From positions 1 through 64,000 of the forward strand of contig JALHRS010000031.1 in NCBI GenBank assembly GCA_022841325.1: a stretch of 64,000 nucleotides of DNA, given 5' to 3'. The position numbers were made by a program, and so were the translations under genes. How positions within the stretch are numbered: the stretch's first letter is position 1; the number at the start of each line of letters is the position of its first letter. The DNA is from Lysobacterales bacterium. Lineage in GTDB: Bacteria > Pseudomonadota > Gammaproteobacteria > Xanthomonadales > SZUA-5. Below, piece by piece: positions 1-64,000 of the stretch. A model generated the notes under the pieces. It was not told the origin of the DNA, ran no database searches, and saw nothing but the letters and a program-made list of their open reading frames with translations.

Positions 1-118
1 TTGGTTGTTGGTTGTTGGTTGTTGGTTGTTGGTTGTTGGTTGTTGGTTGTTGGTTGTTGGTTGTTGGTTGTTGGTTGTTGGTTGTTGGTTGTTGGTTGTT
101 GGTTGTTGGTTGTTGGTT
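1..118 (+). repeat. Heptanucleotide tandem array (GGTTGTT)n, about 17 units
   Basis: Exact 7-nt periodicity read directly; starts at or before the window edge. Confidence 0.97.
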
Positions 119-176
119 GGCGGTGAAGGGGGGACCCGGCTTCTGTGGGTCCAGGCAAGTCTGGGCTTCCGACAGC

Positions 177-236
177 CTGTGGGAGCGGACTCTGTCCGCG
201 ACAGCAACCGATCGCGGACAGAGTCCGCTCCCACAG
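177..236. repeat. REP-like palindrome: perfect 25-bp inverted repeat, 10-nt loop
   Basis: CTGTGGGAGCGGACTCTGTCCGCGA (177-201) and its exact reverse complement (212-236). Confidence 0.95.
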
Positions 237-241
237 AATGC

Positions 242-286
242 CAACAACCGAATACCGACAACCGACAACCAGCAACCGACAACCAG
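242..286 (-). repeat. Inverted heptamer array (G-rich on minus strand, GGTTGYY type)
   Basis: CAACAACCGAATACCGACAACCGACAACCAGCAACCGACAACCAG, ending 2 nt from the gcvT stop. Confidence 0.85.
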
Positions 287-288
287 CT

Positions 289-1380
289 CTAGGCCAGGGC
301 CTTGCCCTCGCGCACGAAACTGGGCTTGACCACGCGCACCGGCACCAGCTTGCCGCGGATGTCGACCTCGGCCTGTTCGGCGCCGGCGCTCGCGGCTGGC
401 ACGCGGGCGAAGGCGATGGCCTTGCCCAGCGTGGGCGAGAAGGTGCCGGAGAGAATCTCGCCCTCGCCGGCCAACGTCAGCACCCGCTGACCGTGCCTGA
501 GCACACCCTTCTCGTCCATGATCAGGCCGACCAGCACGCGGCTGACGCCGGCATCCCGCTGCGACTCCAGAGCGGCCCGGCCGATGAAATCGCGGTCGGA
601 CGGCTCGAAAGCCACGGTCCAGGCCAGATTGGCTTCCAGCGGACTGATGTCCTCGTCCATGTCTTGCCCGTACAGGTTGAGACCGGCCTCCAGACGCAGC
701 GTGTCGCGGGCACCGAGGCCACAGGGTTTGACACCGGCAGCCAGCAGGGCGTTCCAGAAGGCGACGACGCGCTCGGCCGGGACGATGACCTCGAAGCCGT
801 CCTCGCCGGTGTAGCCGGTGCGGGCCACGAACAGCCCGTCGACCTCGGCCGCGGCAAAGCGACCCAGCGCCGCCAGGGTGGCGGCACCGGTCTCGCTTAC
901 AACCGTCTGCACGGCGGCGCCGGCCTGCGGCCCCTGTACCGCGACCATGGCCAGTTCGGCGCGCTCATCGACGCTGACATCGAAGGCAGCGGCCTGGGCG
1001 CGGATCCAGGCCAGATCCTTGTCCCGGGTGGCGGCATTCACCACCAGCCGGAAATAGTCCTCGGTCAGGAAGTACACGATCAGATCGTCGATCACGCCGG
1101 CGCGCTCGTTGAGCATGCAGGTGTAGAGCGCCTTGCCCGAGACCTTCAGCTTGTCGACATTGTTGGCCAGCAGATGCCGCAGAAATGGCCGGCACTGCTC
1201 GCCGTGCAGATCGACCACGGTCATGTGCGAGACATCGAACATGCCGGCGGCGCGACGCACGATGTGATGTTCATCGAGCTGCGAGCCGTAATGCAGGGGC
1301 ATGTCCCAACCGCCGAAATCGACCATCTTGGCGCCCAGCGATCGATGCGTGGCGTTGAGCGGGGTCTGCTGCAGAGACAT
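289..1380 (-). CDS. gcvT: Glycine cleavage system aminomethyltransferase
   Basis: 363 aa; T-protein motifs ([20 protein letters not shown]). Confidence 0.95.
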
Positions 1381-1568
1381 GGCGTGCTCCAGGTAGGGCC
1401 ATCGGGGGCGCGAATGATAGCCCCGCGCGGGCCACGGGCGCTTGTCTGGCCGCGCTCACGCGTTTGCCGGCGAAGGAGCTGGTGGGACAGCAATCCAGCC
1501 CGTCCCGTTGTTCCTGAACGGCCTGCTGCCGGCCATGACCACCAGCAGGGGCGCCAAGCCGCTGCAAG

Positions 1569-2090
1569 GTGGAGCCTGTCAGACACTACGCCATGGATCG
1601 AACGCGCTTGGACTGGATGCTCTATCTGCTTGCTGCGCTGCTGGTGATTGCCGGCATTCTCGGCTCGATCCTGCCGGCCATGCCGGGATTGCCGCTGGTC
1701 TTCGGCGGCCTGCTGCTGGCGGCGTGGACCGGCGACTTCCAGCAGGTCGGCTGGGTCACGCTGATCGTGCTCGGCGTATTGACGCTGCTGGCCATGGGCA
1801 TAGACCTGCTGGCGTCGCTGTTGGGCACGCGCCGGGTGGGCGCCAGCGGCTGGGCGGTACTGGGTGCCGCCATCGGCACCGTGGTAGGACTGTTCTTCGG
1901 CTTTTTCGGCTTGCTGTTCGGCCCCTTCGCGGGTGCACTGATCGGCGAGTTGCTGGCCGGCAAGGGCATGCAGCAAGCGGCTCGCGCCGGGTTCGGCGCC
2001 TGGCTGGGTTTCGTCATCGGCAGTCTGGCCAAGCTCGCGCTGGCCTTCAGCATGCTCGGCGTATTTGCCCTGGGCTGGCTGATCGGCTGA
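1569..2090 (+). CDS. DUF456-family small membrane protein
   Basis: 173 aa hydrophobic, Gly-rich helices (GILGSILPAMPGLPLVFGGLLL). Confidence 0.8.
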   Translation: MEPVRHYAMDRTRLDWMLYLLAALLVIAGILGSILPAMPGLPLVFGGLLLAAWTGDFQQVGWVTLIVLGVLTLLAMGIDLLASLLGTRRVGASGWAVLGAAIGTVVGLFFGFFGLLFGPFAGALIGELLAGKGMQQAARAGFGAWLGFVIGSLAKLALAFSMLGVFALGWLIG

Positions 2091-2189
2091 TGATCACGGG
2101 CAGGGCTTGATTGAGCCCATCTTTACACGGTCTGGGCGGCGCTCGCGCTAGTCTCGGCGCCATCGGCAAACTCGAATTCGGAGTCACTC

Positions 2190-2453
2190 ATGCAGACCCT
2201 GGTGTTGATCCCCTGGCTGGCCCTGGCCAGCCCGGCTGCGGTAGAGCCCGCCACGGTGCAGGTACAAACCCATACACTGGCCGTGTCCCCAGCCGGCAAG
2301 GCCGCCGCCTCGGGGCAGTCGCTGGTGGCTGAAGCCACCCACGCCATGAGCGCCCGCATCGATGCCAGCGGCAAGGTCGAGTATCACTGCGAGGTGGCGA
2401 CGCACCAGCACGACTCGGGCTCGAATCCGCGCGATCTGCACGAGGAGCACTGA
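2190..2453 (+). CDS. Small hypothetical secreted protein
   Basis: Signal-like N-terminus; 3 nt upstream of the next ORF. Confidence 0.5.
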   Translation: MQTLVLIPWLALASPAAVEPATVQVQTHTLAVSPAGKAAASGQSLVAEATHAMSARIDASGKVEYHCEVATHQHDSGSNPRDLHEEH

Positions 2454-2456
2454 GCC

Positions 2457-4706
2457 ATGCGCCAGATCTACGCTGCATGGGCACTGCTGCTGGCCTCGGG
2501 AACCGTCTGCGCACAGGCTCTGGTGCCTGGCCAGCGCACCCAGTTCAACCTGCAGGCATCCTCGTACACCAACAGCCTGTACTTCGACGTGCCGGCCGGC
2601 GCCACCCGGATCCGGGTGGAACTGGAGAGCGACACCAGCAATGTCGATCTGGACCTGTTCATGCGCTACGGCAACAGTTTCTCCAGCCAGACGCCCTACG
2701 GACGGCCGATGGACTTCGATGCGCTGCAGGACCAGGCCCAGTATTTTGCGATCAGCGCCAGCGACGACGAAACCATCTCGGTCGGACGCAGCAACTATCG
2801 CCCGGTGCAGGCCGGCCGCTGGCATCTGGCCATCCTGAACTTCGCCACCTTCCCGGTCGATGCCCGGATCAAGGTCGAGATCGACAACGCGCCGCCGACG
2901 CCGGTGCAGTTCGACGTGCGTTTCGATCTGCCGGGTGCCGGCTGCGATGTCGCGCCATGGAATGATGCGTCGCCGGCAACGCCGGTGGGCGGCAATCCGG
3001 GCACCACGCTGGGACAGCAGCGCCGCAATGCGATGCTGGAGGCCCTGCGTCAGCTCGGCGCCGGCTTCGACAGCGAGATTCCGATCACCGTGCGCGCCTG
3101 CTGGGACGACCTGACCGTGGGCACCAACACCGCCACGCTGGCCGCCGCCGCGCCTGATGATTTCCTGATCGCCGATCGCAGCCTGGTATTCAGCGATGGC
3201 AGTGGTTTTCGCCCCGCGCCCTATCTGCCCGACAAGTACGCCTTCTATTCGGCGGCTCCCGCGGCACGTCTGGGTGGCACCCGTGGCTGCAGCCTGCGCG
3301 GCGGCAGTTGTGTTGATTCCACCGACATGACCATCACCTACAACCGGCGCATCGGCAGTAGTGGGGTCCTCGGCGGCAATCCCTTCTATCTGGGATACAA
3401 CGCCGCGCCCTTCGGCACGCTCGATTTCGTCGGCGTCAGCGTGCATGAGCTCGGCCACGGCCTCGGCTTTCTGAGTCTGGTGCGCGTCAGTGGCGCGTCG
3501 ATCGGCGCCAAGGCGCTGGGACGCGATGACATCTACGCACGCCAGGTGATCGATACCCGCGCCTTCCCCTACCGCCCCTTCCTGAGCCTGACCGACGCAG
3601 AGCGCGCCGAGGCAATGACCTCGCGGGTGGGCCTCAGCTGGATCGAGCCACGCGCCGTCAATTCCCCGGATAACATCCCGACCGGTTTCCCGGGCATTCT
3701 GCTGTTCGCACCAAACCCGATCCAGGGCGGCTCCACGCTCTCGCATCTGTCGGATGGCTACCTCGGGCAGTTGATGACTCCCTCGCTGAGCCTGAGCCAG
3801 GGTACGCGCCAGCTGGGACTGGCAGTACCCATGCTGTACGCCCTGGGCTGGGCCCCCGAGCCCGCCGCCGTGCCGGCCAATCCGGCGCCTTTTGCCGGAC
3901 TCTGGTATGACCGCGACCGGGATGGCCATGGTGTGGATTTCCAGCGCATCTACACCGATGCCGCCGGTTTCGACATCTATTCGCTGATCTTCTACACCTT
4001 CGACAACGATGGCCGCCCCGAGTGGTACATCGCCATCGGGCCGCTGGTGGACGGCGTTTTCGCCGCCTCGCTGGATCCGGCCGGCAATAGTCTGGTGCGC
4101 TACCGCTATGTCGGCGGGGCCACGCCGCAGCAGGCGGTGCCTGGCCAGAGCGGACAGGTGGTGCTGGATTTCAACAAGGCGGAGACCTCACCCGCCTGCA
4201 ATGACGGCACCGCCCGAGCCGGCGTCGGGCTGCTCGGCATGTTCCGCTACACCCTGGCCGGCGTCACCGGCGGCTGGTGCATGGAGGAACTGATTCCCGC
4301 AGCCGGGCGCCCGCAGAGCGATCTGACCGGCACCTGGTACGCCGGCAGCAGCGATGCCGGCTGGGGATCGAGCGTCGCCAACGCCGCCATCAATGCCTCC
4401 CAGCGCCTGCTGTTCTCCACGCTGTACTACCCTGACAGCACTGGCGCCGGCCGCTGGGCCTTCGTCAGCAGCAACAATTACCAGCCTGGGCAGTCCCTGC
4501 CGGTGACCGAGCGTCGCGGCTATTGCCGCAGCTGTCCGGTCAGCCTCACCGACACCCAGATCGGCACCCTGACGCCGAATCTGACCCAGGCCACCCAGGG
4601 TCAGGCCGGCAGCAACCGCCTGCGCTTCGACGTCACCTACGGCGGCCCGGAAGGCGGACGCTTCACCCGCGACGTACCCTACGAACTGCTCAGCGTTCCG
4701 CAGTAG
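2457..4706 (+). CDS. Secreted metalloprotease-like protein with N-terminal PPC-type domain and C-terminal beta modules
   Basis: Signal peptide; PPC-like region; HELGHGLGF zinc motif. Confidence 0.75.
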   Translation: MRQIYAAWALLLASGTVCAQALVPGQRTQFNLQASSYTNSLYFDVPAGATRIRVELESDTSNVDLDLFMRYGNSFSSQTPYGRPMDFDALQDQAQYFAISASDDETISVGRSNYRPVQAGRWHLAILNFATFPVDARIKVEIDNAPPTPVQFDVRFDLPGAGCDVAPWNDASPATPVGGNPGTTLGQQRRNAMLEALRQLGAGFDSEIPITVRACWDDLTVGTNTATLAAAAPDDFLIADRSLVFSDGSGFRPAPYLPDKYAFYSAAPAARLGGTRGCSLRGGSCVDSTDMTITYNRRIGSSGVLGGNPFYLGYNAAPFGTLDFVGVSVHELGHGLGFLSLVRVSGASIGAKALGRDDIYARQVIDTRAFPYRPFLSLTDAERAEAMTSRVGLSWIEPRAVNSPDNIPTGFPGILLFAPNPIQGGSTLSHLSDGYLGQLMTPSLSLSQGTRQLGLAVPMLYALGWAPEPAAVPANPAPFAGLWYDRDRDGHGVDFQRIYTDAAGFDIYSLIFYTFDNDGRPEWYIAIGPLVDGVFAASLDPAGNSLVRYRYVGGATPQQAVPGQSGQVVLDFNKAETSPACNDGTARAGVGLLGMFRYTLAGVTGGWCMEELIPAAGRPQSDLTGTWYAGSSDAGWGSSVANAAINASQRLLFSTLYYPDSTGAGRWAFVSSNNYQPGQSLPVTERRGYCRSCPVSLTDTQIGTLTPNLTQATQGQAGSNRLRFDVTYGGPEGGRFTRDVPYELLSVPQ

Positions 4707-4709
4707 GAG

Positions 4710-4783
4710 CCGGTTGTCGGTTGTCGGTTGTCGGTTGCCGGTTGCCGGTTGCCGGTTGCCGGTTGCCGGTTGCCGGTTGCCGG
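4710..4783 (+). repeat. Heptamer array GGTTGTC/GGTTGCC, about 10 units
   Basis: Begins 3 nt after the preceding stop codon. Confidence 0.97.
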
Positions 4784-4797
4784 GATTCATGATGAAG

Positions 4798-4889
4798 CGT
4801 CATTGCGAGGCCCGCTGCGCGGGCCGCGGCAATCCAGCGTTCACGCTCTGGATTGCTTCCCCCGTTCAAGTCCGGGGTCGCAATGACGC
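4798..4889. repeat. Dispersed GCGTCATTGCGAG...CAATCCAG inverted repeat
   Basis: GCGTCATTGCGAGG...GGCAATCCAG facing CTGGATTGCTTCC...CGCAATGACGC. Confidence 0.85.
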
Positions 4890-4901
4890 CGGATTCGGCT
4901 C

Positions 4902-4974
4902 TTGTAGGTCCAGACTTGTCTGGACGCTCCAGGCGGCGTCCTGCAGAAGCGTCCAGACAAGTCTGGACCTACAA
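4902..4974. repeat. TCCAGACTTGTCTGGA nested palindrome: perfect 27-bp inverted repeat, 19-nt loop
   Basis: TTGTAGGTCCAGACTTGTCTGGACGCT and its exact reverse complement. Confidence 0.95.
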
Positions 4975-4993
4975 CAGGCTGCACAGCGACGCT

Positions 4994-5064
4994 GGTAGCC
5001 CGAACCGCTCGTAGCGCTGACGCGAAAGAGCCCCGGTGAGCCGCTGCGCGGCACATGGGGCTAC
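4994..5064. repeat. Dispersed GTAGCCCG...GGGGCTAC palindromic repeat
   Basis: Similar copies at about 18323-18405, 41378-41460 and 61908-61980. Confidence 0.7.
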
Positions 5065-5103
5065 GCGAGCGACGCCACGGCGCCCTCCAGATACCGGCTC
5101 TTC

Positions 5104-5135
5104 CCGTGCCCCGTGCCCCCTTCCCCCTGCCCCGC
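5104..5135 (-). repeat. Inverted GGGGCAC-type heptamer array
   Basis: CCGTGCCCCGTGCCCCCTTCCCCCTGCCCC, ending 3 nt from the rimI stop. Confidence 0.8.
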
Positions 5136-5138
5136 GCA

Positions 5139-5615
5139 TCAATCCGGCAGCAACTCGCGCGCCATCACCACTGCATCTTCGCGACGGCCGTTGGCGGCGG
5201 GGTAGTAATTGGGGCGATGGCCGATTTCGCAGAAGCCACTGCGGTGGTAGAGCGAGATCGCGGCCGTATTCGAGGGCCTGACCTCGAGAAACACCCGCTC
5301 GACCTGATGCCAGCGGGCCAGATCGATCAGCCGGCTGAGCAGACGCCGGCCGTAACCGGCGCCCTGATGCTCGGGAGCGACGCACAGATTCAGGATGTGA
5401 GCTTCGCCAGCAGCCGCCGAGAGTACGCCGTAGCCAAGAATGCCGGCGGTACTCTCCAGCACCCACAGGCTGTAGCCGGCTTTGAGACAGTCGCGGAAGA
5501 CCGCTTCGGTCCAGGGGAAATCGTAGGCGCGTACTTCGATCGCCATGACCTCGCGCAAATCATCGCTGCGCATCGGCCGGATCTGCGGAACCGCCGGCTT
5601 GACGACGGCGTTCAC
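5139..5615 (-). CDS. rimI: Ribosomal protein bS18 alanine N-acetyltransferase
   Basis: 158 aa GNAT (FLEVRPSNTAAISLYHRSGF). Confidence 0.9.
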   Translation of the reverse strand: MNAVVKPAVPQIRPMRSDDLREVMAIEVRAYDFPWTEAVFRDCLKAGYSLWVLESTAGILGYGVLSAAAGEAHILNLCVAPEHQGAGYGRRLLSRLIDLARWHQVERVFLEVRPSNTAAISLYHRSGFCEIGHRPNYYPAANGRREDAVVMARELLPD

Positions 5616-5953
5616 CGCTGCGCGATCCGCTGCCGCAAGCGTCTCCAGAATGATCGTTTTGCACCAGGATCGGCGCGCAGCTGCGCCAGCTCCGGCAGGG
5701 TTTCACCGAGCGCCAGCCAGTGGCCGCTCCATTGCACCACATCGGCGAAGCCGGCAGCCTGCGCCAGTGCCCTGGCCAGGGCCGAATCCTGATCCGCCCA
5801 GGCCAGCGCCGAGGTGGCAGCCGCTGTCGCTGCGCTGTCGTGGGCAATGATCGGCAGAACGCGGCGCCGGTAAACATCGACTTCGAGCGCCGCCAGGACC
5901 TGTGCCTGGGTCGCACTCAGCGGATGATGGGGGCGGTTCTGGAGATCGAGCAT
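5612..5953 (-). CDS. Hypothetical protein; possible DNA polymerase III psi subunit (HolD-like)
   Basis: 4-nt overlap with rimI, as in holD-rimI arrangements; homology not demonstrated. Confidence 0.5.
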   Translation of the reverse strand: MLDLQNRPHHPLSATQAQVLAALEVDVYRRRVLPIIAHDSAATAAATSALAWADQDSALARALAQAAGFADVVQWSGHWLALGETLPELAQLRADPGAKRSFWRRLRQRIAQR

Positions 5954-5967
5954 GACCTTCTGCAGCT

Positions 5968-6600
5968 TCAGCGCTGACCCAGAGCCTGACGCAGATCCTT
6001 GATCAGGCGTCTGGCCACTTCATCCACCGCTGCCGACAGCGCGACCGCGGAGTCCTCCACGCGCGATCCGGACACCGGCATGCGCAGCAGATAATCGCGC
6101 TCGATCAGCGGCAGTTCGGCACCATCCAGCTGCAGCCGCAGGCGCACACCCATGACCGCTTCGGTGGGTTGACCCGCGACCAGCACCCGCTCGAAACGGT
6201 GGATGGCACCGGTCAATCGATAGCCGGTCGTGCGCGGCGACAGCCGGTCGGTGACATAGGCCGACACGCCGGCCGCCGACAGCAGCTCCTGCAGCCGACG
6301 CTGCACCATCACCGGCGGCGGATCGTTCCACAGCTGATAGTGGTACTGACTGGTCTTCAGACTGTCGGCATCGTTGGCATAAAGAATCGGGCGTTCGCCA
6401 TGGACGCCATCGGCGCGAAAGTCGGTGACCACCAGTGGCTGGTCGAGCAAGGGCGCCGGCAGCGCCGCCATCGGTGCCGCTGGGGCCAGTCGGTAATAAC
6501 GGAAATCGGGAATGGCCTGCGGCGCGCTGCAGCCGACGAGCAGCAGGCACAGCGCAATCAAAGCCAGCGTCAAGCGCCGGGGATCAGGGTTGGGAATCAT
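5968..6600 (-). CDS. ABC-type transport auxiliary lipoprotein (PqiC/DUF330-like)
   Basis: LLVGCSAPQ lipobox; FRYYRLAP start; next to the MCE gene. Confidence 0.85.
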   Translation of the reverse strand: MIPNPDPRRLTLALIALCLLLVGCSAPQAIPDFRYYRLAPAAPMAALPAPLLDQPLVVTDFRADGVHGERPILYANDADSLKTSQYHYQLWNDPPPVMVQRRLQELLSAAGVSAYVTDRLSPRTTGYRLTGAIHRFERVLVAGQPTEAVMGVRLRLQLDGAELPLIERDYLLRMPVSGSRVEDSAVALSAAVDEVARRLIKDLRQALGQR

Positions 6601-7544
6601 CGTTTCTCATCCGGAAGCGAGTCGGCCTTGGGCGCGAAGATCAATCGATTCGGCTCCTTGCGGATCTGGCGGCTGAACTCGTCGAAATGACGGCTGGCCG
6701 ACTCCAGATTGTAGGTAATGGCATCGACGCGCTGGGCCATCGCGTCCAGCGTGAAACGCAGATCGGCAAAAGCCTGCTGGATCTCGGGACGGCTTTCCTT
6801 GACCGTGCCGTCAAGCTCGGCCAGGATCGAATTCAGCTGCTTGCGCGTGGCTTCCAGATCGCCGGTCAGCTGGCGCACATTGGTGGCCGCGGCGCTGGAT
6901 TCCGACAACAGGGTTTCCAGATTGCCGCGATTGGCGGGGCCGAGCATCTTGTCGAGCGAGGCCGCGCTGGAATTCAGCTGATCGACCAGTTCCACCGCCT
7001 TGTCGATCAGCAGCGGCGTGCCCTCCTCGAACTTGCCGCCGATCGAATCCAGGCGCTTGCCGAGCCGGTCGACCAGCGGGGTCAGCTTGTCGCGGGTCAG
7101 GGTGGTCACCTCACCGGCGAGTTCGCCCACGGCACCAAACAGATCGGCGGCTTCCTGGCCCTTGATCTCCGATCCGGGTTCCAGCAGATCCTTCGCCTCG
7201 CCTTCCTTGATCGAGATGAACACATCCGACAGCAATCCGGAAGACATCAGCTGGGCGACCGAATCCTTGGGAATCTGCCAGCCATCCTGCACCGAGAAGT
7301 CCACCCGGAAGCGGGTGACATCGGCATCGCGCTCCGGTGAGATCTTCTCGATCTGGCCGATGCGAAAACCCTGATAGAACACCGGCGTGCCGAAGGCCAG
7401 CCCGGCCACGTTGCGATAGCGCACCAGATAGTCGTCGCTGGGACCGCTGCGCCCGGTGATCACCAGCAAGGCACTCAACAGCAGACCGAGGGCGCCGAGC
7501 GCCACCAGACCCGCCAGAAAATAATTGACGTTTTCGCGTTTCAC
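6597..7544 (-). CDS. MCE-family (MlaD-like) lipid-transport protein
   Basis: VRYRNVAGLAFGTPVFYQGFRIGQIEKI MCE signature. Confidence 0.92.
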   Translation of the reverse strand: MKRENVNYFLAGLVALGALGLLLSALLVITGRSGPSDDYLVRYRNVAGLAFGTPVFYQGFRIGQIEKISPERDADVTRFRVDFSVQDGWQIPKDSVAQLMSSGLLSDVFISIKEGEAKDLLEPGSEIKGQEAADLFGAVGELAGEVTTLTRDKLTPLVDRLGKRLDSIGGKFEEGTPLLIDKAVELVDQLNSSAASLDKMLGPANRGNLETLLSESSAAATNVRQLTGDLEATRKQLNSILAELDGTVKESRPEIQQAFADLRFTLDAMAQRVDAITYNLESASRHFDEFSRQIRKEPNRLIFAPKADSLPDEKR

Positions 7545-7594
7545 GCGCTGTTGATCCCCAAAGTCCGAGTCGATTCTGCCACAGGCGCCGCCAT

Positions 7595-8416
7595 TTACCG
7601 GTCTTCGTCGCTGCCGGTAAGGCGCGCCAGGTACTCATCCACGTTCACTTCCACATGCCGCGGGCGCCGATTCAGCAAATCCTGAATGCGTTCGTTGTCG
7701 CTGCTGCGCACCTCGGGCACGGTGCCGGTCATCAGCACCTTGCCCTGATCGAGCACGGTGATCTTGTCGGCAATCTTGAAAGCGCTGTCGAGCTCATGGG
7801 TGACCACGACGATGCTCATGCGCATGGCATCGCGCAGCTTCAGGATCAGTTCGTCTAGCTCGGCCGAGACTACCGGATCAAGCCCCGCCGAGGGTTCGTC
7901 AAAGAACAGCAGCTGCGGATCCATGACGATGGCGCGGGCCAGCGCCGCACGCTTGATCATGCCGCCGGACAGCTGGCTGGGCATCAGATCCTGAAAGCCG
8001 CCGAGGTTGACCACCTCCAGTTTCAGCCGCGACATGATGCGGATGGTGTTCTCGTCGAGCTTGAAGTGCTCACGTAGCGGCAAGGCGACGTTCTCGCCCA
8101 CGCTCATCGAGGTGAACAGCGCGCCACCCTGGAAACTGACGCCGATCTCGCGCTTGAAGGCCAGCCGCTGCAAGGGCGACAGCCGATTGATATCGCGCCC
8201 GAGCACCTTGATGTTGCCTTCCGCCGGTGTCAGCAGACCCAGCAGATGGCGCAACAAGGTGGACTTGCCCGATCCCGAGCCGCCCATGATCACCCGGATC
8301 TCGCCGGGCTGAACCAGAAAGTCGACCTGATCGAGAATGCGGCGGCGACCATAGTAGGTGACCAGACCGTTGACCTCGATCACCGGATCGCTGGGGTTGA
8401 TGTCAGCTTGAGCCAT
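7595..8416 (-). CDS. ABC transporter ATP-binding protein (MlaF-like)
   Basis: Walker A GGSGSGKST; signature LSGGM; Walker B LLFFDEP. Confidence 0.93.
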   Translation of the reverse strand: MAQADINPSDPVIEVNGLVTYYGRRRILDQVDFLVQPGEIRVIMGGSGSGKSTLLRHLLGLLTPAEGNIKVLGRDINRLSPLQRLAFKREIGVSFQGGALFTSMSVGENVALPLREHFKLDENTIRIMSRLKLEVVNLGGFQDLMPSQLSGGMIKRAALARAIVMDPQLLFFDEPSAGLDPVVSAELDELILKLRDAMRMSIVVVTHELDSAFKIADKITVLDQGKVLMTGTVPEVRSSDNERIQDLLNRRPRHVEVNVDEYLARLTGSDEDR

Positions 8417-8442
8417 GACCGGAGTCTAAGACAGACGCGGCG

Positions 8443-8470
8443 TTGGTTGTTGGTTGTTGCTTGTTGGTTG
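8443..8470 (+). repeat. Heptamer array (GGTTGTT)4
   Basis: TTGGTTGTTGGTTGTTGCTTGTTGGTTG. Confidence 0.9.
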
Positions 8471-8501
8471 AACCAATTTCGGCGCCGACTCTGGCCCGCC
8501 C

Positions 8502-8577
8502 CGTGGGAGCGGCTTCAGCCGCGATCAGGATTCTCGGATTGACGGCAGGATTGATCGCGGGCAAAGGCCGCTCCCAC
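8502..8577. repeat. REP-like inverted pair
   Basis: GTGGGAGCGGCTTCAGCCGCGATCAGG ... GATCGCGGGCAAAGGCCGCTCCCAC. Confidence 0.9.
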
Positions 8578-8635
8578 CGCCTGCCGCCCGCCCCCGCCTC
8601 TTGCCCTCGCGTCATTCGATGAGAGACTGTAGCCC

Positions 8636-9349
<714 letters not shown>

Positions 9350-9353
9350 GCGA

Positions 9354-9392
9354 GGGGCAGGGAAAAGGAAAACGGAAAAGGGAAAAGGGAAG
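9354..9392 (+). repeat. GGGAAAA-like array, about 7-nt period
   Basis: GGGGCAGGGAAAAGGAAAACGGAAAAGGGAAAAGGGAAG, 4 nt after the stop. Confidence 0.85.
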
Positions 9393-9473
9393 GCGTCATT
9401 GCGAGCGCAGCGAAGCAATCCAGTGCTTCTGCGGCTGTGTGTCTGGATTGCTTCGCTACGCTCGCAATGACGC
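9393..9473. repeat. GCGTCATTGCGAG 31-bp inverted repeat (1 mismatch), 19-nt loop
   Basis: Arms at 9393-9423 and 9443-9473 compared by eye. Confidence 0.93.
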
Positions 9474-9567
9474 TCTGGGTTCATGGCCCGTAGGCAGTGT
9501 CGGGCCGATACACGCTCCTCGCAATCACGCCGTTTCGACACCGTTGAGCCGTCGCGACCTCGCCCGC

Positions 9568-9602
9568 TCTTCCTTTTCCCTTTTTCCCTTTTCCTTTTTC
9601 CC
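9568..9602 (-). repeat. Inverted GGGAAAA-like array
   Basis: CTTCCTTTTCCCTTTTTCCCTTTTCCTTTTTCCC. Confidence 0.85.
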
Positions 9603-9614
9603 AGGCAGGCGCCA

Positions 9615-11978
9615 ATGCGCGCGCTGAACCGCAAACTCCTCCGCGACCTCTGGCACGTCAAGAGCCAGGTGCTGGCGATCGTGCTGGTGATGGCCAGTGG
9701 CATTGCCACCTTTCTGATGTCGATCTCGAATCTGGATTCGCTCACCGCCACGCGCGAGCGTTTCTATCTGGAATATCGTTTTGCCGATGTCTTTGCCACG
9801 CTGAAGCGGGCGCCGCTGAGCGTGGGCGCCGACATCGCCGCGATCGACGGCGTGGGTGCGGTCGAGCTGGCCATCCAGGCACCGATGCGGATACGGCTGC
9901 CCGGCTTTGCCGATCCGGTGCGCGGCACGCTGATTTCGTTGCCTGATACCGGATCGAAACAGCTGAATCGCCTGTACCTGCGCGCCGGGCGTCTACCGGA
10001 GCCCTACGCGCAGAACGAGATCGTGCTGGGCGAGGCCTTTGCCACCGCGCACCAGCTCCATCCTGGCGATCAGCTGCGCGGCGTGGTGGGCGGGCGCATC
10101 GAGGACTACCGGATCGTCGGCATCGCCATTTCGCCCGAGTACGTCTATCAGATCCAGGCCGGAGCTGCCTTTCCGGACTTCGAGCGCTACGCCATTGCCT
10201 GGATCAGCCGTCGCGCGCTGGAAGCGGCCTATGGCATGGATGGCGCGTTCAACAGCGTGGCCCTGGCGCTGGCACCGGATGCGCAGACCGAGCGCGTGAT
10301 CGAGCGGCTCGACCCCATCCTCGAAGACTATGGCGGGCTCGGCGCCATCGGTCGGGTCGATCAGCTCAGCCATAAGTTCCTGTCGGCCGAGTTCGATCAG
10401 CTGAAGACCATGGCCACGGTGTTTCCGGCCGTGTTCATGTCGGTGGCGGCCTTTCTGCTCAACGTCGTCTTCAGTCGCTTGATCAGCACCCAGCGCGACC
10501 AGATTGCCATCCTCAAGGCCTTTGGCTACAGCCACGCCGCCATCGGCTGGCACTATGTGTCGATGGTCGGCGTGGTCATCGCGCTGGGCTCGGCCGTGGG
10601 CATCGCCGGTGGCATCTGGCTGGGACGGGCGCTCGGCCTGCTGTACATGAGTTTCTATCGCTTTCCGTATCTGGATTTCGTGCTGTCACCGGCGGCCGTG
10701 GCCGCCGCGATCGGGATCTCGCTGGCCGCGGCACTGTCCGGCGCGGCCTTTGCCTTGGTTCGCGCCGCGCGCCTGCCGCCGGCCGAGGCGATGCGCCCGG
10801 AAGCGCCGCCGCGCTACAGCAACTCGATGCTGGAGCAGGTGTTGCCCAGGCGCTGGCTGGATCAACCCACGCGCATGATCCTGAGGCAGCTGTCGCGGCG
10901 GCCGGCCAAGGCGGTGTTCACCGTGCTCGGCATTGCACTGGCCGGCGGCGTGCTGACCATCGGCATGTTCCAGCAGGACGCCCTGAACTTCATGGTCGAT
11001 CAGCAGTTCGCGCTGGCCCAGCGCAACGATCTGTCGGTGAGTTTCGTCGAGCCCGAAGGCTATGACGCGCTGGCCGAGATACGCACGCTGCCGGGCGTGA
11101 TTGCCGTCGAGGGCGTGCGCGACGTCGGTGTACGCCTGCGTGCCGGCCCGCGCAGCGTGCTCACCGGCCTGCAGGGACTCAGCAACGACTCCAGCCTCAA
11201 GCGGGTCCTCGATGTCCGTTCCAGACCGCAGGCACTACCTACCGGCGGGCTGCTGCTCACCGAATACCTGGCGCAGATGCTGGGCGTGCGCCGCGGCGAT
11301 CTGATCGAAGTCGAAGAACTGCAGGGCGCGCGCCGGCATTTCTCGGTGCCGGTGGATGGCACGGTGCGGGAGTTCATCGGCATCAATGCCTACATGGAAA
11401 TGGATGCCCTGAACGCCTTGCTGGGCGAAGGCGAGCGTGTCAGCAGCGCCTTGTTGCAGATCGACCCGCCCTTCGTCGACGAGGTCTACCGGCTGCTGGA
11501 AGATCGCCCCGGAGTGGCGGCCGTGGGCTCACGCAAGGCCGCGATCCAGAACTTCTACCAGACCATGGCCGAGTCGCTGCTGATCTTCACCTTCATCGCC
11601 ACCCTGCTCGCCGGCCTGATCGCCTTTGGCGTGCTCTACAACACCGCCCGCATCGCGCTGGGTGAACGTGGCCGAGAACTGGCGTCCTTGCGCGTGCTCG
11701 GCTTCACCCGTGGCGAGGTGGCCTACATTCTGGTGGGCGAACTGGCGCTGCTGACCTTTGCCGCCATCCCGGTCGGCTGGATCGTCGGCGCCGGCCTGGT
11801 ACAGGTGATCGTGCAGGGCCTGCAGAGCGAGCTCTACCGGGTACCGGCCTATCTGTCGATCGAAACCCTGGCCAGCGCCACCGTGGTGGTGCTGGTCGCG
11901 GCGCTGATCTCGGCGCTGATCGTGATCCACCGCGTGCGTCATCTGGACCTGGTGGAGGTGTTGAAGACGCGGGAGTAG
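9615..11978 (+). CDS. ABC transporter permease, FtsX/MacB-like, two FtsX domains
   Basis: MRALNRKLLRDLWHVKSQVLAIVLVMASGIATF start; the longer ORF from 9483 runs through repeat DNA. Confidence 0.92.
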   Translation: MRALNRKLLRDLWHVKSQVLAIVLVMASGIATFLMSISNLDSLTATRERFYLEYRFADVFATLKRAPLSVGADIAAIDGVGAVELAIQAPMRIRLPGFADPVRGTLISLPDTGSKQLNRLYLRAGRLPEPYAQNEIVLGEAFATAHQLHPGDQLRGVVGGRIEDYRIVGIAISPEYVYQIQAGAAFPDFERYAIAWISRRALEAAYGMDGAFNSVALALAPDAQTERVIERLDPILEDYGGLGAIGRVDQLSHKFLSAEFDQLKTMATVFPAVFMSVAAFLLNVVFSRLISTQRDQIAILKAFGYSHAAIGWHYVSMVGVVIALGSAVGIAGGIWLGRALGLLYMSFYRFPYLDFVLSPAAVAAAIGISLAAALSGAAFALVRAARLPPAEAMRPEAPPRYSNSMLEQVLPRRWLDQPTRMILRQLSRRPAKAVFTVLGIALAGGVLTIGMFQQDALNFMVDQQFALAQRNDLSVSFVEPEGYDALAEIRTLPGVIAVEGVRDVGVRLRAGPRSVLTGLQGLSNDSSLKRVLDVRSRPQALPTGGLLLTEYLAQMLGVRRGDLIEVEELQGARRHFSVPVDGTVREFIGINAYMEMDALNALLGEGERVSSALLQIDPPFVDEVYRLLEDRPGVAAVGSRKAAIQNFYQTMAESLLIFTFIATLLAGLIAFGVLYNTARIALGERGRELASLRVLGFTRGEVAYILVGELALLTFAAIPVGWIVGAGLVQVIVQGLQSELYRVPAYLSIETLASATVVVLVAALISALIVIHRVRHLDLVEVLKTRE

Positions 11979-11987
11979 CCGAAGTGC

Positions 11988-12020
11988 GGGAAAAGGGGAA
12001 AGGGAAAAAGGAAAAGGGAA
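11988..12020 (+). repeat. GGGAAAA-like array
   Basis: GGGAAAAGGGGAAAGGGAAAAAGGAAAAGGGAA, 9 nt after the permease stop. Confidence 0.85.
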
Positions 12021-12046
12021 GAGCGACCAGCGTAGACCGCGATGGA

Positions 12047-12060
12047 ATTACGTTTGTAAT
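12047..12060. promoter_or_regulatory. Candidate autoregulatory operator of abrB-doc
   Basis: ATTACgtttGTAAT inverted repeat, 18 nt upstream of abrB; AbrB/MazE antitoxins typically bind AT-rich palindromes. Confidence 0.35.
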
Positions 12061-12078
12061 AACGACGGGAAAGGCGCG

Positions 12079-12303
12079 ATGGTCACGTTGAAGCTGACGC
12101 AGATCGGTAACTCTCTGGGCGTGGTGCTGCCGAAGGACCTGCTGGCACGACTCAAGGTCGGCAAGGGCGACAGCATTTTCCTTACCGAAGGGCCGGAAGG
12201 CTGGCGGGTGACACCCTACGATCCGAACATGGCCGAACAACTGGAAGCGGGCCGTGCCTTCATGCACGAGTTTCGCGACACCTTTCACCAGCTCGCCAAA
12301 TGA
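12079..12303 (+). CDS. AbrB/MazE-type antitoxin
   Basis: 74 aa, LKLTQIGNSLGVVLPKDLLARLKVGKGDSIFLTEGPEGWRVTPYD. Confidence 0.9.
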   Translation: MVTLKLTQIGNSLGVVLPKDLLARLKVGKGDSIFLTEGPEGWRVTPYDPNMAEQLEAGRAFMHEFRDTFHQLAK

Positions 12304-12691
12304 GTGGGGAATGGCTCTGGGTCAACGCGGCTGCCCTCATCCTGCTGCACGATGAGAGTCTGGCTGAGCATGGGGCGCGGCGGGCATCCGCGACCAGGGC
12401 ATGTTCGAGTCAGTACTGGGTCGTCCGCGCAACCTGGGCCAGTATGGGGAGCCGGACGTCGCAGACCTTGCCGCCGGTTATGCCTACGGACTCGTGCGCA
12501 ACCGTCCGTTCGTCGACGGAAACAAGCGTGCCGCCTTTCTCGCGGCAGGCCTGTTCCTCTACCTCAATGGTCATCGACTGGCGGCGACGCAGGCGGACGC
12601 CACAGTCACCATGCTGGCCCTTGCAGCTGGCGATATGGGCGAATCCGACTACGCCCCCTGGCTACGCCAGCATCTGCGGCCGAAGACCTGA
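12300..12691 (+). pseudogene. Doc-family (death-on-curing, Fic-fold) toxin, frameshifted
   Basis: Start overlaps the antitoxin stop (ATGA); frame 12300 gives MSGEWLWVNAAALILLHDESLAEHG, then homology resumes in the 12401 frame (GIRDQGMFESVLGRPRNLGQYGEPD...RNRPFVDGNKR). Confidence 0.82.
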
Positions 12692-12753
12692 GCCCCCAGA
12701 GGCCCGCAGGGCGTCGGCGCAAGGGTCTCGGTGGGTCCGGACTCGGGAAAGGC

Positions 12754-12780
12754 CGTCGCGGGCAAAGCCCGCTCCCACAG
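12754..12780. repeat. REP element (TCGCGGGCAAAGCCCGCTCCCACAG)
   Basis: Resembles Pseudomonas-type REP sequences. Confidence 0.8.
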
Positions 12781-12795
12781 GTACGCGCTGGACCG

Positions 12796-12830
12796 CCTTC
12801 CCCTTTTCCTTTTTCCCTTTTCCTTTTTCC
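12796..12830 (-). repeat. Inverted GGGAAAA-like array
   Basis: CCTTCCCCTTTTCCTTTTTCCCTTTTCCTTTTTCC, 8 nt from the AAA ATPase stop. Confidence 0.85.
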
Positions 12831-12838
12831 TGCTCCGA

Positions 12839-14584
12839 TCAGGCCTTGCCCAACAACCGCATGATCTCCTTGAAACGCAGCTGCAGGCCTTCGCGGTCGC
12901 CGTGCTCCTTGAGCATGGCCAGCGCGCTCGGCACCAGGAAGGCGCGGTCGGTGCATTCGATGATCGCGGCGATTTCCTGCATCTCGCGCTCCAGTGATTG
13001 CGTAGACGGCAGGAAACCTTCGAAAGTCGACGCCAGTCGATCCCTGGTGAGCTTGTCCTCGTTGGCCAGCAGCGCCTCGCGCCAGGCGCGGCCGACCAGG
13101 GCTTCGATGTCGGCGCCGGAGAGATCGCCGACAAAGGGCACATCGGGCACATCTTCGGGCGCCAGCACGGCACCGAATTTCTTGGCGATGACCACGAAAT
13201 AGGCGCGGATCTCGTCCTGGGTCTGCGGATAGAACAGCGGGATGTGGATCTCGGCGCGGCCCTGGCGCTTGATGTCGATGGGCAGCAGATCCGGGCGCGC
13301 CGTGAGCAGCATCCAGACGATCTTGCCACGGTATTCGGTGTCGCCCATGGCATTGGCGATCATGCCGAAGACCCGGCTGCCGACCCCGGAATCACCGCCC
13401 GATTCGCGCTGGCCGAGCATGGCGTCGGCCTCGTCGATGATCACCATCACCGGGCCCATGCCGCGCAGCACACCGAGCACGCGCTGCAGATTGGCCTCGG
13501 TCTCGCCGACGTACTTGCTGCGGAAATTCTTCAGGGTGACGCAGGGCATGCCGATCGAACCGGCGAGGCACGTGGCCAGAAAGGTCTTGCCGGTGCCCAC
13601 CGGGCCGTTGAACAGATAGCCCATCGGGGCCACATCCGAGCGCCCACGGCGGATGATCTCGGCGTCATCGAGCAGTCGTTTCTTGGCGGCCTCGTGGCCG
13701 ACTACGCGCTCCAGCCCGTACTTGGGCTCGACGAATTCCAGCAGATCCTGGGCCTGGCGCTCGATCAGCTGCTTCTTGCGAGCCTTGAAGCGTTTCTCGT
13801 CCAGGCGCTGGCCGCTGCGGCGCGCGCTTTCCACCAGTACCGCCAGATCAGCGAGGGTCACTGCGGCCGTGAGTTTGGCCAGCGCTTCGACCGTGAAATC
13901 CGAGAAGGAAGACACATCGACATCGGCGGTGATGGACTTGAGGAAGCGCAGCCGCGCCGGCTCGTCGGGCAGTTCGATCTCGATGGCGTTGACGTGCGGC
14001 GAGCCGACCAGACGGTCATGAAAATCCGCCAGCCGCTCATCGATCAGCACGAAAGCCATATTGCTGCGCTTGACGTAGGGGTTGGCCGCCCACTTCAGCA
14101 TGGTGACGAGATTGGCCGAGGTGCTGGCGGTGCCGCGCTCGGGATCGGGCACCACGAAGGAGGCAAAATCGAACAGGATGGCGATCTTGATGCGGTCCGC
14201 CTCCTTGGCGGTCAGGTTTTCCAGCACCATCCGATCGAGCAGAAACAGGGCCTGCGCCGGGTCACGCGGCATGCGTTCGGGATCACCCAGACGTCGCGAC
14301 ACCCAGCCGACCATCTGCCGCTGGCGTTCGACGTCACCACCGGCGTAGGCCTTGATGCCATGGGCCAGATCGAAGCCCAGCACCAGATCGAAACGCCCGA
14401 ACATCTGCGTGGCCAGAAACTCGTTGACCGAGCCATAGCGCGGCGTCGGCCCATTCGGAATCTCGACCAGATCGCTGGTATTGCCGTGCAGCACGTACGT
14501 GGCCGAAGTGCCGGCGAAGTACAGATCCGCCATGCGCGCAGCCCACGGCGGCAGGTTGTCGGGCAATCCGGTGAGGGTGGACAT
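12839..14584 (-). CDS. AAA+ family ATPase with N-terminal extension
   Basis: Walker A GPVGTGKT, SKYVGETE, Walker B VMVIIDEADAML; start chosen at MSTLTGLPDNLPPW. Confidence 0.88.
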   Translation of the reverse strand: MSTLTGLPDNLPPWAARMADLYFAGTSATYVLHGNTSDLVEIPNGPTPRYGSVNEFLATQMFGRFDLVLGFDLAHGIKAYAGGDVERQRQMVGWVSRRLGDPERMPRDPAQALFLLDRMVLENLTAKEADRIKIAILFDFASFVVPDPERGTASTSANLVTMLKWAANPYVKRSNMAFVLIDERLADFHDRLVGSPHVNAIEIELPDEPARLRFLKSITADVDVSSFSDFTVEALAKLTAAVTLADLAVLVESARRSGQRLDEKRFKARKKQLIERQAQDLLEFVEPKYGLERVVGHEAAKKRLLDDAEIIRRGRSDVAPMGYLFNGPVGTGKTFLATCLAGSIGMPCVTLKNFRSKYVGETEANLQRVLGVLRGMGPVMVIIDEADAMLGQRESGGDSGVGSRVFGMIANAMGDTEYRGKIVWMLLTARPDLLPIDIKRQGRAEIHIPLFYPQTQDEIRAYFVVIAKKFGAVLAPEDVPDVPFVGDLSGADIEALVGRAWREALLANEDKLTRDRLASTFEGFLPSTQSLEREMQEIAAIIECTDRAFLVPSALAMLKEHGDREGLQLRFKEIMRLLGKA

Positions 14585-14703
14585 GTCCGCGGCTCCGTCA
14601 GCAATCGAGATGCCGATGATGCCCTGAGCGCGAGTGTGGCGCTTGCTCAGGCGCGCGGCAGGATCATGGAAAGAGCCGGGACGCTGTCGGGCCAAAGCGG
14701 CCA

Positions 14704-14785
14704 TGAGGAGGGACGCGCGCCTGCGCGGCCGCTGTTGATCTCCTGTCACCAGGAGCGGCGCCGCAGCGCGGCGCCCTCCACGACA
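14704..14785. repeat. Two-hairpin repeat (GAGGAGGGACGCGCGCCTGCGCGGCCGC ... GGCGCCGCAGCGCGGCGCCCTCCAC)
   Basis: Second copy in inverted orientation at about 40256-40345. Confidence 0.8.
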
Positions 14786-14812
14786 GCGACCCGCATCTTC
14801 CCGCCGCATTTC

Positions 14813-14899
14813 TCACGCGGAGGCGCGGAGAACGCGGAGAAGCGCAATCTGAATTGAGGGTCCCAGGCATTCCTCCGCGACCTCCGCGCCTCCGCGTGA
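14813..14899. repeat. Inverted repeat with perfect 18-bp arms TCACGCGGAGGCGCGGAG
   Basis: Arms at 14813-14830 and 14882-14899. Confidence 0.9.
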
Positions 14900-15078
14900 A
14901 CAAGCGGTCCTGGGCCTGTCGCGTTCCCCTTACGCTGGATTGCTTCCCCCGGATCAAGTCCGGGGTCGCAATGGCGCGCCGGGGTCCAACCCCGATCTTC
15001 CTTCGCGTCCTTTCTGCTTTGCCTTCGCGTCCTTCGCGTCCCAACACTCCCTGGCGCGGGCACGGCCGACGAACCCGA

Positions 15079-16518
15079 CTACTGCGTGCCACCCACCGTA
15101 AGACTATCGACCCGCAGCGTCGGCTGGCCGACGCCGACCGGCACGCTCTGGCCGTCCTTGCCGCAGACGCCGACGCCCTGATCGAGTTCCAGATCGTTGC
15201 CGACCATGGACACGCGGGTGAGCACATCGGGGCCGTTGCCGATCAGGGTGGCGCCCTTGACCGGCGCGGTGATCTTGCCGTCTTCGATCAGGTAGGCCTC
15301 GGAGGCCGAGAACACGAACTTGCCGCTGGTGATGTCAACCTGGCCGCCACCGAAATTGGCGGCGTAGAGGCCCTTCTTGACCGAGCGGATGATCTCCTCG
15401 CGCTCATGCGGACCGGGGCGCATGTAGGTGTTGGTCATGCGCGGCATCGGCAGATGGGCGAAGGATTCGCGGCGACCGTTGCCGGTGCTGACCGTGCCCA
15501 TCAGACGGGCGTTGAGCTTGTCCATCAGATAGCCCTTGAGCACGCCATTCTCGATCAGCGTGGTGCAATGGCTGGGCGTGCCCTCGTCGTCGACGGTGAG
15601 CGAGCCGCGCCGTCCGGGCAGGGTGCCATCGTCGACCACGGTGACCAGCGGGTTGGCCACCCTCTGGCCGATACGACCAGTGAAGGCGCTGGTGCCCTTG
15701 CGGTTGAAATCGCCTTCCAGGCCATGGCCGATGGCCTCGTGCAGCAGGATGCCGGGCCAGCCCGAGCCCAGCACCACGGTCATGCTGCCCGCCGGCGCCG
15801 GCACCGATTCCAGATTGACCAGCGCCTGGCGCACGGCTTCTCGGGCATGGGCACGGGCGGCGTCGCCAGTCATGATGTCCTCGAAGCCACGCCGGCCACC
15901 GCCACCAGAGAACCCGGCCTCGCGACGGCCGCCCTGTTCGGCGATGACCTGCACGCGGAACTGCATCAGCGGACGCACATCCGCCGCCAGGGTGCCATCG
16001 GACTGGGCGATCAGGATGGTATCGGTCTCGGCAGCCAGACTGACCATGACCTGATGCACACGCGGGTCCAGGCTGCGGGCATAGGCGTCGATCTCCCTGA
16101 GCAGGGCCACCTTGGCTTCAGCGCTGGCACTGTCGATGGGATCCAGCGCCGGATACAACGGCGCCGGTGCCTGCCGCGCCAGGGGCGCCAGCGTGCCGCT
16201 CTGACCGCTGCGGGCGATGGCCCGGGCGCTGCTGGTCGCTTCGATCAGCGCCGCCGAGTCGATGGCATCGGAGTAGGCAAAGCCGACCTTCTCGCCGGAA
16301 ACGGCGCGCACGCCCACGCCCTGCTCGATATTGTGCGAGCCCTCCTTGACGATGCCGTCCTCCAGCCCCCAGCCCTCGTGACGGGTGTGCTGGAAATAAA
16401 GATCGGCGCTGTCCACACCAGGTCCCAGCAAGCTGCCCAGAGCACGCTCAACCAGCGGCAGATCCAGCCCGGAGGACAAAAACTGGCGCTCGGCCAGGGC
16501 GATCACGGAATCGGTCAT
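15079..16518 (-). CDS. tldD: Metalloprotease TldD
   Basis: 479 aa; [11 protein letters not shown] motif. Confidence 0.96.
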
Positions 16519-16584
16519 TGCACCACTCAGACTGCAGATAGACCTAGCATGATGCCGCAGCAGCGGTATTCAAGGGGTATTTCC

Positions 16585-16623
16585 GGGGCACGGGGCACGG
16601 GGCACGGGGCACGGGGCACGGGG
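16585..16623 (+). repeat. Heptamer array (GGGGCAC)5
   Basis: Exact 7-nt period. Confidence 0.97.
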
Positions 16624-16642
16624 AAAAGGCTACGAGCTTTCG

Positions 16643-16680
16643 GCTCTGGTGGGTCCAGACTTGTCTGGACCCACCAGAGC
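16643..16680. repeat. 38-bp perfect palindrome (18-bp arms, TT centre) of the TCCAGAC family
   Basis: GCTCTGGTGGGTCCAGAC TT GTCTGGACCCACCAGAGC. Confidence 0.97.
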
Positions 16681-16729
16681 AACAGCTGCGGAACGTGCCA
16701 GATTGCGGAGGAACAACGGTGGCTGCTTT

Positions 16730-16766
16730 CCCCCTGCCCCGTGCCCCGCTCCCCGTGCCCCGTCCC
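16730..16766 (-). repeat. Inverted GGGGCAC-type array touching the amiC stop
   Basis: CCCCCTGCCCCGTGCCCCGCTCCCCGTGCCCCGTCCC. Confidence 0.88.
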
Positions 16767-18109
16767 TACGACGAGGTCGGAATCTTCAGCACCGCGCCCA
16801 CCCGTACCAGGTCGCCATCGATGGCGTTGGCCTGACGGATCTTGGTGACCGACACTCCATGGCGGGATGCAATCTCGCTCAGGGTCTCGCCGCGGGCGAC
16901 CACATGAGCGCGCGATTTGGCATTGGCGGCGATCCAGGTACCCGGCGGCGGTGCCGCATGGAAATAATCGCGCACGCCCAGCATCACCGCCTCGGCCACG
17001 CGCTCGCGGTGACGGCTGTCGTTGAGCTTGCGCTCTTCTTCCGGATTGCTGATGAAACCGGTCTCGACCAACAGCGAGGGCACATCGGGCGAGCGCAGCA
17101 CCACGAAATTGGCACGCTCCACATAGCGCTTGTGGGCCTTGCCCATGCGCGTCAGCGAGGCCAGCACATGCTCGGCGGCCTGGGCGCTGGCTTCCAGCGT
17201 GGCGCCCTGAGACAGATCCAGCAGCACCGCTGCCAGCATCTTGTCCTTGCCATTCAGCGACACGCCGCCGACCAGATCAGAGCGATTCTCGCGCTCGGCC
17301 AGATATCGCGCAGCCTCGTTCGAGGCACCGCGGGTGCTGAGCGTGTACACCGACGATCCGGCCGCATTGCGATTCAAGGCCGCATCGGCATGGATGGAGA
17401 CGAACAAGTCAGCCTTGTGGTCGCGAGCCTTCTGGAAGCGCGTCTGCAGCGGGATGAACACATCGCTGTCGCGGATCAGAACGGCCCTCATGCCTGGCTC
17501 GGCGTTGATGCGCTTGGCCAGCAACTGCGCCATTTTCAGCGTGACCACCTTCTCATGCGTACCCTTGGCACCGATGGCGCCCGGATCTTCGCCACCGTGC
17601 CCGGCATCAATGGCGATGACCACATCGCGCGTGGGCGTCACCGCTGCCGTCGCCGCGGTGGTGGCTGCGGTCTGCGCTGGCTCCTTGGGGGCATTGGCCG
17701 GCACCATGTCCACGACCAGCCGCCGGCGACTGCCATCGGGCTTGTCGAGCAGGAAACTCTTGGGACGCACCGCTTCAGTCAGATCAAAGACGATGCGCAG
17801 GCGATCGGCCTCCGGCTGGCCCGAGCGCACGCTGCGCACCAGTCCCTTGCCGCTGCCGTCGACACTGGAACGCAAACGGCCATTGATGACATCGACGACC
17901 AGGCGATCGGGACCCGCCAGTGTAAACACGCGATATTCGGCGGTATCCGACAATTCGATGGTAGCGCGTGTGTATTCGTTTCCGGCTCGTACGCGCACCG
18001 ATTTGACCTCGGTTGCCGAGGCCATCGATCCAAAACAGAGCATCAGAAACGCCAAGGCGCGGTACATCGACTCAGGCTTCCATTTCCCAGGATGGACATT
18101 GAACCCCAT
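16766..18109 (-). CDS. amiC: N-acetylmuramoyl-L-alanine amidase with AMIN and LysM domains
   Basis: AIDAGHGGEDPGAIG; VARGETLSEIASRHGVSVTKIRQAN; start uncertain. Confidence 0.92.
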   Translation of the reverse strand: MGFNVHPGKWKPESMYRALAFLMLCFGSMASATEVKSVRVRAGNEYTRATIELSDTAEYRVFTLAGPDRLVVDVINGRLRSSVDGSGKGLVRSVRSGQPEADRLRIVFDLTEAVRPKSFLLDKPDGSRRRLVVDMVPANAPKEPAQTAATTAATAAVTPTRDVVIAIDAGHGGEDPGAIGAKGTHEKVVTLKMAQLLAKRINAEPGMRAVLIRDSDVFIPLQTRFQKARDHKADLFVSIHADAALNRNAAGSSVYTLSTRGASNEAARYLAERENRSDLVGGVSLNGKDKMLAAVLLDLSQGATLEASAQAAEHVLASLTRMGKAHKRYVERANFVVLRSPDVPSLLVETGFISNPEEERKLNDSRHRERVAEAVMLGVRDYFHAAPPPGTWIAANAKSRAHVVARGETLSEIASRHGVSVTKIRQANAIDGDLVRVGAVLKIPTSS

Positions 18110-18255
18110 AAGCGCCCCTGCTGACAAGTCTTTTTTGTTACTAATCCAATGCTTAGCCAACATACTTGAACGGTTGCTTTACCAGTGGTGCGATATTGCG
18201 TGCATTACCGGACCCCATTCGGCCCATTCACCGTATCGACGCGATCAGTGACCTC

Positions 18256-18621
18256 GACGTCATTGCGAGCCACCTGTTTCGCCCGACACTGCCCATGGGC
18301 CATGAACTCGCCTGCTGCGCGTAGCCTGATGTGCCGCGCAGCGGCTCACCGGGGCTCCTATGCATCACCGCCCGCAGAGCGCTGCGCGCACTTCGGGCTA
18401 CAAGAGCTGGCTCCTGCCGGAATATGGGAATTCAATAACTTACGATATGGGTTCCTGGAGATCGTAGCGAAGCCTTCCATGCCCACAGCTGCCGAAGCAC
18501 TGGATTGCTTCGTCGCTGCGCTCCTCGCAATGACGCGTCAACAAGTTATGCCGCGGATTCATGGAAGCGCAGCGAAGCCATCCGGAGGATCACCAATGGG
18601 TTTCTGGATTGCTTCGCCCCG
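18256..18621. repeat. Island of dispersed repeats (GTCATTGCGAG, GCCACCTGTxTC, GTAGCC...GGGCTAC families)
   Basis: Matches to copies near 4800, 9400, 48450-48720 and 61836-62012. Confidence 0.75.
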
Positions 18622-19092
18622 CTAAAGCCTGCCCGCCCGCAGCGCCGTCAGCCAGCGCTCGCCTGCGGCGCTGCCGGAACTCAGTCGGACTTCCCGACCT
18701 TCGGCCACGTGCTCGATCGTGATCGACAGATCGGCATTGTCCAGGCGCCCCTCGCCGCGCTCGGGCCATTCGACCAGCAACAGTTCGTCGGCACGGTCGT
18801 GCTCGCGCAGGCCCAGGGCATCGAGTTCGTCACCTGAACCCAGGCGATACAGATCCCAGTGGCTGACCCTGAGGCGTTCGGTGACATAGGGCTCGATCAA
18901 GGTGTAGGTGGGGCTCTTGACCCGGCCCTCGTGGCCGAGGCCACGCAGCAAGCCACGCACCAGACAGGTCTTGCCGGCGCCGAGGTTTCCGGACAGGCAG
19001 ACCAGCCCGGGACCGACCACGCTGGCCAGCTGGCGCCCCAGCTCCAGCGTCGCCGCTTCGTCGGCCAGATGCAGACACAGATCCTCGCTCAT
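18622..19092 (-). CDS. tsaE: tRNA threonylcarbamoyladenosine biosynthesis ATPase
   Basis: LSGNLGAGKTCLVRGLLRGLG; SPTYTLIEPY. Confidence 0.95.
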   Translation of the reverse strand: MSEDLCLHLADEAATLELGRQLASVVGPGLVCLSGNLGAGKTCLVRGLLRGLGHEGRVKSPTYTLIEPYVTERLRVSHWDLYRLGSGDELDALGLREHDRADELLLVEWPERGEGRLDNADLSITIEHVAEGREVRLSSGSAAGERWLTALRAGRL

Positions 19093-20588
19093 GCAGGATT
19101 GGCCATCTCGCGCAGGTAGGGCATCAGATCGCCGGCCAGCATGCCGCGCTCACCCCCGGCGCTCGCCGCCGCGGCGGCCGCCAGTGCATGCAACAGAACC
19201 CCGGCGCGCGCGGCATTGGCAGCGCTCAGTCCCTGCGCGATCAGTCCGCCGATGACGCCGGCAAGCACATCGCCGCTGCCGCCGGTGGCCAGTGCCGGAT
19301 TGGCATAGGGCGAGATGGTCAGATGCTGCGGACTCTCGCAGATCAGGGTGCCGGCGCCCTTCAACACCACCGTGGCCTGGAAATATTCCGCCAGGCGCTG
19401 GGCGGCGCCGAAACGATCAGCCTGAATCTCCTTGCTGCTGCAATCCAGCAGACGCGCGGCCTCACCGGGATGCGGCGTGATCACCACCTCCTCGGGCAGC
19501 ACGCACGCCGCCTGCGCCAGCAGATTCAGGGCATCGGCATCCATGACGATGGGCAGGCCGCGCTCGGTGACGGTGGCCAGCAGGCTCTGCGACCAGGCAC
19601 TCTGCCCCAGACCCGGACCGACGACGATGACGCTGGCCTTGTCCAGCATCGTTTCCAGATCGCCCGGCCCGGCCACTGCCCGCACCATCAATTCGGGCCG
19701 CGCCGACAGGATCGGGCTGACGTGAGCAGCGCGGGTGGCGACGCTGACCAGACCGGCACCGCTGCGTGCCGCCGCCTCCGCCGCCAGGCGCACGGCACCG
19801 CCATAGCCTTCATCGCCCCCCACGACCAGCACGTGGCCATAGTGTCCCTTGTGCGCGCTGCGCAGGCGGCGCGGTAGCCACGCGGCCAGATCCTGGGGTC
19901 GCAGCACCCGGGCGGCGGCGGGCACGCAGGCAAACAGGACCTTGGGCAGGTCCAGGTCAGCCAGAATCAACTCACCCACCAGTCCCGGCGCCTCACCGGT
20001 CAGCAGACCTTGCTTGAGACCGATGAAACTGAGCGTGGCCTCGGCACGTACCGCCACGCCGGGGCAGGAGCCGCTGTCGGCATCCAGCCCGGAGGGCACG
20101 TCCAGCGCCAGCACCGGCGCCGGTTGCGCGTTCATGGCCTCGATCAGCCCGGCGTGGGCGCCCAGCGGCGGCCGTGTCAGGCCGATGCCAAAGAGCGCAT
20201 CGACCACCAGATCGAAACCCGTCAGCTCACCGCTGAAGATCGACATCTGGCCACCAGCCTCCCGCCAGGCGGCGCAGGCATTGGCAGCCTCGCCGTGGGC
20301 AGGCAGGGCCTGATCCGGCGCGTACAGGTAGACATCCCGACGGGCCTCCGACAACAGCCGCGCCAGCACATAGCCATCACCACCGTTATTTCCAGTGCCG
20401 CAGACCACAGCGATGCGCTGCGCCAGCGGGTAGCGCTCCCGCACCAGTGCCGCGGCGGCGCGTCCGGCGCGCGCCATCAACTCGTCACCCGGCAACTCGA
20501 AGGAAGCGCCGGCCAGTCGGTCGAGCTCCCGTGACTGGGCGACGTTGTAGGCCAGCTCGGGTAGCGCGGCAGGGTTCGGCTTGGACAT
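19089..20588 (-). CDS. nnrD: Bifunctional NAD(P)H-hydrate epimerase / ADP-dependent dehydratase
   Basis: CGTGNNGGDGYVLARLL; TGGSGDVLAGVIGG. Confidence 0.94.
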   Translation of the reverse strand: MSKPNPAALPELAYNVAQSRELDRLAGASFELPGDELMARAGRAAAALVRERYPLAQRIAVVCGTGNNGGDGYVLARLLSEARRDVYLYAPDQALPAHGEAANACAAWREAGGQMSIFSGELTGFDLVVDALFGIGLTRPPLGAHAGLIEAMNAQPAPVLALDVPSGLDADSGSCPGVAVRAEATLSFIGLKQGLLTGEAPGLVGELILADLDLPKVLFACVPAAARVLRPQDLAAWLPRRLRSAHKGHYGHVLVVGGDEGYGGAVRLAAEAAARSGAGLVSVATRAAHVSPILSARPELMVRAVAGPGDLETMLDKASVIVVGPGLGQSAWSQSLLATVTERGLPIVMDADALNLLAQAACVLPEEVVITPHPGEAARLLDCSSKEIQADRFGAAQRLAEYFQATVVLKGAGTLICESPQHLTISPYANPALATGGSGDVLAGVIGGLIAQGLSAANAARAGVLLHALAAAAAASAGGERGMLAGDLMPYLREMANPA

Positions 20589-20720
20589 GTCTGACACCGG
20601 CAGGGGCGAAACCGCCCGAAACAGCGGCTGAGTATACTGAGGGGCGTCGGCCACACCGATCATGCCTCAACGCCCCTGCCGATCGGATCGCAGGCTTCAA
20701 CCACAGGAGTATCCGAGCGC

Positions 20721-21851
20721 ATGAGCGCGCCGTCATCGGCCGAGCACACCGCGCTCAAGCAGCAGATCCGGGCGCTGGCGCAGGATCTGGGCTTTCAGGC
20801 GCTGGGCGTGGCCAACATCGCCCTCGAGGAAGATGCGCAGCGTCTGCAGGACTGGATTGCCCGCGGCTGGCATGGGCAGATGGCATACATGCATCGTCAT
20901 GGGCAAAAACGCTGGACGCCGGCCGATCTGGTCCCCGGCACCCTCAGCGTGCTCTCGGCACGCATGGATTACTGGCCTGCCGAGAGCGCTGGCGCGCTCT
21001 CGGTATTGGAGAGGCCTGAGCTGGCTTATGTGTCGCGTTATGCGCTGGGGCGGGACTATCACAAACTCTTGCGTTCGAGACTGCAGAAGCTGGCGGATGC
21101 AATCGCCGATCTGATTGGCGAATTCGGCTACCGGGTTTTCGTCGACTCGGCGCCGGTGCTGGAGAAACCGCTGGCGCGCAATGCCGGCCTCGGCTGGATC
21201 GGCAAACACACCAATCTGATCGCCCGCGACGCCGGCAGTTATTTCTTTCTGGGTGAGATCTACACCGATCTGCCGCTGTCGCCCGATGCGCCAGTGGCCG
21301 ACCATTGCGGCAGTTGCCGGCGCTGCCTGGACGCCTGTCCCACCGCCGCCCTGCCTGCGCCTTACCAGATCGATGCGCGCCGCTGCATTTCCTATCTGAC
21401 CATCGAACATCAGGGGCCGATCCCGCTGGAACTGCGACCCATGCTCGGCAACCGCATCTACGGCTGCGACGACTGCCAGCTGGTCTGCCCGTGGAACAAA
21501 TACGCCCGGCTGGCCGGCGAGCCCGATTTCCGCGCCCGCCATGGACTGGATCAATCCAGTCTGATCGAGTTGTTCAGCTGGGACGAAGTCATCTTCATGA
21601 GCCGCACCGAAGGCTCAGCCATCCGCCGCATCGGCCACGTCCGCTGGCTGCGCAATATCGCCATTGCACTGGGCAATGCACCGAGTTCGGCGGACGCCAT
21701 CGCCGCCTTGCAGGCGCGCGCCGGGCATCCGGACGAGACCGTGCGTGAGGCCGTCGGATGGGCTTTGCAAAGGCAGAAATCAGGACCACACCGGGAGCAG
21801 TTTCCGTCAGCGCTCGACCGACGAGTACAGGTACGCTTGCCGCAGCCGTAG
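20721..21851 (+). CDS. queG: Epoxyqueuosine reductase
   Basis: CGSCRRCLDACPTAAL and CDDCQLVCPWNK [4Fe-4S] motifs. Confidence 0.96.
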   Translation: MSAPSSAEHTALKQQIRALAQDLGFQALGVANIALEEDAQRLQDWIARGWHGQMAYMHRHGQKRWTPADLVPGTLSVLSARMDYWPAESAGALSVLERPELAYVSRYALGRDYHKLLRSRLQKLADAIADLIGEFGYRVFVDSAPVLEKPLARNAGLGWIGKHTNLIARDAGSYFFLGEIYTDLPLSPDAPVADHCGSCRRCLDACPTAALPAPYQIDARRCISYLTIEHQGPIPLELRPMLGNRIYGCDDCQLVCPWNKYARLAGEPDFRARHGLDQSSLIELFSWDEVIFMSRTEGSAIRRIGHVRWLRNIAIALGNAPSSADAIAALQARAGHPDETVREAVGWALQRQKSGPHREQFPSALDRRVQVRLPQP

Positions 21852-21990
21852 GTCACGTTGGCCGCCCGGCGGCCTACGTGACAAGCCAGACCCCAAGGCT
21901 ACAAGGCGAGCCCGGGCGGAGCGCGCCCGGAGCTTTGCTGAAGTCGGTGTCCGGCCAAAAGCGTCCAGACAAGTCTGGACCCACAGGAGC
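21849..21990. repeat. Repeat island: GTAGGTCACGTTGGCC...GGCCTACGTGAC hairpin plus a single TCCAGACAAGTCTGGA copy
   Basis: Related hairpins at about 53621-53656 and 57326-57361. Confidence 0.75.
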
Positions 21991-22057
21991 CCGGGGCCCT
22001 GTCGGCATCGGGCCAGGCCGGCGCACTCAAGGCGGCGCCAGTATCGATCGCACGCCT

Positions 22058-23671
22058 TCAACGGGTGCTGCGATAGCGCCTCAACAAGGCTTCGGTAGAA
22101 CTGTCGAGTCCGCTCATCGCGGCCTCGCCGGTGACCATCGGCAGCAGTTGCACGCAGATTTCCTTGCCCAGCTCCACGCCCCACTGGTCGAAGGAATTGA
22201 TGCCGAGCATGCGTCCGCTCAGGTACACCTTGTGCTCCATCAGCGCGATCAGCGCGCCGACCGAATGCGCATCCAGCTGCTCCAGCAGCAACGTCGTGCT
22301 CGGACGGTTACCGGGAAACACCCGCTGGCGGGCGCGGGCCTGCGCCGCCGGATCGGCCGGATTGGATTCCTGCGCCAGGGCTTCGGGATAACTGCGCCCA
22401 CGCAACAGAGCCGCACCCTGCGCCGCCATGTTGGCGATCAGGGCGTCATGGTGGCCATCGAAATCGTGTTCGACCCGGGCCGCGGCGATGAAGCTCACCG
22501 GCACCACATCGGTGCCCTGGTGCAGGGCCTGGAAGAAGGCGTGCTGCACGCTGGTTCCAACACCGCCCCAGACCACCGGCGCGGTGGGATAACTCATGGT
22601 CTCGCCGCTGACATCCACCGACTTGCCGTTGGATTCCATCTCCAGCTGCTGCAGGTATTCCGGCAACCGGGCCAGGCGTTCGTCATAGACCACGACCGCG
22701 TGCGAGGGATGCCCGAAACCGCAGCGGTGCAGCAGTTCGATCAAGGCCAGCAGGAATCCGGCATTGCTCTCCCAGGGCTGGTGCAACACATGCTGGTCGA
22801 TCTGGTGGGCGCCATCGAGGAGCTCACGGAAACGAGCGATGCCAAGCGCATAGACCAGCGGAAAGCCGATCGCACTCCAGACCGAATAACGGCCACCGAC
22901 GGCTTCACTGAAAGCCAGGATGTGGGTTTCCGGCACGCCCATGGCCCGTGCCGCATCGGGCTTGGCGGTCACGGCCACCAGGCGCTGACTGATCTCGGGT
23001 TCACTGAGGCCATGCGCGCGCATCCAGTGCATGGCGCTCTCGGCGTTCATTCGTGTTTCCTGGGTGCTGAAGCTCTTGGAGGCCAGCACGAAGGCGCTGC
23101 GTCGGGGATCGAGGTGCCGCAACACCGCGTCCAGCGCATTGCCATCGACATTGGCGACGAAGCGCAGGCGGCGACCGTGCAGGGCCTGGGCACCCAATGC
23201 CTCGTAGACCAGCCGCGGTCCCAGATCAGAGCCACCGATGCCGAGATTGACCAGGGTCTCGATACCCTCCCCGGCGAGTTTCTCACCCAGAGCCGCCATC
23301 CGCCGCAGGGCGCTCTGCATGTCGTCGTGGCGGTCTCGCAGGGCCTCGGTCACCGGCGTGCCCTCGGGCACGCGCAACAGCGTGTGCAGCGCCGCACGGC
23401 CCTCGGAGGCATTGACGGTATGGCCTTCGAACAGCGCCTTGAGCGCGTCGCGCAGCTGCATGCGCTCGGCCAGCTGCGCCGCGGCGTACACCAGCTCATC
23501 GCTCAGCGCCTGTTTGGACAGATCCAGCCAGGCACCCGGCAGTTCCAGGGCGAAGCGCTGGGCGCGGCCGGGGTCGCGCGCAAACATCGCGCGCAGATCA
23601 GCGCCGGCCCCAAGGGCATGCAGGCGCAGCAGCTGCACCAGCTCGGTACGCAATTTTGAAAAATCGGACAC
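22058..23671 (-). CDS. pgi: Glucose-6-phosphate isomerase
   Basis: LGIGGSDLGPRLVYEAL; NSFDQWGVELGK; GTG start assumed at VSDFSKL. Confidence 0.95.
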   Translation of the reverse strand: MSDFSKLRTELVQLLRLHALGAGADLRAMFARDPGRAQRFALELPGAWLDLSKQALSDELVYAAAQLAERMQLRDALKALFEGHTVNASEGRAALHTLLRVPEGTPVTEALRDRHDDMQSALRRMAALGEKLAGEGIETLVNLGIGGSDLGPRLVYEALGAQALHGRRLRFVANVDGNALDAVLRHLDPRRSAFVLASKSFSTQETRMNAESAMHWMRAHGLSEPEISQRLVAVTAKPDAARAMGVPETHILAFSEAVGGRYSVWSAIGFPLVYALGIARFRELLDGAHQIDQHVLHQPWESNAGFLLALIELLHRCGFGHPSHAVVVYDERLARLPEYLQQLEMESNGKSVDVSGETMSYPTAPVVWGGVGTSVQHAFFQALHQGTDVVPVSFIAAARVEHDFDGHHDALIANMAAQGAALLRGRSYPEALAQESNPADPAAQARARQRVFPGNRPSTTLLLEQLDAHSVGALIALMEHKVYLSGRMLGINSFDQWGVELGKEICVQLLPMVTGEAAMSGLDSSTEALLRRYRSTR

Positions 23672-23749
23672 AGGTCGCTCCGCAAGCCAGAGGGTCGACA
23701 CCAAGTCTGGTCCCGGCAGCCCCGAATTTGAAGCGCCGGAATACGGGCG

Positions 23750-23782
23750 AAAAAAAACCCTCACCAATTCGGCGAGGGTTTA
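23750..23782 (-). terminator. Rho-independent terminator (minus strand)
   Basis: AACCCTC-GCC-GAATT-GGT-GAGGGTT stem followed by 8 T on the minus strand. Confidence 0.85.
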
Positions 23783-23819
23783 ATCGGAGTGACGATTACC
23801 TCAACGCGCCCTGCGTGCT

Positions 23820-23885
23820 CTAGCTGCGTGTTGCTTCGCTACCAGAGTGGTTGCAAAAGTACCACAGCATGTTGCGGAAATCCAT
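23820..23885 (-). CDS. Candidate small ORF, 21 aa (MDFRNMLWYFCNHSGSEATRS)
   Basis: Lies between panC and the terminator, in the same orientation. Confidence 0.3.
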   Translation of the reverse strand: MDFRNMLWYFCNHSGSEATRS

Positions 23886-23922
23886 ACAGTCGCACTTGTT
23901 GTTCAGATTTTTGCAACCTCGG

Positions 23923-24768
23923 TCAGGATCGGGTGAAACGCAGATTGTCGATCAGCCGCGCCCGACCTAGCCAGGCGGCCGCCAGCGCGACCAATTCTGT
24001 CTCCTCTGGCGCCGGCGGCTGCAGGCTTTCGGCCGAGCGCACTTCCAGATAGTCAGGCCGGAATCCCTGCCCGACCAGTTCGGCGAGGGCCGCTGCCGTG
24101 AGCGCTTCGATGGCTTCGCCGGCACTGACGCCCGCGGCCACCCGCTGCAACGCACGATAGATGGCGCTGGCCTGCAGGCGTTCGGCTGCGCTCAGGTATT
24201 GATTGCGCGAACTCAGTGCCAGCCCGTCGGCGTCGCGGGCCGTCGGCGCGCCGACGATCTCGATCGGGAAACCGAGGTCAGCGCTCATGCGCCGGATCAG
24301 CAGCAACTGCTGGTAGTCCTTCTCACCGAAGACGGCGACATCCGGCGCCACATGATTGAACAGGCGCGCGACCACGGTGGCGACCCCGCGGAAATGCCCG
24401 GGGCGTGCGGCTCCGCAGAGTATTCCGGAGAGGCTGGGCACATCGACCCAGGCCTCGGTCTCGCCGAAGGGATAGATCGATTCGATGGTCGGGGTGAACA
24501 GCACATCGGTCCCGGCCGCCTTGAGGAACTCGGCATCGCGCTCCAGCGTGCGCGGATAGGCCGCGTAGTCCTCCGACGGGCCGAACTGGGTGGGATTGAC
24601 GAAGACACTGGCCACCACCCGATCCGCCAGCTCGCGCGCACGCTCGATCAACGAGATATGCCCGGCATGCAGATTGCCCATGGTCGGCACGAAGGCAATG
24701 CGCAGGCGCGCAATACGCCACTCGCGCAGCTCTTCGCGCATGGGCGCGGGCTCATTGAATCGATGCAT
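23923..24768 (-). CDS. panC: Pantoate-beta-alanine ligase
   Basis: [36 protein letters not shown]. Confidence 0.96.
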
Positions 24769-24794
24769 TCCTGCTACTCCAGAACTGTTGGTGC

Positions 24795-25062
24795 GTCATT
24801 GCGAGGAACGTAGTGACGAAGCAATCCAGCGAGACTTGCGAGCGTGCGCCTCGATTGGGGAAAGATAGGGACGCAAAGGACGCGAAGGAAGAGCAAGAAA
24901 GGACGCAAAGGAGATCAATCAGCGATGGACATCCAGGAAATTCCAGGTCCTCGATGAGTTGCGCCATGCAGAAAGCCAGTGCGGTGTCCTGTCAATTTCT
25001 TGAGAATCCCACAGGAAGATCTTCGCGCCCTTGAATGCTTTTCCTTCGCGTCCTTCGCGTCC
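24795..25062. repeat. Repeat insertion between panC and panB with 26-bp inverted arms (about 2 mismatches)
   Basis: GGACGCAAAGGACGCGAAGGAAGAGC ... GCTTTTCCTTCGCGTCCTTCGCGTCC, plus a GCGTCATTGCGAGG copy. Confidence 0.75.
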
Positions 25063-25096
25063 AACGCTCTCGCTCGCACCTCGCGACACGCTGGGC

Positions 25097-25924
25097 TCAG
25101 AAGCTGTGCTCGGGCGTGGGGAAGCGTCGGGCGCGGACGTCTTCGATGTAGCGCTCGACCGCACCCTGCACGCTGCCGGTTTCGATCAGGAAATCCTTGG
25201 TGAAGCGCACCCGCTTGCCCGGGGTGATGCCGAGCGCATCGTAGCTGACCAGGATCTGGCCGTCGGTATCGACGCCGGCACCGATGCCGATGGTGGGAAT
25301 CGGGATGGCCTGGGTGATTTCGCGGGCGAGGCTGGCTGGCACGCATTCGAGCACCAGCGCTTCGGCGCCGGCCTCGACCACGGCATGGGCCTGTTCCAGC
25401 ATGATCCGCTGGGCCGTCTCTTCGCGGCCCTGCACGCGAAAGCCGCCCATGCGCAACACCGATTGCGGGGTCAGTCCGAGGTGCGCGCACACCGGCACTT
25501 CGCGCATCGTCAGAAAGCGGATCACTTCCAGCACACAATCCTGACCACCTTCGAGCTTGACCATGGCGGCGCCGGCATCGACCAGCATGCGCTGGGCATT
25601 GACCAGCGCCCGTTCCGGCGTGGCATAGCTGAGGAAGGGCAGATCGGCCATCAGCAGCGCGCGGCTGAGGCCACGGCGCACCGCGGCGCAGTGATAGACG
25701 ATGTCGTCGACCTGTGCCGGCAAGGTGGTGGCATGGCCCTGGATGACCATGCCGAGCGAGTCGCCGACCAGCACCACATCGATGCCGGCCGTATCCAGCA
25801 CGTGGGCGAAGCTGGCGTCATAGGCGGTCAGGGCCGTGATCACCTGGCCTTCCTGTTTCATCTTGCGCAAGCCGGGAACACTCACCGGGCGTTGCGCAGG
25901 CGCTGGGGCAGCAGAGGCGTACAT
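25097..25924 (-). CDS. panB: 3-methyl-2-oxobutanoate hydroxymethyltransferase
   Basis: VLVGDSLGMVIQGH; GIGAGVDTDGQILV. Confidence 0.96.
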   Translation of the reverse strand: MYASAAPAPAQRPVSVPGLRKMKQEGQVITALTAYDASFAHVLDTAGIDVVLVGDSLGMVIQGHATTLPAQVDDIVYHCAAVRRGLSRALLMADLPFLSYATPERALVNAQRMLVDAGAAMVKLEGGQDCVLEVIRFLTMREVPVCAHLGLTPQSVLRMGGFRVQGREETAQRIMLEQAHAVVEAGAEALVLECVPASLAREITQAIPIPTIGIGAGVDTDGQILVSYDALGITPGKRVRFTKDFLIETGSVQGAVERYIEDVRARRFPTPEHSF

Positions 25925-25939
25925 GAATCTCCGGGCGGT

Positions 25940-26446
25940 CTAGTTCGGGATGCGGGTCGCCGGCAGGCGCCAGCACAGGCTAGCGAATTCCGGGCGCAGC
26001 AGCGACCGCAGCGGAACAGCGCCGGGCAGGATCAGCTCCGGCGCCAGATCCGCCAGCGGCAACAGCACAAAAGCGCGTTCGCGCAGACGCGGATGCGGCA
26101 GCTGCAGCCCGGGCTCGTCGATGACCTCTGACCCGTACAGCAGCAGATCCAGATCCAGCGTGCGCGGACCGTTGCGACGGCCGCTGCTGCGATCGCGGCC
26201 CTGCGCCTGTTCGATATCGAGCATGGCCAGCAGCAGTTGCCGTGGCGGCAGCGATGTATTGATCGCAGCCACCGCATTGACGTAGTTGGCCTGATCCGGA
26301 TCGCCCCAGGGCAAGGAGCCATACAGGGGCGAGACCGCTATCCAGCGACTGCGCGGCAGCTGCTGCAGCGCGCTGACAGCACGGGCGATCTGCTGCTCGG
26401 GCTGATCCAGATTGCTGCCGAGGCCGATGTAGGCGCGCTCCGCCAT
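25940..26446 (-). CDS. folK: HPPK, 2-amino-4-hydroxy-6-hydroxymethyldihydropteridine diphosphokinase
   Basis: YIGLGSNLDQPEQQI; RNGPRTLDLDLLLYG. Confidence 0.95.
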   Translation of the reverse strand: MAERAYIGLGSNLDQPEQQIARAVSALQQLPRSRWIAVSPLYGSLPWGDPDQANYVNAVAAINTSLPPRQLLLAMLDIEQAQGRDRSSGRRNGPRTLDLDLLLYGSEVIDEPGLQLPHPRLRERAFVLLPLADLAPELILPGAVPLRSLLRPEFASLCWRLPATRIPN

Positions 26447-26448
26447 CG

Positions 26449-27810
26449 TCAGTCGGCGGGCGCTGCCGGCGCACCCGGCACCCGACGGCGCCGGCGACGG
26501 CGACGCTTGGCCGGCGGCTCTTCTTCGGATGGCAGCGAGGCGGGCCCGGCCTTCACTGCCGGCGCGGCCCGGAACAGGGCATCGAATTCACTCTCGCCGC
26601 AGGTCTGGGCTTTCTCCCAACGCTCGGCGATCGGCCGCAGCAGCGGATCGACCTGGGCGCGCAGAACCATGAAATCAAAGGCTGCGCGGAAGCGCGGATG
26701 ACGCATCAGGCGGCGGGCGCGGCTGGGTGAATTGGTTTCCAGTCGCGGTTGCAGCTCCCAGATCTCGCGGGTGACGATCGAGAACCGGCGCGGCAGCGCC
26801 ACCCGCTCCATGGCGTCCTGGAACACGATCTCGGCGGCATCGGCCATCGCGCCCTCGGCATGGATGTCGATACCGGCGCAGGCCATCTGGAACGGTTCCC
26901 ACAGGAAAGCCGCAAACAGGAAGGCCGGCGTGATCGGCTTGTCCTGGGCCACCCGCAGATCGGTACTGCGCAGCGCCGCCCGGATCAGGGCGCCGGCATA
27001 GGGCTGGCCACTGTCGCTGTTGATGCTGACCGAGGGAAACAGGTGCTCGAACAGGCGCAGTCTGAGCAGCTGCTCATAGCTTTTTTCGGCATGGCCGTAG
27101 AGGAACAGTTTCTGCAGGTCGTCGAACAGGCGCGCCGGCGGAATGCCATCGAGCAGATTGGCGAGGCGCCCGATCGGCTCCTCGGTGCCGCGCTCCAGCG
27201 TGAAACCGAGCTTGGCTGCCAGGCGGGCGGCACGGAGCATGCGCACCGGATCCTCGCGATAGCGCTGGTCGGGATCGCCGATCAGCCGCAACTGGCGCTT
27301 TTCCAGATCCTCCAGACCACCGACGAAATCGCGCACCGCGAAGTCGTCGATGCTGTAGTAGAGCGCGTTGACGGTGAAATCGCGGCGCCGGGCATCTTCT
27401 TCCAGCGTGCCGAAGACGTTGTCGCGCAACACCAGCCCTTCCGCCTCGACTTCGCGCTCGGGGTGATCTTCACCCTCGGTGCCGCCGCCGCGAAAGGTGG
27501 TGACTTCAATGATCTCGTTGCCGAAGCGCACGTGGGCGATGACGAAACGACGGCCGATCAGGCGGCAGGTGCGGAAGACCTTCCGGATCTCCTCCGGATG
27601 GGCGTCGGTGGCCACATCGTAGTCCTTGGGATCGCCGCCGAGCAGCAGATCACGCACCGCGCCACCGACCAGGTGGGCCTGATAACCGGCCTCACGCAGG
27701 CCGTAGAGCACGCGCACCGCAGCCGAGCTGATGCGCTTGCGGGAAATGATGTGCTGTGGCCGCTCAAGCACCAGCGGCTGGTGCTCGGAATGTATGTCCA
27801 TGTCGATCAT
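26449..27810 (-). CDS. pcnB: Poly(A) polymerase I
   Basis: AHLVGGAVRDLLLGGDPKDYDVATDA; basic C-terminus. Confidence 0.95.
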   Translation of the reverse strand: MIDMDIHSEHQPLVLERPQHIISRKRISSAAVRVLYGLREAGYQAHLVGGAVRDLLLGGDPKDYDVATDAHPEEIRKVFRTCRLIGRRFVIAHVRFGNEIIEVTTFRGGGTEGEDHPEREVEAEGLVLRDNVFGTLEEDARRRDFTVNALYYSIDDFAVRDFVGGLEDLEKRQLRLIGDPDQRYREDPVRMLRAARLAAKLGFTLERGTEEPIGRLANLLDGIPPARLFDDLQKLFLYGHAEKSYEQLLRLRLFEHLFPSVSINSDSGQPYAGALIRAALRSTDLRVAQDKPITPAFLFAAFLWEPFQMACAGIDIHAEGAMADAAEIVFQDAMERVALPRRFSIVTREIWELQPRLETNSPSRARRLMRHPRFRAAFDFMVLRAQVDPLLRPIAERWEKAQTCGESEFDALFRAAPAVKAGPASLPSEEEPPAKRRRRRRRRVPGAPAAPAD

Positions 27811-27904
27811 CTACTATCCATGTAGTGAAAAGTTTGCGGGCACTTGGGCCCGCAGCTGGTTGTGGCGCGCCTTCGCCACCGCTATTATCGCAGAGCTCAG
27901 CAAA

Positions 27905-27979
27905 GCTCCCTTCGTCTAGCGGTTAGGACGTGGCCCTCTCAAGGCTAAAACACGAGTTCGATTCTCGTAGGGAGCGCCA
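27905..27979 (+). tRNA. tRNA-Glu (anticodon CTC)
   Basis: Acceptor GCTCCCT/AGGGAGC; anticodon loop CTCTCAA; T-arm GTTCGATTC; encoded CCA. Confidence 0.93.
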
Positions 27980-28000
27980 AATTTCGGTACTTGCGCGCCA

Positions 28001-28324
28001 ATGCCCTTTGTTGTCATCGAAAACTGCATCAAGTGCAAGTACACCGACTGCGTCGAAGTCTGTCCGGTGGATTGCTTTCATGAAGGCCCGAATTTCCTGG
28101 CCATCGATCCGGACGAATGCATCGACTGCACGCTGTGCGAGCCCGAGTGCCCGGCCAACGCCATCTTCCCCGAAGATGATGTGCCGGCGGGCCAGGAGCA
28201 TTTCATCGCGCTGAATCGTGAACTCGCAGCCGGTTGGCCGACGATCACGACGCAGAAAGCGCCGCCGCCTGACGCCAAGGAATGGGACGGAAAGCCCGAC
28301 AAGCTGCGCCTGCTGGAGCGCTGA
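28001..28324 (+). CDS. fdxA: 7Fe ferredoxin FdxA
   Basis: [18 protein letters not shown] and [12 protein letters not shown] motifs. Confidence 0.95.
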
Positions 28325-28349
28325 ACGCCCGGCTTTCCGATCCGATGGC

Positions 28350-28943
28350 TCAACGCAGACGGGCTTCGACTGCACCCAGCACCGTCATCGCCGGATCGTC
28401 CTTGCGGGTAGCGCCAGACGCATCCACGACCGTCACGATGGAACCGGCATCGGCCTGCGCCACCTGCACGATCATTCTCGGCGAAGGCGCATCGGCGCCG
28501 AACATGCGCTTGAAGAAGCCAGGCCGCGGCGGTGCCGAAGCCAGTTCGACGTCATAGCTCAGCCCTTCAGGATTCTTCGCCAGCACCTTGCAGCAAGCGC
28601 TGCGCTCCAGCGCGATGCCAACGCGCCGGAAGGCGCTGTCGGTGGCATCCGCCAGCGGCAGAACGGCGTTCGCTGCACGCGGAAAGCCGCCGCGGGCCAC
28701 AGCCACGGTGTTACCCAGCGTAGGCGGCGCGGTATCCACATTGCTGGCCACGCCCTGAACTGCCGGGACCTGCAACGCCGGATTGGGCGCCGGAGCGATC
28801 AGATCGCTGGGCACCTTCAGCGGCGGGGTCTCCCTGGCATCTTCGTAGATGATCTGCCGATCCACCCAGCTACAACCCACCTGCAGACCCAGGGCCACCA
28901 TCAGCAGCAGTTTTCTGTGACTGGTCCAGCGCACTCGAGACAT
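28350..28943 (-). CDS. Outer membrane assembly lipoprotein (BamC-like)
   Basis: LQVGCSWVDR lipobox; directly downstream of dapA. Confidence 0.7.
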   Translation of the reverse strand: MSRVRWTSHRKLLLMVALGLQVGCSWVDRQIIYEDARETPPLKVPSDLIAPAPNPALQVPAVQGVASNVDTAPPTLGNTVAVARGGFPRAANAVLPLADATDSAFRRVGIALERSACCKVLAKNPEGLSYDVELASAPPRPGFFKRMFGADAPSPRMIVQVAQADAGSIVTVVDASGATRKDDPAMTVLGAVEARLR

Positions 28944-28993
28944 TCGGTCATCCGTTCCTGTTGTGTTTGATCGCGGCGTTTGCCGGACCAGGC

Positions 28994-29893
28994 TCAAGCT
29001 GCCAGCGCGGTATCGAGGACCACGCCGGCGTGCCGCAAGGCCGCGCCCAGCGCGGGGCGATGCTCGGGCGACAAGGGTAACAGCGGCAGCCTGAGTACAT
29101 CCTGCATGCGCCGCATCATCGCCAGCCCGGCCTTGACCGGTGTCGGGTTCGGTTCCAGCCCGGCAGCCGCGTACAGGGGTGCAAGCATAGCGTCGATTTC
29201 CTCCGCTGCCTGCATATTGCCGGCTCGGGCACTACGGTACAGTTCAGCGCAGGCCGCTGGCACACAATTGGCGACCACCGAAATCAGGCCGTCGGCACCG
29301 GCGGCGAATGCCCGCAACGCGGTCGGGTCATCACCGCTCAGCACCGCGAAGCCGGGCTGACGCAGGTTCAGCAGCGCCTGCATGCGCGCCGGATCCGGCA
29401 GTGCTTCCTTGACGCCGATGATCTGCGGATGCGGTGCCAGCTGGGCCACGGTTTCAGGCTGAAGATCGACGCCGGTGCGGGAAGGAACGTTATAGAGAAT
29501 GACTGGCAGTCCGCCGGCCTCGGCCAGTTGCAGAAAATGCGCCCGCAAGCCCGACTGCGTCGGTCGCGAGTAATAGGGCGTGACCGCCAGCACCGCATCG
29601 GCGCCGACCCCCCGCGCCAGCTGCGCCAGACGCACGGCCCGGGCCGTCGAAGCCCCACCGGCACCGGCAATCACCGGTACTCGACCAGCGCAGCGGGACA
29701 CACCGATCTGCAACAGCGCAGCCAGTTCGGATTCTTCCAGGGCCCCGGATTCACCGGTCGAGCCGCCGATCACCAGCCCGTGACTGCCCTGCTCCAGCTG
29801 CCAGTCGACCAGGGCCTCGAAGGCCAGCAGATCGAGGGCACCATTGCGCTGAAACGGAGTCACCAAGGCCGGAATGCTGCCGTGTATGTGCAC
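28994..29893 (-). CDS. dapA: 4-hydroxy-tetrahydrodipicolinate synthase
   Basis: GSTGESGAL; VILYNVPSRTGVDL. Confidence 0.95.
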   Translation of the reverse strand: MHIHGSIPALVTPFQRNGALDLLAFEALVDWQLEQGSHGLVIGGSTGESGALEESELAALLQIGVSRCAGRVPVIAGAGGASTARAVRLAQLARGVGADAVLAVTPYYSRPTQSGLRAHFLQLAEAGGLPVILYNVPSRTGVDLQPETVAQLAPHPQIIGVKEALPDPARMQALLNLRQPGFAVLSGDDPTALRAFAAGADGLISVVANCVPAACAELYRSARAGNMQAAEEIDAMLAPLYAAAGLEPNPTPVKAGLAMMRRMQDVLRLPLLPLSPEHRPALGAALRHAGVVLDTALAA

Positions 29894-29895
29894 GA

Positions 29896-30585
29896 ATGCT
29901 GGAGTCCATGGTAAAGCTGACCCCCGATCTTACTTGCGGCATTTCCGAGCTGACAAGTATCCTGTGTGGCTCAATCGGGCCTCCCATCGGGCAGCTCGTG
30001 CCTCCGCCCCTTCAGCTGAAGACCGTGTCCGAACCCAATCCCCGCCCGAACGTCCCCGAGAACCATCTGCTGATCTCGGCCATCGCACCCAATTCGGTGG
30101 CGCTGCTGACCTATATCGGCAAGCGCGTGCTGGATGCCGGCTGCAATCTGCTGGAAGCGCGCGTGGCCCTGCTGGGTCAGGAAGTGTCGGTGCTGCTGCT
30201 GGCGTCGGGCTCCTGGGATGCCATCGCCAAGTGCGAGTCGGCGCTGGGCAAGGTGCAGCGCGACGACCAGATGGTGCTGACCATGCGTCGCACCAGCTCA
30301 CGCGAGCTGACCGGCAGCAGTCTGCCCTACACGGTGGAGGTGATTGCCGCTGATCGCCCCGGGATTCTCTACCAGCTGGCCGAGTTCTTCTCGCGCCGCG
30401 GCATCAGCGTCGAAGCGCTGAATTCTTCGCGCTATCGCGCCGCGCAGACCGGCGCCGAGATGTTCTCGGCCCAGATCTCCATCGGCATTCCGGCGGCAGC
30501 GCATATTTCCAGCCTGCGTGAGGACTTCCTGGAGTTTTGCGACACCCTCAATCTGGACGCCATTCTGGAACCGATCAAGGGCTAG
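29896..30585 (+). CDS. gcvR: Glycine cleavage system transcriptional repressor, ACT domains
   Basis: Tandem ACT motifs; start uncertain. Confidence 0.8.
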   Translation: MLESMVKLTPDLTCGISELTSILCGSIGPPIGQLVPPPLQLKTVSEPNPRPNVPENHLLISAIAPNSVALLTYIGKRVLDAGCNLLEARVALLGQEVSVLLLASGSWDAIAKCESALGKVQRDDQMVLTMRRTSSRELTGSSLPYTVEVIAADRPGILYQLAEFFSRRGISVEALNSSRYRAAQTGAEMFSAQISIGIPAAAHISSLREDFLEFCDTLNLDAILEPIKG

Positions 30586-30708
30586 CCCGCATTTCTCACA
30601 CCTGCGCGGGCTAGATCCGACAGCTGACCGGCTGTCTGGAGTCACGCGCACGGCTGGCTTTTTTTGGGCATTCTCGGAGGGCACACAGCGCCTGAGCCCG
30701 GAGACCCA

Positions 30709-32106
30709 ATGAGTCAGAAGAAGCGGATCTATGTTCTGGACACCAATGTACTGATGCACGACCCCAGCGCCGTGTTCCGCTTCGAGGAGCACGATGTCTA
30801 TCTGCCCATGATGGTGCTGGAGGAACTGGACGCCGCCAAGAAGGGCACCTCGGAAGTCTCGCGCAATGTGCGCCAGGTCAGCCGCTTCCTCAATGAATTG
30901 CTGGAAGCCAACGGCGCCAACACGCTGGACAAGGGCATCGCCCTGAAGCGTCCAGACGGCCTCGATCTCGGACGCCACAAGCCGCGCGGTCATTTGCGTT
31001 TCCAGACCACCGCCAACAAGGCCAACGGCCACAGCTTCGGCACGGTGATCCCGGACAACCAGATTCTGCACGCGGTGCTGCAGCTGCGCGAAGACCATCC
31101 GCGCACGCCGGTGGTGCTGGTCACCAAGGACATCAATCTGCGGATCAAGGCCAAGATCCACGGGATTTCGGCCGAGGATTATGAAAACGATCGGGCGCTG
31201 GATGATCTGGCGCTGCTCTACACCGGTGTCGGCCTGCTCACGCCGGAGTTCTGGGGCCGGCATCCGGAACTGGAATCGTGGTCCGAGCGCGGCCGCACCT
31301 ACTACCGCGTCAAGCTCAAGCGTGATGAGCGCTGGCACCCGAATCAGTTCCTGCACTTCGGCGACGACAATCAGGTGGCGCTACGGGTGCTCAGGGTCGA
31401 GGGTGGCAAGGCCGTGCTGCAGATCGTCGATGACTACCAGAACAATCCGCATCGGGTCTGGGGCATCAGTGCCCGCAACCGCGAGCAGAACTTCGGCCTC
31501 AATGTGCTGATGGATCCGGACGTCGATTTCGTCACCCTGCTCGGCACCGCCGGCACCGGCAAGACCCTGCTGGCCCTGGCCGCAGGCCTGGCCCAGACCA
31601 TGGACCAGCAGCGCTACAAGGAGATCATCGTCACCCGGGCCACGGTACCGGTGGGCGAGGACATCGGCTTCCTGCCCGGCACCGAAGAAGAAAAGATGAC
31701 GCCATGGATGGGCGCGCTCAACGACAATCTGGAAGTGCTGGCCAGCCCGCAGGATTCCAGCAACTGGGCCCGCCAGGCCACCAACGATCTGCTGTCCTCG
31801 CGCATCAAGGTGCGCTCGATGAGCTTCATGCGCGGACGCACCTTCCTGTCGCGCTACGTCATCGTCGACGAGGCCCAGAATCTGACCCCCAAGCAGATGA
31901 AGACCCTGCTGACCCGCGCCGGACCCGGCACCAAGATGGTGTGCCTGGGCAATGTCGAGCAGATCGACACGCCCTATCTGACCGAAACCACCTCTGGCCT
32001 TACGTTTGCCGTCGACCGTTTCCAGTACTGGCCGCACAGTGCACACATCACCCTGCGCCGCGGCGAGCGCTCACGACTGGCCGATTTTGCGTCGGAAGTG
32101 TTGTAG
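30709..32106 (+). CDS. PhoH family protein (PIN domain plus PhoH ATPase)
   Basis: [27 protein letters not shown]. Confidence 0.94.
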
Positions 32107-32215
32107 GCGCACCACACGCTTGGGGGACGGGAAGCAGCGGAGCAAGCTCCGCTCTACCAAATCGTTGGGGTGCAGGTCTTTGCGGGCGCTGCCGAGCTGG
32201 CTCGGCAGGGGTGGC

Positions 32216-33388
32216 TCAGAACCTGAGGTTCCACAAGGCTTCAAACTCGAAATGAGTCGAGTCGGTGGGATCCACGTTGCGGGCGAAGGGTGAGCCCAGC
32301 ACGTATTCGGCGCCGGCATAGCTGGCGGTCAATCGCAGTTCGCCCAGGATACCCAGTGAGCGTCCCAGACCCAGCGACCAGTTGGAATCGCTCTGGATAC
32401 CGGAAATCGCCTGCTGCAACAGTGGCGCGGTGGGGTTCGGCTGCAGACTGGTGCTGTAGCGCAGGGCCCACTGCCAGCGCTGATCGCCGCCCTGAATGGC
32501 AGCGGAGTAGACGGTCAGATCTTCCCAGGCGAAGCTGGGGCTGGAGCTGTCACCGAGCAGCGACAGGAAACGGTTCGGCAGCGCATAGCTGGAGAAGCCG
32601 TTGATGTCGCTGTAGAACACATGCTCGGCTCCGAGCACCAGTTGCGCTCCGGGCGCCAGCTGCGCCGAGACGCCGAAAGCTGCCGACGCCGGAATGTCCA
32701 GATCGCCGGGCTCGGAATAAACCCCTTGATAGGACTTGTAGGTATTCATGTCCACGCGCGAGCGCAGGCCCGCGCTCCAGCTGAGCCGGTCGGCCACTGG
32801 CGCGCCGATGGCGAAAGCCAGCCCGGTGCCCCGCGACTCATCGGCGCTCACCGCAGGTCCAGGCAACTGGCTGTCAGGCGACTCCACCAGCGGCGACAAG
32901 GTGCCACTGGCGAAGCGCTGGTCGGCAAAGACCGCATCGACGCCGATCGAGAAACCTGCATTCGACTGCACGAACAGGCCCGAGGTCAGCACCCGACGAT
33001 CCAGCGAACCATCACTGATCGCGGACACGGTGGGATCACTGCTGGCCTGCAGCCGTGAGTCGGGACGGTCGGTGAGGCGCATTGCGCGCGCGAACAGGGT
33101 CCAGTCCTGCCCGGATGCCAAGGGCACCACCAGCAGATCACTGATCACCCTGCTCAGCGGGTTGAGCGACGGCGCTTCGGTCAGCGCCTCAAGCTCTACC
33201 CAGGAAAAATTGGGCGCCAGCCGCTGGGCGGCTGCGACCCGCAACGGACCCCGCAGCACGGTCTTGGTCGACGTGCCGGAAGTCCCCAGATAACCGGTGG
33301 CCGGCTGCTGGGCGTAGAGAAAAGAAGGGACGGCGAGGAGTAAACTCGCCGTCCCAATCAAAGTTTTCAAGTGTGCTCTCGCCTGCAT
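32216..33388 (-). CDS. FadL/OmpP1-like outer membrane porin
   Basis: Signal peptide; beta-barrel pattern; C-terminal aromatic (LWNLRF). Confidence 0.7.
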   Translation of the reverse strand: MQARAHLKTLIGTASLLLAVPSFLYAQQPATGYLGTSGTSTKTVLRGPLRVAAAQRLAPNFSWVELEALTEAPSLNPLSRVISDLLVVPLASGQDWTLFARAMRLTDRPDSRLQASSDPTVSAISDGSLDRRVLTSGLFVQSNAGFSIGVDAVFADQRFASGTLSPLVESPDSQLPGPAVSADESRGTGLAFAIGAPVADRLSWSAGLRSRVDMNTYKSYQGVYSEPGDLDIPASAAFGVSAQLAPGAQLVLGAEHVFYSDINGFSSYALPNRFLSLLGDSSSPSFAWEDLTVYSAAIQGGDQRWQWALRYSTSLQPNPTAPLLQQAISGIQSDSNWSLGLGRSLGILGELRLTASYAGAEYVLGSPFARNVDPTDSTHFEFEALWNLRF

Positions 33389-33516
33389 GCCCCTGAAGCC
33401 CGCTAGAAGAGAAGGAGTGTTGCTTCTAGCCGACGCCAGAATCGCAAAAAAACAACAGCGCGTCAAGTACGCAACACTCTCTATTTTTCGTTGTTTTTTT
33501 GCCACAGGATTGGCTC

Positions 33517-34335
33517 ATGACCCTGCCCATGAAACCGCGCTCCTTTGCCCTCACCATAGCCGGATCTGATTCAGGCGGGGGCGCCGGTATCCAGGCCGAT
33601 CTGCGCAGCTTTGCCAGCCAGGGCGTTTACGGACTCAGCGCCATCACCGCAGTGACGGCGCAGAATTCGCGAGAAGTGAGCGCCGTGCAAGTGCTGTCCA
33701 CGCGCCTGATCCGGGCCCAGATTCAGGCGGTGGCCAGCGATTTTCCGGTGGCGGCGGTCAAGACCGGCATGCTGGCCAGTCGCACCATCGTGCGCCTGGT
33801 CGCGGCCGCAGCCCGGGGCGCGCTGGCGAATCGTCCCTGGGTGGTTGATCCGGTGATGATCGCCACCTCTGGCGCGACCCTGCTGCGGGCCGACGCCGAG
33901 CGCAGCGTGCGCGAGGACCTGCTGCCGCTGGCCACCGTGCTGACGCCGAACGTGCCGGAAGCCGAAGTGCTGCTGGGTCGCCGGCTGAGCCGTCAGAGCC
34001 AGCTCGAGCGGGCCGCGGCCGATCTGCGCGAACTGGGCGCGCAGGCCGTGCTGCTCAAGGGTGGGCACGTCCCCGGGCCGGAGGTCATCGACGTCTACGC
34101 CGATGCCGGCGGCATCATCCTGTATCGGGCCGTGCGCCGACGCCTCAACGGACACGGCACCGGATGCTGCCTGGCCTCGCTGGTCGCGGCCCGACTGGCG
34201 CTGGGCGAGGCTCCGGCTACCGCGGTGGCTGCCGCGATCGCCGCTTTCCGAGTGGCGCTGGAACACGGCGCCGTGGTGGGCAGCGCGCCGGTCTGGGTTC
34301 CGTACCCGCTGGGGCCGCAGGAACTGCGCAGCTAA
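33517..34335 (+). CDS. thiD: Hydroxymethylpyrimidine/phosphomethylpyrimidine kinase
   Basis: [31 protein letters not shown]. Confidence 0.93.
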
Positions 34336-34354
34336 GTGGAGACGCAAGATCCGC

Positions 34355-35380
34355 TCAGGCGTTCCTGATCCGGGCCACCAGGGCCGCCGTGAACTCGTCG
34401 GTGCCGGCATTGCCGCCCATGTCGCGGGTGAGTCGGTCCCGGGCCGTGAGCGTGGCGGTGATGGCCGCACGCAGTCGCGCGGCAGCATCGGCCAGCCCCA
34501 GGTGATCGAGCATCAGGGCCGCCGCCAGCAGCAGCGCGATCGGATTGGCCACACCCTTGCCGGCAATATCCGGCGCGGAACCGTGAACCGCCTCGAAGAT
34601 GGCCGCATCGGTGCCGATATTGGCGCCGGGCGCCAGGCCCAGGCCGCCCACCAGTCCGGCACACAGATCGGACAGGATGTCGCCGAACAGATTGGTGGTG
34701 ACGATGACATCGAATTGATGCGGGTCCATCACCAGCTGCATGCAGGCGTTGTCGACGATCATGTCGTTGACTTCGATGCCCGGGTAGTCCCTGGCGATGG
34801 CCTTGGCCGTGCGCAGAAACAGGCCCGAAGTGGTCTTCAGGATGTTGGCCTTGTGGACGATGGTGATGCGCTTGCGGCCGGTGCGCACGGCCAGGTCGAA
34901 GGCGTAGCGGGCAATGCGCTCGGAACCGCGGCGGGTCACCTGAATCATCGACTGCGCCATTTCGCCGTCAGCCGAGAGGGTCTGCCCCTCGCTGCGGTAG
35001 GCGCCCTCGGTGTTCTCGCGCACCGTCAGCAGGTCGATGTCGCTGTAGCGCGAACGGGTATTCGGAAAGGACAGCGCCGGCCTGACGTTGGCGTAGAGGT
35101 CGAAGCGGCGGCGCAGTTCCACGTTGAGCGAGGAGAAGCCCTCGCCGACCGGCGTGGTCAACGGCCCCTTCAGGGCGACGCGCGTGCGCGCGATCGACTC
35201 CAGCGTGCTCGCCGGCAGCAGACTGCCCTGTTCTTCCATGGCCGCCAGGCCGGCACTGGCGAATTCGAAGGCCAGACCACAATCGAGCGCCTGAAGAACG
35301 CGTAGCGTGCCGTCAGTGATTTCGGGGCCGATACCGTCGCCACGGATGACCGTGATGGTTTTATTCATTAGAATTGCCAA
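34355..35380 (-). CDS. NAD-dependent isocitrate dehydrogenase (isocitrate/isopropylmalate family)
   Basis: [31 protein letters not shown]. Confidence 0.9.
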
Positions 35381-35476
35381 GCAATGTGACGTAAATGACT
35401 ACCGGAAGGACTCGCGGTGGGCGTAAACTAGACCCCTGCGCCCGGTGCGGCAACTCGCCGATGGTCGTGGATTGTC

Positions 35477-36607
35477 ATGTGGTTCAGCAGAAAACGAATG
35501 AGGTGGGCGATGCGCACATTGATGGCGATGATCCTGTGTCTGCCGCTGCAGGCACTGGCCCAGGCAGCTCTGCATCAGATCGAGACCATACCGACCAATC
35601 CGGTAGCCGGCAGTGCCTTCCAGATCCGGGTCACGGGTTCCTGGCCCAACACCTGCGCACCCGAAGTCATGCCGGTGGTCGTTGACGGCGTCAACATAGA
35701 CGTCTCCGTGCGCCAGCGTGACGCCATCTGCGGCGCCGCAATCACACCTTATTCCGTCGTGGTCGATCCCGCTGCCGTGGCGCCGACCGGCTTTCCCGGC
35801 AGCCGCATCTATCGGGTTCGTTTCTCGATCAAGGATGCGATCAATCAGCCCAAGTTGCTGGCCTTCCGCACCGTCGATCTGACCAGCCCAAGCGCCCACG
35901 ACATCCAGCCCGAAGCGGGCTTCTGGACGCCGGATACGCTCGGCGAGTTCCAGACCAGCGGCAGCGGCATCGGCTTCATGGTCGAACGCCAGGGCACCAC
36001 GCTGGCCATGACCACCAATGCCTACACCCTGAACGGTCAGGCGGCCTGGTATCTCAGCGCCGGCGCCATCGCCCGCTCGAGCTTCCGCGGCGACCTGCTG
36101 CGATCGATCGGCGGTCAACCGCTCTGGGGCACCTATCGCGGGGCTCAGTCGGTGGAACCTGCGGGCAGTGTCGATATCGAATTCACCACCAACTCGACCG
36201 CCGTGGTCTGGTACGCGCGGCCCGGCGGCGAAGGCATCTTCGACGAACTGGAACTGATGCCGATCTCGATCCATCGGATGAACTTCGCGCTGGCGGCCGA
36301 CGGTCGGGCCCTGGCCGGCGTCTGGGCCTTCAGTGGCTATGACCCGAACAGCCAGGTCTCACCCAAGACCCTGCGCTTCAGCTACCGCGAAGACCGCATC
36401 CTCGCCACCGAAGCCATTCTGGTGTCTGCGGAAGGCTATGAACTGCGCTGCGTCATCGATCCGGAACAGGCGGAAGTGGCGCCCTCGGTCTGTCGGCTGC
36501 TCTACGGCGGCGCCGATGTCGCCCGCTTCGACAACAACGGTCTGACCCGCCTCTCCGGCCACAGCGCCAACGGCGACGACATCACGCTGGTGCGTCTGGG
36601 CGACTGA
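35477..36607 (+). CDS. Hypothetical secreted protein
   Basis: Signal peptide; W-Y-rich beta module shared with 2457-4706. Confidence 0.6.
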   Translation: MWFSRKRMRWAMRTLMAMILCLPLQALAQAALHQIETIPTNPVAGSAFQIRVTGSWPNTCAPEVMPVVVDGVNIDVSVRQRDAICGAAITPYSVVVDPAAVAPTGFPGSRIYRVRFSIKDAINQPKLLAFRTVDLTSPSAHDIQPEAGFWTPDTLGEFQTSGSGIGFMVERQGTTLAMTTNAYTLNGQAAWYLSAGAIARSSFRGDLLRSIGGQPLWGTYRGAQSVEPAGSVDIEFTTNSTAVVWYARPGGEGIFDELELMPISIHRMNFALAADGRALAGVWAFSGYDPNSQVSPKTLRFSYREDRILATEAILVSAEGYELRCVIDPEQAEVAPSVCRLLYGGADVARFDNNGLTRLSGHSANGDDITLVRLGD

Positions 36608-36670
36608 CACCGGCACTGCCTGGCGCGAGCCCTTCATCGGCTGGCGCCAGAGCCATCATCCGCGTTGCGA

Positions 36671-37045
36671 TCAGCCGGCTGCCGGGGCACTCCCGGCATC
36701 TGCGGCAGCGAGTTCGTCGAGAAAATCGACCGCCCGGCGCAGATGCGGGATGACGATCGAGCCACCAACCACCAGGCCCACGCTCATCGCCTCGAAGATC
36801 TCCTCGAAGCTGAGCCCGGCCTGCCGGCATTGCGCCAGGTGGTAGCTGACGCAGTCGTCGCAACGCAGCACCAGCGAGGCCACCAGGCCCAGCAGCTCCT
36901 TGGTGCGCACATCCAGATGCCCACCCTCGCCGTAACACTGGCGATCGAGTGCGAAGAAGCGCCGCGCGACCTGATTGTCGATGCCGAGGATGCGCTCGTT
37001 CATGCGCTGCCGGTAAGACACGAACTCCTTCAGACGCCCGCTCAT
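36671..37045 (-). CDS. Carboxymuconolactone decarboxylase/AhpD-like protein
   Basis: LRCDDCVSYHLAQCRQAG (CxxCxxxH). Confidence 0.88.
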   Translation of the reverse strand: MSGRLKEFVSYRQRMNERILGIDNQVARRFFALDRQCYGEGGHLDVRTKELLGLVASLVLRCDDCVSYHLAQCRQAGLSFEEIFEAMSVGLVVGGSIVIPHLRRAVDFLDELAAADAGSAPAAG

Positions 37046-37308
37046 GCAGCGCTCCCGGCCAGCATCGGATCCAGCTTGCCGGCGCGGTCCAGCGCCACCA
37101 GATCATCATGGCCACCGACATGCTCGCCATTGATGAAGATCTGCGGCACGGTTCGGCGCTGACTGCGGGTCAGCATTTCCTCACGCCGCTGTGGCGACAG
37201 ATCCACCCGGATTTCCTCGATTTGGGTCGCGCCCTTGCGCGACAGCAAGCCCTTGGCGGCTATGCAATAAGGGCAGATCGCCGTGGTGTACATCTCGATT
37301 CTTGCCAT
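37042..37308 (-). CDS. grxC: Glutaredoxin 3
   Basis: YTTAICPYCIAAKGLL; GGHDDLVALD. Confidence 0.95.
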   Translation of the reverse strand: MARIEMYTTAICPYCIAAKGLLSRKGATQIEEIRVDLSPQRREEMLTRSQRRTVPQIFINGEHVGGHDDLVALDRAGKLDPMLAGSAA

Positions 37309-37382
37309 GGGCGTTTACTCCGGGTTGGATGAGGGGAAGGCAATGCGCGCCGCCGGCTCGCTGGCGCCAGCAACGCAATGAT

Positions 37383-37703
37383 CTACAGACAATGCTCAGG
37401 TTTGGGCAGGCCGGCCACTTTGCAAGCCTGCCTGGCCGGGCCATCCGGGAACAACTGGTACAGGCGGCGACTGCTGGCACGGGCTTCGCCCAGCAAGGGG
37501 GCGATGGCCTTGACCAGCACCCGCATCGGTGGACTGAGCCCGAATCGGGCGTGGTAGTCGCGCAGGAATTCCACCACTGCCCAGTGATCGGCGCTCAGCA
37601 CCAGGCCTTCGGCAGCTGCGGTGATTTCCGCAAACTGGGCGTTCCAGGTCGTGGAATCGAGCAGATAACCCTGCTCGTCACACTCGAAATTGCTCGCGTC
37701 CAA
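37383..37703 (-). CDS. tusE: TusE/DsrC family sulfur carrier
   Basis: CKVAGLPKPEHCL C-terminal arm. Confidence 0.9.
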   Translation of the reverse strand: MDASNFECDEQGYLLDSTTWNAQFAEITAAAEGLVLSADHWAVVEFLRDYHARFGLSPPMRVLVKAIAPLLGEARASSRRLYQLFPDGPARQACKVAGLPKPEHCL

Positions 37704-37991
37704 TCAGCTCCACTCCAGCAATACCCGATGCGCCGCAATCAGCTGCCACCATTGCCGATCATCGATCAGTTCGATGTCCGACGGCACCATCAGGCCCGGC
37801 GACAGCGCAATCTGCGGGATCACGCAGCGCAGCTCAAGCGCCAGACCGCGCTTCCATTCCGCGATCGCCCGCAGATCGGCCATGGCGCCGTCGAGCAGCA
37901 CCAGCACATCGCCCTCGGCCAGGGCCTGTGCCAGCTGGGACCAGTGTTCGCGGGCATCGGGGCCCACCGACAGATGATGCAGTGCGCTCAT
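37704..37991 (-). CDS. tusB: TusB/DsrH-like protein
   Basis: Position in the tus cluster; DsrH-like length. Confidence 0.7.
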   Translation of the reverse strand: MSALHHLSVGPDAREHWSQLAQALAEGDVLVLLDGAMADLRAIAEWKRGLALELRCVIPQIALSPGLMVPSDIELIDDRQWWQLIAAHRVLLEWS

Positions 37992-38330
37992 TCACCACAC
38001 CTGCAGGGCGGCATGCCGCAGCCAGGTGCGCCAGGCGGGCGGGTCGATCCAGTGCAGCGGCAGAGCTGGCTGACGCCCAGCCAGCGCATCCGGACAGGGT
38101 CCGCGAGCGATGATCGGCGCCAGATCCAGCAGGGCCAGACTGGAAAAAGCCCGGGAAACATCGCTGGGCGCAGCCGGGTCCGGCAGCAACCACTGCAGCG
38201 CCGGCCCGGCCGCGCCTATCTCCACGGGCACCTCCAGTGCCGCCGCCGCCTGCAACAGGTCGAAGCTGCTGCGCCAATTTGCACCCGGTTGATCGGAGCC
38301 GAGCAGCAGGATGCGCAAGGGCCCGCTCAT
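37992..38330 (-). CDS. tusC: TusC/DsrF-like protein
   Basis: Position in the tus cluster; overlaps tusD. Confidence 0.75.
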   Translation of the reverse strand: MSGPLRILLLGSDQPGANWRSSFDLLQAAAALEVPVEIGAAGPALQWLLPDPAAPSDVSRAFSSLALLDLAPIIARGPCPDALAGRQPALPLHWIDPPAWRTWLRHAALQVW

Positions 38331-38683
38331 GCCCGTGGGGCCCCGAAGCGCAGGACCCGATCGGCACGCTCGACAGCACCCAGCCAGTCCGCCAGTCCAC
38401 CCAGGCGAAACGGCGCCAACAAGGGCAGGCCCTCAGCGCCCGCCCTGGCCAGGGCGGTGCGACAGACGACGCAGTCCAGGCCAGTGCTCGTGACGAGGGC
38501 GGCCAGCTGCCTGATCAGCGGACTGTCCTGGTGCGGGTTCAGAGCCGCATAAGCGCCTTTGTGGTACAAAAACAGGGTGTCGAGGGTAGCCCCGGACTCA
38601 CCGGCGATCTCCAGCATGCGCGCGGCGAGCCGCAGCGCCTGCGAGTTCGCCGGATCACCCAGCACCATCACGGACAAACGCAT
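38327..38683 (-). CDS. tusD: TusD/DsrE-like sulfurtransferase subunit
   Basis: DCVVCRTALARAG with the expected Cys. Confidence 0.85.
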   Translation of the reverse strand: MRLSVMVLGDPANSQALRLAARMLEIAGESGATLDTLFLYHKGAYAALNPHQDSPLIRQLAALVTSTGLDCVVCRTALARAGAEGLPLLAPFRLGGLADWLGAVERADRVLRFGAPRA

Positions 38684-40193
38684 GATCAGCCATCATTTCA
38701 ACGCCGGATCTCAAACTATACGCGTCAGGGGCGGACTGGGCTGGCTGGCCCTGCTGTGGCTGACGGGCGCCACACCGGCATGGAGTCAAAGCAGCACCGA
38801 CCTGCCGGACCTGGGAGATTCCTCCGGCCGCGTGCTCAGCGCCGAGACCGAGCGCGAATATTCCGATGGACTGCTGCGCCAGTTGCGCAACTACGGGCTG
38901 AGCATCGACGACGCCGAACTGGTCGAGTACTACGAGACCCTGGCCAACCGTCTGGTGCAGGCCAGCGGCCGCACCGAAACCCGATTCCACTTCGAGATGA
39001 TCGACGTGCCGGTGGTCAACGCCTTCGCCTCTCCGGGCGGTCTGGTGGTGACCTTTTCGGAGTTGATGCTGCAGGCCGACAACGAAAGCGAGCTGGCCGG
39101 CGTGCTCAGCCACGAGATTGCCCATGTCACCCAGCGACACATCGCGCGGGCGATGGAGAGCTCGATCGAAGACGTGCTGCCGATCCTGATTGGCGCCGTG
39201 GCGCTGGCCGTAGCCACCCGCGGACAAGGTGATGGCGGACAGGCAGCGATGGCCGGCGGGATCGCGCTGATGCAGCAGCGGCAGATCAACTTCACCCGCG
39301 ACAACGAGCACGAGGCCGACCGGGTCGGCATCCAGACCCTGGCCAAAGCCGGATTTGACCCCACTGGCATGGCCGATTTCTTCGCCAAGATCGGCTTGCT
39401 CAACCGCACCCAGGGCGAGAAGCCGCCGGAATACCTGCAATCCCATCCGGTCACCACCACGCGCATCGCCGAAGCCAAGGCCCGCGCCGACAAGCTGCGG
39501 GTGGGTACGCAGCAGACCAGTCTGGACTTCGCCCTGATGCGTGAGCGCCTGCGCGTGCTGACCTCGCGCGAATTGCCGGCACTGGTGCGTTATTACAAGG
39601 ACAGCAAGCGTGCCCGGGATGCCGACAAGCGCGCCCAGAGCTATGGTCTGGCGCTGGCGCAGTCGCGGCTGGGCGCCCACGCAGAAGCCCGTGAGGCGCT
39701 GACGCTGCTGGCCGAGGGCGACCCGCGTCGCTTGAGCTATCAGCTGGCCCTGGCCGAGGTCGATCGCGCCGAACGTCTGTTCGACGCCGCCGACGCACGC
39801 TACCAGCATCTGCTGGCAGAACGTCCGGGCCACCGGGTGATATCCATTGCCTACGCCCGCAGCCAGATCGAACGCAACACCCCGGCCGCCGGCAAACGGG
39901 CCGTGGATGCCTTGCGAGCGCTGATTCGCAGCTACGGCGACGACCCATCGCTGCAGGAGCTCTATGCCCGCGCCAACCAGCTGGCCGGCGATCCGGTGCG
40001 CGCCGCCGAAGCCTATGCCCAGTCCTTCTTCCTGCGCGGCAAATACGAAGACGCCATGCACCAGCTGGAGCAGACTGCGGCCCGCAACGACCTGGACTAC
40101 TACGACCGGGCACGCATCGACGCCCAGATTGCCCGGTGGCAGCCGGTGGTCCTGCGCGAGCGCAAGCGCGCCGAGGATTCGGATCGCGGGTGA
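38682..40193 (+). CDS. bepA: M48 metalloprotease with TPR region (BepA/YfgC-like)
   Basis: LSHEIAHVTQRH; C-terminal TPR-like segment. Confidence 0.9.
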   Translation: MISHHFNAGSQTIRVRGGLGWLALLWLTGATPAWSQSSTDLPDLGDSSGRVLSAETEREYSDGLLRQLRNYGLSIDDAELVEYYETLANRLVQASGRTETRFHFEMIDVPVVNAFASPGGLVVTFSELMLQADNESELAGVLSHEIAHVTQRHIARAMESSIEDVLPILIGAVALAVATRGQGDGGQAAMAGGIALMQQRQINFTRDNEHEADRVGIQTLAKAGFDPTGMADFFAKIGLLNRTQGEKPPEYLQSHPVTTTRIAEAKARADKLRVGTQQTSLDFALMRERLRVLTSRELPALVRYYKDSKRARDADKRAQSYGLALAQSRLGAHAEAREALTLLAEGDPRRLSYQLALAEVDRAERLFDAADARYQHLLAERPGHRVISIAYARSQIERNTPAAGKRAVDALRALIRSYGDDPSLQELYARANQLAGDPVRAAEAYAQSFFLRGKYEDAMHQLEQTAARNDLDYYDRARIDAQIARWQPVVLRERKRAEDSDRG

Positions 40194-40194
40194 T

Positions 40195-40237
40195 CTGGTT
40201 GCTGGTTGCTGGTTGCTGGTTGCTGGTTGCTGGTTGG
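40195..40237 (+). repeat. Heptamer array (GGTTGCT)6
   Basis: Starts 1 nt after the bepA stop. Confidence 0.97.
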
Positions 40238-40511
40238 CGCGAGAGTACCGCGGCTGTGGAGGGCGCCGCGCTGCGGCGCCGATTTGCCTGGCCGAAAGAT
40301 CCAGAGCGGCCGCGCAGGCGCGCGTCCCTCCTCAAGGCCGCTCCGATCCAGCAACATCGTTCATGGCCGTGGGCGGCGACGGGTCCAGGCCGGCGGCTCT
40401 CCGTGACCCCGACCGAAACACCTGAACTCATACCCGGACTACCCGACAAAACCATCAAACTGCCGCCCGCAACCTCCCGAAATCACGCGCCCAGGGCATT
40501 ATTTTGTGACA

Positions 40512-40532
40512 CCGTCACACTCTGGTCATATT
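40512..40532 (+). promoter_or_regulatory. Candidate Pho box upstream of phoB
   Basis: CGTCACActctGGTCATA, half-sites with 11-nt period. Confidence 0.45.
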
Positions 40533-40584
40533 TTCGCCTTTGAATCGGCGTACCTGGGGTCGGCAACAGTCGCTGGAGAAGTTC

Positions 40585-41274
40585 GTGGAGCAACGGGTTC
40601 TGGTAGTCGAGGACGAGACTGCGATTCGGGACATGATCGCGTTCGCGCTGAAACGTGCGAGCCTGGTACCGATGCTGGCCGAGGACGCGCGCGCCGCTCA
40701 ACTCCTGATCGCCGACCGTCTGCCTGATCTGGTGCTGCTCGACTGGATGTTGCCCGGTACCAGCGGCCTCGAGTTCGCCCGGCGCCTGCGCCGTGAGGAA
40801 CTGACCCGGGACATTCCGATCATCATGCTGACCGCGCGCGGCGAGGAAGACGATCGGGTCATGGGCCTGGACGCCGGCATCGACGACTATGTGGTCAAGC
40901 CCTTCTCCACCCGTGAGCTGGTGGCGCGCATCCGTGCCGTGCTGCGGCGCACCCAGCCGCACGGCGATGGCCAGACCATCAGCCTCGGTGGCCTGACCCT
41001 GGACACGCTCAGCCACCGGGTCTTCGCCAATGACCGTCCGGTGCAGCTGGGGCCTACCGAATACCGTTTGCTGGCCTTTTTCATGACCCACCCCGAGCGG
41101 GTCTACACCCGCAGTCAGTTGCTCGACAATGTCTGGGGCAGCGGTGTCTACGTCGAAGAACGCACCGTCGACGTGCATATCCGGCGTTTGCGCAAGAGCC
41201 TGGAACCGTGCGCGCTGGAGGATTACATCCAGACCGTGCGCGGCGCCGGTTATCGTTTTTCAACGACGGTCTGA
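40585..41274 (+). CDS. phoB: Phosphate regulon response regulator
   Basis: OmpR-type receiver plus winged helix; followed by phoR. Confidence 0.92.
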
Positions 41275-41377
41275 CCGGTCAGGGAGCCGGCGGCAGCGGA
41301 CTGCCTCGGACGGCAAGATGGTCTCGTCCGGAGCATTCCTGCCCGCTTGAGTCAGGCACCCGTCAGATGCCCGCTCT

Positions 41378-41460
41378 GCGTAGCCCGGAAGTGCGCGAAG
41401 CGCTCTCCGGGAGAAGAAGCGAAGAGCGCCGGAGACCGCAGCGCGTCACGCCCGGCCTAC
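41378..41460. repeat. GTAGCCCGGAAGTGCGCGAAGCGCTCTCC... dispersed repeat
   Basis: Matches copies near 4994, 18323 and 61908. Confidence 0.75.
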
Positions 41461-41589
41461 AGGGCAATGCGGCGTCCCGGCAGGTGATGCGGGATACTGT
41501 GCAGGCGAGTGCCAGCCCTCGCCAGAGCACTCGGCGAACACTGTGGCCATGCTGACCTGATCTTGGTGCACACTCAGGACCTTTCCCCG

Positions 41590-42909
<1,320 letters not shown>

Positions 42910-42952
42910 TGCATCTGCTAGCTTTGTCATTCTCGAATCCAGCGTCTGACCC

Positions 42953-45013
42953 GTGACCATCCGCGACCCCAAGCTGTTCCTCAACCGCGAACTGAGCCTG
43001 CTCGCCTTTCATCGCCGGGTGCTGGAGCAGGCCCAGGACACGCGCCTGCCCTTGCTGGAACGGCTGCGCTTCCTGTGCATTTCCTGCACCAATCTGGACG
43101 AGTTCTTCGAGGTGCGGGTGGCCACCATCCGTCACCAGCTGAACTTCTTCGGCAGCCAGCCCTGGCCGGACGGGCGCACGCCCACCGAGATTCTCGGCGA
43201 AATCCGCGAGCAGGTGCAGATATTGATGCGTGGCCAGTACCACACCTGGAATGCCGAGCTGAAACCGCAGCTGACGGCTGTAGGCGTGCGTTTTCTGCCG
43301 CGCGAGGAATGGAATGCCAAGCAGCGGCGCTGGCTGCATCATTTCTTCAACGACGAGCTGATGCCGGTATTGAGCCCACTGGGGCTGGATCCGGCGCATC
43401 CCTTCCCGCGCATCCTCAACAAGAGCCTGAACGTGGCCGTGGCCCTGAAGGGCAAGGATGCCTTCGGCCGCGAAGCCGATCTGGCCCTGGTGCGCGCGCC
43501 GCGTTCTCTGCCGCGGCTGGTGCGCCTGCCCAAGGAAGTGTCCAGCTGCGAATACGACGTGGTGCTGCTGTCGGCCATCCTCCAGGACTTCGTCGACGAT
43601 CTGTTTCCGGGGCTCAAGGTCAAGGGCGTCTATCCCTTCCGCGTGACCCGCAACAGCGAACTCTGGGTCGACGAATTCGATGTCGACAACCTGGCCCACG
43701 CGCTGCGCGACGAGCTGGTCGACCGCGGCTTTGCCCGTGCCGTGCGCCTGGAAATCACCGACACCTGCCCGCGCGCGCTCGGCCATTTCCTGCTGCAGCA
43801 CTTTGAACTCGGCGAGGAAGACATGTACCGGGTCAACGGTCCGGTCAATCTGAACCGGGTCGGCGCCGCCTATGACATGGTCGACCGCCCCGATCTCAAG
43901 TTCCGGCCGTTCCAGCCGCGGGTGCAGACCAGCAAGTCCGGCGGCAATGTCTTCGACATGATCCGCGAGGGCGATGTGCTGCTGCATCACCCCTACGACT
44001 CCTTCTCGACCGTGGTCGATCTGCTCAAGCAGGCAGCGATCGATCCCGACGTGCTGGCGATCAAGCAGACGCTGTATCGCACCGGGCGGCGCTCGGTGCT
44101 GGTCGATTATCTGATCGAAGCCGCCCGCGCCGGCAAGGACGTCACCGTGGTGGTCGAGCTGCGCGCCCGTTTCGACGAAGAGGCCAACATCGATCTGGCC
44201 GATCGCCTGCAGGAAGCCGGTGTGCAGGTGGTGTACGGCGTGGTCGGCTACAAGACCCACGCCAAGATGCTGCTGATCGTGCGCCGCGAGGCCGGCAAGC
44301 CCCGCCGCTACGTGCATCTGGGCACCGGCAACTATCACCAGGCCACTGCCGGCATCTACACCGACATCGGCCTGCTGACCTGCGACAAGGACATGTGCGA
44401 GGACGTGCACAAGCTGTTCCAGCAGCTCTCGGGTCTGAGCCAGGCGATCAAGCTGAAACGGCTGCTGCATTCGCCCTTCACCCTGCACCCGGAGATGCTC
44501 GCCAAGATCGATCGCGAGGCCAAACACGCCAGGGCAGGCCTTCCGGCCAAGATCCTGGCACGCATGAATGCGCTGAGCGAGCCCCAGGTCATCGAGGCGC
44601 TGTACCGGGCGTCGCAGGCCGGGGTGGAGATCGTGCTGTTCGTGCGCGGCATCTGCGTGCTGCGCCCGGGGGTGCCGGGCATCAGCGAGAACATCCGCGT
44701 GCGCTCGATCGTCGGCCGCTTCCTCGAACACAGCCGCATCTACTATTTCCACAACAATGGCGAGGAAGAGTTGTACGCTTCCAGTGCCGACTGGATGGAG
44801 CGCAACCTGTTGAACCGCGTCGAGACCTGCTTTCCCATTCTCGATCCCAAGCTGCGCCAGCGGGTGTTCAACGAAACGCTGGAGAACTATCTGGCCGACA
44901 ACACCCAGGCCTGGAAGCTGGAATCAGACGGCAACTACACCCGCATCGAGCCCGGCGAGGAAATGCCGCACTCGGCCCAGGCGGCGCTGCTGGCCAGGAT
45001 CTGCGGCGGATGA
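42953..45013 (+). CDS. ppk1: Polyphosphate kinase 1
   Basis: FLNRELSLLAFHRRVLEQA; HLGTGNYHQATAGIYTD. Confidence 0.96.
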   Translation: MTIRDPKLFLNRELSLLAFHRRVLEQAQDTRLPLLERLRFLCISCTNLDEFFEVRVATIRHQLNFFGSQPWPDGRTPTEILGEIREQVQILMRGQYHTWNAELKPQLTAVGVRFLPREEWNAKQRRWLHHFFNDELMPVLSPLGLDPAHPFPRILNKSLNVAVALKGKDAFGREADLALVRAPRSLPRLVRLPKEVSSCEYDVVLLSAILQDFVDDLFPGLKVKGVYPFRVTRNSELWVDEFDVDNLAHALRDELVDRGFARAVRLEITDTCPRALGHFLLQHFELGEEDMYRVNGPVNLNRVGAAYDMVDRPDLKFRPFQPRVQTSKSGGNVFDMIREGDVLLHHPYDSFSTVVDLLKQAAIDPDVLAIKQTLYRTGRRSVLVDYLIEAARAGKDVTVVVELRARFDEEANIDLADRLQEAGVQVVYGVVGYKTHAKMLLIVRREAGKPRRYVHLGTGNYHQATAGIYTDIGLLTCDKDMCEDVHKLFQQLSGLSQAIKLKRLLHSPFTLHPEMLAKIDREAKHARAGLPAKILARMNALSEPQVIEALYRASQAGVEIVLFVRGICVLRPGVPGISENIRVRSIVGRFLEHSRIYYFHNNGEEELYASSADWMERNLLNRVETCFPILDPKLRQRVFNETLENYLADNTQAWKLESDGNYTRIEPGEEMPHSAQAALLARICGG

Positions 45014-46572
45014 TCGACCCACGCGTGCCCACCGATGACGGTGAACCGCTGGCGGCCGTCGATCTCGGCTCCAACAGCTTCCACATGATCGTGGCCCGCT
45101 TCACCGACGGTGAACTGCAGGTGGTCGATCGCCTGCGCGATTCGGTGCGCATGGCGGCCGGTCTCACTGCCGATGGCCAGCTCACCGCCGAAATGCGCGA
45201 ACGCACGCTGGCCTGCCTGTCGCGCTTCGGCCAGCGCCTGCGCGGCATCAAGCGCAACCGTATCCGCGCCGTGGCCACCAATACCGTGCGCCAGTTGCGC
45301 AATCCCCGCGCCTTTCTGATGACCGCCGAAACCGCACTCGGCGCGCCGATCGAAGTGGTCTCCGGCCGCGAGGAAGCGCGGCTGATCTACATGGGCGTGG
45401 CCCATGGCCTGAACGATCCGCGCCAGAAGCAACTGGTCATCGATGTCGGCGGCGGCAGTACCGAACTGATCATCGGCCGCGGCTTCGAAACCCTGGAAAC
45501 CGAAAGCCTGCAGATGGGCTGCGTGGCGACCACGCGGCGCTTCTTTGCCGACGGCAAGCTCAACCGCAAGCGCTGGAACGACGCCCGATTGCGGCTGCCG
45601 ATCGAATTCGCGCCGATCCTGAGCGCCTACAAGGCGCGCGGCTGGCAGCGCGTGATCGGCAGCTCCGGCACGGTCAAGTCGATCAGCGCCATCCTCCACG
45701 GCTTTGGTGGTCGCGAGCGCGAGGTCACCCGCGAAGGCCTGCTGGACCTGATCGAGCGCCTGATCGAAGTGGGACAGATCAGCCGCGCCCGCCTGCCGGG
45801 ATTGAGCGAGGACCGCCGACCGGTGTTTCTGGGTGGCCTGGCGGCGCTGTGGGCCTGCTTTGAGGCGCTGGATCTGCAGGTGCTGCGGGTCAGCGACTAC
45901 GCCATGCGCGAGGGCTTGCTGTACGACTCACTCGGGCGCTTCCACCAGCAGGATCCGCGCGAACTCAGCATCCGCGCACTGGCCAAGCGCTATTCGGTGG
46001 ACCAGACCCACGCCCTGCGGGTGCAGAAGACCGCGCTGATGCTGTTCGATCAGGTCAGCGGCAGCTGGGGTCTGGAAGACGAACAGCGCGAGACCCTGCT
46101 CTACGCCACGCTGGTGCACGAAATCGGCCTCGCCATCTCGCACACCCAGCACCACAAGCACGGCGCCTACATCATCGAGAATTCCGATCTGCCGGGCTTC
46201 TCGCGCCAGGAACAGGAAGCGGTCGCCGCACTGGTGCGGGGACACCGCCGCAGCATCCCCGAGCAGACCTTCTCCGACATCGCTCCGCGCGATCTGGAAG
46301 CGCTCAAACGCACGCTGGCACTGGCCCGATTGGCCGCCGTGCTGCACCGCTCGCGCTCGCAGGAGACCCTGCCCGAACTGCATCTGGAAGCCGCCGGCCG
46401 CGAACTGCGGGTGTCCTTTCCCAAGGGCTGGCTCAGCCAGCACCCGCTGACCTGGGCCGATCTGCGGCAGGAGAAGGACTTCATCGAATCCATCGGCGTG
46501 CGCCTGCGACTGCGGGTTGAGCGAGAGCCGGGTGAAGTTGGCGCGCCGGATCTGCTCGATCGGACCCTGTAA
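45010..46572 (+). CDS. ppx: Exopolyphosphatase
   Basis: AAVDLGSNSFHMIVAR; VIDVGGGSTELIIG; ATGA overlap with ppk1. Confidence 0.95.
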   Translation: MIDPRVPTDDGEPLAAVDLGSNSFHMIVARFTDGELQVVDRLRDSVRMAAGLTADGQLTAEMRERTLACLSRFGQRLRGIKRNRIRAVATNTVRQLRNPRAFLMTAETALGAPIEVVSGREEARLIYMGVAHGLNDPRQKQLVIDVGGGSTELIIGRGFETLETESLQMGCVATTRRFFADGKLNRKRWNDARLRLPIEFAPILSAYKARGWQRVIGSSGTVKSISAILHGFGGREREVTREGLLDLIERLIEVGQISRARLPGLSEDRRPVFLGGLAALWACFEALDLQVLRVSDYAMREGLLYDSLGRFHQQDPRELSIRALAKRYSVDQTHALRVQKTALMLFDQVSGSWGLEDEQRETLLYATLVHEIGLAISHTQHHKHGAYIIENSDLPGFSRQEQEAVAALVRGHRRSIPEQTFSDIAPRDLEALKRTLALARLAAVLHRSRSQETLPELHLEAAGRELRVSFPKGWLSQHPLTWADLRQEKDFIESIGVRLRLRVEREPGEVGAPDLLDRTL

Positions 46573-46629
46573 AGAAAGCGCAAGGCCAAGCGCACAAGAG
46601 CTTCATCGTTGCCGGGCAGAGTGCGCTCC

Positions 46630-47886
46630 ATGACGCGCACTCTGCCCACCCTGCTGCACACCGGCGATACCCTGGCACATTCGGGGATCGCCCACGGCCT
46701 TTCCACGGCCGCTCCCAGCTCTGCGGCGCATACCGATTCCGGCGCCATCCTGACCTTGCGGATCGCTGTCATCAGCGAAACCTACACGCCTGAGGTCAAC
46801 GGCGTGGCGCTGACGGTTGCCGGGCTGGTGCGCGGCCTGCGCGAGCTCGGGCATCGGGTGCTGCTGGTACGGCCGCGCCAGCGCGGTGAGCGCGCGGAGC
46901 GGGTGTCTGCCGATGAACTGATCGTGCCCGGTGGGCCGCTGCCGCGCTATCGCGAGCTGCGCTACGGCTGGCCGGTCTACTGGCGATTGCGACAGCTGTT
47001 CGCCGCCGAACGCATCCAGGCGCTGTACGTGTCGACCGAAGGCCCGCTGGGCTGGGCCGCGGTGCTGGCAGCGCGTCGACTTGGGATTCCCATCGCCAGC
47101 GGCTTCCATACCCGCTTCGACGACTTCGTCGCCCACTATGGTCTGGCCTGGTTGCAGCGCACGGCCTTTGCCTATCTGCGCGCCTTCCACAACCGCGCCA
47201 ACACCACGCTGGTGCCCACCGAACAGTTGCGTCAGGAACTGCTCGGCGGCGGCTTTCGCGACGTGCGCATCCTGGCCCGCGGCGTCGATGGTCAGACTTT
47301 CGACCCGGCGCGGCGCTCGCTGGCGCTGCGTCAGTCCTGGGGACTGGCGGAGCATGAGCTGGCGGTGCTGTTCGTCGGTCGCATTGCGCCCGAGAAGAAT
47401 CTGGAACTGGTGGTGCGCAGCTTCGAGGCCATTCGGGCCCGCGGCATTCCGGCAAGGATGATCTGGGTTGGCGATGGCCCGGCCCGGGCCGAACTGGCGC
47501 GCGCCCACCCTGGGCACATCTGGTGCGGCATGCGTCATGGCGCTGATCTCGGCGCGCACTATGCCAGCGCCGATCTGTTCCTGTTTCCGAGCCTGACCGA
47601 GACCTTCGGCAACGTCACCCTGGAGGCGCTGGCCAGTGGTGTCGCCAGCATCGCCTTCGACTATGCCGCGGCGCGCCAGCATCTGCGCGACGGGATCGAC
47701 GGTCGCAGTGTGCCCTTCAATGACGCCACCGCCTTTGTCGATGCCGCGGTGGCCGTGGCCGCCGATGCCGAGCTGCGCGCGGGCATGGCCGGCAACGCCC
47801 GACGGACCGCCGAGGCGCTGGCGCCCGGTGCGGTCAGCACCCGCTTTGCCGAATTGTTGGTGGACCTGACGAGGAGCGCGCGATGA
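46630..47886 (+). CDS. Glycosyltransferase family 4
   Basis: ISETYTPEVNGVALTVAGL; GRIAPEKNLELVV; FPSLTETFGNVTLEA. Confidence 0.9.
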   Translation: MTRTLPTLLHTGDTLAHSGIAHGLSTAAPSSAAHTDSGAILTLRIAVISETYTPEVNGVALTVAGLVRGLRELGHRVLLVRPRQRGERAERVSADELIVPGGPLPRYRELRYGWPVYWRLRQLFAAERIQALYVSTEGPLGWAAVLAARRLGIPIASGFHTRFDDFVAHYGLAWLQRTAFAYLRAFHNRANTTLVPTEQLRQELLGGGFRDVRILARGVDGQTFDPARRSLALRQSWGLAEHELAVLFVGRIAPEKNLELVVRSFEAIRARGIPARMIWVGDGPARAELARAHPGHIWCGMRHGADLGAHYASADLFLFPSLTETFGNVTLEALASGVASIAFDYAAARQHLRDGIDGRSVPFNDATAFVDAAVAVAADAELRAGMAGNARRTAEALAPGAVSTRFAELLVDLTRSAR

Positions 47887-48437
47887 GCAGTGCCTTGCTG
47901 ACCAGCACCACCGGACGCCTGCTGGCGCAGGATCTCACCTGGTGCCTGCGCCTGAACCGCCTGACCCGCCGCAGCTGGGTGCAGCGCTATTTCGCCCGGA
48001 TCAGTCGCCTCGGCGATGGGCTGTTCTGGTATCTGCTCATTGCCCTGATGCCCCTGCTCGACCCCGAGCACGGCGTGCTCGCGGCCGCGCACATGCTGAT
48101 CGTCGGCGGCAGCGCCCTGCTGCTGTACCGCTGGCTGAAGCGCTGGAGCAAACGGCCCCGGCCCCTGCACCGGCACACGGCGATCCTCAGCAGCGTGGCC
48201 CCGCTGGACGAATTCAGCTTCCCGTCCGGCCATACCCTGCACGCGATCAGTTTCAGCTACGTCGCCTTGCTGTACTTCCCCGCGCTGGCCCTCGTGCTGC
48301 TGCCCTTCGCGCTGAGCGTGGCCCTGTCACGGGTGGTGCTCGGACTGCACTATCCCAGTGACGTGTTGGCCGCCACGATCATCGGCCTGGCCCTGGGGCG
48401 TGGCAGCCAGTGGCTGTTGGCGGCCTTGGCCGGCTGA
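47883..48437 (+). CDS. PAP2 family phosphatase
   Basis: KRWSKRPRP, FPSGHTLHA, SRVVLGLHYPSDV. Confidence 0.93.
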   Translation: MSSALLTSTTGRLLAQDLTWCLRLNRLTRRSWVQRYFARISRLGDGLFWYLLIALMPLLDPEHGVLAAAHMLIVGGSALLLYRWLKRWSKRPRPLHRHTAILSSVAPLDEFSFPSGHTLHAISFSYVALLYFPALALVLLPFALSVALSRVVLGLHYPSDVLAATIIGLALGRGSQWLLAALAG

Positions 48438-48449
48438 CAGCGCTGCCGG

Positions 48450-49045
48450 TGGTTCACGCTTCATGGCGAGCCACCTGTGTCTGCCCGACACTGCGCACGG
48501 GCCCTGAGCCAGCGTATGAGGTAGCGCGGCTCCGGCGCGCGGCGAATCGGGATGTGCGCCAGGGCTGTTCGCGCCGGCGGCCGCGGCATGGCCGCGCACA
48601 GGCCCTGAACCCCGAGCGTCATTGCGACCCCGGACTTGATCCGGGGGAAGCAATCCAGAGGCCTGCGGCGCTACCCTGGATTGCTTCGTCGCTGGGCTCC
48701 TCGCAATGACGCATCAATCACTGAAGGCATGGGTTCATCGAGAGCCCCCGGTATTGACCCGGCACTGTCCACGGGCCAACAACGTAGGTTGGGCTAAGCG
48801 CAGCGTGCCCAACGGTCATGGCTGCGAGTCACTCGCCATCATGAGATCGCTGGTGCCATGACCGTTGCGTAGGGTTTCTTGCCTAACCCCTCCCCAGCCC
48901 TCCCCGAACATCGGGGAGGGAGCGACAGCACTCGCCTGAACGACTTTCACGGCAACCTACATCGACTGTAGGAGCGACCTCGCGTCGCGACCGGCCAGCC
49001 GCACGACCGCAGCAGCGGTCGCGCCGCAAGGGCGCTCCTACGGGT
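48450..49045. repeat. Dense repeat island (GCCACCTGTGTC, GCGTCATTGCGA, GTAGGTTGGGCTAAGCGC, CCCTCCCC hairpin, TGTAGGAGCGACC REP)
   Basis: Several palindromes; matches elsewhere in the window for the first two families. Confidence 0.8.
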
Positions 49046-49104
49046 GGACAAAGCCTGCCCAACGACGCCGGGAGCGAACGCTTGCGGATACCGCATCCGG
49101 GGCT

Positions 49105-49132
49105 CTTGAAAGCTCACGGCCGGCCCACATTT
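49105..49132 (+). promoter_or_regulatory. Sigma-32-type heat-shock promoter
   Basis: CTTGAAA - 12 nt - CCCACATTT upstream of hsp20. Confidence 0.75.
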
Positions 49133-49143
49133 CATGGTCAACA

Positions 49144-49180
49144 GCGACATCTCGTCGCGATCACACTCAAGGAGTTGATC
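49144..49180 (+). promoter_or_regulatory. Candidate RNA thermometer (two hairpins, second hides the Shine-Dalgarno)
   Basis: GCGAC-ATCTC-GTCGC, then GATCA(C)ACTC-AAG-GAGT-TGATC directly before ATG. Confidence 0.6.
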
Positions 49181-49627
49181 ATGGCCATTACCCGTTACAG
49201 CCCGTTCAATGTCTCGACCCAGGTTCCGAACGATTTTCGTGAGCTGATCGAGAAGTTCTTCAATGGTGAGCCGCAGGATCAGTCCAATGTGGTCACCAGC
49301 CAGTGGGCACCGCATGTGGACATCAAGGAAGAGCCCAACCGCTTCGTGATCCAGGCCGATATCCCCGGTGTAGACCCGAAGGACATCGAAGTGCATATGG
49401 AGAAAGGCATTCTCTCGATCAAGGGCGAGCGCAAGCATGAGGCCAAGCAGGAGAGCGAGAAGTACACCCGTGTGGAACGCTCCCACGGCGTCTTCTACCG
49501 CCGCTTCGCGCTGCCCGACAGCGCCGACGCCGAAGGCATCAGCGCCCACGGCAAGCATGGTGTGCTGGAAATCGTCATTCCCAAGCGCCCGGAGACCACG
49601 CCGCGCCGGATCACGATCAACCATTGA
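49181..49627 (+). CDS. Hsp20/alpha-crystallin small heat-shock protein
   Basis: VDIKEEPNRFVIQADIPGVDPKDIEV; GVLEIVIPK. Confidence 0.95.
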   Translation: MAITRYSPFNVSTQVPNDFRELIEKFFNGEPQDQSNVVTSQWAPHVDIKEEPNRFVIQADIPGVDPKDIEVHMEKGILSIKGERKHEAKQESEKYTRVERSHGVFYRRFALPDSADAEGISAHGKHGVLEIVIPKRPETTPRRITINH

Positions 49628-49814
49628 TCGCCCGTCGATACCGGGCATCATCGGTGCCCGGTATCGGTTCCCCAGGCGCAGACATCGCCGGGGCGGGTGC
49701 TTGGTGGCCCGCCCCTGAACCGACCGACAGCAGCAAGCGACTTCGGCCCTGATCGGGCCGAAGTCGCGCATGAGGTAATACCATCATTGAACTGACTCAG
49801 GCCCGATAGTCCCC

Positions 49815-50726
49815 ATGCGATTCAAGGATTACTACGAAGTACTCGGTGTGAAAGCGGATGCGAGCGATGCCGACATCAAGGCCGCCTATCGCAAGCTGGC
49901 GCGCAAGTACCATCCGGATGTCAGCAAGGAAAAGGATGCCGAGAGTCGCTTCAAGGACATCAATGAAGCCTACGAGGCGCTGCGCGAACCGGAACGCCGC
50001 AAGGCTTACGATCAGGCCAAGGCCAACGGTTTCCGCGCTGGCGACGAGTTCCGCCCCGGTCCGGGCGGCGGCGGTGGCTTCGAGTTCGATATGGGCGATG
50101 CCGGCAACGGGCAGTTCAGTGATTTCTTCGAATCGCTGTTCGGGCGCATGCGCGGCGGTCGCCCGGGCGCGGGCCCGAGGCGTGGGCACGGCCCGGAATC
50201 GGGCGGCGAGATCCGCGCCGAGCTGGAAGTGGATCTGGCCACCGCCTTTGCCGGCGGCAAGCAGCGTTTCAGTCTGCAGGGCGCCCGCGGCCTGCGCACG
50301 CTGGAGGTCAAGATTCCCAAGGGCATCCAGTCGGGGCAGAGCATACGGCTGTCCGGCCAGGGCCACGTCGGCCCGGACGGCACCCCCGGCGATCTGCTGC
50401 TGCAGATCAAGCTGCGTCCGGACGAGCGTTTTGCCCTCGATGGCCGCGACATCACGGTGCAACTGCCGATTGCTCCCTGGGAAGCAGCACTGGGCGCGCG
50501 CGTGGCGGTGCCGACGCTGGGCGGCGAAGTCGAAATGGCCATTCCTGCCGGATCACAGAGCGGCCGCCGGCTGCGGCTGAAGGGTCGCGGGCTACCCGGA
50601 CATCCGGCCGGCGACCAGTTCGTGGTGCTGCAGATCCACACGCCAGCGGCGCATGGCGACGCCGACCAGCAGGCCTATGAAAGCCTGCGCGCACATTTCA
50701 GCCAGTACGACCCGCGCAAGCGCTGA
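49815..50726 (+). CDS. cbpA: DnaJ-class co-chaperone (CbpA-like)
   Basis: KDYYEVLGVKADASDADIKAAYRKLARKYHPDVS. Confidence 0.93.
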   Translation: MRFKDYYEVLGVKADASDADIKAAYRKLARKYHPDVSKEKDAESRFKDINEAYEALREPERRKAYDQAKANGFRAGDEFRPGPGGGGGFEFDMGDAGNGQFSDFFESLFGRMRGGRPGAGPRRGHGPESGGEIRAELEVDLATAFAGGKQRFSLQGARGLRTLEVKIPKGIQSGQSIRLSGQGHVGPDGTPGDLLLQIKLRPDERFALDGRDITVQLPIAPWEAALGARVAVPTLGGEVEMAIPAGSQSGRRLRLKGRGLPGHPAGDQFVVLQIHTPAAHGDADQQAYESLRAHFSQYDPRKR

Positions 50727-50851
50727 ACTTTTCCGCCCCAAGGTGCGCTGCGCTTGCCTGGACTACGCCTGATCCCGCCAGCTTCGATAGGCGCCCCAGA
50801 AACGACTCAGGGCGCCGCAGCGCCCTGAGCTACATGCGGATTCGGCTGCGG

Positions 50852-51217
50852 TCAGCGCGGCAGATGCTCGGCGATGGCCTTGATCAGCTGCGCTTCGTTC
50901 ACCGGCTTGGTGATGTATCCCTTGGCACCCTGGCGCAAGCCCCACACCCGATCGGTTTCCTGATCCTTGGTGGTCACCAGGATGACCGGGATATGACTGG
51001 TGGTTTTCTCACGCGCGATGGTGCGCGTGGCCTGGAAGCCATTGAGATTGGGCATCACCACGTCCATCAGAATCAGGTCGGGGATATGCGCCTTGGCCAT
51101 ATCCACACCCTGCTGACCATCCTCAGCGGTGATCACTTCATGCCCCTGCCCCTCAACGATGCGCTTGAGCACCAGGAGCTGCGACGGCGAATCGTCCACG
51201 ATCAAGACCCGAGCCAT
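50852..51217 (-). CDS. pilH: Single-domain response regulator (PilH-like)
   Basis: MARVLIVDDSPSQLLVLKRIVE; LMDVVMPNLNGFQATR. Confidence 0.8.
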   Translation of the reverse strand: MARVLIVDDSPSQLLVLKRIVEGQGHEVITAEDGQQGVDMAKAHIPDLILMDVVMPNLNGFQATRTIAREKTTSHIPVILVTTKDQETDRVWGLRQGAKGYITKPVNEAQLIKAIAEHLPR

Positions 51218-51289
51218 GTTTACCCCGCTGTTAACTTGCTGCCAACGTCCCGATTCTACCCATACGTAGCGACTCGCGGACAAGTTGCG

Positions 51290-52294
51290 TCATGACAGAT
51301 CGCCACCAATCTTGACGATCGTGCGACCAAGGCCGCCGCCAGACAGCAAAGTCTCGAAGACCGCAGGCAATTCTTCGAGTTCGACCTCACGGGTCACGAT
51401 TGCGTCCAGATGCCGCGGACGCCACTCCTGCGCCAGCCGTTGCCAGAGATCGGTGCGCACCGGATAGGGTGTGCCCGAGGAATTGATGCCGAGCAGGCTG
51501 ATGCCGCGAATGATGAAGGGCATCACCGTGGTATGCAGCTCGATACCGCCGGCCATACCGCAGCTGGCAATGGCACCCCAGGGACGGATCATGCGCGTCA
51601 GCCCGGACAGCAACTCGCCACCGACATTGTCGACGGCACCGGCCCAGGTTGCGCTCTCCAGCGGTCGCTGGCCCAGGTAGAGGCCTTCGCGAGCGATGCA
51701 CTGGCGCGCACCGAGGCGGATCAGGCGATCGAACTGCTCGGCCTTGCCGGTGATGGCATGCACCTCGAATCCGGCGCGGGTGAAGATGTCGATGGCCAGC
51801 ATACCGACACCGCCAGTGGCGCCGGTCACCACGATCGGCCCGAGGTCAGGGCGCTGGCCCACGCTGAGCATGCGCCACAGGCACAGGGCCGCGGTGAAAC
51901 CGGCGGTGCCGATGGCCATGGCCTCGCGCAGGCTCAGATTGGCCGGCAGCGGCACCACCCACTGACCGTCGAGGCGCGCGTATTCGCCGTAGCCGCCGTC
52001 ACGCGTTTCCGACAGACCTGATCCGGTGGTCAGCACCGCATCGCCCTCGCGGAATTGCGGATGGCGCGATTCGACCACATGGCCGGCCACGTCGATGCCG
52101 CCCACCAGCGGGAACTGACGGAGGATCTTGCCCTGTCCGGTACCGGCCAGCGCGTCCTTGTAATTGACGCTGGACCAGGCCACGCGAATGGTCACTTCAC
52201 CGTCGTTGAGATCCGCCAGTTTCAGCGTTTCCAGGCCGGCCTTGTGGGGACTGCCGTGGATGCGAAAGGCCTTGAATTGCTCGGGCACACTCAT
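51290..52294 (-). CDS. acuI: YhdH/AcuI family quinone oxidoreductase
   Basis: VVTGATGGVGMLAIDI; WSSVNYKDALAGTG. Confidence 0.9.
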   Translation of the reverse strand: MSVPEQFKAFRIHGSPHKAGLETLKLADLNDGEVTIRVAWSSVNYKDALAGTGQGKILRQFPLVGGIDVAGHVVESRHPQFREGDAVLTTGSGLSETRDGGYGEYARLDGQWVVPLPANLSLREAMAIGTAGFTAALCLWRMLSVGQRPDLGPIVVTGATGGVGMLAIDIFTRAGFEVHAITGKAEQFDRLIRLGARQCIAREGLYLGQRPLESATWAGAVDNVGGELLSGLTRMIRPWGAIASCGMAGGIELHTTVMPFIIRGISLLGINSSGTPYPVRTDLWQRLAQEWRPRHLDAIVTREVELEELPAVFETLLSGGGLGRTIVKIGGDLS

Positions 52295-52395
52295 GCTCCA
52301 ACCCCGCTCAATGGACTGCCTTCAGTCTACACGGGTCACCAGCGACCACCGTGCAGCGGGTATCCTTGGCGCGGTCGACAAAGCGGAGGCGGACG

Positions 52396-53358
52396 ATGAT
52401 CGATGGTCGCTATTTCATCGAGCCGGCAGTCTGGTCGGTAGACGCAGATGACCTCAAGGCGGTACGCACCGAGGTTTTCATTGAAGAGCAGAACATCCCC
52501 GAGAGCGAGGAGTGGGATGCCGACGACGCGCTGGCCGACCATGTGCTGGCACGCACCCCGGACGGCAAACCGATCGGAACCGGACGGCTGACTCTGAGCG
52601 GCTACATCGGCCGCATGGCGGTGATCAAGGCCTGGCGCGGCCAGGGCGTTGGTGAGGCCCTGCTGCGGCATCTGATCGAGCGCGCCGGGACGCGCGGGCT
52701 ACGGCATCTGCGGATGCATGCGCAGACCTATGCCATTCCCTTCTACGCGCGTTCCGGGTTCCGGCCTGAAGGCAATGAATTCATGGAGTGCGGCATTCCT
52801 CACCAGACCATGGTGCTGGATCTGCCGGAAACCGAAAGCCTGCCGGTCACCCGGATCAATCCGGCACTGGCGGCACCACAGTCACAGCGCCTGAGCGCCG
52901 AGCGCGCCAGCGATTTGCAGGACGCCACCCTGGCGCTGCTGCGTGCCGGCCGCTACCAGTTGTGGATCTACACCCGCGATCTGGAACCGGCGCTCTACCA
53001 GCAGCCGGAAATCCTCGAAGCCATCCGCCAGATTGCGCTGTCGGGGCGCCGCGCCAGCATCCGCATTCTGGTGCAGGACACCGCCCGCGCCGTTCGCGAA
53101 GGCCATCGACTGGTCGACCTGGCCCAGCGCTTGCCCAGCGTGGTGCATCTGCGCCGACCCACCGAGGAGGATCTGCAGTTTGCCGGTGCCTATGTGCTCA
53201 ACGACACCGGCGGCTATCTCTATCGCAGTTTCGCCGACCGCTATGAGGCCGCCGGCGATCTGTACTACCCGCCGCGCCGTGACGAACTGCAGCGCGGCTT
53301 CGACCAGGTCTGGGAACGCGCCGTGGAACCGCCCGAGTTGCGGCGGCTGGCACTGTAG
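52396..53358 (+). CDS. GNAT acetyltransferase fused to a C-terminal domain of unknown function
   Basis: VIKAWRGQGVGEALLRHLIERA; about 150-aa C-terminal extension. Confidence 0.88.
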   Translation: MIDGRYFIEPAVWSVDADDLKAVRTEVFIEEQNIPESEEWDADDALADHVLARTPDGKPIGTGRLTLSGYIGRMAVIKAWRGQGVGEALLRHLIERAGTRGLRHLRMHAQTYAIPFYARSGFRPEGNEFMECGIPHQTMVLDLPETESLPVTRINPALAAPQSQRLSAERASDLQDATLALLRAGRYQLWIYTRDLEPALYQQPEILEAIRQIALSGRRASIRILVQDTARAVREGHRLVDLAQRLPSVVHLRRPTEEDLQFAGAYVLNDTGGYLYRSFADRYEAAGDLYYPPRRDELQRGFDQVWERAVEPPELRRLAL

Positions 53359-53365
53359 CGGAGCC

Positions 53366-53389
53366 GGGGCACGGGGCACGGGGCACGGG
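53366..53389 (+). repeat. Heptamer array (GGGGCAC)3
   Basis: 7 nt after the preceding stop. Confidence 0.95.
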
Positions 53390-53406
53390 AGATCATGGGG
53401 CCGCAG

Positions 53407-53826
53407 CCGCCCCACCATTGCGACCCGCCACCATTGAGGCGCGTAGCGACCAGAAGCGGGACGCAGAGGACACAAAGGAAAAGCAGAAAGAACACGAAGG
53501 AAGGCAAGAGCATTCAAAGGATTTTCTTTGTGTCTTTGCTGCTTTTCCTTCGCGCCCTTCGCGTCCTGCTCTTTGGTTGGCACCCCGACGCGAGCCCCAT
53601 GGTCCCTTTGAGTCCGGCAGGTAGGTCACGTTGGCCGCGCAGCGGGCTACGTGACGCACGCCGCCCCGCCACGGCGACCCGCCACCACTGAGGCGCGCAG
53701 CGACCAGAAGCGGGACGCAGAGGACGCAAAGGAAAAGCAGAGAGAACGCGAAGGAGAGCAAGAGCATTCAAAGGATTTTCTTTGTGTCCTTTCTGCCTTT
53801 CCTTCGTGTCCTTCGCGTCCTGCTCT
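53407..53826 (+). repeat. About 170-bp repeat unit in two direct copies offset by 254 bp
   Basis: GAGGCGCG(T/C)AGCGACCAGAAGCGGGACGCAGAGGAC...GAGCATTCAAAGGATTTTCTTTGTGTC in both copies. Confidence 0.9.
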
Positions 53827-53860
53827 TCTGTCGGCACCCCCGGCGCAGGCCAGGTGTTCC

Positions 53861-53931
53861 TGTGGGTCCAGACTTGTCTGGACGCTCTTTCATCACCAGC
53901 CAGGAGCGTCCAGACAAGTGTGGACCTACAA
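53861..53931. repeat. TCCAGACTTGTCTGGA-family inverted pair
   Basis: TGTGGGTCCAGACTTGTCTGGACGCTC ... GAGCGTCCAGACAAGTGTGGACCTACA. Confidence 0.92.
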
Positions 53932-54026
53932 GAGCGGCGCGGCATGCCGCGCCCCGTGATCGCACTGTCGCCGCGCATCAAGCATCATGGAGGTCTGAAA
54001 ACGACCATCAAGACCCTGATCAACCC

Positions 54027-54512
54027 ATGTTTGAACTGAACACTGCTCCTGCGGCCAGCAAGGCCGAGTTGTACGCCAGCCTCGCCGAGCAGGCGGGCTA
54101 CCTGATGACCGGGGAACCCGATCGCATTGCCAACGCGGCGAATTTTTCGGCGTTGCTCTATCACGCGTTGCCGGATGTGAACTGGGTGGGTTTCTATTTC
54201 TTCGATAGCACCGAGCTGGTGGTCGGGCCCTTCCAGGGCAAGCCTGCCTGCGTGCGCATCGCGCTGGGGCGTGGCGTCTGTGGTACCGCGGCGCAGACGC
54301 GGGAAACACAGCGGGTGGCCGATGTGCATGCCTTTCCGGGACATATCGCCTGCGATGCGGCCTCGCGCTCGGAAGTGGTCGTGCCGCTGGTGCTGGGCGA
54401 GGCCTTGCTGGGCGTGCTCGACATCGACAGCCCCTCGCCGAACCGTTTCGACGCCGAGGACCAGAGCGGCCTGGAACGGCTGGCACAGGTTTTTTTGAAC
54501 GCTTGCGCGTGA
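54027..54512 (+). CDS. msrC: GAF-domain free methionine-(R)-sulfoxide reductase
   Basis: NWVGFYFFDSTELVVGPFQGKPACVRI; GRGVCGTAA. Confidence 0.92.
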   Translation: MFELNTAPAASKAELYASLAEQAGYLMTGEPDRIANAANFSALLYHALPDVNWVGFYFFDSTELVVGPFQGKPACVRIALGRGVCGTAAQTRETQRVADVHAFPGHIACDAASRSEVVVPLVLGEALLGVLDIDSPSPNRFDAEDQSGLERLAQVFLNACA

Positions 54513-54576
54513 GCGTTGTCTGAACGAGTGGACGGGGCAGCACCGGCCCTGCCGATTCACCTTTTGAGGAGGAGTC

Positions 54577-54969
54577 ATGCCACCGAGCGAAAAGATCCGC
54601 AATGTCGGCCCCAAGAGCGCCGCCTGGTTGCGCCAGATTGGAATTCGCACGGAAGAGGACCTGCGCAAGTTCGGCGCCGTGGAAGCCTATCGTCGCGTGA
54701 AACTGGCCGGATTCAAGCCCACGCTCAATCTGCTCTATTCCATGGCGGGTGCCGAGGACGACTGCCACTGGACCCAGCTCAGCGAGGAACGCAAGGCGGC
54801 GCTGGTGCTGGCGTCGGACTCGATCACCGAGGAAATGAATGCCCGCAAGCTGGCCAAGCGCATGGGCCAGACCCATGTGGGATCAGGCCTGGTCGACAAG
54901 GCGCTGGGGCATCCGGAGCCCGTCGACAGCGAAGCACCAGCAGCAGACAGTGGTGACCGGGACGAGTGA
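54577..54969 (+). CDS. TfoX C-terminal domain / helix-hairpin-helix protein
   Basis: IRNVGPKSAAWLRQIGIRTEEDLRKFGAVEAY. Confidence 0.85.
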   Translation: MPPSEKIRNVGPKSAAWLRQIGIRTEEDLRKFGAVEAYRRVKLAGFKPTLNLLYSMAGAEDDCHWTQLSEERKAALVLASDSITEEMNARKLAKRMGQTHVGSGLVDKALGHPEPVDSEAPAADSGDRDE

Positions 54970-55477
54970 TGCCACGCACCGCAGCGCGTCTCTCGCGCTG
55001 CTGGTGCTGGTCGCACTGCTGGCCGGCTGTGCCAGCGGCCCAAGCAGCCGTCCCCGCCCGGCTCAGGACCACGCCGGTTCTGCGTCCCTGGCGACAGGCA
55101 ACAGCGCCGACGTCGCCTTTCGCGCCATCGGCCTGGTCGGCACGCCCTATCGCACCGCCGGCGCCGATCCGGGCGTCGGTTTCGATTGCTCCGGCTTCGT
55201 CCAGTATGTCTATCGCGACGCCGCCGGCCTGCAGCTGCCGCGCAACACCCAGAGTCAGCATGCACTGAAAATCCCCGTGTCCCGACGCTACCTGCGGACC
55301 GGCGACCTGGTGTTCTTCAATACCAGCGGACGCGGCGTTTCCCATGTCGGCATCTATGTGGGTGAGGGCCGATTCGTGCACGCCCCCAACCACGGCGGCC
55401 GGGTACGCCTGGACCATCTAGACGATGGCTACTGGAGCAAGCGCTACCTCGGCGCCAGGCGCATTATCCAGCCTTGA
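54953..55477 (+). CDS. NlpC/P60 (C40) lipoprotein endopeptidase
   Basis: LLAGCASG lipobox; GFDCSGFVQYVY; HVGIYVGEGRFVHAPN; GTG start assumed. Confidence 0.88.
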   Translation: MTGTSDATHRSASLALLVLVALLAGCASGPSSRPRPAQDHAGSASLATGNSADVAFRAIGLVGTPYRTAGADPGVGFDCSGFVQYVYRDAAGLQLPRNTQSQHALKIPVSRRYLRTGDLVFFNTSGRGVSHVGIYVGEGRFVHAPNHGGRVRLDHLDDGYWSKRYLGARRIIQP

Positions 55478-55620
55478 GCAATGAGGACGGCAGTTACTAT
55501 GCGCCCGCTGAATTCCGCAAGTAGTGATGATGACCCGGCAGATGGCATGGCCGTTTCAGCTGAGCGCAGCGTTGTAAACTGCCACGCTCAGCAAAGGTCA
55601 AACCGACCTGCCCAGCAGCT

Positions 55621-56598
55621 TTAATGGCTTGAGCACTCCAAATTACAGATGGTCTGGCCAGAAATTTCCTCGCACTTCCAGGTGCAGGACACCTGCCGCC
55701 CACTACCGCCACCCGCGCGGACAATCTCCACCCCAAGGCGCTCCGCGTTTCGCAAGAAATTTTCTGCCGCCGTCGAGAGCCCGTAGATCTCACCAAAGTG
55801 CTGAAACTCACTCACATTGGATGAAGTCATCAGCTCATTTCCCTGCTCATCCGTAACCCTGTCCTTGTCGATGAAGCCCATCTTGTTGGATGCATCGAAA
55901 ACCACGGGAACCCGAGTACCATCGGCGAATACGACGACAAACGTCACCGTCATGTCGCCACCGAAAAGGAGGATTTCAAGGCCCGTCATGGCGATGGCAT
56001 CGAAGCTTCGCAGTGCACCGGAGAGGGTTCTCATCCGATCGTACACGGCATCGCGAACCTGGTTTCGAAATTGCATGTCATTGACCACGTCATAGCCAGA
56101 ACCCGAAGGCTCGACACAGTATCCGCAAGGCAGGATTGTGATGTCGTCACGGCCGATTTCGATCGACGATTTCCATGTGCCATCAGTTTCCACGTAGAGA
56201 TCGTGCAGATGCCCCAGAGTTTCGGCGTCCGCTCCGTCCAGATAACCCATGTAGGCAACATTTGCCCATTGGCATTGTCCGAACCGATTAGCTTCTGTGC
56301 CACGTTGGGCTTCTGCCACAGAACCAGACCCGACATCATCTCTGGGGCCTTCCATGCCCGAGACCTGACAGTTGTTCCCGACTTGTTCGCGGACGACGTC
56401 AAATTTCCACGCGACATTCTGGCCCGCATCAAAGAGCACTCTCGTCGCGGGTGCCATGCCCTGCTCCGCAATGTCTTTCGCGGAGAACTGATTGCAACCG
56501 CGGCACTCGATCCATGTTGCCTGCGCATGACATACGGAAGCGGCGAAGCTAACGCAGGTCAGCGCGACCAGAAGAAACCCCTTCATGCCTAGAATCAC
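55621..56598 (-). CDS. Hypothetical secreted Cys-rich protein
   Basis: Signal peptide; Cys pairs CRGC, CGYC, CTWKC; no family recognised. Confidence 0.65.
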   Translation of the reverse strand: MILGMKGFLLVALTCVSFAASVCHAQATWIECRGCNQFSAKDIAEQGMAPATRVLFDAGQNVAWKFDVVREQVGNNCQVSGMEGPRDDVGSGSVAEAQRGTEANRFGQCQWANVAYMGYLDGADAETLGHLHDLYVETDGTWKSSIEIGRDDITILPCGYCVEPSGSGYDVVNDMQFRNQVRDAVYDRMRTLSGALRSFDAIAMTGLEILLFGGDMTVTFVVVFADGTRVPVVFDASNKMGFIDKDRVTDEQGNELMTSSNVSEFQHFGEIYGLSTAAENFLRNAERLGVEIVRAGGGSGRQVSCTWKCEEISGQTICNLECSSH

Positions 56599-56701
56599 TT
56601 TTCACCCGAATAGTTAACAAGAGCAACGGACGATAGCCCCCCCGCAAGATGTCAACACTCGTAACCCGCTCTTTGATCAGCCTGTCGCAGGCAATGACCC
56701 C

Positions 56702-57250
56702 TCAACCAATCAGGGTCTTTGGCTGGTCAATTTGGCAATCGATCGCAAGTAACAGCCGCTCCACCAAATCTTCCAGCGCCCGTGCCTGATGCTCCAGCGC
56801 GCCGGTGATGTGGATGGACTTCAGTTTGCGCGTGCGCAGCCAGGTGCGCAGTTGCTCGACATCGAATGCCGCCGGATGCAGATGCAGCCAGGGCTTGCGG
56901 TAGCGCCCACACCAGCGTTGCGCCAGCCGGGCTCGCCCGTAGAGCTGGGCGTCGGGCGTGATCAGCAGCGTGACGTCCGCGGCACGCACATTCCACTTCA
57001 GCGCCTGCGAGGGATGGCGCGTAGGCGTGGCCAGAAAGCTGTCGCCGGGATTGCGGGTGCCGCTGGGGACGAAGCCGGCCGTGGCCAGGCCCAGTCTGCT
57101 GGCGTGTTCGATGGCCATGGATTCGACGCCACCGCTACGAGCGCTCACCAGCGTCGGCGCGCGGCCGTTGCTGCCCAGGGTCAGGCTGACACGACGCTTC
57201 TTGCGGCGGGATTTGGATGAGGGCTTGCGTGGGCGGGTAGCTGCTTTCAT
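56702..57250 (-). CDS. Possible YpsA/molybdenum-carrier-like (SLOG-type) protein with degenerate motifs
   Basis: KWNVRAADVTLLI and GRARLAQRWCGRYRKPWLHLH resemble the putative Mo-carrier family. Confidence 0.5.
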   Translation of the reverse strand: MKAATRPRKPSSKSRRKKRRVSLTLGSNGRAPTLVSARSGGVESMAIEHASRLGLATAGFVPSGTRNPGDSFLATPTRHPSQALKWNVRAADVTLLITPDAQLYGRARLAQRWCGRYRKPWLHLHPAAFDVEQLRTWLRTRKLKSIHITGALEHQARALEDLVERLLLAIDCQIDQPKTLIG

Positions 57251-57468
57251 GGGCGGATGATGCCTGAGCGCGGGAGCGGGAGGGCGCGGTGGCGATTTGA
57301 TTGCGGGGCTGTCCGCTTCACCGTGTCACGTAGCTCGCTGCGCTCGCAACGTGACCTACCACGGCGCTTTGGGGTCATCCGCCCTGCGCTCGCCCGAATT
57401 GCGGCTTACATCGGCGGGCGCCAGACGCCAGAATTTCGACCCGGTCATTCCTTGCCACCGGAGCCCCG

Positions 57469-58476
57469 ATGAAACCGATTTCGCTGACCCGTTTTTTGAT
57501 CGAGGAACAGCGTGAGCTGGGCCGCATCAATTCCGATCTGCGACTGCTGATCGAAGTGGTGTCGCGCGCCTGCAAGGCCATTTCCATCGCCGTCGGCAAG
57601 GGCGCGCTGGGCGGTGTGCTCGGCAGTGCCCACAGCGAGAACATCCAGGGCGAGGTGCAGAAGAAACTGGATGTGCTGTCCAACGAGATCCTGCTGGAGG
57701 CCAATGAGTGGGGCGGCCATCTGGCGGCCATCGCCTCGGAGGAAATGGAACATCCGCACGCGATTCCGCACCGTTACCCCAAGGGCGAATACCTGCTGCT
57801 GTTCGATCCGCTGGATGGCAGCTCGAACATCGACGTCAACATCTCGGTGGGCACGATCTTCTCGGTGTTGCGCTGTCCCGACGGGGTCAAGGAGCCCACC
57901 GAAGCGGACTTCCTGCAACCGGGCACCCGGCAGTTGGCGGCCGGTTATGCCGTCTACGGCCCCAGCACGATCCTGGTGCTGACCACCGGCTCGGGCGTGC
58001 ACAGTTTCACCCTGGATCGCGAGGTCGGCTCCTTCGTGCTGACCGAGCGCAACCTCAGGATTCCGGTCGAGACCCAGGAGTTCGCCATCAACATGTCGAA
58101 CATCCGCCACTGGGAACCGCCGATGAAGCGCTACATCGAGGAACTGCTGGCCGGCAAGACCGGCCCGCGCGGCAAGAATTTCAATATGCGCTGGGTGGCG
58201 AGCATGGTCGCCGATGTGCACCGGATCATGACCCGTGGCGGCATCTTCATCTACCCGCGTGATCTGAAACAGCCGCTGACGCCCGGCAAGCTGCGGCTGA
58301 TGTACGAAGCCAATCCGATGGCCTTCATCGTCGAGCAGGCCGGCGGCGCTGCCAGCACCGGCGAACAGCGCATGCTGGAGGTACAGCCGACCTCCCTGCA
58401 CCAGCGCGTGCCGGTGTTCATGGGTTCGAAGGCCGAAGTCGAGCGCGTCAGCGCCTACCACCGCGAGCAGCAATGA
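57469..58476 (+). CDS. fbp: Fructose-1,6-bisphosphatase class I
   Basis: [31 protein letters not shown]. Confidence 0.96.
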
Positions 58477-58573
58477 CCCGGCACCGGCCGGTCCGGGGTG
58501 ACCGGCCGGTACTGGAGTCCCCTGGGGAGTAAGCGCGGCCCGGGGACCAAAACCGCGCTGGGGTGCTGCTTAC

Positions 58574-58692
58574 TGTGGCAGCGGCTTCAGCCGCGATCAG
58601 GCATTTGCTCCGCTGTGGGAGCGGCTTCAGCCGTGATCGCCGGTTCGCCGATTTCAACCAGACCGATCGCGGACAGAGTCCGCTCCCACAGG
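58574..58692. repeat. REP cluster (three GTGGNAGCGGCTTCAGCCGYGATC-type units)
   Basis: CTGTGGCAGCGGCTTCAGCCGCGATCAGG; CTGTGGGAGCGGCTTCAGCCGTGATCG; GATCGCGGACAGAGTCCGCTCCCACAG. Confidence 0.92.
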
Positions 58693-58719
58693 GTTGGCGG
58701 CATCGCCGCTCTCACCGGG

Positions 58720-61512
58720 TCAGCGGAACTTGTATTCCACCCCCAGATAGAAGGACCGGCCGCGCGGATCGGTGTAGGTCGGGTCGTAGCTGGCGATGAA
58801 GTAATAGGCCTGGTTCGAGAACGGTGGTTCTTCGTCGAACACATTGAGCACGCCGGCACGCACGCGCAGCTGTTCGTTGACCTTGTAGCTGCCGGTCAGA
58901 TCCCAGAGCGAATAGGCTTTGACATCGCGCGAGGGCAGGCGTGAATCGCTGACCGGATCGTAGGTGGTGTTCTGGTCGCGATAGCTGGAGGAATAGTTGT
59001 TGGCGAAGGTCAGACCCAGCGGACCGCTGTCCCAGTTGAAGGCGATGCGATGGCGCCAGCGCTGGATCACCTGGTCGTTGAGGAAGCGCCCGAGGTTGCT
59101 GCGATAGGGTTCCAGGGGACCGAACTGGCGTTCGTACTTGGTGATCAGGGTGCCGGTGAAATCGACACTGAAAGTGCCGTAATCGGTTTCTCCGGTGCTG
59201 AGACGGCTGCTGATGTCGAAGCCGGAGGTCTTGAGCTTGCCCTGGTTTTCCTTGCGCAGGATGATGTTGCTGATGAAGCCGTCTTCATCGCGCTCGATGT
59301 AGAGGCCGTTGTACAGCTCCGGACTCTCGATGATGATCTGCTCGCCCAGCGTGCTGATCACGTCCTTCTTCTGCAGGTGCCAGTATTCCAGTCCGATGTT
59401 GAAGGTCTCGCTGGGCTCGTAGACCGTGCCGAGCGAGAACTGCCGCGAGCGCTCCGGATCGAGGTCCGGATTGCTCTGCCGCTCGACCGGCCACTGGTCG
59501 GTGCAGAAGTCGATGCTGCCTTCGGCATCGGCGCACTGCGGATCGGTGATCAGACTGGAGGTCACGCCGAACACGGTGGGACGGTGCAGATCGTTCAGCG
59601 AGGGCGCGCGGAAGCCGGTGCCGGCCGAGCCGCGGACGATCAGATCCTCGCGCGGCTGCCAGCGCACGCCGAACTTGGGATTGAAGGTGGAGCCGACTTC
59701 CTCGTAGTCGTCGAAGCGCAGCGCCGCCTGCAGTTCGAGGGTCTCGCTGACCGGCGCATTCAGTTCGGCATAGGCCGAGGCGACATTGCGGCTGTCATTG
59801 CTGGGCAGGATGTCGGAGGGGTCACCGGGGCCGAGCGAGCTGTCGCGGTCACCGGCGATGTTGTTGCTGAGCAGCAGCGCCGAAGGCGTGAAGCGCTGGG
59901 ATTCGCGACGCAACTCGCCGCCCAGCGCCAGACCGATATCGCCGCCCTCCAGTTCGCCGAGCGCGCGGGTGAAATTGAAATCGAAGCTCTCGCTGACGCC
60001 CTTGGATTTGCGCGCATCGTCGTTGATGGTGATGTCATCGAGCAGGGCCTGACCCTGGGCCGAGGACGGGCCGAAGGGATTGATCAGGCCGGAACGCACG
60101 GCGGCGTCGAACTCGTCGAAGAGCACATAGCCATCGACGTAGCTGTCGGTGGCCTTGTTCTCGCTGCGGACCAGACCGAGGCTGTAATCCCAGTCACCGG
60201 CGATGCCCTCGGCACCAAGCACGATGCGGCTGCCCTCGCTGGTGACTTCATTGCTGCGATTGCCGGCCTCGGTCATGCGCAGGCGGATGCCGCTGAAGGT
60301 GCTCGGCAATCCGGGCGCGGACAGCGCGGTGCGATAGGGTTCGGGCAGCACCGAGATCGGCAGGTTGCGGATGCGCTGTGGATTCGGGCTGAGCCTATAG
60401 GTGGTCTCGGATTTGGTGTAGGACAGTTCGGCGAACAGGCGATGGCCGTCGGCCACCTCGACCGCAGCCCGCCCCATGAAGCCGATCTTGTCCGAGTCCG
60501 GGTAGATCTCGGTGTCCTTCATGTAATCGTAGCTGCAGGCCACCGGACCACCCGGCCCTTCCGGCGCATACACCGTCGCCGGCGGATTGCACTCGGGAGA
60601 GCTCGGATTGATACGGTTGCGGGTGGTACCCGGCGCCAGCAGGCCGGCGTTGATCAGCGCATTGCGCTGCGCCGAATTGATGTCGATATTGGCCGGATAG
60701 GTGTTGCTGGACATCAGCGCCGGCAGCAGATCGGCCAGCGGCCGATCACGGATGAAATCGCGCTGGCTGGAGCGCAGCGCACCCAGATGCTGCACGTCGA
60801 GCACGCCGAAGACGTTGTAACGGTCGGTACTCATGTCACCGAAGCCGGCACTGATGGTGGCGGTCTGCTTGTCGGCTCCGCCTTCCTGGGTATCGGCTCC
60901 GAGCAGGCTGAGATCGATGCCCTGATAATCGCTGCGGGTGATGAAGTTGATGACGCCACCGATGGCATCGGAACCGTACAAGGCCGAGGCCCCGTCCTTC
61001 AGCACCTCGACACGCTCGATGGCGCCGGCCGGGATGTTGTTGAGATCGACACCGGCCTCATCGCCGGGCGAGGCGAAGTTGGCCAGGCGTCGGCCATTGA
61101 GCAGGATCAGCGTGCTGGACACCCCCACGCCGCGCAGATTGGCGCCGTTGAAACCGCGCTGACCGGAGGTGCCGTCGGTGATGCTGGCACCGTCGGCCAG
61201 CGGCGCGGTGTTTGCAGTCAAGGTCTTGACCATTTCCGCCGCCGTGGTCACGCCGCGGGTTTCGATCTCTTCGCGGGTGATGATCTCGATCGGCAATGCG
61301 GTCTCGCCGTCGATGCGCTTGATGCGCGAACCGGTGACGAACACGGTATCCATCTCTGCCGCCTTGGCGGCGATCTCGGCATCGCTGCTGCCGTCCTCCG
61401 CCGCCACCAGGCCGGCCGGCAGCAACAGGGCCTGGGTCAAGGCCAGGCGCAGCAGAGTCTGTCTGAGCGGAAGTTCGCCGCGGCGGGACGGGCGCGAGGT
61501 GCGAATGGTCAT
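58720..61512 (-). CDS. TonB-dependent outer membrane receptor
   Basis: Plug domain (IERVEVLKDGASALYGSDAIGGVINFITR); C-terminal YLGVEYKFR; start set at MTIRTSRPS. Confidence 0.95.
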   Translation of the reverse strand: MTIRTSRPSRRGELPLRQTLLRLALTQALLLPAGLVAAEDGSSDAEIAAKAAEMDTVFVTGSRIKRIDGETALPIEIITREEIETRGVTTAAEMVKTLTANTAPLADGASITDGTSGQRGFNGANLRGVGVSSTLILLNGRRLANFASPGDEAGVDLNNIPAGAIERVEVLKDGASALYGSDAIGGVINFITRSDYQGIDLSLLGADTQEGGADKQTATISAGFGDMSTDRYNVFGVLDVQHLGALRSSQRDFIRDRPLADLLPALMSSNTYPANIDINSAQRNALINAGLLAPGTTRNRINPSSPECNPPATVYAPEGPGGPVACSYDYMKDTEIYPDSDKIGFMGRAAVEVADGHRLFAELSYTKSETTYRLSPNPQRIRNLPISVLPEPYRTALSAPGLPSTFSGIRLRMTEAGNRSNEVTSEGSRIVLGAEGIAGDWDYSLGLVRSENKATDSYVDGYVLFDEFDAAVRSGLINPFGPSSAQGQALLDDITINDDARKSKGVSESFDFNFTRALGELEGGDIGLALGGELRRESQRFTPSALLLSNNIAGDRDSSLGPGDPSDILPSNDSRNVASAYAELNAPVSETLELQAALRFDDYEEVGSTFNPKFGVRWQPREDLIVRGSAGTGFRAPSLNDLHRPTVFGVTSSLITDPQCADAEGSIDFCTDQWPVERQSNPDLDPERSRQFSLGTVYEPSETFNIGLEYWHLQKKDVISTLGEQIIIESPELYNGLYIERDEDGFISNIILRKENQGKLKTSGFDISSRLSTGETDYGTFSVDFTGTLITKYERQFGPLEPYRSNLGRFLNDQVIQRWRHRIAFNWDSGPLGLTFANNYSSSYRDQNTTYDPVSDSRLPSRDVKAYSLWDLTGSYKVNEQLRVRAGVLNVFDEEPPFSNQAYYFIASYDPTYTDPRGRSFYLGVEYKFR

Positions 61513-61672
61513 GGAGTAGGTCCTGAAGTGCGAAATCGGCAGTCTGGTGAGGGCCGAACCCAGGCAGCGGCCGGCTCGGTGGCGGACTGTACGCACCTCA
61601 AATCCGGCCGCCAGTGGCCACCACGCCAGGCGTCGCCCTGCGGCAACTTGCTGTCGCTTGGAGGCAAGATTG

Positions 61673-61731
61673 GGGGCGCGGGGCACGGGGCACGGGGCAC
61701 GGGGCACGGGGCGCGGGGCGCGGGGCGCGGG
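61673..61731 (+). repeat. Heptamer array (GGGGCRC)8
   Basis: Exact 7-nt period. Confidence 0.97.
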
Positions 61732-61754
61732 AAAAGCTACAGGCTCGAGGGCTT

Positions 61755-61830
61755 GTGTAGGTCCAGACTTGTCTGGACGCTTCTTCGGCACCTCCCAGGA
61801 GCGTCCAGACAAGTCTGGACCCACAAAAGC
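61755..61830. repeat. TCCAGACTTGTCTGGA-family inverted pair
   Basis: GTAGGTCCAGACTTGTCTGGACGCT ... GCGTCCAGACAAGTCTGGACCCAC. Confidence 0.93.
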
Positions 61831-61835
61831 CGGCG

Positions 61836-62012
61836 GCATTGCAAGCCACCTGTGTCGGTCTGACACTGCACACTGGCCGTGAACCAGCTTGGTGCGCGTA
61901 GGCCGTGGGTGCCGCGCAGCGGCTCCCCGGCGCTGTTCGCATCACCTCCCGGAGAGCGCTGCGCGCACTTCCGGGCTACAAAAGCCGGCTCTTGCCGCGG
62001 CTCGCAATGACG
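61836..62012. repeat. Repeat island (GCCACCTGTGTC and GTAGGCC...GGGCTAC families, GCAATGACGC end)
   Basis: Closely similar to 18260-18410. Confidence 0.8.
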
Positions 62013-62182
62013 CCGTTCCCTGAGCCCCTCGCTCGCCCTCGTGCCCCAAGTTTCCCCAAAGCGACACCCGCTTGCGCTTTTGCGTTGGCACGCGGTGGCG
62101 CACGCAGCACATCGGACGGGCTTGGTGCCATGATCGGGTCCGGCCGCGAAGTGCGGTGCTGCCACTGCCGGATTCACTCACC

Positions 62183-63313
62183 ATGCGTACTGAACAACAC
62201 CTGTTGACGAGCTGCACGCCGGGCACCACGCGCGAATTGCAGAGCCTGCATTTCGGTCCGCTGGAGCCGGGTCGCAAGGCCGTCATCCAGGCCTCGCTGC
62301 ATGCCGACGAGCCGCCGGGAATGCTGGTCGCCTACCATCTGCGCCGGGAACTGGCGGCACTGGAGGCCGAGCATCGGCTGCTCGGGGAAATCGTGCTGCT
62401 GCCCATGGCCAATCCGCTGGGACTGTCGCAACGGCTGCTGGGACGCACCCTGGGCCGTTTCGAACTCGGCTCCGGCGAGAACTTCAATCGGCGCTACCAG
62501 GATCTGAGTTCGGCCACCTTTGCCAAGCTGCAGTCGGAGATCGACGCCGGCCATCAACCGTCGCTGCCGAGCGTGCGTGCGGCCCTGCGTCAGGCCTGCC
62601 GGGAACTGCCGGCCGAGAGCGAGTTGGCCAGCCTGCGCAAGATTCTGCTGCTGCAGTCCATCGATGCCGATCTGGTGCTGGATCTGCACTGCGACAGCGA
62701 TGCGGTGATGCATCTCTACACGGCCAATCCGCTGTGGCCGCAGGTGGAAGCGCTGGCACGACTGCTCGGCGCCGAGGTCAGCCTGCTGGCCACCGAGTCC
62801 GGCGGCGAGCCTTTCGATGAAAGTTGCTCGATGGTCTGGTCCCAGCTCAACCGGCGCTGGCAGGCGCATTCGGGTACCCCGGGTCCGTGGCCGGACGCCT
62901 GCATTGCCGTCACCGTGGAACTGCGGGGCGAAACCGATGTGAGTCATGAACTGGCCGAGCGCGATGCCAGCGCCATCCTGGCCTATCTGGCGCACCGCGG
63001 ATTCATCGATGCGCGGCTAGCGGAACTGCCGCCGCTGTTGCGCGAGGCGACGCCACTGGAGGGCTCGGTACCGGTGATCAGCCCCCGTGGCGGCGTGCTG
63101 GTGCACCGCCAGCTGCTGGGGCAATGGGTGCAGCGCGGCCAGTGCCTCGCCGAGGTCATCGATCCGCTGAGCGGTGAGGCCATCGATCTCTGCAGCCCGG
63201 TCGATGGGCTGCTGTATGCGCGCGAGCATTCGAGAGTGGTCCATGCCGGCATGTCGATCGCCAAGGTGGCGGGCAGTGAGGCGGTCCGCAGCGGGCAGCT
63301 GCTGTCGGCCTGA
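62183..63313 (+). CDS. Succinylglutamate desuccinylase/aspartoacylase family protein
   Basis: IQASLHADEPPGMLVAYHL; DLVLDLHCDS zinc motifs. Confidence 0.9.
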   Translation: MRTEQHLLTSCTPGTTRELQSLHFGPLEPGRKAVIQASLHADEPPGMLVAYHLRRELAALEAEHRLLGEIVLLPMANPLGLSQRLLGRTLGRFELGSGENFNRRYQDLSSATFAKLQSEIDAGHQPSLPSVRAALRQACRELPAESELASLRKILLLQSIDADLVLDLHCDSDAVMHLYTANPLWPQVEALARLLGAEVSLLATESGGEPFDESCSMVWSQLNRRWQAHSGTPGPWPDACIAVTVELRGETDVSHELAERDASAILAYLAHRGFIDARLAELPPLLREATPLEGSVPVISPRGGVLVHRQLLGQWVQRGQCLAEVIDPLSGEAIDLCSPVDGLLYAREHSRVVHAGMSIAKVAGSEAVRSGQLLSA

Positions 63314-63330
63314 GCGGCAGCGAAGCCGAT

Positions 63331-64000
63331 CATGGCCAAACGCTACGGCTTCCTGCTGCTGCCGCGCTATTCCCTGCTCGATCTGGCAGGCGCTCTGGCG
63401 GTGTTGCGCCAGGCCAACCAGCTGCTCGGTGGGCGCGCCATCGACACGCTGCTGCTGTCGAGAGACGGGCGCCCGGTCGCAGCAGCCGGCGGCGAGCAGC
63501 TGCTGATCTCGCAGGGCCTGAACGCTGCGCTGATGTCGATCGACGGCCTGTTCATCATCAGCGATGCGCCACCGCAGGCCAGCGACGAACCCTGGTTGCG
63601 TCAGCATCTGGCCGTGGCCGGGCAGCGTATCGCCCAGGCCCGCGGCGTGCTCGGCGGTATCGGCTGCGGAGCCCTGTGGTGGGCGCAAACCGGGCTGCTG
63701 GACGGCTACCGCTGCAGTGCCGCGACGCCGCCAGGACAAGCCTCTGTGCTCGGTGGCGCCGTGCTCTCCAATCGCTACTGCGAGATCGATCGCAATCGAT
63801 TGAGCTGCGCTGGCGGCACCAGTACGCTGGATCTGATGATTCAGTGGCTGTCGCAGGACTACGGTGAGCAAGCTGGGCGCCAGCTGATGGCGCACTTCGC
63901 GCTGGAGCGGTTGCGCGCAGGCGACGAGCGCAGCAAACCTTCGGCGACCGCAGGCACCGCGGCTTCGGCCAAGCTGGCCGAAGCGGTGGCCCTGATGGAA
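63331..64000 (+). CDS. GlxA-family regulator (DJ-1/PfpI-like N-terminus), truncated by window end
   Basis: YGFLLLPRYSLLDLAGALAVLRQAN; IGCGALWWAQTGLLDGY; open to the last base. Confidence 0.8.

Follow-up and report, generated by a model that had tools for sequence, protein, structure and literature searches.

A heat-shock promoter and a conserved 5'-terminal stem-loop in the hsp20 leader of a Lysobacterales bacterium

Which part of the short leader of this small heat-shock gene has been selected, and what might it do? The gene, hsp20, lies in a stretch of 64,000 nucleotides (the window) of a Lysobacterales assembly of 6.1 Mb in 365 contigs, whose closest relatives are Lysobacterales metagenome genomes. 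Its product matches Pfam PF00011 at 87.6 bits, its start codon is the ATG at 49181, and a DnaJ/CbpA-type gene follows at 49815-50726. A sequence-only reading of this DNA had proposed a σ32 promoter and an RNA thermometer, the latter formed by the second of two hairpins in the leader. The features considered here are as follows.

49105..49111, forward strand: σ32-type −35 element CTTGAAA, conserved upstream of Lysobacterales hsp20 genes
49125..49132, forward strand: σ32-type −10 element CCACATTT (consensus CCCCATTT, spacer 13)
49139..49140, forward strand: CA initiator, with A49140 as the inferred transcription start
49144..49158, forward strand: hairpin 1, GCGAC-ATCTC-GTCGC, a 5'-terminal stem-loop lying about 4 nt past the inferred start and showing conservation and covariation in Lysobacterales
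49159..49180, forward strand: hairpin 2, GATCA(C)ACTC-AAG-GAGTTGATC, in which GAG from the Shine-Dalgarno (SD) sequence is paired; particular to this genome
49169..49174, forward strand: SD sequence AAGGAG
49181..49627, forward strand: hsp20, 148 aa, Hsp20/alpha-crystallin family

By scanning the 6.1-Mb genome for CTTGAAA, 13–14 nt and CCCCATnT with at most two mismatches we obtained 56 sites, compared to 17 for the reversed pattern. The hsp20 promoter departs from the pattern at a single position and is among only six sites with no more than one mismatch. Sites found in this way also precede clpP, grpE, groES and lon in the same genome (names assigned by reading translations), and a promoter of the same type occupies the same place in nearly all Lysobacterales hsp20 genes examined. 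The promoter claimed earlier is borne out by this recovery of known heat-shock genes and by its presence upstream of hsp20 across the order, and the −10 element then given, CCCACATTT at a spacing of 12 nt, coincides with CCACATTT at 13 nt. Judged from sequence, there is strong support for a genuine, near-consensus heat-shock promoter. Immediately upstream of it, at window positions 48967-49041, is an imperfect inverted repeat, GTAGGAGCGAC...GGGCGCTCCTAC, which resembles REP-type repeats, and a short GC-rich repeat-like stretch, CCCTCCCCGAACATCGGGGAGGG, lies at 48885-48925.

A pyrimidine followed by a purine is the usual initiator. When the relatives are aligned on the −10 element, most have a CA dinucleotide 6–8 nt downstream, and a second criterion finds a CA initiator in 79 of 94 leaders. 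Since the relatives share this CA, transcription of hsp20 probably begins at A49140, which gives a leader of 41 nt (the median of the relatives is 40.5). The minimum free energy fold of 49130-49200 (−21.9 kcal/mol; z = −3.6 relative to dinucleotide-shuffled sequences) includes both hairpins together with a 7-bp closing stem, AUGGUCA/UGGCCAU, whose 5' arm is 49134-49140. We discarded the closing stem because this arm lies almost wholly upstream of A49140; on folding from A49140 it is largely lost, while hairpins 1 and 2 are both kept.

Hairpin 1 had received only passing mention in the sequence-only reading. It is present as a predicted structure, with arms GCGAC (49144-49148) and GTCGC (49154-49158), folds alone at −6.2 kcal/mol (p = 0.01 against chance for the window sequence) and, by comparison of leaders, is the conserved and covarying element of the hsp20 leader. 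In 74 of 96 leaders the SD is preceded by a strong stem of 5 bp or more (13.8 expected from shuffles), and these stems comprise 63 distinct sequences with a nearly constant start position. Under a position-restricted criterion, 83 of the 94 hsp20 leaders from Lysobacterales have a GC-rich 5'-terminal hairpin, where shuffles would give 17.0; the set is partly metagenome-assembled and its leaders are related rather than independent, so that shuffle expectations overstate the significance. The stem starts mostly 1–4 nt past the conserved CA initiator, placing it within a few nucleotides of the 5' end as reckoned from the inferred start. An alignment of the leaders made with MAFFT and no structural information (A1) has the consensus nCAnGCGGC...GCCGC. 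In its hairpin 1 columns 91.7% of cells are paired and there are 16 double-sided changes; none of 500 shuffles matched this level of pairing, partners slid out of register paired in only 26–62%, and RNAalifold recovered the same stem. The hairpin is rare outside the order, occurring in 5 of 38 other gammaproteobacterial hsp20 leaders. The hsp20 leaders of Thiodiazotropha and Chromatiaceae (L071-L077) are longer and carry other hairpins in a different arrangement. Literature searches, partial in coverage, returned no report of hairpin 1 in Xanthomonadales.

Inverted repeats at a fixed distance from a promoter could also act as DNA, hairpin 1 as the site of a repressor binding downstream of the start and hairpin 2 as a CIRCE-like site, whose ACTC/GAGT resembles part of CIRCE. 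We regard this as very improbable, since hairpin 1 stems vary with compensating changes, unlike a fixed operator. The spacer of CIRCE is 9 nt whereas that of hairpin 2 is 3 nt, and CIRCE identity was rejected because of this spacing.

We also searched with a composite model of promoter and hairpin (R1). In its own genome hsp20 is the sole significant match, and across 41 genomes of Lysobacterales the model also finds clpB and dnaK (identified from translations). Leaders of clpB, dnaK and groES were then sampled by protein, independently of R1, and scored by criteria which were set once hsp20 and a small number of clpB and dnaK matches had been looked at, and which were applied equally to all genes. 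A 5'-terminal hairpin is present in 24 of 43 clpB leaders (7.1 expected) and 14 of 21 dnaK leaders (2.0 expected), with clpB leaders of one family (f1) an exception in having no clear hairpin; groES leaders are not enriched (4 of 26 against 3.1 expected). By eye, a 5'-terminal hairpin is also seen in several dnaK leaders for which no promoter was scored, including those of this genus: in two of them (L354 and L358) GGGG-CCAGT-CCCC, and in a third (L355) a GGGG/CCCC hairpin, stands shortly after the −10 element, and the loops differ among the three genomes.

These comparisons bear on two further explanations. That both hairpins are simply by-products of GC-rich sequence would suit hairpin 2, which alone is near chance level at 65% GC, but for hairpin 1 it is excluded by the shuffles, the fixed position, the covariation and the groES negative control, making it a highly improbable account of the pair. 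The main alternative for hairpin 1 is that it mainly insulates folding or acts as a translation-enhancing spacer, keeping the 5' end off the SD with no effect on decay. The short spacing between hairpin 1 and the SD, mostly 7–12 nt and varying little, would fit, as would the finding that mutations in hairpin I of Pseudomonas ibpA altered repression by the thermometer (PMC3669281). However, the position of hairpin 1 is tied to the start of the transcript and the hairpin recurs on clpB and dnaK leaders, both of which suit a function at the 5' end, and we consider insulation unlikely.

Hairpin 2 is likewise present as a predicted structure, just before the hsp20 ATG: GATCA-C-ACTC (49159-49168) pairs with GAGTTGATC (49172-49180) around an AAG loop (49169-49171). 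It had been said to bury AAGGAG; this holds for the GAG, which is in the stem, and fails for the AAG, which forms the loop. Folded alone it reaches −6.4 kcal/mol. Composition-preserving shuffles fold as well in 3–4% of cases (p = 0.03–0.04), and random flanks of 65% GC around the same SD do so in 12% (p = 0.12). It is tied as the most stable among 96 relatives, although chance also yields one extreme in 96, and 4 of 25 strong-SD starts in a 464-kb background were at least as stable, a comparison of little weight given the crude gene calling.

On these grounds hairpin 2 might be a species-specific thermometer sequestering the SD, and hairpin 1 its stable scaffold, in a two-hairpin layout like that of Pseudomonas ibpA (PMC3669281) without its ROSE motif; small heat-shock genes frequently have thermometers. 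The relatives speak against it. They lack hairpin 2 or form it far more weakly, and this includes both members of the same genus. In the nearest, L002, whose protein is 88% identical, TTGATC still precedes the ATG but the 5' arm differs; a weaker hairpin can form at the same place with the SD in the loop, a point in favour of the thermometer. The other (L003) has no hairpin of comparable strength there. The 22 nt before the ATG reach only −1.2 to −1.8 kcal/mol in four loci of the same genus or family (correct start). The covariation check proposed for hairpin 2 gave no compensatory changes in relatives, and we found no conserved or covarying helix sequestering the SD in close relatives. Across 93 Lysobacterales leaders the mean unpaired probability of the SD is 0.397 compared to 0.400 with shuffled spacers (p = 0.41). 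At every temperature half of the SD is looped out, and the hairpin is predicted to stay closed up to 50–55°C, although melting predictions of this kind are unreliable and carried no weight in the verdict.

Known thermometer families were also sought. Neither the window leader, at gathering and relaxed thresholds, nor 20 relatives gave an Rfam thermometer match, whereas E. coli ibpA, the positive control, reached 100 bits as ROSE_2. Membership of ROSE or fourU was dropped, as Rfam returned only spurious microRNA models, which arise from the repeat at 48967-49041. The U(U/C)GCU anti-SD motif occurs in only 2 of 93 leaders, with no covariance-model match, and ACUC rather than UUUU stands opposite the SD, in agreement with the earlier reading, which noted the lack of the UUUU of fourU and saw no clear ROSE motif. 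The thermometer itself is not borne out by the relatives: hairpin 2 is not conserved and is near chance, and predicted accessibility of the SD across the order matches that of shuffled controls. We therefore think a thermometer here rather unlikely. Hairpin 2 is no conserved thermosensor but a structure peculiar to one genome, which may be due to chance; in this species part of the SD is paired in it, which may dampen translation. In Dokdonella, two hsp20 leaders (L023 and L024) have a comparatively stable structure over the SD after hairpin 1, and CTCC...GGAG in L023 is a possible independent SD-sequestering hairpin.

For the leader as a whole we lean, somewhat above even, towards a 5' untranslated region of about 41 nt transcribed by σ32, of which hairpin 1 is the selected part and shields the mRNA from decay. 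The promoter, the hairpin position, its covariation and its occurrence on clpB and dnaK were established computationally; stabilisation of the RNA is the most likely function of the hairpin, by analogy. It is favoured because of the precedent of 5'-terminal stem-loops in E. coli and of hairpin I in Pseudomonas ibpA. An mRNA starting at A49140 would present about four unpaired bases and then a GC-rich stem-loop, which would hinder removal of pyrophosphate by RppH and 5'-end sensing by RNase E, while translation would initiate at the SD downstream. Hindered 5'-end-dependent decay would give longer-lived hsp20, clpB and dnaK mRNAs in Lysobacterales. Some points count against shielding: the roughly four unpaired 5' nucleotides here (2–3 in most relatives) may still allow RppH to act, hairpin 1, at −6.2 kcal/mol here, is less stable than is typical of the order (median −8.65 kcal/mol), and the clpB leaders of family f1 are without a clear hairpin. 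More tentatively, and a little short of even, we propose that a position-fixed, covarying 5'-terminal hairpin on hsp20, clpB and dnaK (not groES) raises transcript lifetime in heat shock in Lysobacterales. If true, a post-transcriptional layer would be coupled directly to the heat-shock promoter.

Among known systems, Synechocystis hsp17 (PMC4477652) also has a short hairpin with one bulge over the SD of a small heat-shock gene; that hairpin traps AGGA and the AU of the start codon, whereas hairpin 2 here pairs only GAG and leaves the AUG outside. Hairpin 1 can be compared with the 5'-terminal stem-loops which shield the E. coli ompA and papA mRNAs from 5'-end-dependent decay (work cited in PMC3997798). 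In both cases the stem-loop sits at, or very close to, the 5' terminus, but hairpin 1 is short (5–7 bp), lies just past σ32 promoters and recurs on the mRNAs of several chaperones within a single order, and its stabilising effect is inferred. Pseudomonas ibpA (PMC3669281) is likewise a small heat-shock gene with a σ32 promoter and a short leader, in which a thermostable and GC-rich first hairpin (hairpin I), close to the 5' end, precedes a second hairpin containing the SD. The hsp20 leader differs in having neither the U(U/C)GCU motif nor an Rfam ROSE match, in its length (about 41 nt compared to 61–62 nt) and in that its hairpin 2 is unconserved. The role of hairpin I was called not fully understood in that study, which suggested that it may prevent degradation of the transcript, citing stabilisation by 5'-terminal stem-loops in E. 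coli, and stated, as data not shown, that in Pseudomonas the mRNA of ibpA exceeds those of dnaK, groEL and grpE in stability. The model put forward here for hairpin 1 offers a testable answer to the question posed by Pseudomonas ibpA, namely what a heat-insensitive first hairpin is for.
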